From positions 1 through 49,241 of the forward strand of contig JAJECV010000109.1 of the NCBI GenBank assembly GCA_022821875.1: DNA of 49,241 bases, in the 5' to 3' direction. The notes beneath the pieces are model-generated. The model made no database searches, was not told where the DNA came from, and worked only from the letters and a program-made list of their open reading frames with translations. The position numbers and the translations under genes are program-made. Of this stretch, positions 1 through 49,241 are shown one piece after another (within the stretch, counting starts at the first letter, position 1; every line of letters starts with the position of its first letter). The stretch comes from Rhodothermales bacterium (GTDB taxonomy: Bacteria; Bacteroidota; Rhodothermia; Rhodothermales; Bin80).

Positions 1-832
1 CGTTGGGACTGGATGAGCGAAAAGCTTTGTCCTTTTTTGCCCTCCACGGTGGTATAGGGTCGTGCACGAATGAACATGATGTAGCGCAGGGATCTGTGAA
101 ATGAAGGATGGTACGGATGTGGGGTGATCCAGTTCCAACACTTGTAGCACTACATAGGATTTTTAAGAAAAAATATACGATTGCGTACCTCCAGGCGAGA
201 TCAGAGGGTGAAAATTCCCGAAATATTCGTAAATTAACAGATCAGATGACGAAGATGGGCAGAGAAACCCTGTATGCAGGAATCCTGACGGATCCTGTGA
301 CGCACGGATCCGAGGGGCTTTTTCATGTTTTTTTGATTTTTTCTTGCTCTGGAACAGGATATGCCCGGCTGCTTTATCGGGGAGGTATTCCGGATCCATG
401 CTGGTCTGGTTCGAGCACCGATTCAGGGGAAGGGACTTTGGCGAGGTTTTCTTCCCGATCTCAACCCGCCGAATCCCGCCCAAAAATATAACCTCTGCAG
501 CCGGGCCATGCACCGCAGAGTCTCCGGCTGGAACACAGGGGGCGCTCTCCCGCCAGAAAGTGCCTGCTGCGTGTTCGTGCGCGGCCGAATGGCGGATACG
601 GGAAGCCTGCCGGCAGCAGTCGGATCAGATCTGAATCCGAAGGCCGCATGCCTGGAAGCGGTGCATAGAATCTTTGGAAGCTCTGAAAATGCGGGAGAAA
701 GATGATATGGATCCATGTGCGACCCTGGAGATTGAGGCCCCCAGACGGTGAATGTCATTATAATTGCCGGTGATGATGTATCTTAGTCCGTTCGGATTTT
801 TTGCGGACACTCAATCACGAACATGCGGATCC
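1..832. other. left-edge region without a convincing gene
   Basis: Several overlapping open frames of 60-130 codons occur on both strands, but none has a recognisable domain, a good ribosome binding site or protein-like composition, so none is called. A 7-bp inverted repeat (CGGATCC at 289-295 with GGATCCG at 306-312) is followed by T-rich sequence to about 345. It could be the terminator of a rightward gene ending to the left of this window, although no coding tail is clear. The stretch just before 833 should hold the promoter of the symporter genes, but I see no clear promoter motif. Confidence 0.4.
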
Positions 833-1081
833 ATGAATTCTGAACAGTATTGGAAAATCAACCTGCGCTATCTGGCGATCCTTCTCGGGATCTGGTTTCT
901 GGTTTCATTCGGTGCCAGTGTTCTGTTCGTGGATCTATTGGATCAGGTGCGTGTCTTTGGCTTTAAGCTGGGATTCTGGTTCGCACAGCAGGGGGCAATC
1001 TATGTGTTTGTGGGGATCATTTTTGTGTATGTCCGCCTCATGAACCGGCTTGATCGGAAATCATCCGCGGAGGCTTCATGA
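833..1081 (+). CDS. DUF4212 sodium/substrate symporter small subunit
   Basis: An 82-aa inner-membrane protein with two transmembrane helices, roughly residues 12-32 and 45-65. The motif FWFAQQGAIYVFV near residue 47 and the following RLMNRLDRK tail are characteristic of the DUF4212 family, the small partner of VC_2705-type sodium/solute symporters. I chose the ATG at 833 because known family members begin with a short polar stretch before a W and the first helix. An in-frame ATG at 764 would add 23 unrelated residues. The stop overlaps the start of the next gene by four bases (ATGA), the usual arrangement for this pair. The substrate is not evident; related pairs transport small carboxylates such as acetate. 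Confidence 0.9.
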   Translation: MNSEQYWKINLRYLAILLGIWFLVSFGASVLFVDLLDQVRVFGFKLGFWFAQQGAIYVFVGIIFVYVRLMNRLDRKSSAEAS

Positions 1082-2757
1082 ACGTACAGGCATGGACCTT
1101 CATTCTGGTCGGGATCTCGTTCGCACTCTACATTGGCGTGGCAATCTGGTCCCGTGCCGGTTCCACCAAGGAGTTCTATGTTGCAGGCGGGCGAGTCAAT
1201 CCTGTGTTGAACGGGATGGCGACGGCGGCGGACTGGATGAGTGCGGCCTCGTTCATTTCCATGGCGGGGCTGATCGCCTTTATGGGGCGGGACGGGAGCG
1301 TTTATCTTCTTGGATGGACGGGAGGGTATGTATTGTTGGCGCTGCTTCTGGCCCCGTACCTGCGCAAGTTCGGAAAATTCACGGTTCCAGACTTCGTGGG
1401 GGACCGTTACTATTCACAGACCGCCCGCTTTGTGGCCGTGCTCTGCGCCATTTTTGTGTCGTTCACCTATGTGGCCGGGCAGATGCGGGGAGTGGGGATT
1501 GTATTCTCCCGGTTCCTGGAGATTGAGATTATCTGGGGGGTTCTGATCGGGATGGGGATCGTATTCTTCTATGCGGTCCTCGGCGGGATGCGCGGAATTA
1601 CCTATACGCAGGTTGCGCAGTACTGCGTGCTCATTTTTGCATACTTGGTTCCGGCGATTTTTATTTCACTGCTGATGACCGGGAATGTGATTCCACAGGT
1701 GGGCTTCGGGAGCACGCTGGTCGATGGTTCGGGGGCGTACCTTCTGGATAAGCTGGATGGCTTGAGTACGGATCTCGGTTTTGCGGCGTACACAGGCGGG
1801 CAGAAGAGCATGATGGATGTCTTTGCCATTACCGCCGCGCTGATGGTGGGGACGGCGGGACTTCCGCATGTGATTGTGCGCTTTTACACGGTCCCGCGGA
1901 TGCGGGATGCGCGTACCAGTGCGGGCTGGGCACTGGTATTTATCGCACTCCTGTATACGAGTGCCCCTGCGGTGGCGGCCTTTGCCCGGACGAATTTGCT
2001 GACGACGATTGTGGACCGTCCTTATACCGAGGTGCCGGGGTGGTTCAAAAACTGGGAGCAGACGGGGCTGATTAAGTTTGAAGACAGGAATGGAGACGGC
2101 CGGATTCAGTACGTGGGGCCTGCATCAGAGCAGGAGAACGAACTCACGATTGACCGGGACATAATGGTATTGGCCAATCCGGAGATTGCCAATCTGCCGG
2201 GCTGGGTCATCGGTCTGGTTGCGGCCGGCGGACTTGCGGCCGCACTCTCCACCGCTGCCGGCCTTCTTCTGGTCATCTCAACGGCGGTTGCCCGGGATCT
2301 TCTGAAGAAGGGGTTCATGCCGGACATTTCGGAGAAGCGGGAGCTTCTGACGGCGCGGATCACGGCAGGGGTTGCCGTTCTGATTGCCGGCTACTTCGGC
2401 ATTGATCCGCCGGGCTTTGTTGCACAGGTGGTTGCGTTTGCATTCGGTCTGGCGGCGGCCTCCTTCTTCCCGGCGATTATTCTGGGAATATTTACGCGGC
2501 GGATGAATAAGTACGGGGCGATCAGCGGAATGATCACCGGCATCGTCTTTACCGCGTGTTACATTGTCTTCTTCAAGTTTGTGCGCCCGGAACTCAACAG
2601 TGCAGACTACTGGCTGTTCGGCATTTCTCCAGAAGGAATCGGTACAATCGGTATGGTATTGAATTTCATGGTGGCCGTAACCGTTTCCAGGTTTACACCG
2701 CCGCCACCGGCATCGATCCGCACACTGGTGGATCGGATCCGGACCCCTGGAGATTAG
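1078..2757 (+). CDS. sodium/solute symporter, VC_2705 subfamily
   Basis: A 559-aa polytopic inner-membrane transporter of the SSS family, expected to import a small solute with sodium. After the first helix it has the family pattern STKEFYVAGGRVNPVLNG and then DWMSAASFISMAG, and near residue 385 the signature AAGGLAAALSTAAGLLLVIS. A hydrophilic loop at about residues 315-370 is typical of this subfamily, in which ActP-like acetate/pyruvate permeases also lie. It is translationally coupled to the DUF4212 gene through a 4-base overlap, supporting a two-subunit transporter. Length and helix pattern look complete. The carboxylate substrate is inferred from the family and cannot be proved from sequence. 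Confidence 0.9.
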   Translation: MNVQAWTFILVGISFALYIGVAIWSRAGSTKEFYVAGGRVNPVLNGMATAADWMSAASFISMAGLIAFMGRDGSVYLLGWTGGYVLLALLLAPYLRKFGKFTVPDFVGDRYYSQTARFVAVLCAIFVSFTYVAGQMRGVGIVFSRFLEIEIIWGVLIGMGIVFFYAVLGGMRGITYTQVAQYCVLIFAYLVPAIFISLLMTGNVIPQVGFGSTLVDGSGAYLLDKLDGLSTDLGFAAYTGGQKSMMDVFAITAALMVGTAGLPHVIVRFYTVPRMRDARTSAGWALVFIALLYTSAPAVAAFARTNLLTTIVDRPYTEVPGWFKNWEQTGLIKFEDRNGDGRIQYVGPASEQENELTIDRDIMVLANPEIANLPGWVIGLVAAGGLAAALSTAAGLLLVISTAVARDLLKKGFMPDISEKRELLTARITAGVAVLIAGYFGIDPPGFVAQVVAFAFGLAAASFFPAIILGIFTRRMNKYGAISGMITGIVFTACYIVFFKFVRPELNSADYWLFGISPEGIGTIGMVLNFMVAVTVSRFTPPPPASIRTLVDRIRTPGD

Positions 2758-2818
2758 CCCCGATTTGCGATATAACGCTGCAGGCATTAGATTAATAGGA
2801 GGCCGGCATTTTACAGCC

Positions 2819-3298
2819 ATGACCACAAGATACTTTATCGTCGCCGCGTTTTTTCTTTTTGGGTGTGTAGAGACAGACCCGGAGGCCACTTCTGAATCCC
2901 CTGTGACCGAAGAGGTGCAGCAGGCCGCCGGGCCGGATTTGTGCCCGAATGTTGCGGGTTCGTGGGAACTCATTGAGATTCGGGAGACTTCGGAGGCATT
3001 GAGCGGGGAGTTTGAGAGTGATCCCGAATATGGGGAGGCCCCCACCCTGAAGATCCTGAACGAAACGCACTGGATGTTTGTCCGGCAGACGGCCGAGTCG
3101 TTTGTCCATGCACAGGGCGGCCGCTATACGCTGGATTCCCTTGGCCGTTATACGGAACATGTTGAATACAGCGCCATCCCCCAGAATGTCGGACAGTCCT
3201 TCTCCTTTGACTGCAGGATAGAAGGAGACTCCCTCTGGCATCATCAGGGTGGCCAGGGAGATACACGGTACGATGAGGTCTGGCGCCGCGTCCAGTGA
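2819..3298 (+). CDS. small lipoprotein, lipocalin-like domain possible
   Basis: A 159-aa predicted lipoprotein. The leader MTTRYFIVAAFFLFGC ends in a lipobox (LFGC, Cys16), followed by an acidic linker to about residue 40. The mature part starts with a GSWELIEI motif and continues in short beta-strand-like segments, recalling small lipocalin-like or DUF4488-type domains; this assignment is tentative. The ATG at 2819 is preferred over an in-frame start at 2765 because it gives a clean signal peptide. An AGGAGG at 2797-2802 lies 16 bases upstream, rather far for a ribosome binding site. It sits between two symporter genes and may be cotranscribed with them; its role is unknown. Confidence 0.75.
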   Translation: MTTRYFIVAAFFLFGCVETDPEATSESPVTEEVQQAAGPDLCPNVAGSWELIEIRETSEALSGEFESDPEYGEAPTLKILNETHWMFVRQTAESFVHAQGGRYTLDSLGRYTEHVEYSAIPQNVGQSFSFDCRIEGDSLWHHQGGQGDTRYDEVWRRVQ

Positions 3299-3333
3299 CA
3301 GGATCAATATTCTTATTCTCTGCAGTTGACTGA

Positions 3334-4935
3334 ATGCAGTTTGTCGTCGTTGATTATTTGGTGTTCGGGGCCTACTGTCTCCTCATCGTTTCGTTAGGTC
3401 TCTGGGTTTCCCGGAACAGGAAAGGGCAGGTCCGGGATGCAGAAGACTATTTTCTGGCCGGCAAGTCGCTCCCGTGGTGGGCCATCGGTGCTTCCCTCAT
3501 TGCGTCCAATATTTCGGCAGAACAGTTTATCGGGATGTCGGGATCCGGCTTCCGGCTGGGGCTGGCGATTGCGACCTACGAGTGGATGGCGGCGATCACC
3601 CTGCTTCTGGTTGCATGGCTGTTTATTCCGATCTATCTGAAGAAAGGCATCTACACGATGCCGCAATTCCTCGAGTCCCGCTACGATGCCCGTGTACGGA
3701 CGCTCCTGGCGGTTTTCTGGCTTCTGGTGTATGTGTTTGTGAATCTCACCTCGGTGGTGTACCTCGGTGCCCTTGCTCTGGAGGGGATCATGGGGGTTGC
3801 GCTGTGGCAGGGCGTGCTTGCGCTTGCGATTTTTGCCACCGTGTACAGTGTCTACGGAGGCCTCAAAGCGGTCGCCTGGACGGATGTCGTTCAGGTGTGT
3901 TTTCTGATTGGCGGGGGCCTGCTGACCACCATCCTTGCCCTGAATGCCTACAGCGGCGGGGAAGGCATATTTGCAGGGATGTCAAAACTGCTTAACGAAG
4001 TACCGGACCGCTTTAATATGATCCTTCAGCAGGGGGAACTGCTCTATATGGATGACGACGGGATCCAGCAGGATGCCTGGGAATTACTTCCCGGGATCGG
4101 GGTGCTCGTTGGCGGAATGTGGGTGGCAAACCTGTTCTACTGGGGATGCAACCAGTACATCATTCAGCGAACGCTGGCGGCACCGACACTGCGGGAGGCA
4201 CAGCGGGGCGTGGCGTTTGCCGGATTTTTGAAACTGCTCCTGCCCCTGATCGTGGTCATTCCCGGAATCATTGCATATGCACTCGCCGCCCCGATTGAAA
4301 CCGCCGACAAAGCCTACCCGTGGCTCCTGAATGCGTATGTGGGGCCGGGATTAAAGGGGTTGACGTTTGCCGCACTGATTGCGGCGATTGTGTCCTCGCT
4401 GGCTTCCATGATGAACAGCACAAGCACCATCTTTACGATGGATCTGTACCGCAATTATATCCGGCCCGGTGCGAGTCAGCAGGATCTGGTTCGGACGGGG
4501 CGCATCGTTGCGCTGGTGAGCATGACGATTGCGGCGGTTCTGGCACCGCAACTCGCATCCCTGGATCAGGTTTTTCAGTACATCCAGGAATATACCGGGT
4601 TTGTGAGTCCGGGGGTTCTGGCGATTTTTGTTCTGGGGCTGTTCTGGAAAAAAACAACCCCGAATGCGGCGCTGATATCTGCGGTGCTCAGTATTCCTCT
4701 GTCCGCCTCTATGAAATGGCTGCTGCCCGGCATGCCGTTCATTGACCGGATGGGATGGGTGTTTGTGATTTCGGCGGCACTGATTGTCGGGGTCTCTCTC
4801 TTTGAAGGTAAAGGGAAGGACAGCAGCAAGGCCATTCGTCTGGGACGCAACGTTATTCAGACCGATCCGGTCTTCGCCATCCTGTCGTTTGCAATTCTGG
4901 CGATTACAGCGGCCCTGTATGTGATTTTCTGGTAA
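3334..4935 (+). CDS. SGLT-like sodium/solute symporter
   Basis: A 533-aa inner-membrane transporter of the SSS family with about 13-14 hydrophobic helices. It shows DAEDYFLAGKSLPWWAIG near residue 35, SNISAEQFIGMSG near residue 58, GGLKAVAWTDVVQ near residue 175, and NSTSTIFTMDLYRNYI near residue 360. These match the sugar-transporting SGLT/vSGLT branch rather than the carboxylate branch represented by the upstream symporter. It starts 35 bases after the small lipoprotein gene on the same strand. A sodium-coupled sugar or polyol uptake role is inferred from the family; the exact substrate is not visible. The protein appears complete. Confidence 0.88.
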   Translation: MQFVVVDYLVFGAYCLLIVSLGLWVSRNRKGQVRDAEDYFLAGKSLPWWAIGASLIASNISAEQFIGMSGSGFRLGLAIATYEWMAAITLLLVAWLFIPIYLKKGIYTMPQFLESRYDARVRTLLAVFWLLVYVFVNLTSVVYLGALALEGIMGVALWQGVLALAIFATVYSVYGGLKAVAWTDVVQVCFLIGGGLLTTILALNAYSGGEGIFAGMSKLLNEVPDRFNMILQQGELLYMDDDGIQQDAWELLPGIGVLVGGMWVANLFYWGCNQYIIQRTLAAPTLREAQRGVAFAGFLKLLLPLIVVIPGIIAYALAAPIETADKAYPWLLNAYVGPGLKGLTFAALIAAIVSSLASMMNSTSTIFTMDLYRNYIRPGASQQDLVRTGRIVALVSMTIAAVLAPQLASLDQVFQYIQEYTGFVSPGVLAIFVLGLFWKKTTPNAALISAVLSIPLSASMKWLLPGMPFIDRMGWVFVISAALIVGVSLFEGKGKDSSKAIRLGRNVIQTDPVFAILSFAILAITAALYVIFW

Positions 4936-5205
4936 TCCGGTGATGGTTGTCTCTCTCGTTGAGGAGCGGTTTTTGGGTCACCAAAATCGAAATTATGAAG
5001 ATTTTATGGATTTTTAAGATTTTTTCACTAAATTGACAGGAGGGGCAGTTCGCTCAGCCGGGAAATTCTGCTGAGTTGTGCCGCTCAAGTTCTATGAAAA
5101 CCTTTTCAGAATACAGGAACGTACGTCTCGGATCGTCTCCCTTCTTGCGGGAGCAGACGGGACGAAATTATAAGCAAGTACCAGTAAGTAAATGGAGGAT
5201 TTACT
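4936..5205 (+). promoter_or_regulatory. leader region before the TonB receptor operon
   Basis: 270 bases with no gene. A small hairpin (TTTTGG at 4971-4976 with CCAAAA at 4981-4986) lies just after the symporter stop and could end that transcript. A second one (CTCCC at 5137-5141 with GGGAG at 5149-5153) lies in the probable 5' leader of the receptor gene. A-T rich sequence around 4990-5030 is a plausible promoter area, but no clean promoter match is seen. The ribosome binding site GGAGG at 5194-5198, seven bases before ATG 5206, is strong and fixes the receptor start. Confidence 0.4.
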
Positions 5206-8200
5206 ATGAGACTTAAACAGTTATTCGGCTTAACAGCACTTTTACTATGCACCGTGCCTGTGGCATTTGCGCAGCAGGGCAAAATTGACGGGGTGGTCAC
5301 CGATGCCGCAACGGGGGAGACCATCCCCGGTGCAGGCGTGATCATTGAGGGCTTAGGCCAGGGGGCGGCCACCCAGGTGGACGGCTACTTCTTCATCAAT
5401 AATGTTCGGCCGGGCACCTACACACTGGTGGTGTCTTTTCTCGGGTATGCGACGCAGCGCGTTGAGGGGGTCCGGGTTTCCACCGGACTGACCACAACCA
5501 GAGATGTCCAGCTGAGCGAGGAAGCCGTTGGGCTGGATGAGATTGTGGTCATGAGCGAGCGCCCGATTGTCCAGTTGGATGTGTCCGCAAATGTGGCCAG
5601 TCTCAACTCGGAGGCGTTTGAGGATCTTCCCGTTGCCGGCGTGAGCGAAGTGCTGGATCTGCAGGCGGGGATTGAGCCGGGGCTTCGTGTACGGGGCGGC
5701 GGATTGAACGAGATTGCCTTTGTGGTGGATGGCATGAATTTGCGGACCGGTCGTTCTCATCAGCCGTTTACGAATATCAGTTACACCTCGCTGGAGGAGG
5801 TGCAGGTGCAGACGGGCGGATTCAATGCTGAATACGGGAATGTTCGCAGCGGCATTGTGAATGTCACGACCAAAGAGCCTTCCCGGACCCGCTACACCGT
5901 GGATGCGCTGTACCGTTATCAGCCGGCACAGCCCAAGTCATTAGAGGGACTTGGAGGGATGTCTCTGGATAACTGCACTTATCCGACGACCAATGGCGAC
6001 TGTGACAGCTGGTTTATCCGCCCGTTCCTGGATCCGGCGGTGGCATGGGAAGGGACCGCTAACGGTGCATGGGATCAATACACCCAGGACCAATACAATG
6101 CCTTTGAGGGCTGGAATGCACTTGCGGAGCGTCTGGTAAATGACGAGAAGTTTGATGTTACGGCGCAGGATATGCAGAACTATTTCAAGCACACGCACCG
6201 CAAAGACAATGAGATTACCAAGCCGGACTATGAGGTGGATGTCACGGTTGCAGGGCCTCTGGTTCCCGGTTTTGGTCAGAAACTGGGTGATCTGCGTTTT
6301 TCCGCCTCCTATCGCGGAACGCAGACGGCCTATATCTATCCGCAGACCCGGGATGCATTTACAAACGAGACCTTCCAGGGCAAGATTGTTTCAAATGTCG
6401 CCACCGGGATGAAACTGAGCGTGCAGGGGATGAAAGGGATTGAGCGCGGAATTAATCAGGTTCAGGGGAGTGCAGATCTTCGGATGTACAACGGGGATAT
6501 GCCGGCGTACCCATGGTGGGGGGCAGGAACAGAGATTGTGGATGGCATCAATCGCAGAGGGCGTGTCATTTTCTCGGACGGTGCGTTCCCGCTGGCGAAC
6601 ATCGACCACACGATGATCGGGGCGACCTTCACGCATACCTTGAGTGCAAGCACCTTTTATGAGGTCAATCTGCAGAATATTGCCTCCAAGTATCGCAGCC
6701 ATTTTCCGAATCTTCGGGATGGTTCGTACATAGAGAATAATCAGTTCTTCCCGGTTCCCTATACCAATAATGTCGGCCGTTTAACGCCGGAGGGGGAACA
6801 GAACAGGGATCAGGTAACCTGCTTTGGCGGAGGCAGCGACCTCAATGGAGACGGAGTTCTCACGCCCTATTGTGTGGGGGAGGAGCCGTTCGGGTTTCTG
6901 GGGCAGGGCGGTAACCTTTTGGGCGGATCAGAAACCACCGGCGGTCACTGGGTCAAAACCCGGGATACGTCCGATGTAAGCGTCTTTACCGGACGGTTTG
7001 ATCTGACCAGTCAGGTGACCCGCGTGCTCCAGCTTAAGACGGGCGCAGAGCTCATTATCAGTGACTATGACCTCAATTACAAGAGAGTCAATCTGGCGCT
7101 GATCGGGCCGGAGCCGGAAGAGGATTTCCCGTTCTCCCGTCAACCGATCCAGGGAGCCGCCTATGCGCAGGGGAAACTGGAATTTCAGGGAATGATCGCC
7201 AATCTAGGGGTCCGGGTTGACTTCTTTGATGCAAATACATCCTGGTGGGTTGCAGAGAATCCTTATGATCAGGCATTCCGGCAGCGCGCAGACGATCTGG
7301 ATGAAATTCTGCCGAAGGAGGATCCGGATGCGCAGATCTTCATCAGTCCCCGGCTGGGAATCTCGTTCCCGATTACCGCGGAGAGTAAACTCTACTTTAA
7401 CTACGGTCATTTCCGCCAGATGCTGGATCCATTTGATGTATTCGGGGTTCAGCAGTCACGTAACGGGGGAATTGATGTTCTGGGCAATCCAGGTCACCCG
7501 ATGCCGCAGACCGTAGCGTATGAACTTGGATTTGATCAGAACCTGTTTGATCAGTATCTCCTGAGGATCAGCGGATTTTACAGAGATATCCGTAATCAGC
7601 CCCGAGATGTTGGTTACAACGGCCTTGGCGGTGTTGTGAACTACACAATCAAGCAGCCGTGGAATTATGAGGATGTGCGCGGTGCGGAGATTACGCTCAC
7701 CAAACTGCGCGGTGACTGGATCCGCGGGTTTGTGAATTACACCTTCCTCCAGACGAAGCGCGGTAATTTCGGGTATAGTCAGTTCAATGAGAACACCTTC
7801 CAGCAGCGCAATTATCTGCGGACCTCCACCGACTATCGCTTAAACGCTCCGCTTGCGGAGCCGTTTGCCCGCGCAAACCTGCTCTTTCTGACCCCAGGCA
7901 GTTTTGTCCCGTCGGTGTTCAACGGCGCACTGCTGGGGGATTGGAGAGTGAGCCTCCTGGGGGAATGGCGTGCGGGGAGTCAGTGGACCTGGGCCGGCGG
8001 CGGGGGAACTCCGCCGGAATTACAGCAGAATGTGCGCTGGCGCAGTTATCTGAACTTTGATCTTCGTTTCACGAAACACATCAATACCCGCTATGGCGGT
8101 GCGCAGGTTTTTCTGGATGTGGCCAACTTGTTCAATCGCCGCCATCTCTACAGTGCGGCGGGGTTCCATCCTGACGGCCGTGACTTTGACCGCTATATGT

Positions 8201-8586
8201 GGTCCCTGCATCTGCCGGAGGATATCTTTGATCAGTTGAACGCGGTAGACGCTTCAAAACCGTATGCAGAAAAAGAGGGCCTCCCCTATATCTGGGTCCC
8301 GGGTGATGACCGGCCAGGTGTATTTCGCCATCCAGATGTGGCCTATCAGCCGATTGAAGCATTCCAGTCGCTGAGTACTGTTTCGGATCCCAATACCACG
8401 GCATGGTACTGGGCCGCGGATACCGGGACCTACTCCCGCTGGAATGGATCTTCGTTTGAGGAAGTACCACAGAACGAAGTGAACAAGGTACTGGAGGACA
8501 AAGCATACATTGATATGCCGAACATCCGGTTCAACACATTTCTAAATAACCGGCGGATCACATTGGGGATTCGTGTAACCTTATAG
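5206..8586 (+). CDS. TonB-dependent receptor with carboxypeptidase-regulatory-like domain
   Basis: A 1126-aa outer-membrane active transporter energised by TonB. The signal peptide ends near VAFAQQG (residue 23-25). Residues about 27-112 form a carboxypeptidase-regulatory-like beta-sandwich (GVVTDAATGETIPGAGV). A TonB-box-like stretch around GLDEIVVMSERP (near residue 115) is followed by the plug domain to about residue 225, and the rest is the 22-strand barrel with long loops. One loop near residue 255 contains a Cys pair (NCTYPTTNGDC). No SusD-type partner follows; instead there are a T9SS-sorted protein and a PorV-like protein, a trio seen repeatedly in Rhodothermota-like genomes. The ligand is unknown. 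Start supported by GGAGG at 5194-5198. Confidence 0.93.
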   Translation: MRLKQLFGLTALLLCTVPVAFAQQGKIDGVVTDAATGETIPGAGVIIEGLGQGAATQVDGYFFINNVRPGTYTLVVSFLGYATQRVEGVRVSTGLTTTRDVQLSEEAVGLDEIVVMSERPIVQLDVSANVASLNSEAFEDLPVAGVSEVLDLQAGIEPGLRVRGGGLNEIAFVVDGMNLRTGRSHQPFTNISYTSLEEVQVQTGGFNAEYGNVRSGIVNVTTKEPSRTRYTVDALYRYQPAQPKSLEGLGGMSLDNCTYPTTNGDCDSWFIRPFLDPAVAWEGTANGAWDQYTQDQYNAFEGWNALAERLVNDEKFDVTAQDMQNYFKHTHRKDNEITKPDYEVDVTVAGPLVPGFGQKLGDLRFSASYRGTQTAYIYPQTRDAFTNETFQGKIVSNVATGMKLSVQGMKGIERGINQVQGSADLRMYNGDMPAYPWWGAGTEIVDGINRRGRVIFSDGAFPLANIDHTMIGATFTHTLSASTFYEVNLQNIASKYRSHFPNLRDGSYIENNQFFPVPYTNNVGRLTPEGEQNRDQVTCFGGGSDLNGDGVLTPYCVGEEPFGFLGQGGNLLGGSETTGGHWVKTRDTSDVSVFTGRFDLTSQVTRVLQLKTGAELIISDYDLNYKRVNLALIGPEPEEDFPFSRQPIQGAAYAQGKLEFQGMIANLGVRVDFFDANTSWWVAENPYDQAFRQRADDLDEILPKEDPDAQIFISPRLGISFPITAESKLYFNYGHFRQMLDPFDVFGVQQSRNGGIDVLGNPGHPMPQTVAYELGFDQNLFDQYLLRISGFYRDIRNQPRDVGYNGLGGVVNYTIKQPWNYEDVRGAEITLTKLRGDWIRGFVNYTFLQTKRGNFGYSQFNENTFQQRNYLRTSTDYRLNAPLAEPFARANLLFLTPGSFVPSVFNGALLGDWRVSLLGEWRAGSQWTWAGGGGTPPELQQNVRWRSYLNFDLRFTKHINTRYGGAQVFLDVANLFNRRHLYSAAGFHPDGRDFDRYMWSLHLPEDIFDQLNAVDASKPYAEKEGLPYIWVPGDDRPGVFRHPDVAYQPIEAFQSLSTVSDPNTTAWYWAADTGTYSRWNGSSFEEVPQNEVNKVLEDKAYIDMPNIRFNTFLNNRRITLGIRVTL

Positions 8587-8590
8587 CATG

Positions 8591-8628
8591 CAGCAGGGCG
8601 GCCGTCTCTCCGGGATGGCCGCCTGCTG
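8591..8628 (+). terminator. intergenic hairpin after the TonB receptor gene
   Basis: CAGCAGGGCGGCC (8591-8603) pairs with GGCCGCCTGCTG (8617-8628), giving a 12-bp stem with one bulged G and a 13-base loop. No T-run follows, so it is not a classical intrinsic terminator. It could attenuate read-through or stabilise the 3' end of the receptor message. A further 6-bp hairpin (AACTTG 8641-8646 with CAAGTT 8653-8658) directly precedes the next start codon at 8660. Confidence 0.45.
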
Positions 8629-8659
8629 ACTGATGCAAAAAACTTGATAAAGCAAGTTC

Positions 8660-11002
8660 ATGAAGATAACATACTACACCAAGGCGTTTTTCGCTGGCAT
8701 ATTGATGCTGATCTTTACGCCGACCATTGCGATGTCGCAGTTTACCGCTCAGTGGCTGGACATTGGCACATTTCACAGCACCTACACCGAGTCAGGTGCA
8801 CAGGACGAGGTGAACTCTTCCGCCCCGGATGGTATGGAGTGGCCTGCCATCCTTCGGGAGAGCAGTCACTACCGCGCTAGAGCACTTTGGCTTGGAACGA
8901 AGAACTGGACCTCTCCGGACGGGCAGAATTTTCCGTACTTCGTGGCCCGGATTGGTCCCCGTACATCAGGTGCAGACGTAACGTATCCAGTCCAGAATCT
9001 CCTGATCAGCAAGACCGAGGATACCGTTATTGAAGTAGACGGGGCACTGTCCTTTGACAATGTGGCGGTGATTGATGAGATTGATCCATCCCTTCCGGCG
9101 GATCGAATGATTCACAACATTCACAATACCTATATCGGTGTCACCGTGGATCGTAAAGCGTATGCTTATGTGAATCAGGTGCACGATGACTATAATGTCA
9201 TTGAGTATACCTACACCAACACGGGCAATAATGATGAAGATGAGGACATTGAACTGCCGGATCAAAATCTGAGTGAAACCTATTTCTTCCGCATTCATCG
9301 GCTCCGGGGGAGTGGACAGGCGGCCTGGACCGGCAGCAATGGACAGGCCTGGGGCAAGTTCAGCATGACGGATGTGGTGGGAGACGGGCATGAAAATTAT
9401 CCAATTTCGTTTACGTCCCAGTATCTCTGGATAGGGATTGAGCCGGAAACCCAGGGAGACTATGACCGGTTTGGTGTGCCGCTGTTTAAGCAGGAATCAC
9501 GTGCTCCCACGGGAGACACAATTGGACGTTTGGCCGGTGCCACCTATATCGGGCGGGCTACGATTCATGCCGATAATTCCCCAACGGATCCCACCTATAT
9601 CCGCTGTACGGAGGAGACGATTGCGACCTGTCAGCCCTCTACTCTAGGATTTATGGATCAAGACGAACCGCTGACCTCGGACGGCAGTTCGCACGAGGAT
9701 TATTATGAATGGGGAATCCGGACACGGGAAAATCCGGATCGGATTGAAGGCGGATCGGAACACATGTACCCGCATTATGCGGACCGGATAGAGCCCACGG
9801 GGGTTTTCTGGGAGCCCATGAATGACTCTTCTACCGGGAAGCAGGGGGGGCACGCGTTCACCACGGCGTACGGCCCCTATGATTTTGCTCCGGGCGAGAG
9901 TGTCCGAATCGTGGTGGTTGAAGGAGTCGGCGGCTTATCCATTGATGCAGCGGTGCGGATCGGCAGAGCCTTCAAACTCGGCGGACAAGACCGGAGTACA
10001 GACCTGATCCGATACGATGCGAATGGGGATGGAATGATCCAGACCGGAATGTTTGATTTCAGACTCAATCAGGTGGATACAGACGGAGACGGCATGTTTG
10101 ATGCGTTTGGTCATGGATTGGAGGAAATGACGAAGAATCAATGGGTGGTCACCGCAAGAGATTCATTACTTCTGACGCAGCAGCGGGCGATCAATCTGTA
10201 TGCGGCCAGTAATCAAATGTCCACCTATCCCATCCCGGAAGCCCCGCATTCTCCCACGACGTTCACGGTTACCGGGCGCCCGGACAAGGTGGAAATTGTC
10301 TGGACTCCTCCGGCGGGCGGTCCCACCCGCACGGGATGGAAACTGTACCGGACCTCACGGTTTGAGGATTATATCTATCAGAACTGTATGAATCTGGATA
10401 CCCGGCAGTTTATTGACGGCTCCAATGCGTTGGATCCGGCAGATCCATCTGCGGCGAATCAGGTGCACTGCGGCTACGATCTCATTGCGGAACTCGGTGC
10501 AGGGGCAACCTCCTATGAAGACACAGATCTGAACCGGGGGACGGATTATTACTACTATCTGCAGGCCGTTGGTGAGGCACAGCCCGTTGATCCCGACGGG
10601 ATTAACGGAACGCCGAACGGCAGCCCGCTTCGCAGTTCCCGCTATCTCACGCAGACCTATCTGCCTGTGAACCTCAAGCGGCCTCCTTACGGGTCAACGG
10701 GGACGGTGGCAGATGCACGTATTGTCCCGAATCCCGTGAACCTTGGTGCGGACCCGACCATACGGTTTGATCAGGAAGACCGGGTGGCATTCTTCAATAT
10801 CCCCGGAAATTGCACAATCAAGATCTATACCGAGATTGGAGAACTAGTCCATACGATTGAGCATACCGATGGAAGTGGAGATGAACTTTGGAACCTGACG
10901 ACGAGCTCGCGCCAGCTGCTGGTCAGCGGCATTTATATTGCCGTCATAACAGACAGCGATACGGGAGATGAGGCAATTCAGAAATTTACGGTAATCCGGT
11001 AG
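8660..11002 (+). CDS. T9SS-sorted surface protein with fibronectin III-like domain
   Basis: A 780-aa secreted protein of unknown function. The signal peptide ends about residue 23-25 (IAMSQ). The N-terminal 500 residues are beta-rich and match no domain I recognise. An Asp-rich segment at about 451-487 contains DANGDGMIQ and DTDGDGMFD, which look like calcium-binding loops. Residues about 523-647 resemble a fibronectin type III domain (VEIVWTPPAGG to YYYYLQAVG). The last 95 residues (from VADARIVPNPV) have the NP...I+F start, I+IYTEIGELV strand and SGIYIAVI ending of a T9SS type A sorting domain. It probably crosses the outer membrane by T9SS and stays surface-attached, perhaps with the neighbouring receptor. 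Confidence 0.82.
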   Translation: MKITYYTKAFFAGILMLIFTPTIAMSQFTAQWLDIGTFHSTYTESGAQDEVNSSAPDGMEWPAILRESSHYRARALWLGTKNWTSPDGQNFPYFVARIGPRTSGADVTYPVQNLLISKTEDTVIEVDGALSFDNVAVIDEIDPSLPADRMIHNIHNTYIGVTVDRKAYAYVNQVHDDYNVIEYTYTNTGNNDEDEDIELPDQNLSETYFFRIHRLRGSGQAAWTGSNGQAWGKFSMTDVVGDGHENYPISFTSQYLWIGIEPETQGDYDRFGVPLFKQESRAPTGDTIGRLAGATYIGRATIHADNSPTDPTYIRCTEETIATCQPSTLGFMDQDEPLTSDGSSHEDYYEWGIRTRENPDRIEGGSEHMYPHYADRIEPTGVFWEPMNDSSTGKQGGHAFTTAYGPYDFAPGESVRIVVVEGVGGLSIDAAVRIGRAFKLGGQDRSTDLIRYDANGDGMIQTGMFDFRLNQVDTDGDGMFDAFGHGLEEMTKNQWVVTARDSLLLTQQRAINLYAASNQMSTYPIPEAPHSPTTFTVTGRPDKVEIVWTPPAGGPTRTGWKLYRTSRFEDYIYQNCMNLDTRQFIDGSNALDPADPSAANQVHCGYDLIAELGAGATSYEDTDLNRGTDYYYYLQAVGEAQPVDPDGINGTPNGSPLRSSRYLTQTYLPVNLKRPPYGSTGTVADARIVPNPVNLGADPTIRFDQEDRVAFFNIPGNCTIKIYTEIGELVHTIEHTDGSGDELWNLTTSSRQLLVSGIYIAVITDSDTGDEAIQKFTVIR

Positions 11003-11011
11003 ATGCAGTTC

Positions 11012-11042
11012 GCGCCGCGTTTTGGTGAGTAAGGCGCGGCGC
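11012..11042 (+). terminator. intergenic hairpin before the PorV-like gene
   Basis: GCGCCGCG (11012-11019) pairs perfectly with CGCGGCGC (11035-11042), an 8-bp GC-only stem with a 15-base loop. No T-run follows, so partial termination or 3'-end protection is more likely than complete termination. It lies 9 bases after the T9SS protein stop and 29 bases before the next start. Confidence 0.45.
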
Positions 11043-11071
11043 AACGCATCACCCAAAGAAAAAACAATGAA

Positions 11072-12142
11072 ATGAAAAAGTATACAATCTTTTCAAAAAC
11101 ATTGACTATCGCTGCGCTTGTTTTGAGCAGTGTGTCAATATCTTATGGACAGGCAGGTCTCACGCCGGATACGGAAGTGGAAACAGATAAGCGTGCCCAG
11201 ACGGGTATGAAATTCCTTAGCGTCTCGGTGGATGCACGGGCCTCTGCAATTGGTTCGGCGATGACAGCAGAGTTGTCAGGATCGTCGGTGTCCATGTTCT
11301 ATAACCCTGCCAGTATGGGCTTTATGCCCGGGCGTATGTCTGCGGCAGCAGCGAGTATATCATACATTGCAGATATCGGATATACGCAGGCCAGTATTGC
11401 TTTCCGTCCAGGTTCATCGGCGAATTATGGCGTTGTCGGGGTCTCGATTGTATCTGTGGACTATGGTGATTTTATTCGTACCGTTCGCGCGAATAACGAT
11501 GACGGTTTTATCGAAACCGGCACCTACAGTCCTACTGCAATGGCGGTTGGGCTCGGGTATGCCCGGTCCTTCGGTGACCGCTTCTCGGCCGGTGCCAATA
11601 TCAAACTGGCGTTCCAGGATTTTGGAACCGGATTTGCGACCTCACAGAATTTTGACAGCGGAGTCATTGCGACAACGGAAGACTACAGTACCCGAACGGT
11701 TGCATATGATTTCGGGATCGTATATGCAACCGGGTTTGAGAGCCTTGTGATCGGGATGAGTGCCCGCAACTTTGCCCAGGAGCAGATTTATGTGCGGGAA
11801 CGGTTTGAACTGCCGCTCACCTTCCAGATTGGGATGTCTATGAACCTGATTGATCTGACCTCCATCAATCCTGACATGCACAGCATTCAGCTGCATGTGG
11901 ACGCGCAGCGGCCGCGTGACTTTTCGGAGCATATTCGTTTCGGCATGGAATACACCTTCATGGATATGGTATCCTTACGTGGAGGGTTTGAGCAGCTGGG
12001 AGCTAGTGAGGAGCAGGGATTCAGTGCCGGTGCGGGACTCCGGTATGCATTCGGAGGCTTTAATGTCGGTGCAGATTATGCCTACACTGATTTTGGAGAG
12101 CTTGGTACCGTCAATCGGGTCGGGCTTCAGATCGGTCTCTAA
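11072..12142 (+). CDS. PorV/PorQ family outer-membrane beta-barrel protein
   Basis: A 356-aa outer-membrane barrel protein. The signal peptide is cleaved near SISYGQ (residue 27). The mature N-terminus has GMKFLSVSVDARASAIGSAMTA followed by SVSMFYNPASM, the hallmark of the PorV/PorQ (UPF0164-like) family, and the rest alternates short amphipathic strands. PorV is the T9SS shuttle protein that receives sorted substrates and passes them to the attachment complex. Here it follows a T9SS substrate directly, so it may be a dedicated partner of the 780-aa protein rather than the general PorV. The operon ends with a strong terminator at 12187-12227. Confidence 0.85.
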   Translation: MKKYTIFSKTLTIAALVLSSVSISYGQAGLTPDTEVETDKRAQTGMKFLSVSVDARASAIGSAMTAELSGSSVSMFYNPASMGFMPGRMSAAAASISYIADIGYTQASIAFRPGSSANYGVVGVSIVSVDYGDFIRTVRANNDDGFIETGTYSPTAMAVGLGYARSFGDRFSAGANIKLAFQDFGTGFATSQNFDSGVIATTEDYSTRTVAYDFGIVYATGFESLVIGMSARNFAQEQIYVRERFELPLTFQIGMSMNLIDLTSINPDMHSIQLHVDAQRPRDFSEHIRFGMEYTFMDMVSLRGGFEQLGASEEQGFSAGAGLRYAFGGFNVGADYAYTDFGELGTVNRVGLQIGL

Positions 12143-12186
12143 AATTTCGGCTTGGCCGATCCTGAGCGATTTAGATTCAGGTTGCA

Positions 12187-12227
12187 GGCGGAGAATTGGG
12201 CAAATTCCCAGTTCTCCGCCTTCTTTA
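12187..12227 (+). terminator. intrinsic terminator after PorV-like gene
   Basis: GGCGGAGAATTGGG (12187-12200) pairs with CCCAGTTCTCCGCC (12207-12220), a 14-bp stem with one G-T type mismatch and a 6-base loop, followed by TTCTTTA. This is the clearest Rho-independent terminator in the window. It separates the TonB receptor trio from the CRTAC1 gene run that starts at 12247. Confidence 0.8.
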
Positions 12228-12246
12228 TGAAAATGTGAGGGTTTGG

Positions 12247-13962
12247 ATGAACACTGCGGTTACTTGCGGGATTGTACTCCTCTTTGCAGTCTCGTTTTGG
12301 ATAACTGGCTGTCAGATGTCAGGGGATACTGCGCCGGATCAGGGGTTCATCCGGTTCACCGAAGTGACGGCCGAGGCGGGGCTCGCTGGATTCCGGCATG
12401 ATAACGGAGAAGATGGCGAGAAGTATTATGCGGAACAGATGGGGTCCGGAGCAGGCTTTATTGACTACGACGGAGATGGATGGCTGGACATAATACTTGC
12501 GGGGGGCGGATACTGGGATCGTGCCCCGCATTTCTGGTACAAGTCCCTGTGGATGTATCGAAATATGGGAGATGGCACGTTCATTGATGTAACCGGCGCA
12601 GCGGGATTGGAGGGGCTGGACGCATTCACGCTTGGCGTGGCCGCGGCGGACTATGATAATGATGGGGATCGGGATCTGTTGATTACCAGCCTGAATGAGA
12701 ATATGCTCCTGGAAAATAAGCAGGGTGTATTTCAGGCGCGGGAAGACGCAGGACTCAGTCTGGAGGATGAATGGAGCAGTTCCGCCATGTGGATGGACGG
12801 GAATCGGGATGGCCGGCTGGATGTGTATGTGGGCAATTATGCAGACTGGACCCCGGAAACCGATAAATTCTGCCCGGAAGGTGCGATGGAGAAACTCTAC
12901 TGTATTCCCGCGGATTACGAAGGCAGAGCCAGCCGTTATTATGAAGCGGCAGGGGACGGGACGTTTATGGATCGGACCCAGGAAGCGGGGGTGCATCATG
13001 CACTTGGGAAAGCACTGGGAATGGCGGAATGGGATTTTAATCAGGATGGGTGGCCGGATTTTGCGGTGGCGAATGATGGTGAGGGGGATCTTCTGTTTCT
13101 AAATAATCAGGATGGCACGTTCTCGGAGCGCGGAGTGCAGAGCGGGATTGCGTTCAGTGAGCATGGCGAGGCCCGCGCAGGGATGGGCATTGATATTGGT
13201 GTGGTGGATCAGACCGGTCACCCCTCGGTTTTTGTAGGAAATTTCTCCACCGAAATGATCGGCGTATACCGGTATTTGGGCAATGGTCTGTTTGCAGATC
13301 GTGCGGCACGGTCCCAGATCGGTCAGCCAAGCCTGAACACGCTCACCTTTGGGCTTATGCTGATGGATGTGGATCTGGATACAGATTTAGATCTGCTGGC
13401 TGCGAACGGACATGTGTACCCTGACCGGCTGGCTGGGCAGGATAAAATCACGTATGAGCAGCGGGCACAGCTGTTTGAAAATGACGGGACGGGCCTGTTT
13501 GCAGAAGTGCCTCCCTCAACGACCCCGCCGCTGGAGATTGAAATGGTTGCCCGCGGCGCAGCCTACGGAGATTATGATCGGGACGGGGATCTGGATATCC
13601 TCATTGTTGAAAACAATGGTCCGGCACATCTATGGCGAAATGAGGTCAGCGGGCGCAACTGGCTCCGCATCACGGTTACGGGGACGAATGGGAATCGGGA
13701 TGCCTTTGGGACGCATATCCGGGTATATGCAGGTGGGCAGGTTCAGCAGCGCCGGATCCGGTCAGGCGGCAGTTACCTGTCGCAGAATGAAATCGCTGCC
13801 GCATTCGGGATGCGGGAGGCGGCGGTTGTGGACAGTCTCCGTGTCAACTGGCCGGACGGACAGGTGCAGGTCTTCTATGATGTACCTGTGAATATTGAAG
13901 TTCATCTTACACAGGGACAAGAGGACTGGAACGAACGTCCGATGCCGGGTGCCGTCAACTGA
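12247..13962 (+). CDS. CRTAC1 family lipoprotein 1 (FG-GAP repeats, ASPIC/UnbV)
   Basis: A 571-aa predicted lipoprotein (lipobox ITGC, Cys22). The body is a beta-propeller of FG-GAP/VCBS repeats with calcium-binding DxDxDG loops: DYDGDGWLD, DYDNDGDRD, DGNRDGRLD, DFNQDGWPD, DVDLDTDLD and DYDRDGDLD. The C-terminal ~75 residues are an ASPIC/UnbV domain (NRDAFGTHIRVY, RRIRSGGSYLSQ, DSLRVNWPDG). Two cysteines sit in a C-x9-C-x-P-x2-Y-x-G segment shared by all three paralogs here. ATG 12247 is chosen over 12196 because it begins a lipoprotein signal and follows a GAGGG at good spacing. It is the first gene of the run. The molecular function of the family is not established. Confidence 0.9.
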   Translation: MNTAVTCGIVLLFAVSFWITGCQMSGDTAPDQGFIRFTEVTAEAGLAGFRHDNGEDGEKYYAEQMGSGAGFIDYDGDGWLDIILAGGGYWDRAPHFWYKSLWMYRNMGDGTFIDVTGAAGLEGLDAFTLGVAAADYDNDGDRDLLITSLNENMLLENKQGVFQAREDAGLSLEDEWSSSAMWMDGNRDGRLDVYVGNYADWTPETDKFCPEGAMEKLYCIPADYEGRASRYYEAAGDGTFMDRTQEAGVHHALGKALGMAEWDFNQDGWPDFAVANDGEGDLLFLNNQDGTFSERGVQSGIAFSEHGEARAGMGIDIGVVDQTGHPSVFVGNFSTEMIGVYRYLGNGLFADRAARSQIGQPSLNTLTFGLMLMDVDLDTDLDLLAANGHVYPDRLAGQDKITYEQRAQLFENDGTGLFAEVPPSTTPPLEIEMVARGAAYGDYDRDGDLDILIVENNGPAHLWRNEVSGRNWLRITVTGTNGNRDAFGTHIRVYAGGQVQQRRIRSGGSYLSQNEIAAAFGMREAAVVDSLRVNWPDGQVQVFYDVPVNIEVHLTQGQEDWNERPMPGAVN

Positions 13963-13965
13963 TTG

Positions 13966-15633
13966 ATGCGAAGTGCGATTACAGTATGTGTGGGGATTGC
14001 CCTGATTGCGGGGTGTTCGAGGGAGGCATCCAGGGATCCAGGTGCAGGGGAACCCCTGTTTACGGAGGTGACCCAGAGGGTTGGACTTGGAGGGGTGGCC
14101 CATAACCATGGAGGGATTGGGAATTCCTATGCACCGGAAATTGTTGGTGCGGGCGGGGCATTCTTTGACTATGATCAGGATGGCTGGCAGGATATTCTGG
14201 TGGCAACCGGAGGGGCATTTGCGGGGGAGCCGTCGCTCGGAGCACATCCGGCGCTGCGACTGTTCCGCAATCTTGGAGGAGACGGGTTTGAAGAGGTCAC
14301 GCAGCAGGCCGGCCTAGCCCTACTTCGCGCATATAGTCTGGGAATGACGGTCGGAGATTATGATGATGACGGGGATGAGGATGTCTATGTGACAGCGCTG
14401 GAAGAAGATCTGCTGCTGCGCAATACGGATGGTGTTTTTGAAGATGTTGCACAGGCCGCACAGGTTGGACAGATCCGTGAATGGAGTACGAGTGCCATGT
14501 TCTTTGATGCAAACCAGGACGGGTTTCTGGATCTCTATGTTGGAACGTATGTCCACTGGAGTCCGGATGAGGACATTTATTGCAGTTTTAATGAGCGTAA
14601 GGTGTACTGTACTCCGGAGGTGTATGATGGTATTGCCAGCCGTTATTACGAGAATCAGGGCGATGGAACGTTTGCCGATCTGACGAAAGAGGCGGGATTT
14701 CTGTCGGGAGTGGATCCGGTTCGGGACAAAACATTAGGCGTTGCGGAACTGGATGCGAATCAGGACGGATGGCCCGATGTGTTCATTGCCAACGATACGG
14801 AGCGGGACATGCTTTTTATGAATCAGGGCGATGGCACGTTTGTGGAGACCGGGGTCCCCAGCGGGATTGCCTATGATCAGCATGGGAAGCCGCGGGCCGG
14901 GATGGGCGTGGATATCGGGGTCGTGGATGAATCGGGCGAACCCTCTATCTTTGTGGGCAACTTCTCGGATGAGATGGTCGGTGTATACCGGCATATCGGA
15001 GGGGGGATATTTAATGACCGTGCGGCAGCATCCCGGATTGGGCAGCCCAGTCTGAAGACGCTCACCTTCGGCCTTGTTCTCTTTGATGTCGATCTGGATA
15101 CCGACCTGGATGTGCTGATCGCCAATGGGCATGTTCAGACACATATTGCCCAGATTGTGGATGGGGTGTCCTTTCGGCAGCGTCCACAATTATTTTTGAA
15201 TGACGGGACTGGCACCTTTGCCGAGATGCCGGCAGGCGGGCCATTGACGGAACCCTTTGTCGGTCGTGGACTTGCAGCCGGAGATTATGATCTAGACGGC
15301 GATCTGGATGTTCTTCTGGTTGAAAACAATGGTCCCATACATCTGTGGCGGAATGAGTCCGCGGGGAAGACATGGCTTCGGGTCAGGCTTACCGGAACAA
15401 GAAGCAATCGAAATGCATATGGTGCGCAGCTCCATTTGTGGAGTGGAGGGAACATGCAGGTCCGGCGTATTCGCTCGGGTTCCAGTTATCTGTCTCACTC
15501 GGAATCGGCCGCTTTTTTTGGCCTCCAGGGAGTGCCGGACAGTTTATGGGTCCGCTGGCCGAGTGGTCAGGAAATCTGGATAGATGATTTGCCGGTCAAT
15601 ACTACAGTCAACCTCATTGAAGATGAGTCGTAA
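13966..15633 (+). CDS. CRTAC1 family lipoprotein 2 (FG-GAP repeats, ASPIC/UnbV)
   Basis: A 555-aa predicted lipoprotein with lipobox IAGC (Cys17). It has the same architecture as the previous gene: DxDxDG loops (DYDQDGWQD, DYDDDGDED, DANQDGFLD, DANQDGWPD, DVDLDTDLD, DYDLDGDLD) and a terminal ASPIC/UnbV domain (NRNAYGAQLHLW, RRIRSGSSYLSH). The cysteine segment is C-x8-C-x-P-x2-Y-x-G. The gene starts three bases after the stop of paralog 1; a TTG at 13963 is a less likely start. Its closeness in sequence and order to the neighbours points to tandem duplication. Confidence 0.9.
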   Translation: MRSAITVCVGIALIAGCSREASRDPGAGEPLFTEVTQRVGLGGVAHNHGGIGNSYAPEIVGAGGAFFDYDQDGWQDILVATGGAFAGEPSLGAHPALRLFRNLGGDGFEEVTQQAGLALLRAYSLGMTVGDYDDDGDEDVYVTALEEDLLLRNTDGVFEDVAQAAQVGQIREWSTSAMFFDANQDGFLDLYVGTYVHWSPDEDIYCSFNERKVYCTPEVYDGIASRYYENQGDGTFADLTKEAGFLSGVDPVRDKTLGVAELDANQDGWPDVFIANDTERDMLFMNQGDGTFVETGVPSGIAYDQHGKPRAGMGVDIGVVDESGEPSIFVGNFSDEMVGVYRHIGGGIFNDRAAASRIGQPSLKTLTFGLVLFDVDLDTDLDVLIANGHVQTHIAQIVDGVSFRQRPQLFLNDGTGTFAEMPAGGPLTEPFVGRGLAAGDYDLDGDLDVLLVENNGPIHLWRNESAGKTWLRVRLTGTRSNRNAYGAQLHLWSGGNMQVRRIRSGSSYLSHSESAAFFGLQGVPDSLWVRWPSGQEIWIDDLPVNTTVNLIEDES

Positions 15634-17311
15634 GATTGCAATGCTCAAAATAGCGGGGATCATATTACTCTTTTTTGTGGCAGGATGTGGTCCATCCGGG
15701 TTGGAGCCAGAGAATTCCGAGGAGGAGCAGAACTTGGCAGCGATTGTATTTGAAGATGTGACGGCGGCCGCTGGTCTGGGAGATTTTCGGCACGAGACGG
15801 GGGCTTTTGGAGAAAAGTGGTTTCCGGAGACGATGGGAGCGGGGGGCGGTTTTCTGGATTATGATGATGATGGAATCCTGGATATTCTGCTGATCTCCGG
15901 CAGTATATTTCCATCAAGGGGGGCCGCTTCATCGCCCGCAATCCGCCTGTACCGCGGCAGCGGGGATGGACCATTCACCGAGGTGACCCGGGAGGCCGGA
16001 CTGGCCTCTCTTCGGAGTTATGCATTCGGGGTCAGCGTTGCAGATTATGATAATGATGGCGACTCGGATGTATTTGTAACGGCATTATTTGAGAATCTCC
16101 TGTTACGCAATGAAGAGGGAGTTTTTCGGGAGGTGAGTAAAGAAGCCGGTCTGGGAGATGATCGCGAATGGAGTTCGGCCAGTGTATTTCTGGATGCGGA
16201 TCAGGACGGGTTTCTGGATTTATATATCGGCAACTATGTTCACTGGACCCCTGAAGAGGATATTTACTGCACCCGTGTCGGAGACAAAAAATCCTACTGT
16301 ACGCCGGAGCAGTATGAGGGGATTACCGGGCGTTTCTACCGAAACCGGGGAGACGGCACCTTTGAAGAGCAGTCCGATGATTTTGCCGGTCTGCCCGGCA
16401 AAACGCTTGCCGCGGCAAGTATGGATTATAATCAGGATGGATGGCCGGATCTGATTGTTGCGAATGATACCCAGCGGGATCTGCTCTTTGAAAACCAGAG
16501 AGATGGCACCTTCGCGGAGAAGGGCATTGCCAGCGGGATTGCGTTTGACGAAAACGGGCGTGCACGCGCAGGAATGGGAATTGATATTGGTGTCGTAGAT
16601 GCGGCCGGTGGAGAGACCGTGTTCATCGGCCATTTCTCCGGCGAAATGGTGGGGGTCTACCGGCATGTGGGCAACGGGATTTTCACGGAGCGGGCGGCGG
16701 TTTCACAGATTGGCAGGCCAAGCCTGCGTACGTTGACCTTTGGGCTTTTGCTGGCGGACTTTGATCTGGACGAAGATCTGGATCTGGTCACCGCCAACGG
16801 TCACATTACCGAAGATATTGGAGAGGTGGAGGAAGGTGTTACGTTTCGGCAGCGGTCGCAGTTGTATGTGAATGTGGGGAATGGGAGATTCTCCGAGGCG
16901 GAGCCGACCGGTGTTTTTTCCGAGTTTATGGTGGCCCGGGGGGCTGCGTGGGCCGATTACGATCAGGATGGGGATCCAGACCTGCTCATCACCGAGAATG
17001 GCGGCCCCGTACATCTCTGGCGTAATGAGACGGAGGCAGGCAGTTCACTGACCGTGAAATTGGTCGGAATCACCAGTAACCGGGATGCCATTGGGAGCCG
17101 TGTGCGGGTATATGTGAATGGAACGTGGCAGGAGCGTTATGTGCGAAGCGGTACAAGTTACCTTTCTCAGAGTCAGCGCTGGCCCCTATTTGGATTGGGG
17201 GCGGCAGATTCCGTAGATTCACTGGAAGTGCATTGGCCAGGTGGTACGTTCACAGGCCGAACGGATGTCCCTGGCGGGACGATCACGATCAGGGAACCGA
17301 CGATCCAATGA
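15623..17311 (+). CDS. CRTAC1 family lipoprotein 3 (FG-GAP repeats, ASPIC/UnbV)
   Basis: A 562-aa predicted lipoprotein (lipobox VAGC, Cys22 from this start). Calcium-loop repeats DYDDDGILD, DYDNDGDSD, DADQDGFLD, DYNQDGWPD, DFDLDEDLD and DYDQDGDPD precede an ASPIC/UnbV domain (NRDAIGSRVRVY, RYVRSGTSYLSQ). The shared cysteine segment is C-x9-C-x-P-x2-Y-x-G. ATG 15623 overlaps the stop of paralog 2 by 11 bases; ATG 15641 would also give a workable signal peptide. It is the third tandem copy and is followed after 13 bases by a TPR lipoprotein gene. Confidence 0.9.
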   Translation: MSRKIAMLKIAGIILLFFVAGCGPSGLEPENSEEEQNLAAIVFEDVTAAAGLGDFRHETGAFGEKWFPETMGAGGGFLDYDDDGILDILLISGSIFPSRGAASSPAIRLYRGSGDGPFTEVTREAGLASLRSYAFGVSVADYDNDGDSDVFVTALFENLLLRNEEGVFREVSKEAGLGDDREWSSASVFLDADQDGFLDLYIGNYVHWTPEEDIYCTRVGDKKSYCTPEQYEGITGRFYRNRGDGTFEEQSDDFAGLPGKTLAAASMDYNQDGWPDLIVANDTQRDLLFENQRDGTFAEKGIASGIAFDENGRARAGMGIDIGVVDAAGGETVFIGHFSGEMVGVYRHVGNGIFTERAAVSQIGRPSLRTLTFGLLLADFDLDEDLDLVTANGHITEDIGEVEEGVTFRQRSQLYVNVGNGRFSEAEPTGVFSEFMVARGAAWADYDQDGDPDLLITENGGPVHLWRNETEAGSSLTVKLVGITSNRDAIGSRVRVYVNGTWQERYVRSGTSYLSQSQRWPLFGLGAADSVDSLEVHWPGGTFTGRTDVPGGTITIREPTIQ

Positions 17312-17324
17312 GCAGTCATTAAAA

Positions 17325-18701
17325 ATGCAGGTTTATCCAGATAAGAGGGCAAGTTCAGTTCCAGATCATTGTATTGGAGCAGTGCTAAAATCCCGGAATT
17401 TCGGCCACAGCCGCTGGCAGACTTATATAAGGGGAGGTGGCATCCTCTTGCTTTGTTTTTCGATATGGGCCGGTTGCCGTGAGCCGGTTGGGATTGCGCA
17501 GAAGCAGCGGAACAATCTCTCTCCACGGGTTGCCAGATACATGGTGGAGGCGGAAGGGGCATTCTCCAGGGGGGTATATGAAGTGGCGCTGGCTTACACT
17601 GACAGCGCGGAGGTTCTCATGCCGGAGCTGGCAGATCTGCATTATTTACGAGGAAAGATCTATACGCAGCTAAATCGTCTGGACATTGCGCAGGCCGCCT
17701 ATGATGTTGTTCTGGAGATTGACCCTGAGTATGCAGGTACTCGATTCAATATGGGACTGAACAGTTTTCGAAGGGGAAAACTTCGAGATGCGATCAATTA
17801 TTATCTGGAAGAGGAATCTGCAGTTGGTCCGACCCCCGCACTGTTTCATGAATTGGGCCGGGCTTATGCGAGGCTGGGGGTGCCGGATAGTGCACAGGAG
17901 GCCTATGAACAGGTGCTTGAACTGGACCCAGAGAATACGACCACCTACATGTGGCTTGGACAGCTCTTAGAGGAAACCGGAGATCTGGAAGGTGCGCTGG
18001 AGATGTCCCTGCACGGTCTCCGGCTGCGCCCGGATGATCTGGATTACCAGTATATCGTGGGGACGCAGTACTTCCGGCTGGATTCTGCTGAGGCTGCGCT
18101 TGCTTACCTTGAGCCCGTGGCTCAAAAATGGACATGGCATCACGGGGCGCAATTTAACCTCGGGCAGGTCTATATGCGGCTTGGGCGGGAAGTGGAAGCG
18201 GATGTATATTTTTCGAGGGCGGAGGAAGCGCAGCAGCTTCAGCAGCGCGTCACTGAGGCACAGAATGCGATTGACAATGATCCCAACTCGCCCGCGAACT
18301 GGATTGAACTTGCGAACCGGCTTCGTGAGTCCAAGCGGTATGATCGTGCGATTGAAGCGATCAAAAACGGGTTGGCCATTCGCGTTCCCCCTGGACTGGA
18401 GTTGTACATGCAGACAAATCTTGCGACATTGTACATGGAGTGCGGGAATCCCGATGAGGCGGCCGGAAGGTTTGAGGCAATCCTTCGTGCGGATCCGGAT
18501 CTAAGTGCGGCCAGGTTGAATCTAGGGATTGCATATGCTCAGGGGGGAAGGATTGAAGAGGCTCGTTCTGTCTGGCGTGAACTTCTGGAAAGAGAACCGG
18601 GGAATCTACCTGCACAGAATTATTTGGAACAGTTAGACACAATGGATCAAAATGACGACGATGCGGAAACTGACGCTGCTGATTGCCTGGATAGCACTTA
18701 G
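17325..18701 (+). CDS. tetratricopeptide repeat lipoprotein
   Basis: A 458-aa protein with a lipobox IWAGC (Cys51 from this start) and TPR-type helical repeats from about residue 70 to 445; clear ones contain LHYLRGKIYTQLNRLDIAQ, GRAYARLGVPDSAQEAYEQ and YMWLGQLLEETGDLEGAL. TPR arrays bind proteins, so it may scaffold the CRTAC1 lipoproteins in the same run; TPR and ASPIC/UnbV domains are often neighbours or fused. The 50-residue leader from ATG 17325 is long for a lipoprotein. A GTG at 17382 preceded by GGAG would give a 31-residue leader and may be the true start. It lies 13 bases after the third CRTAC1 gene. Confidence 0.85.
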   Translation: MQVYPDKRASSVPDHCIGAVLKSRNFGHSRWQTYIRGGGILLLCFSIWAGCREPVGIAQKQRNNLSPRVARYMVEAEGAFSRGVYEVALAYTDSAEVLMPELADLHYLRGKIYTQLNRLDIAQAAYDVVLEIDPEYAGTRFNMGLNSFRRGKLRDAINYYLEEESAVGPTPALFHELGRAYARLGVPDSAQEAYEQVLELDPENTTTYMWLGQLLEETGDLEGALEMSLHGLRLRPDDLDYQYIVGTQYFRLDSAEAALAYLEPVAQKWTWHHGAQFNLGQVYMRLGREVEADVYFSRAEEAQQLQQRVTEAQNAIDNDPNSPANWIELANRLRESKRYDRAIEAIKNGLAIRVPPGLELYMQTNLATLYMECGNPDEAAGRFEAILRADPDLSAARLNLGIAYAQGGRIEEARSVWRELLEREPGNLPAQNYLEQLDTMDQNDDDAETDAADCLDST

Positions 18702-19887
18702 TACAACGATGGACACGCAGTCCCAGATTATTCAGGATGGAGCATGGGTGGGACAGATCATTCATCGGAACGGCCGGTCCATGGATGTGACCTACAATGT
18801 TCAGAATGAGCATAACGGGTTGAAGATTGTGATGGAGGTCGAAGAATATGGGCCATTCCGGTTCAAGGATATACGGGTGACTGCTGACAGTCTCTTCTTT
18901 GTATGGGAGCCATCCTTTGAATTACCCTGCACACTGGTGCGACTCCGGGACGGGGTCTATCACGGCATGTGTGCAGATCCGTGGGGAGGGTATGGAGGAG
19001 CGATCATGGCTCCACCTGGTTCGGATAGAGATGCATTAATTCTGGATCAATCCACATTCAGCAGTATGACAGATCTGGATGAGAACGAGCTGGAGCCCGA
19101 AGAATGGCGGTTAGGGGATGCATACCCAGTGGGAAAAGTGGTAAAGGTCAATGGATTGGATGTGAATTATGTTGATGCGGGCACGGGTACCGAGGCGGTG
19201 GTGCTCATTGCAGGGATGGGGGATAACCTCACGACCTGGGAGACGCTTCAGCAGAGTTTGGCACAGAACATCCGCACCATTGCGTATGATCGCCCCGGTT
19301 TAGGTTTATCCAAGGCATCCCGAATACCTCGTACTCTGGATGAGACGGCATCCGAACTGAGCGCCCTGCTTCAGAGCATCGATGCTCCTGCCCCTTATCT
19401 ATTGGTGGCACATGCCGAGGGGAGTTTGATTGCACGCCGGTTTGCAGATTTGTATGGGGAGCGGGTTCGTGGACTGGTTCTTGTTGATCCTCACCACGAA
19501 AATCAGGCCCAGATATGGACGGCGTTTGATGCGAAGGCATGGCAGTCGTACTGGGGCCGACTGAAACGTTTTCAGTCCATGCTTCCGGGTGGAGTCGGTC
19601 AGGAGTTCCGGGCATATGCTCAAATCATTGAACAAGAGGCCGGACAGGAACTTGCCTCCGTGCCTTCGCACCCGACCGCAGTTCTGACAGCCGGACGCGT
19701 GTCCGATACGCCGGTTTGGGTAGGGGAGTCGCAGCGGGGGCGTGAGGTCTGGACGGAGTTTCATGCTTCATGGGTGGAAAAGATGGAGGACGGCATCCAT
19801 CTTATCCTGGAATCCGGTCCAAATATTCATCAGGAACAGCCCGGCAAGGTGGAGCAGATTATTCGGGATATGTTATCCGGGAACTAG
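18652..19887 (+). CDS. alpha/beta hydrolase fold protein lacking catalytic residues
   Basis: A 411-aa exported protein (hydrophobic leader, residues 5-20). Residues about 28-125 form a small beta-rich N-terminal domain; residues about 165-411 are an alpha/beta hydrolase fold with AYDRPGLGLS at 211-220 and GLVLVDPHH at 274-282. The nucleophile elbow, normally G-H-S-x-G-G, reads AHAEGS (253-258), placing Ala255 where the serine should be. The usual catalytic His of the SGH motif is replaced by proline (SGP, 388-390). It is therefore probably a pseudoenzyme or binding protein. The start overlaps the TPR stop by 50 bases (an alternative ATG is at 18661). Its stop directly abuts the stop of the convergent LRR gene. 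Confidence 0.8.
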   Translation: MTTMRKLTLLIAWIALSTTMDTQSQIIQDGAWVGQIIHRNGRSMDVTYNVQNEHNGLKIVMEVEEYGPFRFKDIRVTADSLFFVWEPSFELPCTLVRLRDGVYHGMCADPWGGYGGAIMAPPGSDRDALILDQSTFSSMTDLDENELEPEEWRLGDAYPVGKVVKVNGLDVNYVDAGTGTEAVVLIAGMGDNLTTWETLQQSLAQNIRTIAYDRPGLGLSKASRIPRTLDETASELSALLQSIDAPAPYLLVAHAEGSLIARRFADLYGERVRGLVLVDPHHENQAQIWTAFDAKAWQSYWGRLKRFQSMLPGGVGQEFRAYAQIIEQEAGQELASVPSHPTAVLTAGRVSDTPVWVGESQRGREVWTEFHASWVEKMEDGIHLILESGPNIHQEQPGKVEQIIRDMLSGN

Positions 19888-21888
19888 TTATCGCACACGC
19901 GTGATTTTCTCGGAGGAGACGGGATGGCCGTCAAGGAAACTGTGAATAAAATAGGTGCCGCTGGGCAGGCTTTCCGACTCCAGGATGATGCGGGTCGGCT
20001 GATGCAGTGCAGGTGTTCCGCTGAAAAGTGTCCGGACTCGGCGGCCAATGAGGTCATACAGGTGGATTTCAACGGCTCCCTGTCTGCCGGAGGTAAATTC
20101 AAGGATTGCCTCTGAGGAGAATGGATTGGGGTAGGTGGTACTTACCTCAAGAACATCTGCATAGAGTTCAACCGTAAGGGGGGCCGTGGCCCTGAACGAA
20201 CCGGATGCCGTGATCTGGCGGATCTGAAATGAATAGGATCCAGGTTCCAGATCTGCAATGGTGAACGAAAAATTACTAGGTGCTTCTGCACGGCCGGGCA
20301 TTTCAGCGAGAATGGCAGGCGGTTCAGTCTGTTCGACCATAAATGTAATTCCGGCCGAGGACTGGGTTGTAGACCATACCAGTTGAATGGAGCGTTCCCC
20401 CGGGACTGCACGCAACGCATTGAACGCGACAAAGTCGTAGCCCAGACAATCTTTACGCAGCGGCAATTGACAGATCGGGTTCGCGTTCAGCGCAACGTAC
20501 ATGTCATTATCCGGCAGGCAGATGCCTGCATTTTCCGACAGGTTGCACTGATTCAGTTTTGTACCGAGTGCGGCCACTTGCAGGGGCAGGATCCCGGTAA
20601 GTTCGTTGCGGCTGAGATCCAGGGTTTTGAGTTCACGCAGTCCGGCGTACTCCTCCGGAATCTCACCCTGCAGGTTGTTTTGGGAGAGGTCAAGTATCTG
20701 GAGGCTGGACAGAGAGGATAAGGAGCGGGGCAGGTCACCAGTGAGTTGATTTTCGGACAGGATGATACGGGTAATGACCTCACTGGAACAGGTAATGCCA
20801 TGCCAATCGCATGGATCTGAACTGGCAAGCCAGCCATCAGTTTGCAGCCAGGAAACTCCACCCGTTTCAAGGTACATGGATTCCAGACTCCGGCAGTCCT
20901 CCCTCTGGCATGCTTTGCAGGAACTTTGCGGGGAGAGAGAACACACTTGGTCAAAATTTGCGTAGGGAGGAGCATCGGGCAGACAAATAAGATTCCCTCC
21001 CATCTGGCAGTTGGTAATGTTGGCGGCGTGAGTTGCTGCGGTGAGCGAAAGTGCCCCGCTCAGGTTGTTATCCGCGAGGGAGAACCATACGAGTTGATTC
21101 AATTGAGTCAGTTCTTCGGGTACGGTTCCAGAAAACATATTTTCGCTGACATCAAAAAACTTGAGAGCACTCAGGTTTCCCGACCAGGCTGGAAGATTTC
21201 CATGAAAGAGGTTCTGGCTCAGATCCAGATGTTCAAGTTCAGTGAGGTGGTGGAGTGAGTCAGGGATGGATCCACCCAAGGTGTTCCCGCTGAGATCAAG
21301 GTGTTGTAACCGGGTTAACTTCCCAAGTCGCTGAGGTATGACCCCCTCTAATTCATTATCTCCTAGACTGAGTTCACGAAGATTGATCAGGTTTCCCAGT
21401 TCTGGCGGGATCGTACCGGTAAAGGCATTATTGCCGAGCAAAAGGACTTCCAGATGCTCCAGATCTCCGAGTGTATTGGGGATCCGATGGATCAGTTTTC
21501 TCTGGCGGACTCCCGGGCCGCTGTTATCAATGCGGATGGATTGTAATTCTGTCAGGAAAGCCAGGTCGCCGGGGAGCGTACCCCTGAGGTCGTTTCCGGA
21601 CAGATCAATATGAATGATTTCTCTGGGCCATTCCGAGGATTGACAGGTAATCCCGTACCAGTCACATGGCTGATTCGTTCGGAGCCATCCGCGCACATTC
21701 CGCCAGTTATATCCGTCGGTTTCATAGAAGAGTTTTTCCAGAACTTTACAGTCTTCCAGGGTGATCTGATCAATAAGGCGGCAGCCCAGAAACTGTGCAT
21801 GGGAGACCGTTGCATGAGAAACTGCGACGGCAAGAATCAACGGAACAGCGCGGGCCATATGCACAGGAGTCTGTGAATCCCTTACCAT
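19888..21888 (-). CDS. T9SS-sorted protein with two plant-type LRR modules
   Basis: About 666 aa, secreted (signal ending near VSHAQ). Two similar modules each begin with an LRRNT_2-like cap: DCKVLEKLFYETDGYNW...CDWYGITC (about 45-80) and DCRSLESMYLETGGVSW...CDWHGITC (about 330-365). The first cap is followed by about seven and the second by about three repeats of the plant-type consensus LxxLxLxxNxLxGxIP. A beta-sandwich linker precedes a C-terminal T9SS sorting domain (TTYPNPFSSEAILEF, IHLYDLIGRRV, SLPSGTYFI). The start is uncertain: ATG 21888 or 21858 give good signal peptides, while 21993 adds unlikely residues. Probably a surface adhesin or recognition protein; the ligand is unknown. Confidence 0.85.
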   Translation of the reverse strand: MVRDSQTPVHMARAVPLILAVAVSHATVSHAQFLGCRLIDQITLEDCKVLEKLFYETDGYNWRNVRGWLRTNQPCDWYGITCQSSEWPREIIHIDLSGNDLRGTLPGDLAFLTELQSIRIDNSGPGVRQRKLIHRIPNTLGDLEHLEVLLLGNNAFTGTIPPELGNLINLRELSLGDNELEGVIPQRLGKLTRLQHLDLSGNTLGGSIPDSLHHLTELEHLDLSQNLFHGNLPAWSGNLSALKFFDVSENMFSGTVPEELTQLNQLVWFSLADNNLSGALSLTAATHAANITNCQMGGNLICLPDAPPYANFDQVCSLSPQSSCKACQREDCRSLESMYLETGGVSWLQTDGWLASSDPCDWHGITCSSEVITRIILSENQLTGDLPRSLSSLSSLQILDLSQNNLQGEIPEEYAGLRELKTLDLSRNELTGILPLQVAALGTKLNQCNLSENAGICLPDNDMYVALNANPICQLPLRKDCLGYDFVAFNALRAVPGERSIQLVWSTTQSSAGITFMVEQTEPPAILAEMPGRAEAPSNFSFTIADLEPGSYSFQIRQITASGSFRATAPLTVELYADVLEVSTTYPNPFSSEAILEFTSGRQGAVEIHLYDLIGRRVRTLFSGTPALHQPTRIILESESLPSGTYFIHSFLDGHPVSSEKITRVR

Positions 21889-22077
21889 TCTGTGTCTGGG
21901 TTGTTCGTGATTCCGGGAGTCTATAGTTGCCGGATCACGCTCATCAACCGGCACCAAATTGCGGTGTATCCGCAAGTGGGCGTATGGGGGCACGTCAAAT
22001 TTTACGCGGCTGTGAGATACAACAGCGCAGAGGGATATAAGTCCGAGTCAGAATATCAGCACTCAAAAAGAGCCGTT

Positions 22078-22506
22078 TTATGAAAAAAACTGGAGCGCCC
22101 CCTGATAGAGTCCTAAGGTCAGGCCTATACCGATTAACCAGCGCACGATCCGAACCTCAGTAGCACTGATTTTTGCATCCAGAGCACTGATTTTTGCATC
22201 CAGAGCACTGATTTCCACACGCACTGAAGCTATTTGGGTCTCCATATCACTGCGCAACTCACTGATTTCTATACGCAACTCACTGATTTCTATACGCAAA
22301 TCGCCAATTTCCACACGTATGGAGTCTATTTTACCATCCGTGCCTTTCTGCAACTCACCAACATGGGTACGTACGAACTCCGTGGTTGCGAGATTCCCGT
22401 TTTGATGGTTAACGGCATCTGCAACGATATCTGCAATGGCTTCAGCTTGTTCTCGCTTAATTCCTGATTTGGCGAGTTTACGAGCAATCGTAAGTGTGTT
22501 AATCAT
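22078..22506 (-). CDS. coiled-coil membrane-anchored protein, DUF1640-like
   Basis: A 142-aa protein with three parts. An N-terminal helical segment (residues 1-50, KREQAEAIADIVADAV) recalls DUF1640/CCDC90-type proteins. A long coiled coil (about 55-118) is built from near-identical heptads such as LRIEISE and LDAKISA. A C-terminal transmembrane helix lies at about 121-138 (WLIGIGLTLGLYQGA). Full-length members of this loosely defined family are of similar size, and their bacterial function is unknown. The coiled coil is encoded by 21-bp tandem DNA repeats. No obvious operon partner: the gene upstream on its own strand is absent and the region beyond carries transposase debris. Confidence 0.7.
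   Translation of the reverse strand: MINTLTIARKLAKSGIKREQAEAIADIVADAVNHQNGNLATTEFVRTHVGELQKGTDGKIDSIRVEIGDLRIEISELRIEISELRSDMETQIASVRVEISALDAKISALDAKISATEVRIVRWLIGIGLTLGLYQGALQFFS
22163..22222. repeat. 21-bp tandem repeats encoding LDAKISA heptads
   Basis: The unit AGCACTGATTTTTGCATCCAG recurs almost exactly about three times; the last copy diverges to GATTTCCACACGC. 21 bases equal seven codons, so each unit adds one coiled-coil heptad to the minus-strand gene without shifting frame. Copy number could vary by replication slippage. Confidence 0.75.
22255..22302. repeat. second 21-bp tandem repeat encoding LRIEISE heptads
   Basis: The unit CAACTCACTGATTTCTATACG occurs twice in full and continues into a third diverged copy (CAAATCGCCAATTTCCACACG). 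Like the neighbouring repeat it keeps the reading frame and encodes coiled-coil heptads of the same minus-strand protein. Confidence 0.75.
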
Positions 22507-22793
22507 GTTTTTGGAGATAGTTCAATCGCTGGTACATTGCTTTGGAGTTATGGTTCCCATTTTATATTGGCCATGACTGGAGAGGTTCAATTTTCTGTCA
22601 TGCATGCAGAAGCAGGATATTTGCCCTTTCTGAATTGACTCTCTAGCCTGAATTTCTGAGAGAGTTTAAGATGTACCCGCTCACTTGGAAATTCAGACTG
22701 AAAATTGTAATCCCGAAATGAATAGTCCTTTCGGTGAGAGATCGGTAAGATGATATCCGAATCCTCCTATCACAAGACGAAAGGGCACGTCAG

Positions 22794-23608
22794 ATGCCAA
22801 ATTGTACAAAACGGCTGAATCGGACGCATCCCTTGGTGCGTGCCAAGCATGACCGGAGGTTGAACAGGACTGAGCGAAAACAGAACCGGGATCAGTTGAC
22901 CTTATTCAATAAGATGCGCAGTGCAATGCCTGCGGGCGTGATTTATGTGGATGTACAGGCGATGAGTAGTCGGCAGAAGTCGGGTCGGATTACGAGCAAA
23001 GGCCATCCGGCGTGGAATGCGCGAATGCAACTGCGATTTTGCAAAGCGATGCTCCTGCCAACGAAGAACCGATCCAGCCCTATGCCAATCCGGTGCATTT
23101 ACATGTCGGAACTCAGTCTGACAGAAAATATAGTGTCCATTCAATGGTATCTGCTGACTATCAGAGAGATCATCAGTGCGGCGGAAGTGAAGCAGATGGT
23201 GGACTGTTACGTGCTCCGCTGGCAGGTTGAAGATACCTTCCGTGTCCTCAAAACCGGATGTCAGGTGGAAAAACTGTGTATGAAGAAGGATGCCTCACTG
23301 CATCGGGAGGTTACGCTGAATATGGTCGTGGTCTGGCGTATCATGCTGATGTTTTTGACGTATATGGCAGGACTACCTCCCACATCTCACCCGTACCGGC
23401 GATTCTGACTGAACCCTGTCCAACTGCTCACGTTATAACCTGTAGCGGGGGCGTGATGAATATCATTTACGGGCGAAATCTCAAAATGAGTATTTTGTCG
23501 AGTAGCCTGGGAAATCTCACATCCAAACTACTCCGCAGCGGAAAGCCAGGGGAGTATTTTTGTGGCCGTATGCAAGATTCCTTCCAGCCGGCCGGCTCCC
23601 TGAAATAA
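22794..23608 (+). pseudogene. decayed IS4/Tn5-type transposase fragment
   Basis: The frame from 22794 to 23408 matches the C-terminal half of IS4-family (Tn5-like) transposases: HPLVRAKHDRRLNR, then the linker domain, WYLLTIREI, and the diagnostic YREK signature Y-x2-R-x3-E-x6-K in YVLRWQVEDTFRVLK, followed by TGCQVEKL. The last catalytic Glu is thus kept, but the N-terminal half with the two catalytic Asp residues is missing. After MAGLPP a frameshift moves the C-terminal tail (LGNLTSKLLRSGKPGEYF...) to the frame ending at 23608. I find no matching terminal inverted repeats. The 284 bases upstream (22507-22790) show no gene. A dead remnant of an insertion. Confidence 0.75.
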
Positions 23609-23633
23609 AAATTTGATTAAGAGGTACATCCAG

Positions 23634-24416
23634 ATGTCATACGGAGCTATAATAGGAGACCTTGTCGGTTCGGTTTATGAGTGGGATCGAATTAAGACAA
23701 AGGAGTTTGAATTTTTCAAGCCGGAGTGTTTTTATACCGACGATTCGGTATGTACGGCAGCGGTCGCACACATACTGCTGAATGACCCGTCTTCGGCAGT
23801 TCAAGCGTTGCGTCAGTGGTGTCGGAATCACCCGGGCAGGGGGTATGGTGGCATGTTTCTCATTTGGATCAATACTGATGAAATGGACGCGTATAACAGC
23901 TATGGGAACGGAGCGGCAATGAGAGTGTCCCCGGCAGCTTTTCTTAACCGGCACCGATCCATAGAAGAAGCACTGTTTGCCGCCGACCGGGTAACCGAGG
24001 TTACCCATAATCATCCTGAGGGTATTAAGGGAGCAAGAGCAACCACGCACGCTATCTGGCTCGCCTTTCAGAAACACAGACCGGAGCATATACGCAGAAC
24101 CATTGAGCAGGAATACGGATACGATCTTTCCAGAACCGTTGACGAGATCCGACCTGATTATGTCTTCGATGTGACCTGTCAGGGAACTGTTCCCGAAGCC
24201 ATCACATGCGCACTTGAGTCAACAAGTTTTGAAGACGCTGTTCGGAACGCAATTTCGCTCGGAGGGGATTCCGACACACTGGCAGCAATAGCCGGGCCTA
24301 TCGCGGAAGCCCTGCATGGTGTTCCGAAGGATCTTGTGGGAAGGGCAAAGCAATATCTTCCCACAGATATTATTGGGGTGATTGAGAGACTATACGCTAG
24401 TTGGAAGACTGTGTAA
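23634..24416 (+). CDS. ADP-ribosylglycohydrolase family protein
   Basis: A 260-aa cytoplasmic enzyme of the DraG/ARH fold, whose members remove ADP-ribose from proteins or small molecules using two magnesium ions. The metal ligands are present: TDDS (35-38) and the GGDSDT motif (210-215). GNGAAMRVSP (91-100) and THNHPEGIKGA (124-134) also fit the family. Length is normal for a single-domain member. ATG 23634 is chosen because the conserved GAIIGD follows at once; an upstream frame start at 23613 adds seven residues. No transferase (DraT-like) partner is nearby. It lies between a dead transposase and a broken gene, so it may be an accessory gene. Confidence 0.88.
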   Translation: MSYGAIIGDLVGSVYEWDRIKTKEFEFFKPECFYTDDSVCTAAVAHILLNDPSSAVQALRQWCRNHPGRGYGGMFLIWINTDEMDAYNSYGNGAAMRVSPAAFLNRHRSIEEALFAADRVTEVTHNHPEGIKGARATTHAIWLAFQKHRPEHIRRTIEQEYGYDLSRTVDEIRPDYVFDVTCQGTVPEAITCALESTSFEDAVRNAISLGGDSDTLAAIAGPIAEALHGVPKDLVGRAKQYLPTDIIGVIERLYASWKTV

Positions 24417-24421
24417 GAGCA

Positions 24422-24437
24422 CCGCTTAGTGAAGCGG
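24422..24437 (+). terminator. small hairpin after the ADP-ribosylglycohydrolase gene
   Basis: CCGCTT (24422-24427) pairs with AAGCGG (24432-24437) across a 4-base loop, six bases after the stop. No T-run follows, so it is a weak terminator candidate only. Confidence 0.3.
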
Positions 24438-24447
24438 GTTGCGTATT

Positions 24448-25189
24448 ATGAATTCCATTTCTTACCGCTGCATATTCGATAGGTGCGGGTATGCAGCGGT
24501 ATTGTTTATTCTGCCGATCATTGCATGTCAAAACGGAGGGATTCGATTTGAAGATTCCCCGGTCATTGATCAATTACTAGATTCTGCGCCGCAGTTCGTC
24601 GTCAATACGGACATTGAGCCGGAAATATGGGAAGCTGCAGTCCAAGCGGGGATTCCAGATGATTCGCTGATACTGGGCAGACCTGGCCATATGATTGTGA
24701 TCGACGATAGTCTTTATATCTCTGAGTGGTTCGGACATAATATATTTGCGATAGGAGCGGAGGGATATATCAGCCGGAAAATTGGACGATTGGGAAAAGA
24801 TCCCGGAGAGTTTTCGGATCTAAATGGGATGCAGTATAGCGGTTCGCACGTATTCGTGAAGGAAATGGAACGTGTGCAGGTATTCACGGAGACCTTCGAA
24901 TATGTCGATTCGTTCTCCTCCTTGGATTTTTTGCTGAGTACATTCTTGATTTCGCCCGATGATATGTTTCTGCAATGCCCGGGGGACCCACGGGGAGAGG
25001 ATTGGATGGTTTGTGCACGCAGTTTATCGCCCCCTGTATCCTTGGATCCTGTCGATTAAATTACTTCCCCGTCTGGATATTCCGAATCAAACGGGAGAAA
25101 ACAGCAACACGGCAACCGTTTCTCCTGACGGGGATTGAATTGCTCTGGCATTGTGGAGCGTCATAGAAAACGGTCTCATTTTCTCTTGA
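24448..25189 (+). pseudogene. broken 6-bladed beta-propeller lipoprotein
   Basis: The first frame (to 25059, 203 codons) encodes a lipoprotein leader ending PIIAC, then a 6-bladed beta-propeller start (MIVIDDSLYISEWF, RKIGRLGKDPGEFSDLNGMQY). Family members are usually around 350-400 aa, so this is cut short. After about 25010 propeller-like sequence continues in another frame (PNQTGENSNTATVSPDGD), which is itself interrupted by an in-frame TGA and ends at 25189. At least one frameshift, one nonsense change and a lost 3' end mark it as a pseudogene. It abuts the convergent gene at 25190. The intact N-terminal 200 residues could still be made. Confidence 0.65.
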
Positions 25190-26944
25190 TCAGGGTTCTG
25201 GGTCAAGCTGTTGATATTCTATGAGGGCCGCCTGATCGGTAAGGTCTATGATTTTTGCCATTATCTCAAAGCCGGATGTGTCCGTAAGTCTCATGGGCTT
25301 TCCGAACCGGAAACTGACAGGCTGCTGCCTTCCCTGATCAATGGAAATATGGTCCGCGTACAGATAGGTTTGATCAAGATCATTACGTTTCAGGTTCAGT
25401 CGTCCATGCAGTCCGGGAATGTGGCCCGAGGCGTTCAGGAAAATAATGGAGCCTCCATGTATGAGCGGATTCAATTCTACAACTAATCCTTCTTGGTTCG
25501 GAATCCATTGCTGCATGAATGCTGCTGAATAGCCGGGCATTGCGGCATACACCGTCATCGGCAGATGTGAATTATCCAGAGTAAGATTTGCTTCCCCATT
25601 TTCATCGGTGACTGCCCGTACCCGGGATTTATTGGGAAAGAGCGCCAGAATATCCGCGCCTTCTACGGGCTGTCCTTTAGAGTAAACGGTGATGATGGCA
25701 TCCAATGGGGTAATTTGCAACTTAGCGGCGGGGATGATCAAAACCAGATTTGTCTGATCAATGATCCTGTACTCCGGACTGACTCCCAGTAATTCCCGGG
25801 TCTTTTTGAATATGATGGAAACGCCGTCTCCACGCTGTTCCATAATGTACCTCCGATGCTCAGATCCCGGTACGTTCCCGACGGGGAATCGTCCCAACAT
25901 GGATGCAAGCACGGGGTTTCGATCTGCCCGGCCGGAACTCATGCCCTCTATGGTCATCCCATTTGGAAGCGGTCCAGGAGAGTCAATTTCCAGTCTGTTT
26001 TTGAACATGGAAAGTCGGATATGGCGGGCGGCCATGGAATAGTCACGATGAACAACCGCATTTACGATCGCCTCAAATACCGCCGAAAGACGGTATTGCG
26101 GGATATTTTCCCGGGTCGGGGTCTTTCGTGTTGCGACACGCATGTTCCGGGCTACAAACTTCATTGCATCGGCAATCTGAAGGGAGATGGGCCCCTGGAT
26201 TTCCTGTATATCCAAGTGCCCGGAGGATCGGTCTGTACCTCTATACATCGTGGCCCGAATGATGGCCTGGGGTAACCATACATGAGGTGAATTGGTACAA
26301 AGCAGGATTCCGGCAACGGTCGCCCGATCCATTCCACTGACATCGGAGATGATTAATCCCATATTCTTCAATGCAAGGGGAGGATTATCCGCACCTGCTG
26401 CACTGAGCAATGGTTCCCATAGGCGCTCCACGAGTGTATTAAATCCGGTATTTGGAACCGCCTGCCGATCAAACCAGAGATATCGGCTCTGGGCGCGTTG
26501 CTGGGCCAGCCGAAGACGTTCGTCATGCCCCATGGAACGTTTGGTGGGACCAACCCGAAGATAAGCATGCCCCGCCCGCTCATGTACATGTGTTCCTCTC
26601 GGTATTTCTACAAGGATAATGATCTTTCCGTCAAGCTGCCGCTGTTCAAGAATAATATTAAGCGGGGGCTTTATGGTGTCGGCAGATATTTCCGCCAACA
26701 TTAGGCTTAGTGCGGCAGCCTGCTCTCTGGACATTCCCTGAAGTTCTCCGCGGTCTGAAACTCCGCAAAGAAGCACTCCGCCATCCGAATTCGCAAACGC
26801 GGTTATTTCATCAGCGAGGTCGTCTCTTCGGGGACTCTTTGGACGGTTCCCGTTGAATTCAATTTCCTGGAATCCCCAGCGACCATCTTCGCTCAATTGA
26901 AGACGCTGACGGATTTCTGCGTCGGTAATGTTATGGGATGTCAC
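25190..26944 (-). CDS. AlbA_2/HATPase protein with C-terminal Ig-like extension
   Basis: A 584-aa protein. Residues about 25-145 are an AlbA_2 (Schlafen-type) putative nucleic-acid-binding domain (FQEIEFNG, EITAFANSDGGVLLCGV, AYLRVGPTKR). Residues about 285-375 match the HATPase_c_4 domain of RecG-like regulators (EAIVNAVVHRDYS, LEIDSPGPLPNGM). Unusually, about 170 more residues follow, starting near 415 with a carboxypeptidase-regulatory/Ig-like unit (GQPVEGADILALFP, VTDENGEANLTL). No signal peptide is visible. Translation starts at GTG 26944: an in-frame TAA lies just upstream and no ATG is available. Related proteins are described as transcription regulators or defence-linked factors; the role here is unknown. 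Divergent from the TonB receptor gene at 27146. Confidence 0.82.
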   Translation of the reverse strand: MTSHNITDAEIRQRLQLSEDGRWGFQEIEFNGNRPKSPRRDDLADEITAFANSDGGVLLCGVSDRGELQGMSREQAAALSLMLAEISADTIKPPLNIILEQRQLDGKIIILVEIPRGTHVHERAGHAYLRVGPTKRSMGHDERLRLAQQRAQSRYLWFDRQAVPNTGFNTLVERLWEPLLSAAGADNPPLALKNMGLIISDVSGMDRATVAGILLCTNSPHVWLPQAIIRATMYRGTDRSSGHLDIQEIQGPISLQIADAMKFVARNMRVATRKTPTRENIPQYRLSAVFEAIVNAVVHRDYSMAARHIRLSMFKNRLEIDSPGPLPNGMTIEGMSSGRADRNPVLASMLGRFPVGNVPGSEHRRYIMEQRGDGVSIIFKKTRELLGVSPEYRIIDQTNLVLIIPAAKLQITPLDAIITVYSKGQPVEGADILALFPNKSRVRAVTDENGEANLTLDNSHLPMTVYAAMPGYSAAFMQQWIPNQEGLVVELNPLIHGGSIIFLNASGHIPGLHGRLNLKRNDLDQTYLYADHISIDQGRQQPVSFRFGKPMRLTDTSGFEIMAKIIDLTDQAALIEYQQLDPEP

Positions 26945-27145
26945 GATGCTTTATTCAGTGACTGTGTGCAAGGTTCTATACATATAACCTCATATTAAGA
27001 TATAAAAATCACAAGCAATATCAGACATTCCCAGATATTACACCCCCGAAAGCGCAATCCATATTACGTTACAGGGGAGTGCAGTAAGCCCAAAGTTAAT
27101 TTCCGTAACGGTATATTTATGCTGATTTCTGATACGAGAGACACG
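26945..27145. promoter_or_regulatory. divergent intergenic control region
   Basis: 201 bases, clearly more A-T rich than the flanks, between two divergently read genes, so it must hold both promoters. A spaced inverted repeat (CGTTAC 27067-27072 and GTAACG 27105-27110) could be an operator. TATATTTA at 27112-27119 resembles the Bacteroidota -7 element TAnnTTTG imperfectly; if real, it supports ATG 27146 rather than 27119 as the receptor start. Confidence 0.35.
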
Positions 27146-29983
27146 ATGAAAACGGTTAGGTATTGCATTGTCGCTCTACTGGTCCTTCATTGCACGGCAT
27201 CGGTTGCGAGTTCGCAGATCACAGTTCAAGGCACGGTCACCGATGGTGAGACGGCTCTGCCTCTGCCTGGGGTTACCGTATCTGTTCGTGGGACTACGCT
27301 CGGGACCACAACCGCCCTTGACGGAGGCTACACAGTCCAGATTCCGACTGCCGGCGCAACGCTGGTGTTCCGGTTTATTGGATACCAGACACAGGAGGTT
27401 CTTCTGTCGTCAAGTACCGAAGAACTTAATGTCATGCTGATCCCTGCAATCTTCGGTCTGGACGAAGTGGTTATTGTGGGATCACGGCGACAGCCCAGAC
27501 TCCTGAAAGACTCGGCCGTGCCGGTGGATGTACTTGGGGTTTCGGATCTGCAATCATTGGCGACAACGGACATGGATCAGGTTTTACGGTCGCAGATTCC
27601 ATCCTATAATCTTCAAAGTTATACGGGAGATGAGGCGGCTGTGGTGCGTCCGGCAACGATGCGGGGTTTGCCCACCGATAATGTGGTGGTTCTGGTAAAC
27701 GGCAAGCGCCGCCACCGGTCCGCCTCTATTGCACTCTCAGGAAGTTCCTTGAATGTGGGGGCACAGGGTGCGGATCTGAACATGATCCCGACGATTGCCT
27801 TACGGCAAATGGAAATCCTCCGTGATGGTGCGACAGCCCAGTACGGTGCAGATGCGGTTGCGGGGGTATTTAATTTGCAGTTACGCGAAGATAAGCAGGG
27901 GGTACGCTCTCTTGTACGGACGGGGCAGTATTCAAAAGGAGACGGGCGCTATATCCATCTGGCCGCGAATGCGGGGTTTTCGCTACCCTGGAACGGGTTT
28001 TTCAATCTCAGCACTGAGTACAGGGATGTGCAGTCTACAGTTCGCAGTGTTCAGCGCGAGGATGCAAAGAAACTGATTGAGCGAGGTTATCCCGTAAACG
28101 ACCCCGCCCAGATCTGGGGCAGCCCTGAGGTGAGCCACAGTATCCTCGGATTCTTCAATGCCGGACTGGATGTAACCCCCAAAATCCGGGCCTATGCCTT
28201 TGGCGGGGGAGGACGCAGAACCCAGGAGTCCGGATTTTATTTTCGTGCTCCCGGCACGAGAACTGCACGCAGCAGTGTATTTCGCTTTGGTGATGAACGC
28301 GCGGTCATCGACCTGAAACCAGATCAGGGTCCTGACTGCCGAAGTGATGACCGGTTGCCGGGACTGGATGCTTCAAATGCGGAGATCCAGGCATTTATCA
28401 CGGAATTTCGGGGGGAGTGTTATTTATTCAACGAGATGTTTCCGGGTGGATTTACCCCCCGGTTCGGGGGAGATGTATTTGACCTTGGTCTGACAGCGGG
28501 TCTGCATGGGGGTTCTTCGGACGGACTGAACTGGGATGTCAGTGTCAGTGGTGCACGGAGTCATATAAAATTTTTCCTCTATAATTCCATCAACGCCTCT
28601 TTTGGGCCGGACACCCCCAATTCATTCAAGCCGCGCTCGTATGTTCAGCAGGAGGCAGAGGTGTCGGCCGCGTTTTCCGTTCCTTTTCAGGTGCGGCAGC
28701 TGTCTTCCCCGGTCAACCTGGCCTGGGGCGTATCCTGGCGCACCGAAATTTTTGAGAGTCAGGCAGGCGATCCATTTTCCTGGCAGGTGGGGCCCTATGC
28801 CGATCAGGGGTTCAGTGTTGGGGCGAATGGGTATCAGGGATTGAATCCGGTCTTTGCAGGTCGGTGGGGCCGTCCGAACCTTGCAGTGTATGCGGATATG
28901 GAGGCAGACCTGACCCGGCGGCTGGTGGGCAATATTGCGGTGCGATACGAAAACTATACCAGCGATTTTGGCGGAACGCTGAATGGTAAAGTGGCGACAC
29001 TCTATCGGGTAACGGACAAAATTTCCCTGCGTGCAGCAGCGAGTACGGGCTTTCGTGCACCGACTCCCGGGCAGGCAAATCTGAATGTATTCCGAACCAC
29101 CGGATTCTCAAAAGAAAAGGGACTCATTGAGGTTGGGGTTCTGCCGTCTACGCATCCAATTTCGGAAGCGCTTGGGGGCGAGCCCCTGACCCCGGAACTT
29201 GCCCGCAGTCTGTCGTCGGGGCTGATTGTTGAATTTCGGGATGGCCTCACCTTGACCGCCGACTTCTTCACGATTAAGTTAAAGGATCGGCTTTCGTTGA
29301 CCGGCAATATCCCGATCACGGACGAGATCGTACGGATCATAGATTCAAGGGATCTTCTGGGAGGGGTTACCAATATCCGGGAGGTCCGGTTTTACTCGAA
29401 TGATTTCAGTACGCGGACCAACGGGGTGGATGTTTTATTGGCATGGGATCATGACTGGAGCCGCACCCGTGCATCTCTGGGAAGTATTGCCTGGAACTGG
29501 ACGGCGACTTCGCTGACTCATTTTACATCCCCGCAGCAGATCACGGATTTTCTGGGCGAATCGCTGGCGACTCCACTGACCTTGAGCCTGCTGACTCTGC
29601 AGCGACGGATTGAACTTGAGCGCCTGAATCCGAGGCATCGGGTCGTGGCGACCTACCGGCAGGTTGCAGGCCGGTGGTCCGGGCTGCTGCGCATGAACTG
29701 GCTGGACAGCTGGCAGCAGTGCCGCTACGGGAGTTCCACATGCCGCGCAGACGGGATTGATGTTCTGGAGGAATTTCCGGGTTCCTGGATTTTTGATGCC
29801 GAGATCGGATATGCTTTTCGTGATTTCTGGACGATCACATTTGGCATCAACAATATATTGGACGTCGTTCGCAAAGCGCATATTCAGGAAAGTCTCAGAC
29901 AGGGCAACCTAGCCCCTTCGAGTTCTCCGATTGATGCAAATGGAAGGGGCCTATATCTGCGGATTGTATCAAGTATTTACTGA
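27146..29983 (+). CDS. TonB-dependent receptor, single-gene locus
   Basis: A 945-aa outer-membrane receptor. The signal peptide ends near SVASSQ (residue 23). A carboxypeptidase-regulatory-like domain (GTVTDGETALPLPGVTV) covers about 24-105, the plug about 115-235 (VPVDVLGVSDLQ, MRGLPTDNVVVLVNGKRRH, EILRDGATAQYGADAVAGV), and the barrel the remainder, ending YLRIVSSIY with a terminal aromatic residue. The plug is of the catecholate-siderophore/cobalamin style rather than SusC. No SusD or other partner is adjacent: upstream is a divergent regulator-like gene and downstream a convergent ATPase gene. The ligand is unknown; scavenging of a metal complex, vitamin or glycan are all possible. The alternative start is 27119. 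Confidence 0.9.
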   Translation: MKTVRYCIVALLVLHCTASVASSQITVQGTVTDGETALPLPGVTVSVRGTTLGTTTALDGGYTVQIPTAGATLVFRFIGYQTQEVLLSSSTEELNVMLIPAIFGLDEVVIVGSRRQPRLLKDSAVPVDVLGVSDLQSLATTDMDQVLRSQIPSYNLQSYTGDEAAVVRPATMRGLPTDNVVVLVNGKRRHRSASIALSGSSLNVGAQGADLNMIPTIALRQMEILRDGATAQYGADAVAGVFNLQLREDKQGVRSLVRTGQYSKGDGRYIHLAANAGFSLPWNGFFNLSTEYRDVQSTVRSVQREDAKKLIERGYPVNDPAQIWGSPEVSHSILGFFNAGLDVTPKIRAYAFGGGGRRTQESGFYFRAPGTRTARSSVFRFGDERAVIDLKPDQGPDCRSDDRLPGLDASNAEIQAFITEFRGECYLFNEMFPGGFTPRFGGDVFDLGLTAGLHGGSSDGLNWDVSVSGARSHIKFFLYNSINASFGPDTPNSFKPRSYVQQEAEVSAAFSVPFQVRQLSSPVNLAWGVSWRTEIFESQAGDPFSWQVGPYADQGFSVGANGYQGLNPVFAGRWGRPNLAVYADMEADLTRRLVGNIAVRYENYTSDFGGTLNGKVATLYRVTDKISLRAAASTGFRAPTPGQANLNVFRTTGFSKEKGLIEVGVLPSTHPISEALGGEPLTPELARSLSSGLIVEFRDGLTLTADFFTIKLKDRLSLTGNIPITDEIVRIIDSRDLLGGVTNIREVRFYSNDFSTRTNGVDVLLAWDHDWSRTRASLGSIAWNWTATSLTHFTSPQQITDFLGESLATPLTLSLLTLQRRIELERLNPRHRVVATYRQVAGRWSGLLRMNWLDSWQQCRYGSSTCRADGIDVLEEFPGSWIFDAEIGYAFRDFWTITFGINNILDVVRKAHIQESLRQGNLAPSSSPIDANGRGLYLRIVSSIY

Positions 29984-30112
29984 TGATTTTGGTTCTAGCA
30001 GCCCCTCAATCCCGTTCCGAGCAGGCGAGATTCAGACTCACCGGATGGAGTGTTCTGATGCGGTTCGGATTTTTCCGTTATGCTTCTTACTTGGGCGGCG
30101 GTGCTCCGTGCT

Positions 30113-31237
30113 TTAGAAGTAGTTCTCCAGGAACCAGTCCCGCATGGACGGAATGGGGATGGCGTAGCGCCCGTTCCGAAAATCGAGCACGCCCTTATGG
30201 AGTGCGAACTTGAAGACAGTATCTGCTTTGGCTTCGCCGACCGCCTTGATCAGTTGTCTCATTATTACGAGGCCTGTCTGCGTGTGATCTTCTCGCACCT
30301 CGGCAAAGGCGTGGGCGATGGCCTTACGGTGATGTTCCTGAAGCCCGTCTGCGCGGGATTCGTAGAATTTTGTTCGCTCCACTCGTCCAGCTTCCAGTAC
30401 TGCCTGCAGCCCCGTTGAGGTCATCTTCCCCTTAGCCCGCTGCACCTGCAGTGCAGCGATCTGGGCATAGGTCGCAACATGTTGCGGCCAGCCGTAGGTC
30501 TCCGCTGCAATCGTATCAATCCACATGGTCGTGTCGCCTTCTGCGCCGCCATCCTGCGTGAGCCAATCTTTAATGACTTTCCGCTCCTCCTTGGTACTTA
30601 GTGGTCCCAGTTCGACGTAGCAACCAGCCTTGAATCTGGAAATTTTCAGGTCGCTGAATACCTGCTTCGTTGCACTCAGCCCGGCGGCGAGCAGGATCAC
30701 GGGGCGGTCCGCTTCTCCGTTATGGATTGCGGTCAGCATAGACTTTGCCCCCATAAACGGAATCCCCTTCCCCGCAGCAAGATCATCAAGCGACTGCGCT
30801 TCATCCAGCAGGAGCAGGAGTCCACCTTTTCCGCTCTCAATCACCTCCAGGGAGGTTTCTGCAGCGCCACCTCCTGCGACTTCCGCCGTGAGAAGTCCAA
30901 TATCTATGCCAACCTTTCCTTGCGCAAGCCATCTGCGCCAGTTTTTCCATGATTTGTGAATAGACTTATGAAGCACCCGAGGATTTAGAATTTTGTACGG
31001 GTCGACCGCCGCGACCGCGAACTGCTCGGCCGCCGCAATCCGCGCACATTCGGCAAGTAGCGCGGTCTTGCCTGCACCGGGTGCGGCCTGGATCAGGAAT
31101 GTAGTACCTTTGCGGGCATCTTTCTTTACCCGATTCAGCCGCCGATGGAAGTTACCCAGTATTTCTTCTCGTCCGTGGAAGTGCTCTGCCTTTCCTCGGT
31201 CTTCTATGTCATGGTATTGGTCTGCAGAGTCTGCCAT
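30113..31237 (-). CDS. AAA family ATPase with C-terminal helical domain
   Basis: A 374-aa cytoplasmic P-loop ATPase. The Walker A motif is APGAGKTAL (52-60) and Walker B is GLLLLLDEAQSL (139-150). It resembles ATP-binding proteins of the archaeal-ATPase/TniB-like group, with a lid region and a C-terminal winged-helix-like segment (VLDFRNGRYAIPIPSMRDWF). Such ATPases often serve mobile elements or defence loci together with a second gene, but no intact partner is found: upstream (31238-31825) is mostly non-coding and downstream is the convergent receptor. There is no signal peptide or membrane segment. Start ATG 31237 is the first in frame. Confidence 0.8.
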   Translation of the reverse strand: MADSADQYHDIEDRGKAEHFHGREEILGNFHRRLNRVKKDARKGTTFLIQAAPGAGKTALLAECARIAAAEQFAVAAVDPYKILNPRVLHKSIHKSWKNWRRWLAQGKVGIDIGLLTAEVAGGGAAETSLEVIESGKGGLLLLLDEAQSLDDLAAGKGIPFMGAKSMLTAIHNGEADRPVILLAAGLSATKQVFSDLKISRFKAGCYVELGPLSTKEERKVIKDWLTQDGGAEGDTTMWIDTIAAETYGWPQHVATYAQIAALQVQRAKGKMTSTGLQAVLEAGRVERTKFYESRADGLQEHHRKAIAHAFAEVREDHTQTGLVIMRQLIKAVGEAKADTVFKFALHKGVLDFRNGRYAIPIPSMRDWFLENYF

Positions 31238-31825
31238 GGTTCACGGATTGGAGGTTGAGTATAGTACGGGAAATCATTCTGCGTCTTGTTTGTTCCGCTT
31301 CGTCCGCGCCGTAGTCTGTCAGGCATCGGGATGCTTTGCTTGAAGTTCCCGAATTCTCCTTGCCCCCTTAACGCCAGTTCCAACGCTAAGTCGTTTCTTA
31401 ACATGTCCGCGGCATGAGGCCTACGGCTTATCAGATCAAGAGTATCTGTCTGGGAATCGCTATCTGGAGATTGCTAATCTTGCATAAGTTGACCGGTTAG
31501 CTTCAGTGCACCCCCGAACCTTCTTCGCTGGATAGGTCGGGATAGAATTTTCTCTATTGGATGGTGCATGGGAGCAATTGAATCAGGGATACTCCGCAGG
31601 AAGCCATGTTCAAGCTCCCCATATTGCTCAATGGCTACCCTCGTGAGTTGCTGAAAGCATATAAATTCGTGTGCAGGTAAGTGGTTTGAATTTTGCAGTA
31701 GCCGTGAATCCGTAACGCAGGCACCATCCACCTGCAGCATACTTGCCGAGACGCAGATCCGGCCATCTATTCATTTCTACGTTGTAAATTATGGGGTTCC
31801 CCGTAAAGTAATCAAATATCTGTTC
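31238..31825. other. 588-base region with little coding sequence
   Basis: It lies between the divergent AAA ATPase and PSD1 genes and should hold both promoters. The sequence just before 31826 is A-T rich (TTGTAAATTATGG, ATCAAATATC). Apart from one doubtful minus-strand frame listed separately I see no gene, RNA or clear repeat. Short protein-like stretches on the minus strand near 31250-31400 suggest a decayed gene upstream of the ATPase. Confidence 0.4.
31474..31740 (-). CDS. hypothetical 88-aa protein, doubtful
   Basis: An 88-codon frame beginning with ATG (MLQVDGACVTDSRLLQ) and ending KLTGQLMQD. The composition is protein-like, with an Arg-rich stretch (RPIQRRRFGG) near the end, but no domain is recognised and no ribosome binding site is obvious. 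It could be the C-terminal remnant of a larger gene once paired with the downstream AAA ATPase, or chance. Confidence 0.25.
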   Translation of the reverse strand: MLQVDGACVTDSRLLQNSNHLPAHEFICFQQLTRVAIEQYGELEHGFLRSIPDSIAPMHHPIEKILSRPIQRRRFGGALKLTGQLMQD

Positions 31826-34800
31826 GTGTTCGTTTTGCGATTCACCTGGCCCCTGATTCTGCTGTTTCTGGCCGCCTGCAGCCAGTCCCTGTCAGATCCG
31901 GCCGCTGTGCCGGCGACGGTGGACTATAACTGGCATATCAAGCCGATCCTGTCCGACCGCTGTTATAAATGTCATGGCCCGGATGATCAGGCCCGGAAGG
32001 CCGCGCTGCGGCTTGATACACAGGATGGCGCGTACGGAGTGAGTCGCGAAGACTCGACTCTCCAGATCATTGCGCCAGGCAATGCGGCAGCGAGCCTGCT
32101 GATGAAGCAGATCACCAGTGACGATCCCACACAGCGTATGCCCCCGCCGGAAAGTAACCTGTCCCTGACACAGCAGGAAATCGCACTCATTCAGCGATGG
32201 ATTGATCAAGGGGCCGATTGGAAGCCGCACTGGGCGTTCATTCCCCCCGCAGAGCCGGACCTCCCCGAAATGAATCATGACGCATGGGCCCGCGGACCGA
32301 TTGACGACTTCATCCTGCAAAAAATTGAATCGGCGGGGCTGTCCCCATCCGATGAAGCAAGTCGTACGGAACTGCTCCGCCGTGTAACGTTTGATCTGAC
32401 CGGCCTGCCGCCAACCCCGGCGGAACTGGATGCATTTGAGCGTGATGTGCGGCCCGATGCCTATGAACAGATTGTGGATCAGCTCCTTGCACGCCCTGCA
32501 TACGGCGAGCGGATGACCTCCATGTGGCTGGATGTGGCCCGCTACGCCGATACGCATGGGTATCAGGATGATCGTCCAAGGACCATGTGGCCCTGGCGTG
32601 ACTGGGTCGTGCGTGCGTTCAACGAAAATCTCCCGTATGATGACTTTGTGACCTGGCAGATCGCCGGTGACCTGCTGCCGGATGCGACCTTTGAGCAGCG
32701 GCTTGCGACCGGGTTTAACCGGAATCATGCCATTACCCAGGAAGGCGGCGTTGTCGCAGCGGAGTACCTGACGGAATATGTTGCGGATCGTACGAATACC
32801 ATCTCCACGGCATTTCTGGGGATCACCATGGAGTGTGCCAAGTGCCACGATCACAAGTACGATCCCATTCTGCAGGAAGAGTACTACAGCATGTTCGCAT
32901 TCTTTAACGGGGTGGATGAAGAGGCGCAGATCAGCTATTTTGACCTCGCACCAAGGCCCTCCATCCCCCTCGAAGATCCGGTGCTGGAAGCGTCCATTTT
33001 GCAAACGGAGGCAGGCATTGACTCTCTGGAGCCGGTGCTTGCCTCCTGGCCGCAACCGATCCCCCCGTCCGGGTGGGTGCCGAATCCTGCCGCCACAGTG
33101 GCATCGGCACGTCTGCTCTCCCTGCCGCTGGATACATTGAAGCACCTGATCTCCCCCGCACTTGAAGGGCCGGATGCAATGGCGAATACCGGACTCGAAA
33201 AAGTGGTGGCCGTGCCGGCAGTGGTCAGCGGGAGGAAGGGTGGAGCCGTGGAGTTTAACGGGCAAAACTTTTTAAACCTTGGGCTGGAAGCTGATTTTGA
33301 ATGGTTTCACCGGTTCTCCTTGAGTGCATGGGTGTTTGCGAAAGAGCAAGCTAAGGATGTTGCTCTGCTCTCCAAGCGCAACGGGGAGCAGAAACGCAGT
33401 GGCTACGATCTGGTACGGACCCGGTCAGGTCGGCTGCGGCTGAGGTTAATTCATGATGGAGAGCATCAGATTTCGGTGGAATCAGGCCGCTCATTTCTGC
33501 CGAATATCTGGGTTCATGTTTCGGCGACATATGACGGAAGCGGGCGGGCCGCGGGCGTACAGCTGTATCTGGATGGGGTGCGAAGCAGAGTCCGGGTTCT
33601 TGAGGATACGCTTGAACGCGAAAGTATTCTGAACGGGAATGGGCTTTTGGCAGGTCACTGGACTCCCCGGAATCGTACGATTGACGCGATTGAAGGGGTG
33701 ATGGGCGGGGCGTTAGATGAGGTCCATGTCCATGCCCGTGCCCTCACAGACCGTGAAGTTGCTCATCTGGCAGGTCACGTATCCTCTCTTCAGTCGGCTC
33801 AGCACTACCGGGAACATCATGATTCTGCCTTTCAGGCGGCGAACACTGCATTGGACAGTCTGCGGCGCAGCATCCGGCGGATCCCCAATGTGATGGTCAT
33901 GGAAGAGATGCCCGCGCCGCGCACGACCCATGTTCTGGATCGCGGCGCGTATGATGCGCCTCTGGATTCCGTCGGCCCGGCAACTCCGGCCGCAATTCTG
34001 CCGTTTCCCGAGGACCTCCCTCGAGATCGGCTGGGACTGGCACAGTGGCTTATGCACCCGGAGAATCCCCTGACTGCGCGTGTTGCAGTGAATCGATTCT
34101 GGCAGCTCCTCTTTGGAGAGGGATTGGTCAACACTCCCGAAGATTTCGGGAATCAGGGAGCTTTGCCCTCACATCCAGAGCTGCTGGACTATCTGGCGGT
34201 CGCCTTTACAGCCTCCGGATACGACATGAAGGCCCTTCTCAAAGAGATGGCCATGTCCTCCACCTACCGGCAAAGCAGCCGGATCTCCAAGGTTCTGCAA
34301 CAGCGGGACCCGGACAACCTTCTTCTGGCCCGCGCTCCGCGGAAGCGGTTGTCCGCCGAAATGATCCGGGATAACGCACTGTCGGTGAGCGGACTGCTGA
34401 ATCCGGCAATCGGAGGCGAGCCGGTGCGCCCTTATCAGCCCGCAGGACTCTGGAAGGCACTCGCCAATCAGATCGGCGAGAATCGCTACCGTCCCGGTCC
34501 GGATATGCATCGGCGCAGCCTCTATACGTACTGGAAGCGCACGATCCCCCCGCCGGCCATGCTGACCTTTGATGCACCGGAGCGCTCTGTCTGCACGGTA
34601 GAGCGGCAATCAACGGCTACTCCGCTGCAGTCTCTGATCCTCCTGAATGATCCGCAGTATGTGGAAGCCGCACGCGCATTGGCCTCCAGTGTCCGCATGC
34701 ATGAAGCATCCGATGCGCGGCAGCAGATTGCAGCGGCATTCCGCCGGCTGACTTCCAGGATGCCAGAGGAGGCGGAACTGGACGCGTTACTGGATCTGTT

Positions 34801-34963
34801 TCAGGAACAGGCCGCGGAGTTTGAGCAGGATCCGAAGGGGGCGCGGGATCTGGTGACCGTGGGGGTCAGTCCGCTGCGGCAGAATACAGGGATTGCGCAA
34901 CTAGCCGCGATGACCGTTGTAACAAGTACCATCATGAATCTTGATGAAGCACAGTACCGATGA
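31826..34963 (+). CDS. PSD1 protein 1: cytochrome-like, DUF1549, LamG, DUF1553
   Basis: A 1045-aa predicted lipoprotein (lipobox LAAC, Cys18) acting outside the cytoplasm. Domain order: PSCyt1 cytochrome-like region with haem motif CYKCH (46-50); PSCyt2/DUF1549 at about 148-360, containing a second CxxCH (337-341, [12 protein letters not shown]); a LamG/concanavalin-like domain at about 455-655 ([28 protein letters not shown]), a likely glycan-binding module; and PSD1/DUF1553 at about 730-1000 ([31 protein letters not shown]). Start is a GTG at 31826. It overlaps the DUF1501 gene by 4 bases, as PSD1 and DUF1501 genes usually pair. The activity of PSD1 proteins is not established; haem attachment is inferred from the motifs. 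Confidence 0.9.
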
Positions 34964-36420
34964 ATGATCTGATCTGCGATGTCGGATGTCAGATGAACCG
35001 CCGCCATTTCTTTTCAAAACTCAGTCTAGGGATCGGCGGTGCGGCTCTGGCATCCCTGATCGGATGCAGCCCCGATTCGGATCCATCGGCTGCAGGTTCT
35101 GCATTCCAGGGGATTCTGGAGTCGCCGCACCTTGCCCCGAAGGCGCGTCGGGTGATTTATCTGTTTCAAAGCGGAGGTCCCTCGCAACTGGAACTCTTTG
35201 ACTATAAGCCGGATCTGCAGATGCGGCGGGGGCAGGACCTGCCGGATTCAATCCGGATGGGGCAGCGCCTGACCGGTATGACCGCCTATCAGAACTCGTT
35301 TCCTATGGTCCCGACCAGTTATCCATTCGCCCGGCACGGAAACAGCGGTGCATGGATCAGTGACCTGCTGCCGTACACATCCGGGATTGCCGATGAACTC
35401 TGTATCGTGCGATCCATGTATACCGAGGCGATCAATCATGATCCGGCCATCACGTTTTTTCAGACCGGTTCGCAGCAGCCGGGCCGTCCCAGTATGGGGG
35501 CATGGCTCAGTTACGGGCTCGGGAGCGCCAATGAAGATCTGCCCACATTTTGTGTCCTGCTCTCTCGCGGGCTGCAGCGTCCGCAGCCGATCTATTCGCG
35601 CCTCTGGGGGAACGGGTTTCTGGCGGCACTGCACCAGGGCGTACAGTTTCGCGCCGGCGGCGATCCGGTCCTGTATCTGAATAATCCGCCCGGTCTGGAT
35701 GCCGGCGACCGGCGCAGCATGCTCAAACAGCTGGCCCGCCTGAACGAAATGCACTATCAGACAAGCGGCGACCCTGCAATCCAGTCCCGGATTGCCCAGC
35801 ACGAAATGGCGTACCGGATGCAAACCTCGGTGCCGGATGTCACGGATCTGTCGGATGAACCCGGGTCCACGTTTGAACTCTATGGGGAAGCCGCCCGCAC
35901 CCCGGGAACCTACGCGGCGAACTGCCTTCTGGCCCGGCGGCTTGCCGAGCGGGATGTGCGCTTCATCCAGCTTTATCACATGGGATGGGATCAGCATGGA
36001 AATCTGCCCAAAGACATTGCTCTGCAGTGTAAGGATACCGATCAGCCATCGGCCGCACTGGTTACAGATCTGAAGCAGCGGGGCCTGCTGGAGGATACTC
36101 TGGTGATCTGGGGCGGAGAATTCGGACGCACCAATTATTCTCAGGGCACCCTCACAGAAACCAATTATGGTCGTGACCATCATCCGAGATGCTTTACAAT
36201 CTGGATGGCAGGCGGGGGTGTCAAGCCTGGACTCACCTACGGAGCGACCGATGAACTCGGATATAATATCACCGAGAATCCCGTTCATGTGCACGACTTC
36301 CAGGCAACCGTACTCCATCTCCTTGGGATTGAACATGAACGGCTGACCTACCGGCATCAGGGACGCCGTTTTCGATTGACCGACGTACATGGCCATGTGG
36401 TTAAAGATCTTCTGGCCTGA
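34960..36420 (+). CDS. DUF1501 protein 1, Tat-exported lipoprotein
   Basis: A 486-aa protein of the DUF1501 family, distant relatives of sulfatases/alkaline phosphatases. The twin-arginine signal [20 protein letters not shown] runs into a lipobox-like SLIGC, suggesting a folded, possibly metal-containing lipoprotein exported by Tat. Conserved family motifs are [30 protein letters not shown] and [20 protein letters not shown] 34960 gives an ATGA overlap with the PSD1 gene; ATG 34993 (MNRRHF) would give a more typical Tat leader and may be the real start. It is always coupled here with a PSD1 protein. The reaction is unknown. Confidence 0.9.
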
Positions 36421-39400
36421 CCATTCCGTTCTGGCAGGATTGATACTGCTGCTTGCAGGTGTGGGATGTGGGCGTGTGCCTGATTCCGGCCATGCAGCGC
36501 TGCCGGAGGTTGTGGATTACAATTTTCATATCCGCCCGATCCTCTCGGATCGCTGTTACACCTGTCACGGACCGGATGCCAATGCCAGACAGGCGGACTT
36601 GCGTCTGGATGAAGAGTCCGGCGCAAAAGAAAAGAAACTGACATCGGGCGGGTACGCCGTTGTTCCGGGGAGTCTCCGCAGGAGTCGCCTCTATGCACGG
36701 ATTCGCTCGGAGGATTCCGAGTTCCGGATGCCGCCGCCGGAGTCAAATCTGTCCCTGACGGATCACGAGATTGCACTGATTGGCCGCTGGATTGATCAGG
36801 GAGCCGAATGGAAGCCGCACTGGAGTTTTCTTACCCCCACGGGGGCAGATCTGCCGCCGGTCCAACAATCGGACTGGCCAAAGAATCCGATGGATTCCTT
36901 CATTCTGTCAAATCTTGAGGAGCAGGGGCTCCACCCCGCCCCTGAAGCCGCCCGAAGTACTCTCCTGCGGCGGGTTACACTGGACCTGACCGGACTCCCG
37001 CCGACCCTGGAGGAACTCGATGCGTTCCTGAGTGACACATCCCCGGATGCGTACGAGAAAGTGGTAGACCGGTTGTTGGCTTCTCCGGCCTACGGAGAGC
37101 ATATGGCCTCCGCATGGCTGGATATTGCGAGATATGCAGATACGCATGGCTACCAGAATGACCGGGACCGCTATGTATGGCCGTGGAGGGACTGGGTGGT
37201 GCGTGCCTACAATGAGAACCTGCCTTTTGATGAGTTCGGGACCTGGCAGCTTGCAGGCGACCTGCTGCCGGATGCAACCCTGGAGCAGCGGCTTGCCACA
37301 ACCTTCAACCGGAACCATCGGCAGACCAACGAGGGCGGCAGTATTGAGGAGGAGTTTCGTACCGAATACGTCGCAGATCGTGTGAATACGTTCGGGACGG
37401 CCTTCATGGGACTGACGCTGGAGTGTGCGCGGTGTCACGATCATAAATACGATCCAATCACGCAGAGCAACTACTATGGACTCTTCGCATTTTTTAACAA
37501 TGTAGACGAGTCCGGGCAGACCTCGCATTTTACGAACGCGGTGCCGGTGCCGGCCATGGATCTGCCCCATCCCGATCAGACAGAGGAGCTGGAGCGTCTG
37601 GCCCGTGAGATTATTGCGGCAGAGCGTGCCTCCGCGGATCTGGCCGAAGCATTCAGAGAGGGCTTTGCCGTCTGGACACCGTCCACACCCTCCGGAATTC
37701 CATCCCATCCGATCCTTCGGTGCGAATTTGAATCTCTGCACGGAGAGAGGCTCCAGTGTGATGGAACGAAGTCGGGGGAAGCCGTCTTCCGGCCAACGAT
37801 TGTCCCCGGCCGCAGCGGCAACGCCATGGCGTTTGATGGCGAGAGCGGGTTTTTGTTTAAGGGGATGGGAGACTTTGAACGGACCATGCCGTTTTCGGTC
37901 AGTATCTGGGTGAATCCCGGTGAGGAGACGGGGCTGATCCTTCACCGGACCCAGGCCGCCCTGGATGCAGGCAGCCGGGGCTGGGAACTGGCGCTCCAGA
38001 ATGGTCACCTGATTGGCCAGCTGGCCCATATGTGGCCCGAAAACTCTGTGCGCATCCAGAGCGAAGCCACGATTCCCATCAAGAAATGGACCCATGTGGC
38101 GATGACCTATGATGGATCCAGCCGTGCAGACGGTCTGCACCTCTACATTGACGGCCGGCCCGCAGAGACAGAGGTGATTCGGGATGGCCTGACCCGCCAG
38201 ATCACGTATGATGCAATGGAGGTGCCACTTCAGGTCGGGTACCGGTTCCGGGACAGCGGATTGCGGGATGGCGCGGTGGATGCACTGCGATTGTATGATC
38301 GCCGGCTGTATGGGTTTGAAGTGGCACGGCTGGCCGGAAGTGCGGATGCACCCCGGGACCCGGAGGATATGTTTCGGTGGTATCTGGCCAATGAGGTGAT
38401 CCCGTGGCAACGCTCCCAGGCAATCCTTCAGGAGTTGCGTGAAGCCGAAAATGCAATCCTGAAAGAGATCCCGGAAATCATGACCATGCAGGAGATGCAT
38501 ATGCCGCGCCCGGCCTACATCCTGGAGCGCGGGCAGTATGATGCCAAGGGGGTGCCGGTGGAGGCGCACACCCCCGAGGCGATCCTTCCATTCCCCGATC
38601 ACCTGCCGCCCAACCGGCTCGGACTCTCGGAATGGCTCTTCAGCCCCGAGCACCCGCTCACCGCGCGTGTTGCGGTGAACCGGTACTGGCAAAAGTACTT
38701 CGGGACCGGGATTGTGTCCACGCCCGAAGATTTTGGGTTTCAGGGGGCGCTGCCCCTCTTTCCGGAACTCCTGGATCACCTGGCCGCTGCATTCATAGAG
38801 TCTGGATGGGACATCAAAGCCATGCAGCGGCGGATGGTCACCAGTGCCACATACCGGCAGCAGTCCGATCCCACGCCGGAACTTTTGGCCCTTGATCCGG
38901 AGAATAAACTCCTTGCCCGGGGGCCGCGGCTTCGTTTGAGTGCGGAGATGATTCGGGATCAGGCGCTTGCGGTCAGCGGATTACTGGATCGGACCCTGGG
39001 AGGGCCGGCCGTAAAGCCGTACCAGCCGGAGGGACTCTGGGAAGAGAAGTCGGGAATCCGGTATGATCAGGGATCAGGCAGTGACCTGTACCGGCGCACA
39101 CTCTACACTTTTTTTAAGCGAACCTCCCCGCCCCCGTCTCTGATCACCTTTGATATGCCGACGCGGGCGCAGTGTGTACTGCGCCGGCAGCGCACCGCCA
39201 CGCCTATGCAGGCTCTGGTCCTGCTGAATGACCCCCAGTATGTAGAGGCTGCACGCCATCTGTCCGCCCGTATGCTGAAGGAGAATACGCTTGAGGCACA
39301 GATTCAACTGGGATTCCGGTCCCTGACAGGGCGAAGCCCCACCGTTCCTGAAACCCAGACCCTCCAGGCACTGTACCGGGAACAGTTCGAAATCTTTTCG

Positions 39401-39541
39401 CGGAATCCGGAGTCTGCAAGACAATTACTGGAGACCGGGGATTCCCGTTTAGAACCGGGGCTTGATCTTGCGCAATGGGCCGCCCATACCATGATTGCCA
39501 ATACACTCTTATCTTTTGATGAGTCCATTGAGAAGTACTGA
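36389..39541 (+). CDS. PSD1 protein 2: cytochrome-like, DUF1549, LamG, DUF1553
   Basis: A 1050-aa paralog of PSD1 protein 1 with the same domain order: N-terminal hydrophobic leader with a weak lipobox (AGVGC, Cys27); CYTCH haem motif (56-60); DUF1549 at about 157-370 with a second CxxCH (346-350, [12 protein letters not shown]); LamG at about 447-652 ([29 protein letters not shown]); DUF1553 at about 739-1010. The two proteins align over most of their length, e.g. [10 protein letters not shown] and [15 protein letters not shown], indicating duplication of a PSD1-DUF1501 unit. The gene starts inside the 3' end of the preceding DUF1501 gene (32-base overlap; ATG 36395 is an alternative). Confidence 0.9.
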
Positions 39542-40953
39542 TGCACGCGTGTTGTAATTATACTCCGTTGAGCACCCGCAGGGAGTTTCTGGAACGGCTC
39601 GGGATGGGACTGGGCGGGCTTGCCCTGTCCTCTCTGATCAATCCGGCGGCGGCCGCGCCTGCGGATGTGATTCCACGGGCGAAGCGGATCATCTATCTTT
39701 TCCAGAGTGGCGGGCCTTCACAGTTTGAACTCTTCGATTATAAGCCCGCAGTCAATGCCATGCACGGACAGGAGCTGCCGGAATCGGTTCGCAAGGGGCA
39801 GCGGCTGACCGGGATGACGGGGTTCCAGAATACGCTGCCGCTGGCCCGCTCCCATTTTTCTTTTGCACAGCATGGGGAAAGCGGTGCATGGCTGAGCGAA
39901 CTCATGCCCTATACGGCAAAAGTGGCCGATGAGTTATGCTTTGTCAAGTCCATGCATACCGAGGCGATCAATCATGATCCGGCCATCACATTCTTTCTGA
40001 CCGGCTCACAGATTGCCGGCCGTCCCTCCTTCGGGTCCTGGCTCAGTTACGGGCTCGGTACGGAAAACGAAAACCTGCCCGCATTCTGTGTGCTGATCAC
40101 TAAAGATAAAGGGGGACAGCCATTGTATGCACGGTTGTGGGGGAATGGATTTTTACCGTCACAGCATCAGGGAGTGCAGTTCCGGAGCGGGCAGGATCCC
40201 GTGTTGTATCTGAGCAATCCGGACGGCGTATCGTCTGCGCAGCGAAAAATGCAGCTGGATCGGCTTCGTGAGTTGCACAGCCTGAAAGAAGGGGCCCCCG
40301 GCTGGGCACGGATTGAGTCCCGGATTGCCCAGTACGAAATGGCCTACCGGATGCAGACCTCCGTGCCCGAGGTGATGGACCTCACCAGAGAGCCGGAATA
40401 CATTTTTGATCTCTACGGCGAGGATGCCCGTGAGCCGGGCACCTTTGCCGCCAACTGCCTGCTGGCCAGACGGCTGGCGGAGCGGGGGGTGCGCTTTATT
40501 CAGCTCTTTCATCAGGGATGGGATCATCATGGAGGCCTGCCGGCGGGGATCCAGATGCAGTCCAGAGAAACCGATCAGCCCTCGGCGGCGCTGGTGCAGG
40601 ACCTGAAACAGCGGGGAATGCTGGAGGATACACTGGTGATCTGGGGAGGCGAATTTGGGCGCACGAACTACTGTCAGGGGCGCCTGACGGATGCCGATTA
40701 CGGACGGGATCATCATCCGCGGTGCTTTTCGCTGTGGATGGCCGGAGGCGGGGTCCGAAGTGGTCTGAGTTACGGGGAGACGGACGAGTTGGGGTACAAT
40801 ATTGTTCGGGATCCCGTGCATGTACATGACCTGCAGGCAACCCTGATGCATTTACTGGGGATTGACCATGAACGTCTTACCTTTAAGTATCAGGGGCGGC
40901 GATTTCGCCTCACGGATGTTCACGGGACGGTGATCAAGCCACTGATTGCATGA
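39541..40953 (+). CDS. DUF1501 protein 2, Tat-exported
   Basis: A 470-aa DUF1501 protein. The Tat signal is STRREFLERLGMGLGGLALSS, followed by an Ala-rich cleavage area (NPAAAAPAD) with no lipobox, so the mature protein is probably soluble in the periplasm, unlike DUF1501 protein 1. Family motifs: [52 protein letters not shown]. It is clearly paralogous to protein 1, sharing the NYxQG variant after EFGRT. Stop and start overlap by one base (TGATG) with the upstream PSD1 gene, and its end overlaps the next PSD1 start by 4 bases. Confidence 0.9.
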   Translation: MHACCNYTPLSTRREFLERLGMGLGGLALSSLINPAAAAPADVIPRAKRIIYLFQSGGPSQFELFDYKPAVNAMHGQELPESVRKGQRLTGMTGFQNTLPLARSHFSFAQHGESGAWLSELMPYTAKVADELCFVKSMHTEAINHDPAITFFLTGSQIAGRPSFGSWLSYGLGTENENLPAFCVLITKDKGGQPLYARLWGNGFLPSQHQGVQFRSGQDPVLYLSNPDGVSSAQRKMQLDRLRELHSLKEGAPGWARIESRIAQYEMAYRMQTSVPEVMDLTREPEYIFDLYGEDAREPGTFAANCLLARRLAERGVRFIQLFHQGWDHHGGLPAGIQMQSRETDQPSAALVQDLKQRGMLEDTLVIWGGEFGRTNYCQGRLTDADYGRDHHPRCFSLWMAGGGVRSGLSYGETDELGYNIVRDPVHVHDLQATLMHLLGIDHERLTFKYQGRRFRLTDVHGTVIKPLIA

Positions 40954-43421
40954 AGAATCTCTGGATCACCGGTGCGGTATCGCTCACGGCCCTGTTTCTG
41001 TCTGGCGGCTGTCAGCGTATCCCGCCAGTCAGTTTTAATCAGCAGGTGCGCCCCATTCTGAATGAGCGGTGTGTGAACTGTCACGGGGGGATCCGGCGGC
41101 AGGGGGATCTGAGTTTGCTTTTCCGTCAGGAGGCGCTTGCGGCGGCCGAGTCGGGGGAGCGTGCCATTGTTCCCTTTGAGCCGGCATTGAGTGAACTTAT
41201 CCGGCGTGTTGCCCATACAGATCCCGCCCGCCGCATGCCGAAGGAGGATGCGCCGCTCACGCCTGAAGAGATCCAGACGCTGCAAACCTGGATTGAGCAG
41301 GGGGCACCCTGGGAGGATCACTGGGCGTATGTGGCTCCTGCGCGTCCCTCACTGCCGGATGTATCGGATCCGGAATGGGTTCGTGATCCCATAGATCACT
41401 TTGTCCTTGCCCAACTGGACCAGATGGGACTGACTCCGCAGTCCGAGGCGGCGTGTCCGGTTCTGGTCCGAAGGGTGGCACTGGATCTGACCGGCCTGCC
41501 TCCGGCACCGGAAGATGTACAGCAGGTCTGTAAGGACACGGATAGATCCTATGAGGACTATGTGGATTCGCTTCTGTCGTCTCCCGCGTACGGGGAGCGC
41601 TGGGCGGCAATGTGGCTGGACCTTGCGCGGTATGCGGATTCCAAGGGATATGAAAAAGATATTGGTCGGACGATCTGGCTTTACCGGGACTGGGTCATCC
41701 AGGCATTCAACGGGGATATGCCCTTTGACCGGTTCACGATCGAGCAGCTGGCAGGGGATCTGCTGCCGGATGCAACCGAGAGTCAGTTGATTGCAACGGC
41801 CTTTCACCGCAATACGATGACCAATACGGAAGGGGGAACCGATGATGAAGAGTTTCGCACTGCAGCGGTCATTGACCGCGTGAATACGACCTGGGAGGTG
41901 TGGCAGGGGACCTCCTTTGCCTGTGTACAGTGCCACGGGCACCCCTATGATCCGTTTGTACATGAGGAGTATTACGAATTCTTTGCCTTTTTCAACAGTA
42001 CGGCGGACCGGGATCTGGACAGTGAGTATCCGACACTCCCCCTGTTTGAGGAGGAGGTGGACACCGAGGGCCGGGAACTGACTCGTGAGATTGCCCGGCT
42101 GGAAGAGGCGATCATTGCCCGGGTGCGCTCGGATGAACTGGCCGCGGAGCGCCGCGTCTGGGAAACCACACTGGATGCGCCGGAAGTGATCGGGCAGGTC
42201 CGGCTCATGCTGCAGAACGAAGTAAAACGGGTTGTCGCAACGCTGGAAAGTGAGCGGGGCGATGCGCAGCGCTGGACGCTGGACTATGTTTATGCCGGTC
42301 TGAGTGATGATCCGGTGATTGTGCGTTTACGGGAGGAGAAAGCCGAAAAAGAGCGTGCACTGCGGGCATTAAATCCCATCCAGACCCCGATCATGCGGGA
42401 ACTCCCGTTCCAGCGCCGGACCCATGTACTGGAGCGGGGCAGTTTTCTTTTGAAGGGGGAGGTGGTAGTCCCGGATACCCCAGATGCACTGCCTGCGATG
42501 CCGGAGGATGCTCCCCGTAATCGACTGGGGATGGCGGAATGGCTGGTGAGCGGCCGGAATCCGCTGACGGCCCGTGTGATGGTCAACCGGTTCTGGGAGC
42601 AGCTGTTTGGCACGGGGCTGGTGGAGTCGCTGGAAGATTTCGGGACGCAGGGACTAGAACGTTCCCACCCGGAACTCCTGGACTATCTGGCGGTCCGTTT
42701 TGTGGAAGACCATGACTGGCGGATGAAGTCTCTGTTACGCGCGATGGTTCTTTCGGCCACCTATCGGCAGTCCTCACAGGTGACCGGGGAACTGCTGCAA
42801 AAGGATCCGCGCAACCGGTATCTGGCACGCGGGCCCCGCTTTCGCCTGAGTGCAGAGCAGATCCGGGACCAGGCGCTGCAGGTGAGCGGTCTGCTGAGTT
42901 CCCGGATGTATGGGCCGAGCGTGATGCCGCCGCAGCCGGATGGGCTCTGGAAGAATCCGTATGACAGCCGCCGCTGGCAGACCAGTGAAGGGGAGGACCG
43001 CTACCGCCGTGCAATCTACACGTATTGGAGACGTACGGTCCCCTACCCGTCCATGGCGACCTTTGACAGCCCCAGCCGCGAATTTTGTGTATCCCGGAGA
43101 ATTCGCACGAATACGCCTCTGCAGGCACTGGTTTCGCTGAATGATCCCGTATTTATGGAGGCCGCTCAGGGGCTGGCGCGGCGGATGCAGAAGCATGCGG
43201 CCCCCATCCCGGCAGGATACACCTATGCCTTGGGGACCCCTCCAAACGGCGAAACACTGGATGTGTTGACCGGCCTGTATACAGACGCGCTGGCGCATTA
43301 TACCGAGGGGGCCGGCGATGCTGCCCGGCTGACGGGCGATTCCGGCTCTGCGGAACTGGCTGCACTCACGATGGTGGCCAACGCGATCCTGAACCTTGAC
43401 CAGTTTCTTATGAAGGAGTAA
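40950..43421 (+). CDS. PSD1 protein 3: cytochrome-like, DUF1549, DUF1553, no LamG
   Basis: An 823-aa lipoprotein (SGGC, Cys21) about 225 residues shorter than its two neighbours because the LamG domain is absent. The haem motif CVNCH is at 41-45; DUF1549 at about 137-345 carries a second CxxCH (325-329, [12 protein letters not shown]). A charged helical, coiled-coil-like stretch follows at about 365-405 ([15 protein letters not shown]), and DUF1553 spans about 517-800. It belongs to the common short PSD1 type, so the tandem cluster combines two subtypes. It overlaps the preceding DUF1501 gene by 4 bases and precedes its own DUF1501 partner after a 52-base gap. Confidence 0.9.
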
Positions 43422-43473
43422 CTTTCGTTTGAAAGAACCCAAACCGTATGTATCTCATCGAACAGAAGTCAAC

Positions 43474-44925
43474 ATGAATCTTGCCAAAGAAGCCCGTGAT
43501 GCCTATTTGGGCCATGTCACCCGGCGCCATTTTCTGAAGTCGGCGGGGGCGGGACTTGGGGCGCTTGCATTTGCGTCGCTTGGAGCGGGTTCAGCCGGTC
43601 TGCCGGATGCGCATTCTCCCCGGGGCCCGCATTTTGCACCGCGTGCCAGGCGGGTCATCTTCCTGCACATGGCGGGCGGCCCTTCTCCGCTGGAGTTGTT
43701 TGACTACAAGCCCGAACTGGCCCGTCTGCATGGTCAGGACTGTCCGGAGTCTCTTCTGGAGGGGAAGCGGTTTGCGTTTATCCGGGGGATCCCGAAGATG
43801 CTGGGACCTCAGGCAGCGTTTCAGCAGCACGGGGAGTCAGGCGCATGGATCTCCAATCATATGCCGCATCTGGGACAGGTTGCCGACAAGATTGCATTCC
43901 TGAAGGCGATGCATACCGATGAGTTCAATCATGCCCCTGCGCAGTTACTGGTCCATTCGGGGAGTCCGCGGCTCGGCCGCCCAAGTATGGGATCCTGGGT
44001 GACCTATGGGCTAGGGACCGAAAACGAAAACCTGCCTGCATTTGTGGTTCTGCTGTCGGGGGGTGCCGCCCCGGACGCAGGTGCGAGCGTCTACGGGAGC
44101 GGGTTTCTGCCGACCGTCTATCAGGGGGTGCAGTGCAGGACCAAGGGGGATCCCGTTCTTTTTCTTGGAGACCCGGACGGGGTCCCGCGCAGTTTGCGGC
44201 GCAGATCTATTGATGCCATCAACGCCATCAACCGGCAGCAGCATGAAGAGGTGGGAGACCCGGAAATCCTTACCCGGATCGCACAGTACGAGATGGCGTT
44301 CCGAATGCAGACCTCCGTTCCGGACGCAATGGAGATCCGCCGTGAGCCCGCCTATATCCATGAGATGTACGGGACCGAGCCGGGAGAGACTGCATTCAGC
44401 AATAACTGTCTTCTGGCGCGGAGGCTGGTGGAGCGCGGGGTCCGCTTTGTGCAATTATTTCACTGGGGCTGGGATTCTCACGGAGCGGGGGAGAGTGAGG
44501 CGTTGAATGGAGGGTTTCTGGAGCGCTGCCAGGAGACAGATCGCCCCGTTGCTGCACTCCTGAATGATCTGGAGCAGCGGGGACTCCTGGAAGAAACCCT
44601 GGTGATCTGGGGCGGAGAATTCGGACGGACTCCGATGCTGGAGAACCGCAGCGGATCGGACAACCCTTTTGTCGGGCGGGATCACCACAGTGATGTCTAC
44701 ACGATGTGGATGGCCGGAGGCGGGATCAAGGGCGGGATCACGCACGGGGAGACCGATGAGATCGGCTACAGTGCGGTGAGCGGCCGGGTGCATGTCCATG
44801 ATCTTCAGGCAACGATCCTGCATGTACTGGGATTTGATCATGAGCGGCTCACCTATCCATTCCAGGGCCGGGATTTTCGATTGACCGATGTACACGGGCA
44901 GGTTGTGCGTGAGGTGCTGGCATAA
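43474..44925 (+). CDS. DUF1501 protein 3, Tat-exported
   Basis: A 483-aa DUF1501 protein. The N-terminus has about 17 residues before the Tat motif TRRHFLKSAGAGLGALAFAS, a longer lead than in the other two copies. Motifs: [41 protein letters not shown] and GRDHHSDVYTMWMAGGG. The EFGRTP form and the HMAGGP form are those of the most common DUF1501 type, whereas proteins 1 and 2 have EFGRTN and FQSGGP. It thus pairs with the LamG-less PSD1 protein as a distinct subtype. ATG 43474 is preferred over a TTG at 43429. It lies 15 bases before the next gene. Confidence 0.9.
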   Translation: MNLAKEARDAYLGHVTRRHFLKSAGAGLGALAFASLGAGSAGLPDAHSPRGPHFAPRARRVIFLHMAGGPSPLELFDYKPELARLHGQDCPESLLEGKRFAFIRGIPKMLGPQAAFQQHGESGAWISNHMPHLGQVADKIAFLKAMHTDEFNHAPAQLLVHSGSPRLGRPSMGSWVTYGLGTENENLPAFVVLLSGGAAPDAGASVYGSGFLPTVYQGVQCRTKGDPVLFLGDPDGVPRSLRRRSIDAINAINRQQHEEVGDPEILTRIAQYEMAFRMQTSVPDAMEIRREPAYIHEMYGTEPGETAFSNNCLLARRLVERGVRFVQLFHWGWDSHGAGESEALNGGFLERCQETDRPVAALLNDLEQRGLLEETLVIWGGEFGRTPMLENRSGSDNPFVGRDHHSDVYTMWMAGGGIKGGITHGETDEIGYSAVSGRVHVHDLQATILHVLGFDHERLTYPFQGRDFRLTDVHGQVVREVLA

Positions 44926-44940
44926 ATTTTTATTGATTTG

Positions 44941-46452
44941 ATGAAGCAATCTTTGTTTTGGTTAGGCGTGGGCCTCGCCTTTGTGGTACTGATGCTGGTG
45001 ATGGTCCCCGGCAGTGGGCGTCCGAGCGATTTCAGTCTGTTTCTGGGCCGGTTCCATCCATTGGTCGTTCATCTGCCGATCGGGATTCTGGTTGTGGCCG
45101 TTCTGCTTGAGGCGCTTTCCCGGATGCCTTCTCTGCGGGGGCGCTATGACACGGGCATTCTGGCGCTCTTGTATATCGGGGTATGGAGTTCCATCCTTGC
45201 GGTCGCTGCAGGACTCTATCTGGCACAGGGGGGCGGCTATGCTGCGGGCCAGTTGGCCTGGCACAAGCGCATGGGGGTTCTGGTGGTGCTGTTTGCTTCG
45301 CTGGCCTATCTGTACAAGGTCTGGCCGGGGCTTTCGGAGCGCTGGCTCCGGCACTGGGAGCGCCGGGTGTACGGGATCGCACTGGGAGTCATGCTTCTGG
45401 CGGTCACCCTTACGGGGCATTTTGGAGGCGTATTGACGCATGGTCCGGATTATTTATCCCGCTATCTGCCAGACGGATTGCGCCAGATGGCAGGTTTGCC
45501 AAAAAAAGCCGATATCGGTCGTTTACAGCTGGAGAACCCTGCGGAGACGACCGTCTATGCAGCGCTGATTGCCCCGATTCTGCAGTCTAGGTGTACTGCC
45601 TGTCACGGCCCGGATGCACAGCGGGGCGGGTTGCGCCTGGATACGCCCGACTTCATCACGGAGGGGGGCGATGACGGTCCGCCGATTGTTGCAGGAGAGG
45701 CCCATGAGAGTGCGTTGATTCACCGGATCTGGCTGCCGGTGAGTTCGGATAAGAAGATGCCGCCTCTGGAAAGCCCGCAACTCTCCATTGCGGAAGCCGA
45801 GCTTTTGCGGTGGTGGATTGATGCGGGGGCATCCTTTGAGGAGCTCCTGCCGGAGGTGGAGTGGTCTCCGGTCACGCAGACGATTGTGGATCACATGGGG
45901 TTAGGCGAAATCCGTACGGGCATTTTTGCTCTGGATACCGTCCCGCCGGACTCCATGGACATCGTACAGCTTGCCGGTCTGGGGCTGGCGGTTACACCAC
46001 TGGCCGAGAATGAGCCTTACCTGCAGGTGCGCTGCGTACATCCGGAGACCTGTACGGATGCGGGCGGGCTGCAGGAAGCCCTGCGCCCGCTGGCGCGGAA
46101 TATTGCCTGGCTGGATCTTGGGCGCTCCGGTGCGGGGGATGATCTGGTGGAGGGGATTGCCGACCTGCCGCATGTGACCCGCCTGCATTTACAGCAGACA
46201 TTGGTGACCGATGCGGGCCTGGCTGATCTGGGGGATCTGGAATTTCTGGAGTATCTGAATTTATACGGCACGGCCGTCACGGATTCGGGACTGATCCATC
46301 TTGAAACCCTGCCCGCACTCCGATCCATCTATCTTTGGCAGACCGGAGTAACGGACGAGGGGGTCCGCCGGTTACAGACTGCGATCCCGGATCTCTATAT
46401 TAATACCGGCTTAAGCCTGACCCCTGTTGAACCTGATACCACCGGCTCATGA
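44941..46452 (+). CDS. DUF2231-like membrane protein with CxxCH and LRR domains
   Basis: A 503-aa inner-membrane protein in three parts. Five transmembrane helices lie at about 4-20, 42-58, 72-95, 112-127 and 143-160; the first block has the LGRFHPLVVHLPIGIL motif of DUF2231-like proteins, with histidines (39, 44) that could bind haem or metal. A periplasmic cytochrome-like domain carries CTACHGPD (CxxCH at 218-222), close to the PSD1 haem region. The C-terminal third (about 390-490) has leucine-rich repeats (LHLQQTLVTDAGLADL, LNLYGTAVTDSGLIHL). It could pass electrons between the membrane and the PSD1 proteins; this is inference. ATG 44941 follows a TTG at 44938. It overlaps the sulfatase start by 4 bases. 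Confidence 0.85.
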   Translation: MKQSLFWLGVGLAFVVLMLVMVPGSGRPSDFSLFLGRFHPLVVHLPIGILVVAVLLEALSRMPSLRGRYDTGILALLYIGVWSSILAVAAGLYLAQGGGYAAGQLAWHKRMGVLVVLFASLAYLYKVWPGLSERWLRHWERRVYGIALGVMLLAVTLTGHFGGVLTHGPDYLSRYLPDGLRQMAGLPKKADIGRLQLENPAETTVYAALIAPILQSRCTACHGPDAQRGGLRLDTPDFITEGGDDGPPIVAGEAHESALIHRIWLPVSSDKKMPPLESPQLSIAEAELLRWWIDAGASFEELLPEVEWSPVTQTIVDHMGLGEIRTGIFALDTVPPDSMDIVQLAGLGLAVTPLAENEPYLQVRCVHPETCTDAGGLQEALRPLARNIAWLDLGRSGAGDDLVEGIADLPHVTRLHLQQTLVTDAGLADLGDLEFLEYLNLYGTAVTDSGLIHLETLPALRSIYLWQTGVTDEGVRRLQTAIPDLYINTGLSLTPVEPDTTGS

Positions 46453-48212
46453 AGTTCCATCTCTTTTTATTTTTACTGCTTTTGTGCGCATGCACAGATC
46501 CCAATATCACCGTGATCCCTGCGGAACCCGTATTAGAGCGTCCGAATATCGTCTGGATCTCTGCAGAGGACATGGGACCGCGTCTTGGGTCCTATGGAGA
46601 TGAGGTTGCAAGGACGCCAAACCTGGATCGTCTGGCCGGTCTCGGCACCCGCTATACGCGTGTATTCACGACGGCGGGCGTATGCTCTCCGAGTCGTGCT
46701 GCGATCATTACCGGGATGCATCAGGTCAGTTTTGGCGCCCACCATATGCGAACGCTGTCGGGTGCCCCTTTTGCGCCGGAGCCTGCGCCGTACAGTGTCG
46801 TTCCGCCCCATTACGTGAAGACCTTTACCGAATACCTGCGTGCGGCAGGGTATTATACGACCAACAATGTAAAGGAGGACTACCAGTTTGAGACTCCGGT
46901 TACGGCATGGGACGAGTCCAGTTCGGAGGCGCACTGGCGCGGCCGCCGGGATGCGGATCAGCCGTTCTTTTCGGTCTTCAATTTTACGACGACGCATGAG
47001 AGCCGGATCTGGCCGGATCCGGCAGCGGCCTTTGCGTCCATGGGGCTGCCGGCATCGGCGGCAGATCCGCCGCCGGATCCCTTATCTACTGATCCTGAGG
47101 CGGTTGCGGTGCCTCCCTACTACCCGGATACGCCGGTCGTACGCCGGGATATTGCGCAGCAGTACGACAATATTGCAACCATGGATGCACAGGCCGGGAT
47201 GATTCTTGACCAGCTGGAAGAGGATGGCTTGATGGAGACTACGATTGTGTTCTTCTGGAGTGACCACGGGGACGGTTTGCCGCGCCATAAGCGGTGGCTC
47301 TATGATTCAGGGCTGCATGTTCCGCTCATTATCCGTACGCCGGGGCAGCTCCCCGGGGTCAATGAGGAGCTGGTGAGTTTCCTGGATCTTGCTCCGACGG
47401 TCCTTTCGCTGGCGGGGGTTGAGCCGCCGGCCCACATGCAGGGAAGGGCGCTTCTTGGCGGATTCGCAGGCAACAGGCCGCCGCATGAATATGTGTATGC
47501 GGCGAGGGATCGTTTTGATGAGCAGTACGACATGAGCCGGGCGGTTCGGGACACCCGGTACAAGTATATACGGAATTACCGGCCGGAGAAACCGTATGTG
47601 TTACGGATGGCGTACGCGAATGTGATGCCGACGATGCAGGAGCTTTTCAGACTTCAGGCAGGCGGCGGACTGACGGAAGTTCAATCTTTATGGATGCAGC
47701 CGCGCCGCCCGGTCCACGAGTTCTACGACACGAGGGCTGATCCGCATGAGGTGAATAATCTTGCGTACGATCCTGCGTACAGCGGCGATCTCTTCCGCCT
47801 GCAGACGGCGTTGGATGACTGGATGGCAGAGGTTGGGGACATGGGATTTACGTCTGAACTGGACATGGCGGAAGCCATGTGGCCGGGTGGAGAACAGCCG
47901 GTCACCGGTGCTCCCGTTATCCTGCCCCATGCAGCTGCGCGTACGGCCATCAGCAGATCGGGGGGATTGGATTTTTCCCGGAGCGGTGGAACGTTTGAGG
48001 GGCCGGTGGATGTGACGATGTACAGCGGAACACAGGGTGCGTCCATTGCCTACACGGTTCTTGATGATGCGGGCCATGAGGGCGACTGGCTGCTGTTCTC
48101 TTCCCCCCTTCAGCTGGACGAGAGTGTCGTGCTCCGTGCAAAAGCCATCCGGTATGGATACCGGGAAAGTGAGGTCATCGAAGCAGAGTTCATCATCTCA
48201 TCTGGCCGTTAG
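46449..48212 (+). CDS. lipoprotein sulfatase, heparan N-sulfatase-like
   Basis: A 587-aa type I sulfatase (lipobox LCAC, Cys15) that should hydrolyse sulfate esters or sulfamates outside the cytoplasm. The active-site signature is CSPSR (79-83), where Cys79 would be converted to formylglycine. ISAEDMGPRLGSYGD (37-51) and WSDHGDGLPRHKRWLYDSG fit the N-sulfoglucosamine sulfohydrolase-like group. The last ~85 residues look like a chitobiase/hexosaminidase C-terminal-type beta domain (SIAYTVLDD, VVLRAKAIRYGYRESEV). It overlaps the preceding gene by 4 bases and ends the PSD1-DUF1501 run. No sulfatase-maturating enzyme gene is in the window, so it must be supplied from elsewhere. The true substrate is unknown. 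Confidence 0.92.
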   Translation: MKFHLFLFLLLLCACTDPNITVIPAEPVLERPNIVWISAEDMGPRLGSYGDEVARTPNLDRLAGLGTRYTRVFTTAGVCSPSRAAIITGMHQVSFGAHHMRTLSGAPFAPEPAPYSVVPPHYVKTFTEYLRAAGYYTTNNVKEDYQFETPVTAWDESSSEAHWRGRRDADQPFFSVFNFTTTHESRIWPDPAAAFASMGLPASAADPPPDPLSTDPEAVAVPPYYPDTPVVRRDIAQQYDNIATMDAQAGMILDQLEEDGLMETTIVFFWSDHGDGLPRHKRWLYDSGLHVPLIIRTPGQLPGVNEELVSFLDLAPTVLSLAGVEPPAHMQGRALLGGFAGNRPPHEYVYAARDRFDEQYDMSRAVRDTRYKYIRNYRPEKPYVLRMAYANVMPTMQELFRLQAGGGLTEVQSLWMQPRRPVHEFYDTRADPHEVNNLAYDPAYSGDLFRLQTALDDWMAEVGDMGFTSELDMAEAMWPGGEQPVTGAPVILPHAAARTAISRSGGLDFSRSGGTFEGPVDVTMYSGTQGASIAYTVLDDAGHEGDWLLFSSPLQLDESVVLRAKAIRYGYRESEVIEAEFIISSGR

Positions 48213-48217
48213 ATGTA

Positions 48218-48337
48218 GATCGCTGCAAGTCTCCGGATGCCCCGGATCTGGTGCAGCGGCAGTTTCTGGCTGCGGGTAGACGGTTCAAACGTGTGCAGGA
48301 TGGGCGCATTACCTGCACCTCATACACGAAACTTCCC
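48218..48337 (+). pseudogene. possible IS3-family OrfB relic
   Basis: About 40 codons in one frame read DRCKSPDAPDLVQRQF followed by RVQDGRITCTSYTK. APDLVxRxF and RVxxxDITY are consecutive landmarks at the start of the IS3-family DDE integrase domain, so this may be a small relic in which the first catalytic Asp is lost (R in the D position). The flanking sequence does not continue the match. Confidence 0.3.
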
Positions 48338-48533
48338 ATAGAGGAGAGTGACAGACTTGACGGTCCGGCAACAATGATTGTGACGCTTTGCGGCAGTTAC
48401 CTTGAGATTACGCATGAAGTGAATGGTTGTCAGGACAGTACATCGTTACGAAGATGAATGGATCCGGCTTAACGATGAATCAGTGTTGTGGTGACGGAGG
48501 TGTTCTCGGACAATGCTCTGCATACATAGTTGT

Positions 48534-48575
48534 GTATTCAGATGAATTTGCCTGGGTATTCAGATTGAATTTGCC
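48534..48575. repeat. two direct repeats, possible IS21-type end
   Basis: GTATTCAGATGAATTTGCC (48534-48552) is repeated with one extra T as GTATTCAGATTGAATTTGCC (48556-48575). Closely spaced ~20-bp direct repeats are typical of IS21-family termini, where the transposase binds. No istA/istB genes are nearby, so this would be an orphan end. Confidence 0.35.
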
Positions 48576-48900
48576 CACCTGGCATGTCTAACGACACTAA
48601 CTTACGGCCCCTCAAAAAAAAACGCCCAAAAATGGGATTAGGAGAGATCCGTATTTTTATGTCACTATGAAATTGTGAAGATGGGTTTATTCTTTGGTGA
48701 GCCCTAAAACGCAACAGGAAGCTAAAGACAGGGATGGTCGCCGCATTGAAATTCAGCGCATATTTTGGAAACGAGAGACTGATGAGGAGGAATGATTGAC
48801 GCGGATGATGATCTATTTGGGATAACAGGTCGCCTGCGAATTCCAATCTGCTGAGTTGTGATTTCACATTCCTCCAGGCCCCCGGTGACTTAAGTCTCAA
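48538..48900 (-). pseudogene. doubtful gene fragment (LKSPGAWRNVK start)
   Basis: A 120-codon frame from a TTG start. Its first ~20 residues (RLKSPGAWRNVKSQLSRLE) look like the beginning of a real small protein, but the following sequence is low-quality and runs across the direct repeats at 48534-48575. Probably the decayed 5' end of a gene rather than a functional CDS. Confidence 0.25.
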
Positions 48901-48956
48901 AAATCTGCTGCGATATCATGTCTTTACTGGTCCGTCCAGATTCATGATTGCGAGCG

Positions 48957-49241
48957 TTACTCCTCTGCCCTTGACAAAACGATAAACCCGCCGCTGTAGC
49001 GAGCACTGCTATCTCTGTTCCAGTCATAGTATGATTGAAGAGTAAAATGTTCTAGATTGACCGGAGGATCCAGAGGATGAGGATTTTGACTAGGGGGGCT
49101 CAAAAGAAATAGTACATCCCGTAATATCGTATCTGAACTGTGATAAAAACTGAGTCCGTAATAACCATAAAATGGATCACGTCTCACAATTGAATACCCT
49201 CCATCAAGCGAGACAACTTCCGCTTCATCTCCTGGAGCATC
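48957..49241 (-). CDS. C-terminal part of an unknown protein, cut by window edge
   Basis: An open frame enters from the right edge and ends with TAA at 48957-48959, giving the last 94 residues of a protein (DAPGDEAEVVSLDGGYSI... to ...GGFIVLSRAEE). No internal ATG is needed; the frame is open to base 49241. The segment is rich in Tyr, Ser and Asp with no recognised domain. Because the frame runs off the window, its true start and length are unknown. Confidence 0.5.
   Translation of the reverse strand, partial: DAPGDEAEVVSLDGGYSIVRRDPFYGYYGLSFYHSSDTILRDVLFLLSPPSQNPHPLDPPVNLEHFTLQSYYDWNRDSSARYSGGFIVLSRAEE

Follow-up and report, generated by a model that had tools for sequence, protein, structure and literature searches.

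A predicted non-catalytic alpha/beta-hydrolase family with an N-terminal beta-rich domain, encoded beside UnbV and TPR genes in Rhodothermales

In the alpha/beta-hydrolase superfamily, the nucleophile is placed between strand 5 and helix C, and the catalytic histidine between strand 8 and helix F (PMC11878206). Some members are non-catalytic, and the same account names DUF687, DUF3530, Arb2, and CGI-58 among them (PMC11878206). CGI-58, i.e., ABHD5, is an alpha/beta-hydrolase without the catalytic serine and acts as a co-factor of lipases (PMC11878206). The non-catalytic families that this source describes are few, and most of them are presented as unstudied (PMC11878206).

A candidate gene of this kind was analyzed in the DNA of a Rhodothermales bacterium. 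The source is a draft genome of 147 contigs (G000), and the window, i.e., the whole stretch of 49,241 nucleotides that was analyzed, is its contig C4. The pseudo-alpha/beta-hydrolase gene, hereafter pseudohydrolase, was read as an ORF at 18652-19887 on the forward strand, with 411 codons and no internal stops. Translation likely starts at the second Met, at 18661, because most orthologs of the same genus begin at the residue aligned with Met4. Residues 4-24 (18661-18723, forward strand) resemble a signal peptide in the ortholog alignment. The stretch ends in A-x-A or S ahead of Gln in many orthologs, and this Gln25 is invariant within ortholog family f1. The assignment as a signal peptide follows a cleavage rule that we take to apply here. 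An exported protein is suggested by this N-terminus.

Domain architecture and altered catalytic positions

Two domains were recognized behind the signal-like stretch. The first, a beta-rich domain at residues 26-123 (18727-19020, forward strand), matched no Pfam family in the Pfam profile comparison. Its strands appear solely in a low-confidence full-length structure model (mean pLDDT 37), which was built with one ortholog of 96% identity and was used for the strands only. Cys93 and Cys107 of this domain are invariant in all 23 orthologs described below, and a disulfide between them may be formed. The extra N-terminal beta domain proposed in the first-pass annotation was upheld. Short stretches or ORFs resembling this domain alone were also observed in further genomes from the order and the class, not near UnbV or TPR genes (L083:1822-2217, L085:9682-9987, L086:9919-10287, L087:6750-7103, and L088:9730-10032). 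In eight contexts of such ORFs, the domain itself was re-detected in five, and the operon partners were found in none.

The second is the alpha/beta-hydrolase domain, at residues 160-409 (19129-19878, forward strand), recognized by Pfam profiles and by a domain model. Abhydrolase_6 (PF12697) matched residues 183-400 with 48.9 bits against a cut-off of 26.3, and Abhydrolase_1 (PF00561) matched with 46.3 bits against 25.8. The domain model was built from a seven-row alignment, and its numbering is the window residue minus 154. It reached a mean pLDDT of 73.4 and a pTM of 0.72, and its best VIA match was 1zoi_A (Z 25.0, rmsd 2.1, 191 aligned). Both the profiles and the three-dimensional fold place the domain in the alpha/beta-hydrolases. 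The model is poor at residues of approximately 329-350 (pLDDT below 50). Its strand 7 (residues 355-360) is based on a doubtful alignment and is probably misassigned; the family alignment sets this strand at approximately 342-348.

The nucleophile elbow reads AHAEG at residues 253-257 (19408-19422, forward strand). Within LLVAHAEGS, codon 255 (19414-19416) is GCC, i.e., Ala in the Ser slot. The histidine loop reads SGPNIHQE at residues 388-395 (19813-19836, forward strand), and codon 390 (19819-19821), within ESGPNIHQEQP, is CCA, i.e., Pro in the His slot. Five GHS-type relatives (L029, L030, L032, L033, and L080), the nearest of such type in the order and class, were used for comparison. Ala255 aligns on the Ser of their GHS[ML]GG motif, and Pro390 on the His of their SGH. 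In the domain model, residue 255 is found at the end of strand 5, ahead of helix C, and the loop that connects strand 8 with helix F contains residue 390. An active alpha/beta-hydrolase has a nucleophile (Ser, Cys, or Asp) in its elbow and a His after strand 8, ahead of helix F; here these places hold Ala255 and Pro390. The earlier reading from the letters, that both the nucleophile and the catalytic histidine are replaced, was therefore confirmed by the alignment and by the model, in which both residues occupy the canonical places. It is most likely, judging from these substitutions, that the pseudohydrolase is catalytically dead.

When profiles were compared with solved structures, the elbow fell on the AHD elbow of the Cif-type epoxide hydrolases. 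The His loop was aligned there with SGHF of 7jqz, in a stretch without significance on its own. The ambiguity of strand 7 and of the acid position might suggest that the Ser and His slots were misaligned and that the true nucleophile and base are elsewhere. However, both motifs match those of the relatives closely, the elbow with GHS[ML]GG and the His loop with SGH, and both sit canonically in the model. Moreover, only one Ser within the domain is kept in at least 22 of the 23 orthologs, i.e., Ser220, part of the DRxGxGxS motif common to the GHS-type relatives, and the only His so kept is His254. A misalignment is considered very improbable.

Orthologs, substitutions and selection

Full-length matches were found in 23 genomes, the window genome included, when 195 genomes were searched. 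When 114 genomes of the order were searched with a profile, these 23 were recovered, all with E below 1e-70; another four matches, with E from 1e-26 to 1e-31, were confined to the hydrolase domain. The 23 orthologs belong to three families, i.e., f1 with 16 (ten of the genus), f12 with one, and f15 with six. The other f12 genome, G037, gave no full-length match in the order profile search.

In slot 255, the orthologs have Ala (16), Gly (6), or Asp (1), and Ser or Cys in none. In slot 390, His was found in 0 of 23; the residues are Pro (8), Ser (6), Thr (1), and Ala (1) in f1, Ser in f12, and Thr in all six of f15. Both catalytic residues are absent from every full-length ortholog, so the search for orthologs with intact Ser and His left the pseudoenzyme reading of the first-pass annotation standing. 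Its proposed check on the conservation of the two substituted residues gave a divided answer. Ala255 is invariant in f1 (16/16), encoded by GCC, GCA, and GCG, whereas Pro390 is kept in 8 of 16. The pair of Ala and Pro is not a family signature, since Pro390 is variable and the ortholog of genome G026 has Asp. Ala255 looks selected from these alignments, and SGP is a loss, because what is conserved at position 390 is the absence of His and not Pro itself.

The G026 ortholog, of family f12 (L055:8846-10189, also in L022), has an AHDAGA elbow with Asp in the nucleophile slot. The catalytic His of this ortholog is replaced by Ser.

The protein might still be an enzyme with non-canonical chemistry, e.g., acid catalysis by Asp213/Glu256 or by the elbow His254. 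His254, Tyr212, Arg214, Tyr249, Tyr300, Glu318, and Glu395 are kept in 23/23, Asp213 in 17/23, and Glu256 in 14/23. Serine-free members with a D/E-H dyad have been described (PMC11878206), and the Asp in the nucleophile slot of G026 is the residue that epoxide hydrolases use, which makes this ortholog the best hope for leftover chemistry. However, the serine-free enzymes described there use a D/E-H dyad, and the catalytic His is missing in 23/23, G026 included. Asp213 is changed to Ser in f15, Glu256 to Leu, Ala, or Gly elsewhere, and His254 is the H of GHS, common to the GHS-type relatives. A remaining enzymatic activity is thus rather improbable, and the reading as a dead hydrolase is preferred.

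The nearest relatives beyond the pseudohydrolase family keep the catalytic Ser and His. The nearest relatives elsewhere in the phylum (L131-L135, all five fetched) showed a GHS or GWS elbow and an SGH or SSH His loop. No protein that combines both domains with an intact Ser and His was among the matches listed for the 195 relatives, or among those listed for 244 genomes of the class (E up to 1e-20) or 395 genomes of the phylum (E up to 1e-25), the three genome sets overlapping with each other. Beyond the 23, the listed matches span one of the two domains only. One of the phylum proteins, of another family (L132:158-2371, 738 residues), has a C-terminal alpha/beta-hydrolase domain with a GWSWGG elbow and SGH. 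By eye, its N-terminal part resembles a serine hydrolase of the beta-lactamase type, and a TPR-like stretch comes after it.

Over seven pairs of orthologs, dN/dS was 0.07-0.23; in three of the pairs dS exceeds 1, and the values of these three are rough. No internal stops were found in the aligned ortholog rows. The loss of key residues could be taken as the mark of a decaying gene or of a recent point inactivation in one genome. However, the residues are missing from all the orthologs, the rows are free of stops, dN/dS is low, and the operon place is kept, and the probability of decay is considered negligible. The first-pass annotation had likewise taken the intact frame as a sign against simple decay, and its argument holds.

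The conservation within f1 was compared between regions. For 44 positions lining the active site, a loop set chosen by us, mean entropy was 0.63 bits, versus 1.37 bits for the remaining domain, and none of 249 circular shifts gave a value as low. Mean entropy was 0.85 bits in the N-terminal domain and 1.47 bits in the linker. The loop conservation is partly that of generic fold motifs and is alone no proof of binding.

In a quick-search tree built from 48 rows of the hydrolase domain, a branch with SH-aLRT 81 separated the 23 orthologs from the remaining rows. In the same tree, f12 and f15 were grouped with SH-aLRT 92, and f1 with 62. This topology is compatible with a single loss of catalysis, without proving it. 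With several long branches, this quick tree leaves Ser, Ala, Gly, and Asp as candidate ancestral states of slot 255.

Because the residues are absent in 23/23, dN/dS is low, the gene context is kept, and the outside relatives are intact, this is a pseudohydrolase family of old standing, kept by purifying selection on frame, fold, and pocket-forming loops, in which the hydrolase domain is joined to the beta-rich domain at the N-terminus. The lineage-wide loss of residues, the kept fold, and the purifying selection are those of the non-catalytic alpha/beta-hydrolases.

Gene neighborhood and proposed role

In the window, the pseudohydrolase is preceded by five genes on the forward strand. The first is a PorV/PorQ family outer-membrane protein (11072-12142; NF033709, 175 bits against a cut-off of 90). 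It is followed by three FG-GAP/UnbV_ASPIC proteins of CRTAC1-like type (12196-13962, 13963-15633, and 15584-17311), each with a lipobox-like motif. The TPR protein is listed as an ORF at 17241-18701, the end of which shares 50 bases with the pseudohydrolase ORF. Its real start is probably later than 17241, because a lipobox-like WAGC is found approximately 75 residues into the listed ORF. The PorV family match and the lipobox-like motifs would place these partner proteins at the envelope. Also upstream in the window are a TonB-linked receptor, SusC/RagA-like in its N-terminal part, and a protein whose tail is weakly PorZ-like. The convergent gene at 19888-21993 (reverse strand), which encodes an LRR protein whose tail weakly matches a T9SS type-A sorting signal, was left outside the operon count. 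A 204-aa ORF at 22794-23408 resembles, by eye, a transposase fragment.

The arrangement was compared among the fetched ortholog contexts. The TPR gene is upstream of the pseudohydrolase in 22 of 22, across families f1, f12, and f15, which upholds the operon position beside CRTAC1/TPR genes given in the first-pass annotation. It directly precedes the pseudohydrolase in 21; the exception is G026, where two reverse-strand genes are placed between them. Two or three UnbV genes are ahead of the TPR gene in 21/22, and in L091 the contig ends inside the TPR gene. The three tandem UnbV paralogs of the window (12196-17311) correspond to two in the f15 and G026 contexts. The UnbV-TPR operon usually has a PorV-family gene at its head. 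In the first set of 20 contexts, PorV was matched in 16, and for two of the other four the available sequence stops at, or near, the first UnbV gene. In the second set, one context out of two gave a PorV match. The downstream convergent LRR gene was found in 10/20 contexts of the first set.

The TPR homolog (E up to 1e-60) was also found beside UnbV genes in nine genomes without a full-length pseudohydrolase, and no hydrolase-domain match (E up to 1e-3) was found in any of these nine contexts. Directly after the TPR gene, G044 has an LRR gene, G035 presumably a sulfatase-like ORF, and G023 an ORF that we take to be QueE-like. The pseudohydrolase is an added part of some UnbV-TPR modules and not their core, because these nine genomes keep TPR and UnbV without it. 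A second UnbV-TPR pair was observed in the window genome itself (L110, G000:C62:6000-25000), with no hydrolase-domain match nearby.

A binding or structural role, which had been suggested from the letters, is also what we infer. The reading we prefer, with a probability of roughly 0.6, is that the protein is non-catalytic, makes use of its pocket, and belongs to the PorV/UnbV/TPR module of the outer membrane as a subunit for sensing or scaffolding. The signal peptide would deliver it to the periplasm or the cell surface, and the Cys93-Cys107 disulfide would brace the N-terminal domain. The old active-site pocket would bind a small ligand, or the end of a peptide or lipid, without chemistry, while the protein serves the module as sensor or scaffold. 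Two observations count against the subunit role, i.e., the module persists without the pseudohydrolase in nine genomes, and the G026 gene is set apart from the TPR gene.

A purely structural partner is unlikely. The hydrolase domain would then offer UnbV or TPR proteins a surface to dock on, and its pocket would hold no ligand. The fixed position directly behind the TPR gene agrees with docking, and the non-catalytic alpha/beta-hydrolase domain of Arb2 serves protein contacts (PMC11878206). However, the conserved positions cluster in the pocket loops, a pattern more in line with the pocket-using subunit. Going further, and only tentatively, the dead hydrolase may have been recruited to an outer-membrane machine not yet described, as the subunit that binds a ligand or acts as a gate, and would hold or read a molecule that its ancestor would have cut. 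The parts of this proposed machine would be the PorV-type barrel, two or three CRTAC1/UnbV propeller lipoproteins, and the TPR lipoprotein.

The family has meaning as a clean case of its kind. The catalytic residues are absent throughout, a fixed Ala stands in the serine slot of f1, and the pocket loops are stricter than the rest. The conserved gene neighborhood names candidate partners. Two questions become testable through this family: why a dead hydrolase pocket is kept, and which function is served by UnbV/CRTAC1-TPR operons that include a PorV-type barrel. For a specialist, the surprise is moderate.

Comparison with described families

The esterase-like proteins of Abhydrolase_6 and Abhydrolase_1 are alike in fold, DRPGxGxS loop, elbow, and SGxxIHxExP loop. 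The single-domain proteins of these families that are nearest in sequence keep Ser and His, whereas the pseudohydrolase has neither and carries the N-terminal domain in addition. Among solved structures, the Cif/Cfl epoxide hydrolases (PDB 3kd2 and 7jqz), with their AHD elbow, were the best profile sequence matches. Cfl2 (7jqz) was rejected as a possible pseudoenzyme relative, as it keeps the epoxide-hydrolase motifs according to its description (PMC8244358).

DUF3530 (PF12048) of Pseudomonas is likewise described as without the triad and in a conserved envelope-related neighborhood (PMC11878206). Its neighbor is LptD, whereas that of the pseudohydrolase is PorV-UnbV-TPR, and the extra N-terminal domain is found in the pseudohydrolase. 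None of 17 members matched PF12048 in Pfam at E up to 5.

The NDR/NDRG family (PF03096) is likewise of the alpha/beta-hydrolase fold without catalytic residues. PF03096 gave weak matches for 9 of the 17 members. The window protein scored 14.5 bits, below the cut-off of 23.3, and the best E-value among the other members was 0.00013. Compared with NDR/NDRG, the pseudohydrolase is bacterial, predicted to be exported, and has an extra domain. CGI-58/ABHD5, which is eukaryotic, likewise lacks the catalytic serine, a likeness by description.

In the open-access literature searched, by titles and the starts of abstracts, no description of the pseudohydrolase family was found. The family matches no compared Pfam non-catalytic model, i.e., DUF3530 or NDR, and, judged by its sequences, it belongs among the accepted non-catalytic alpha/beta-hydrolases.
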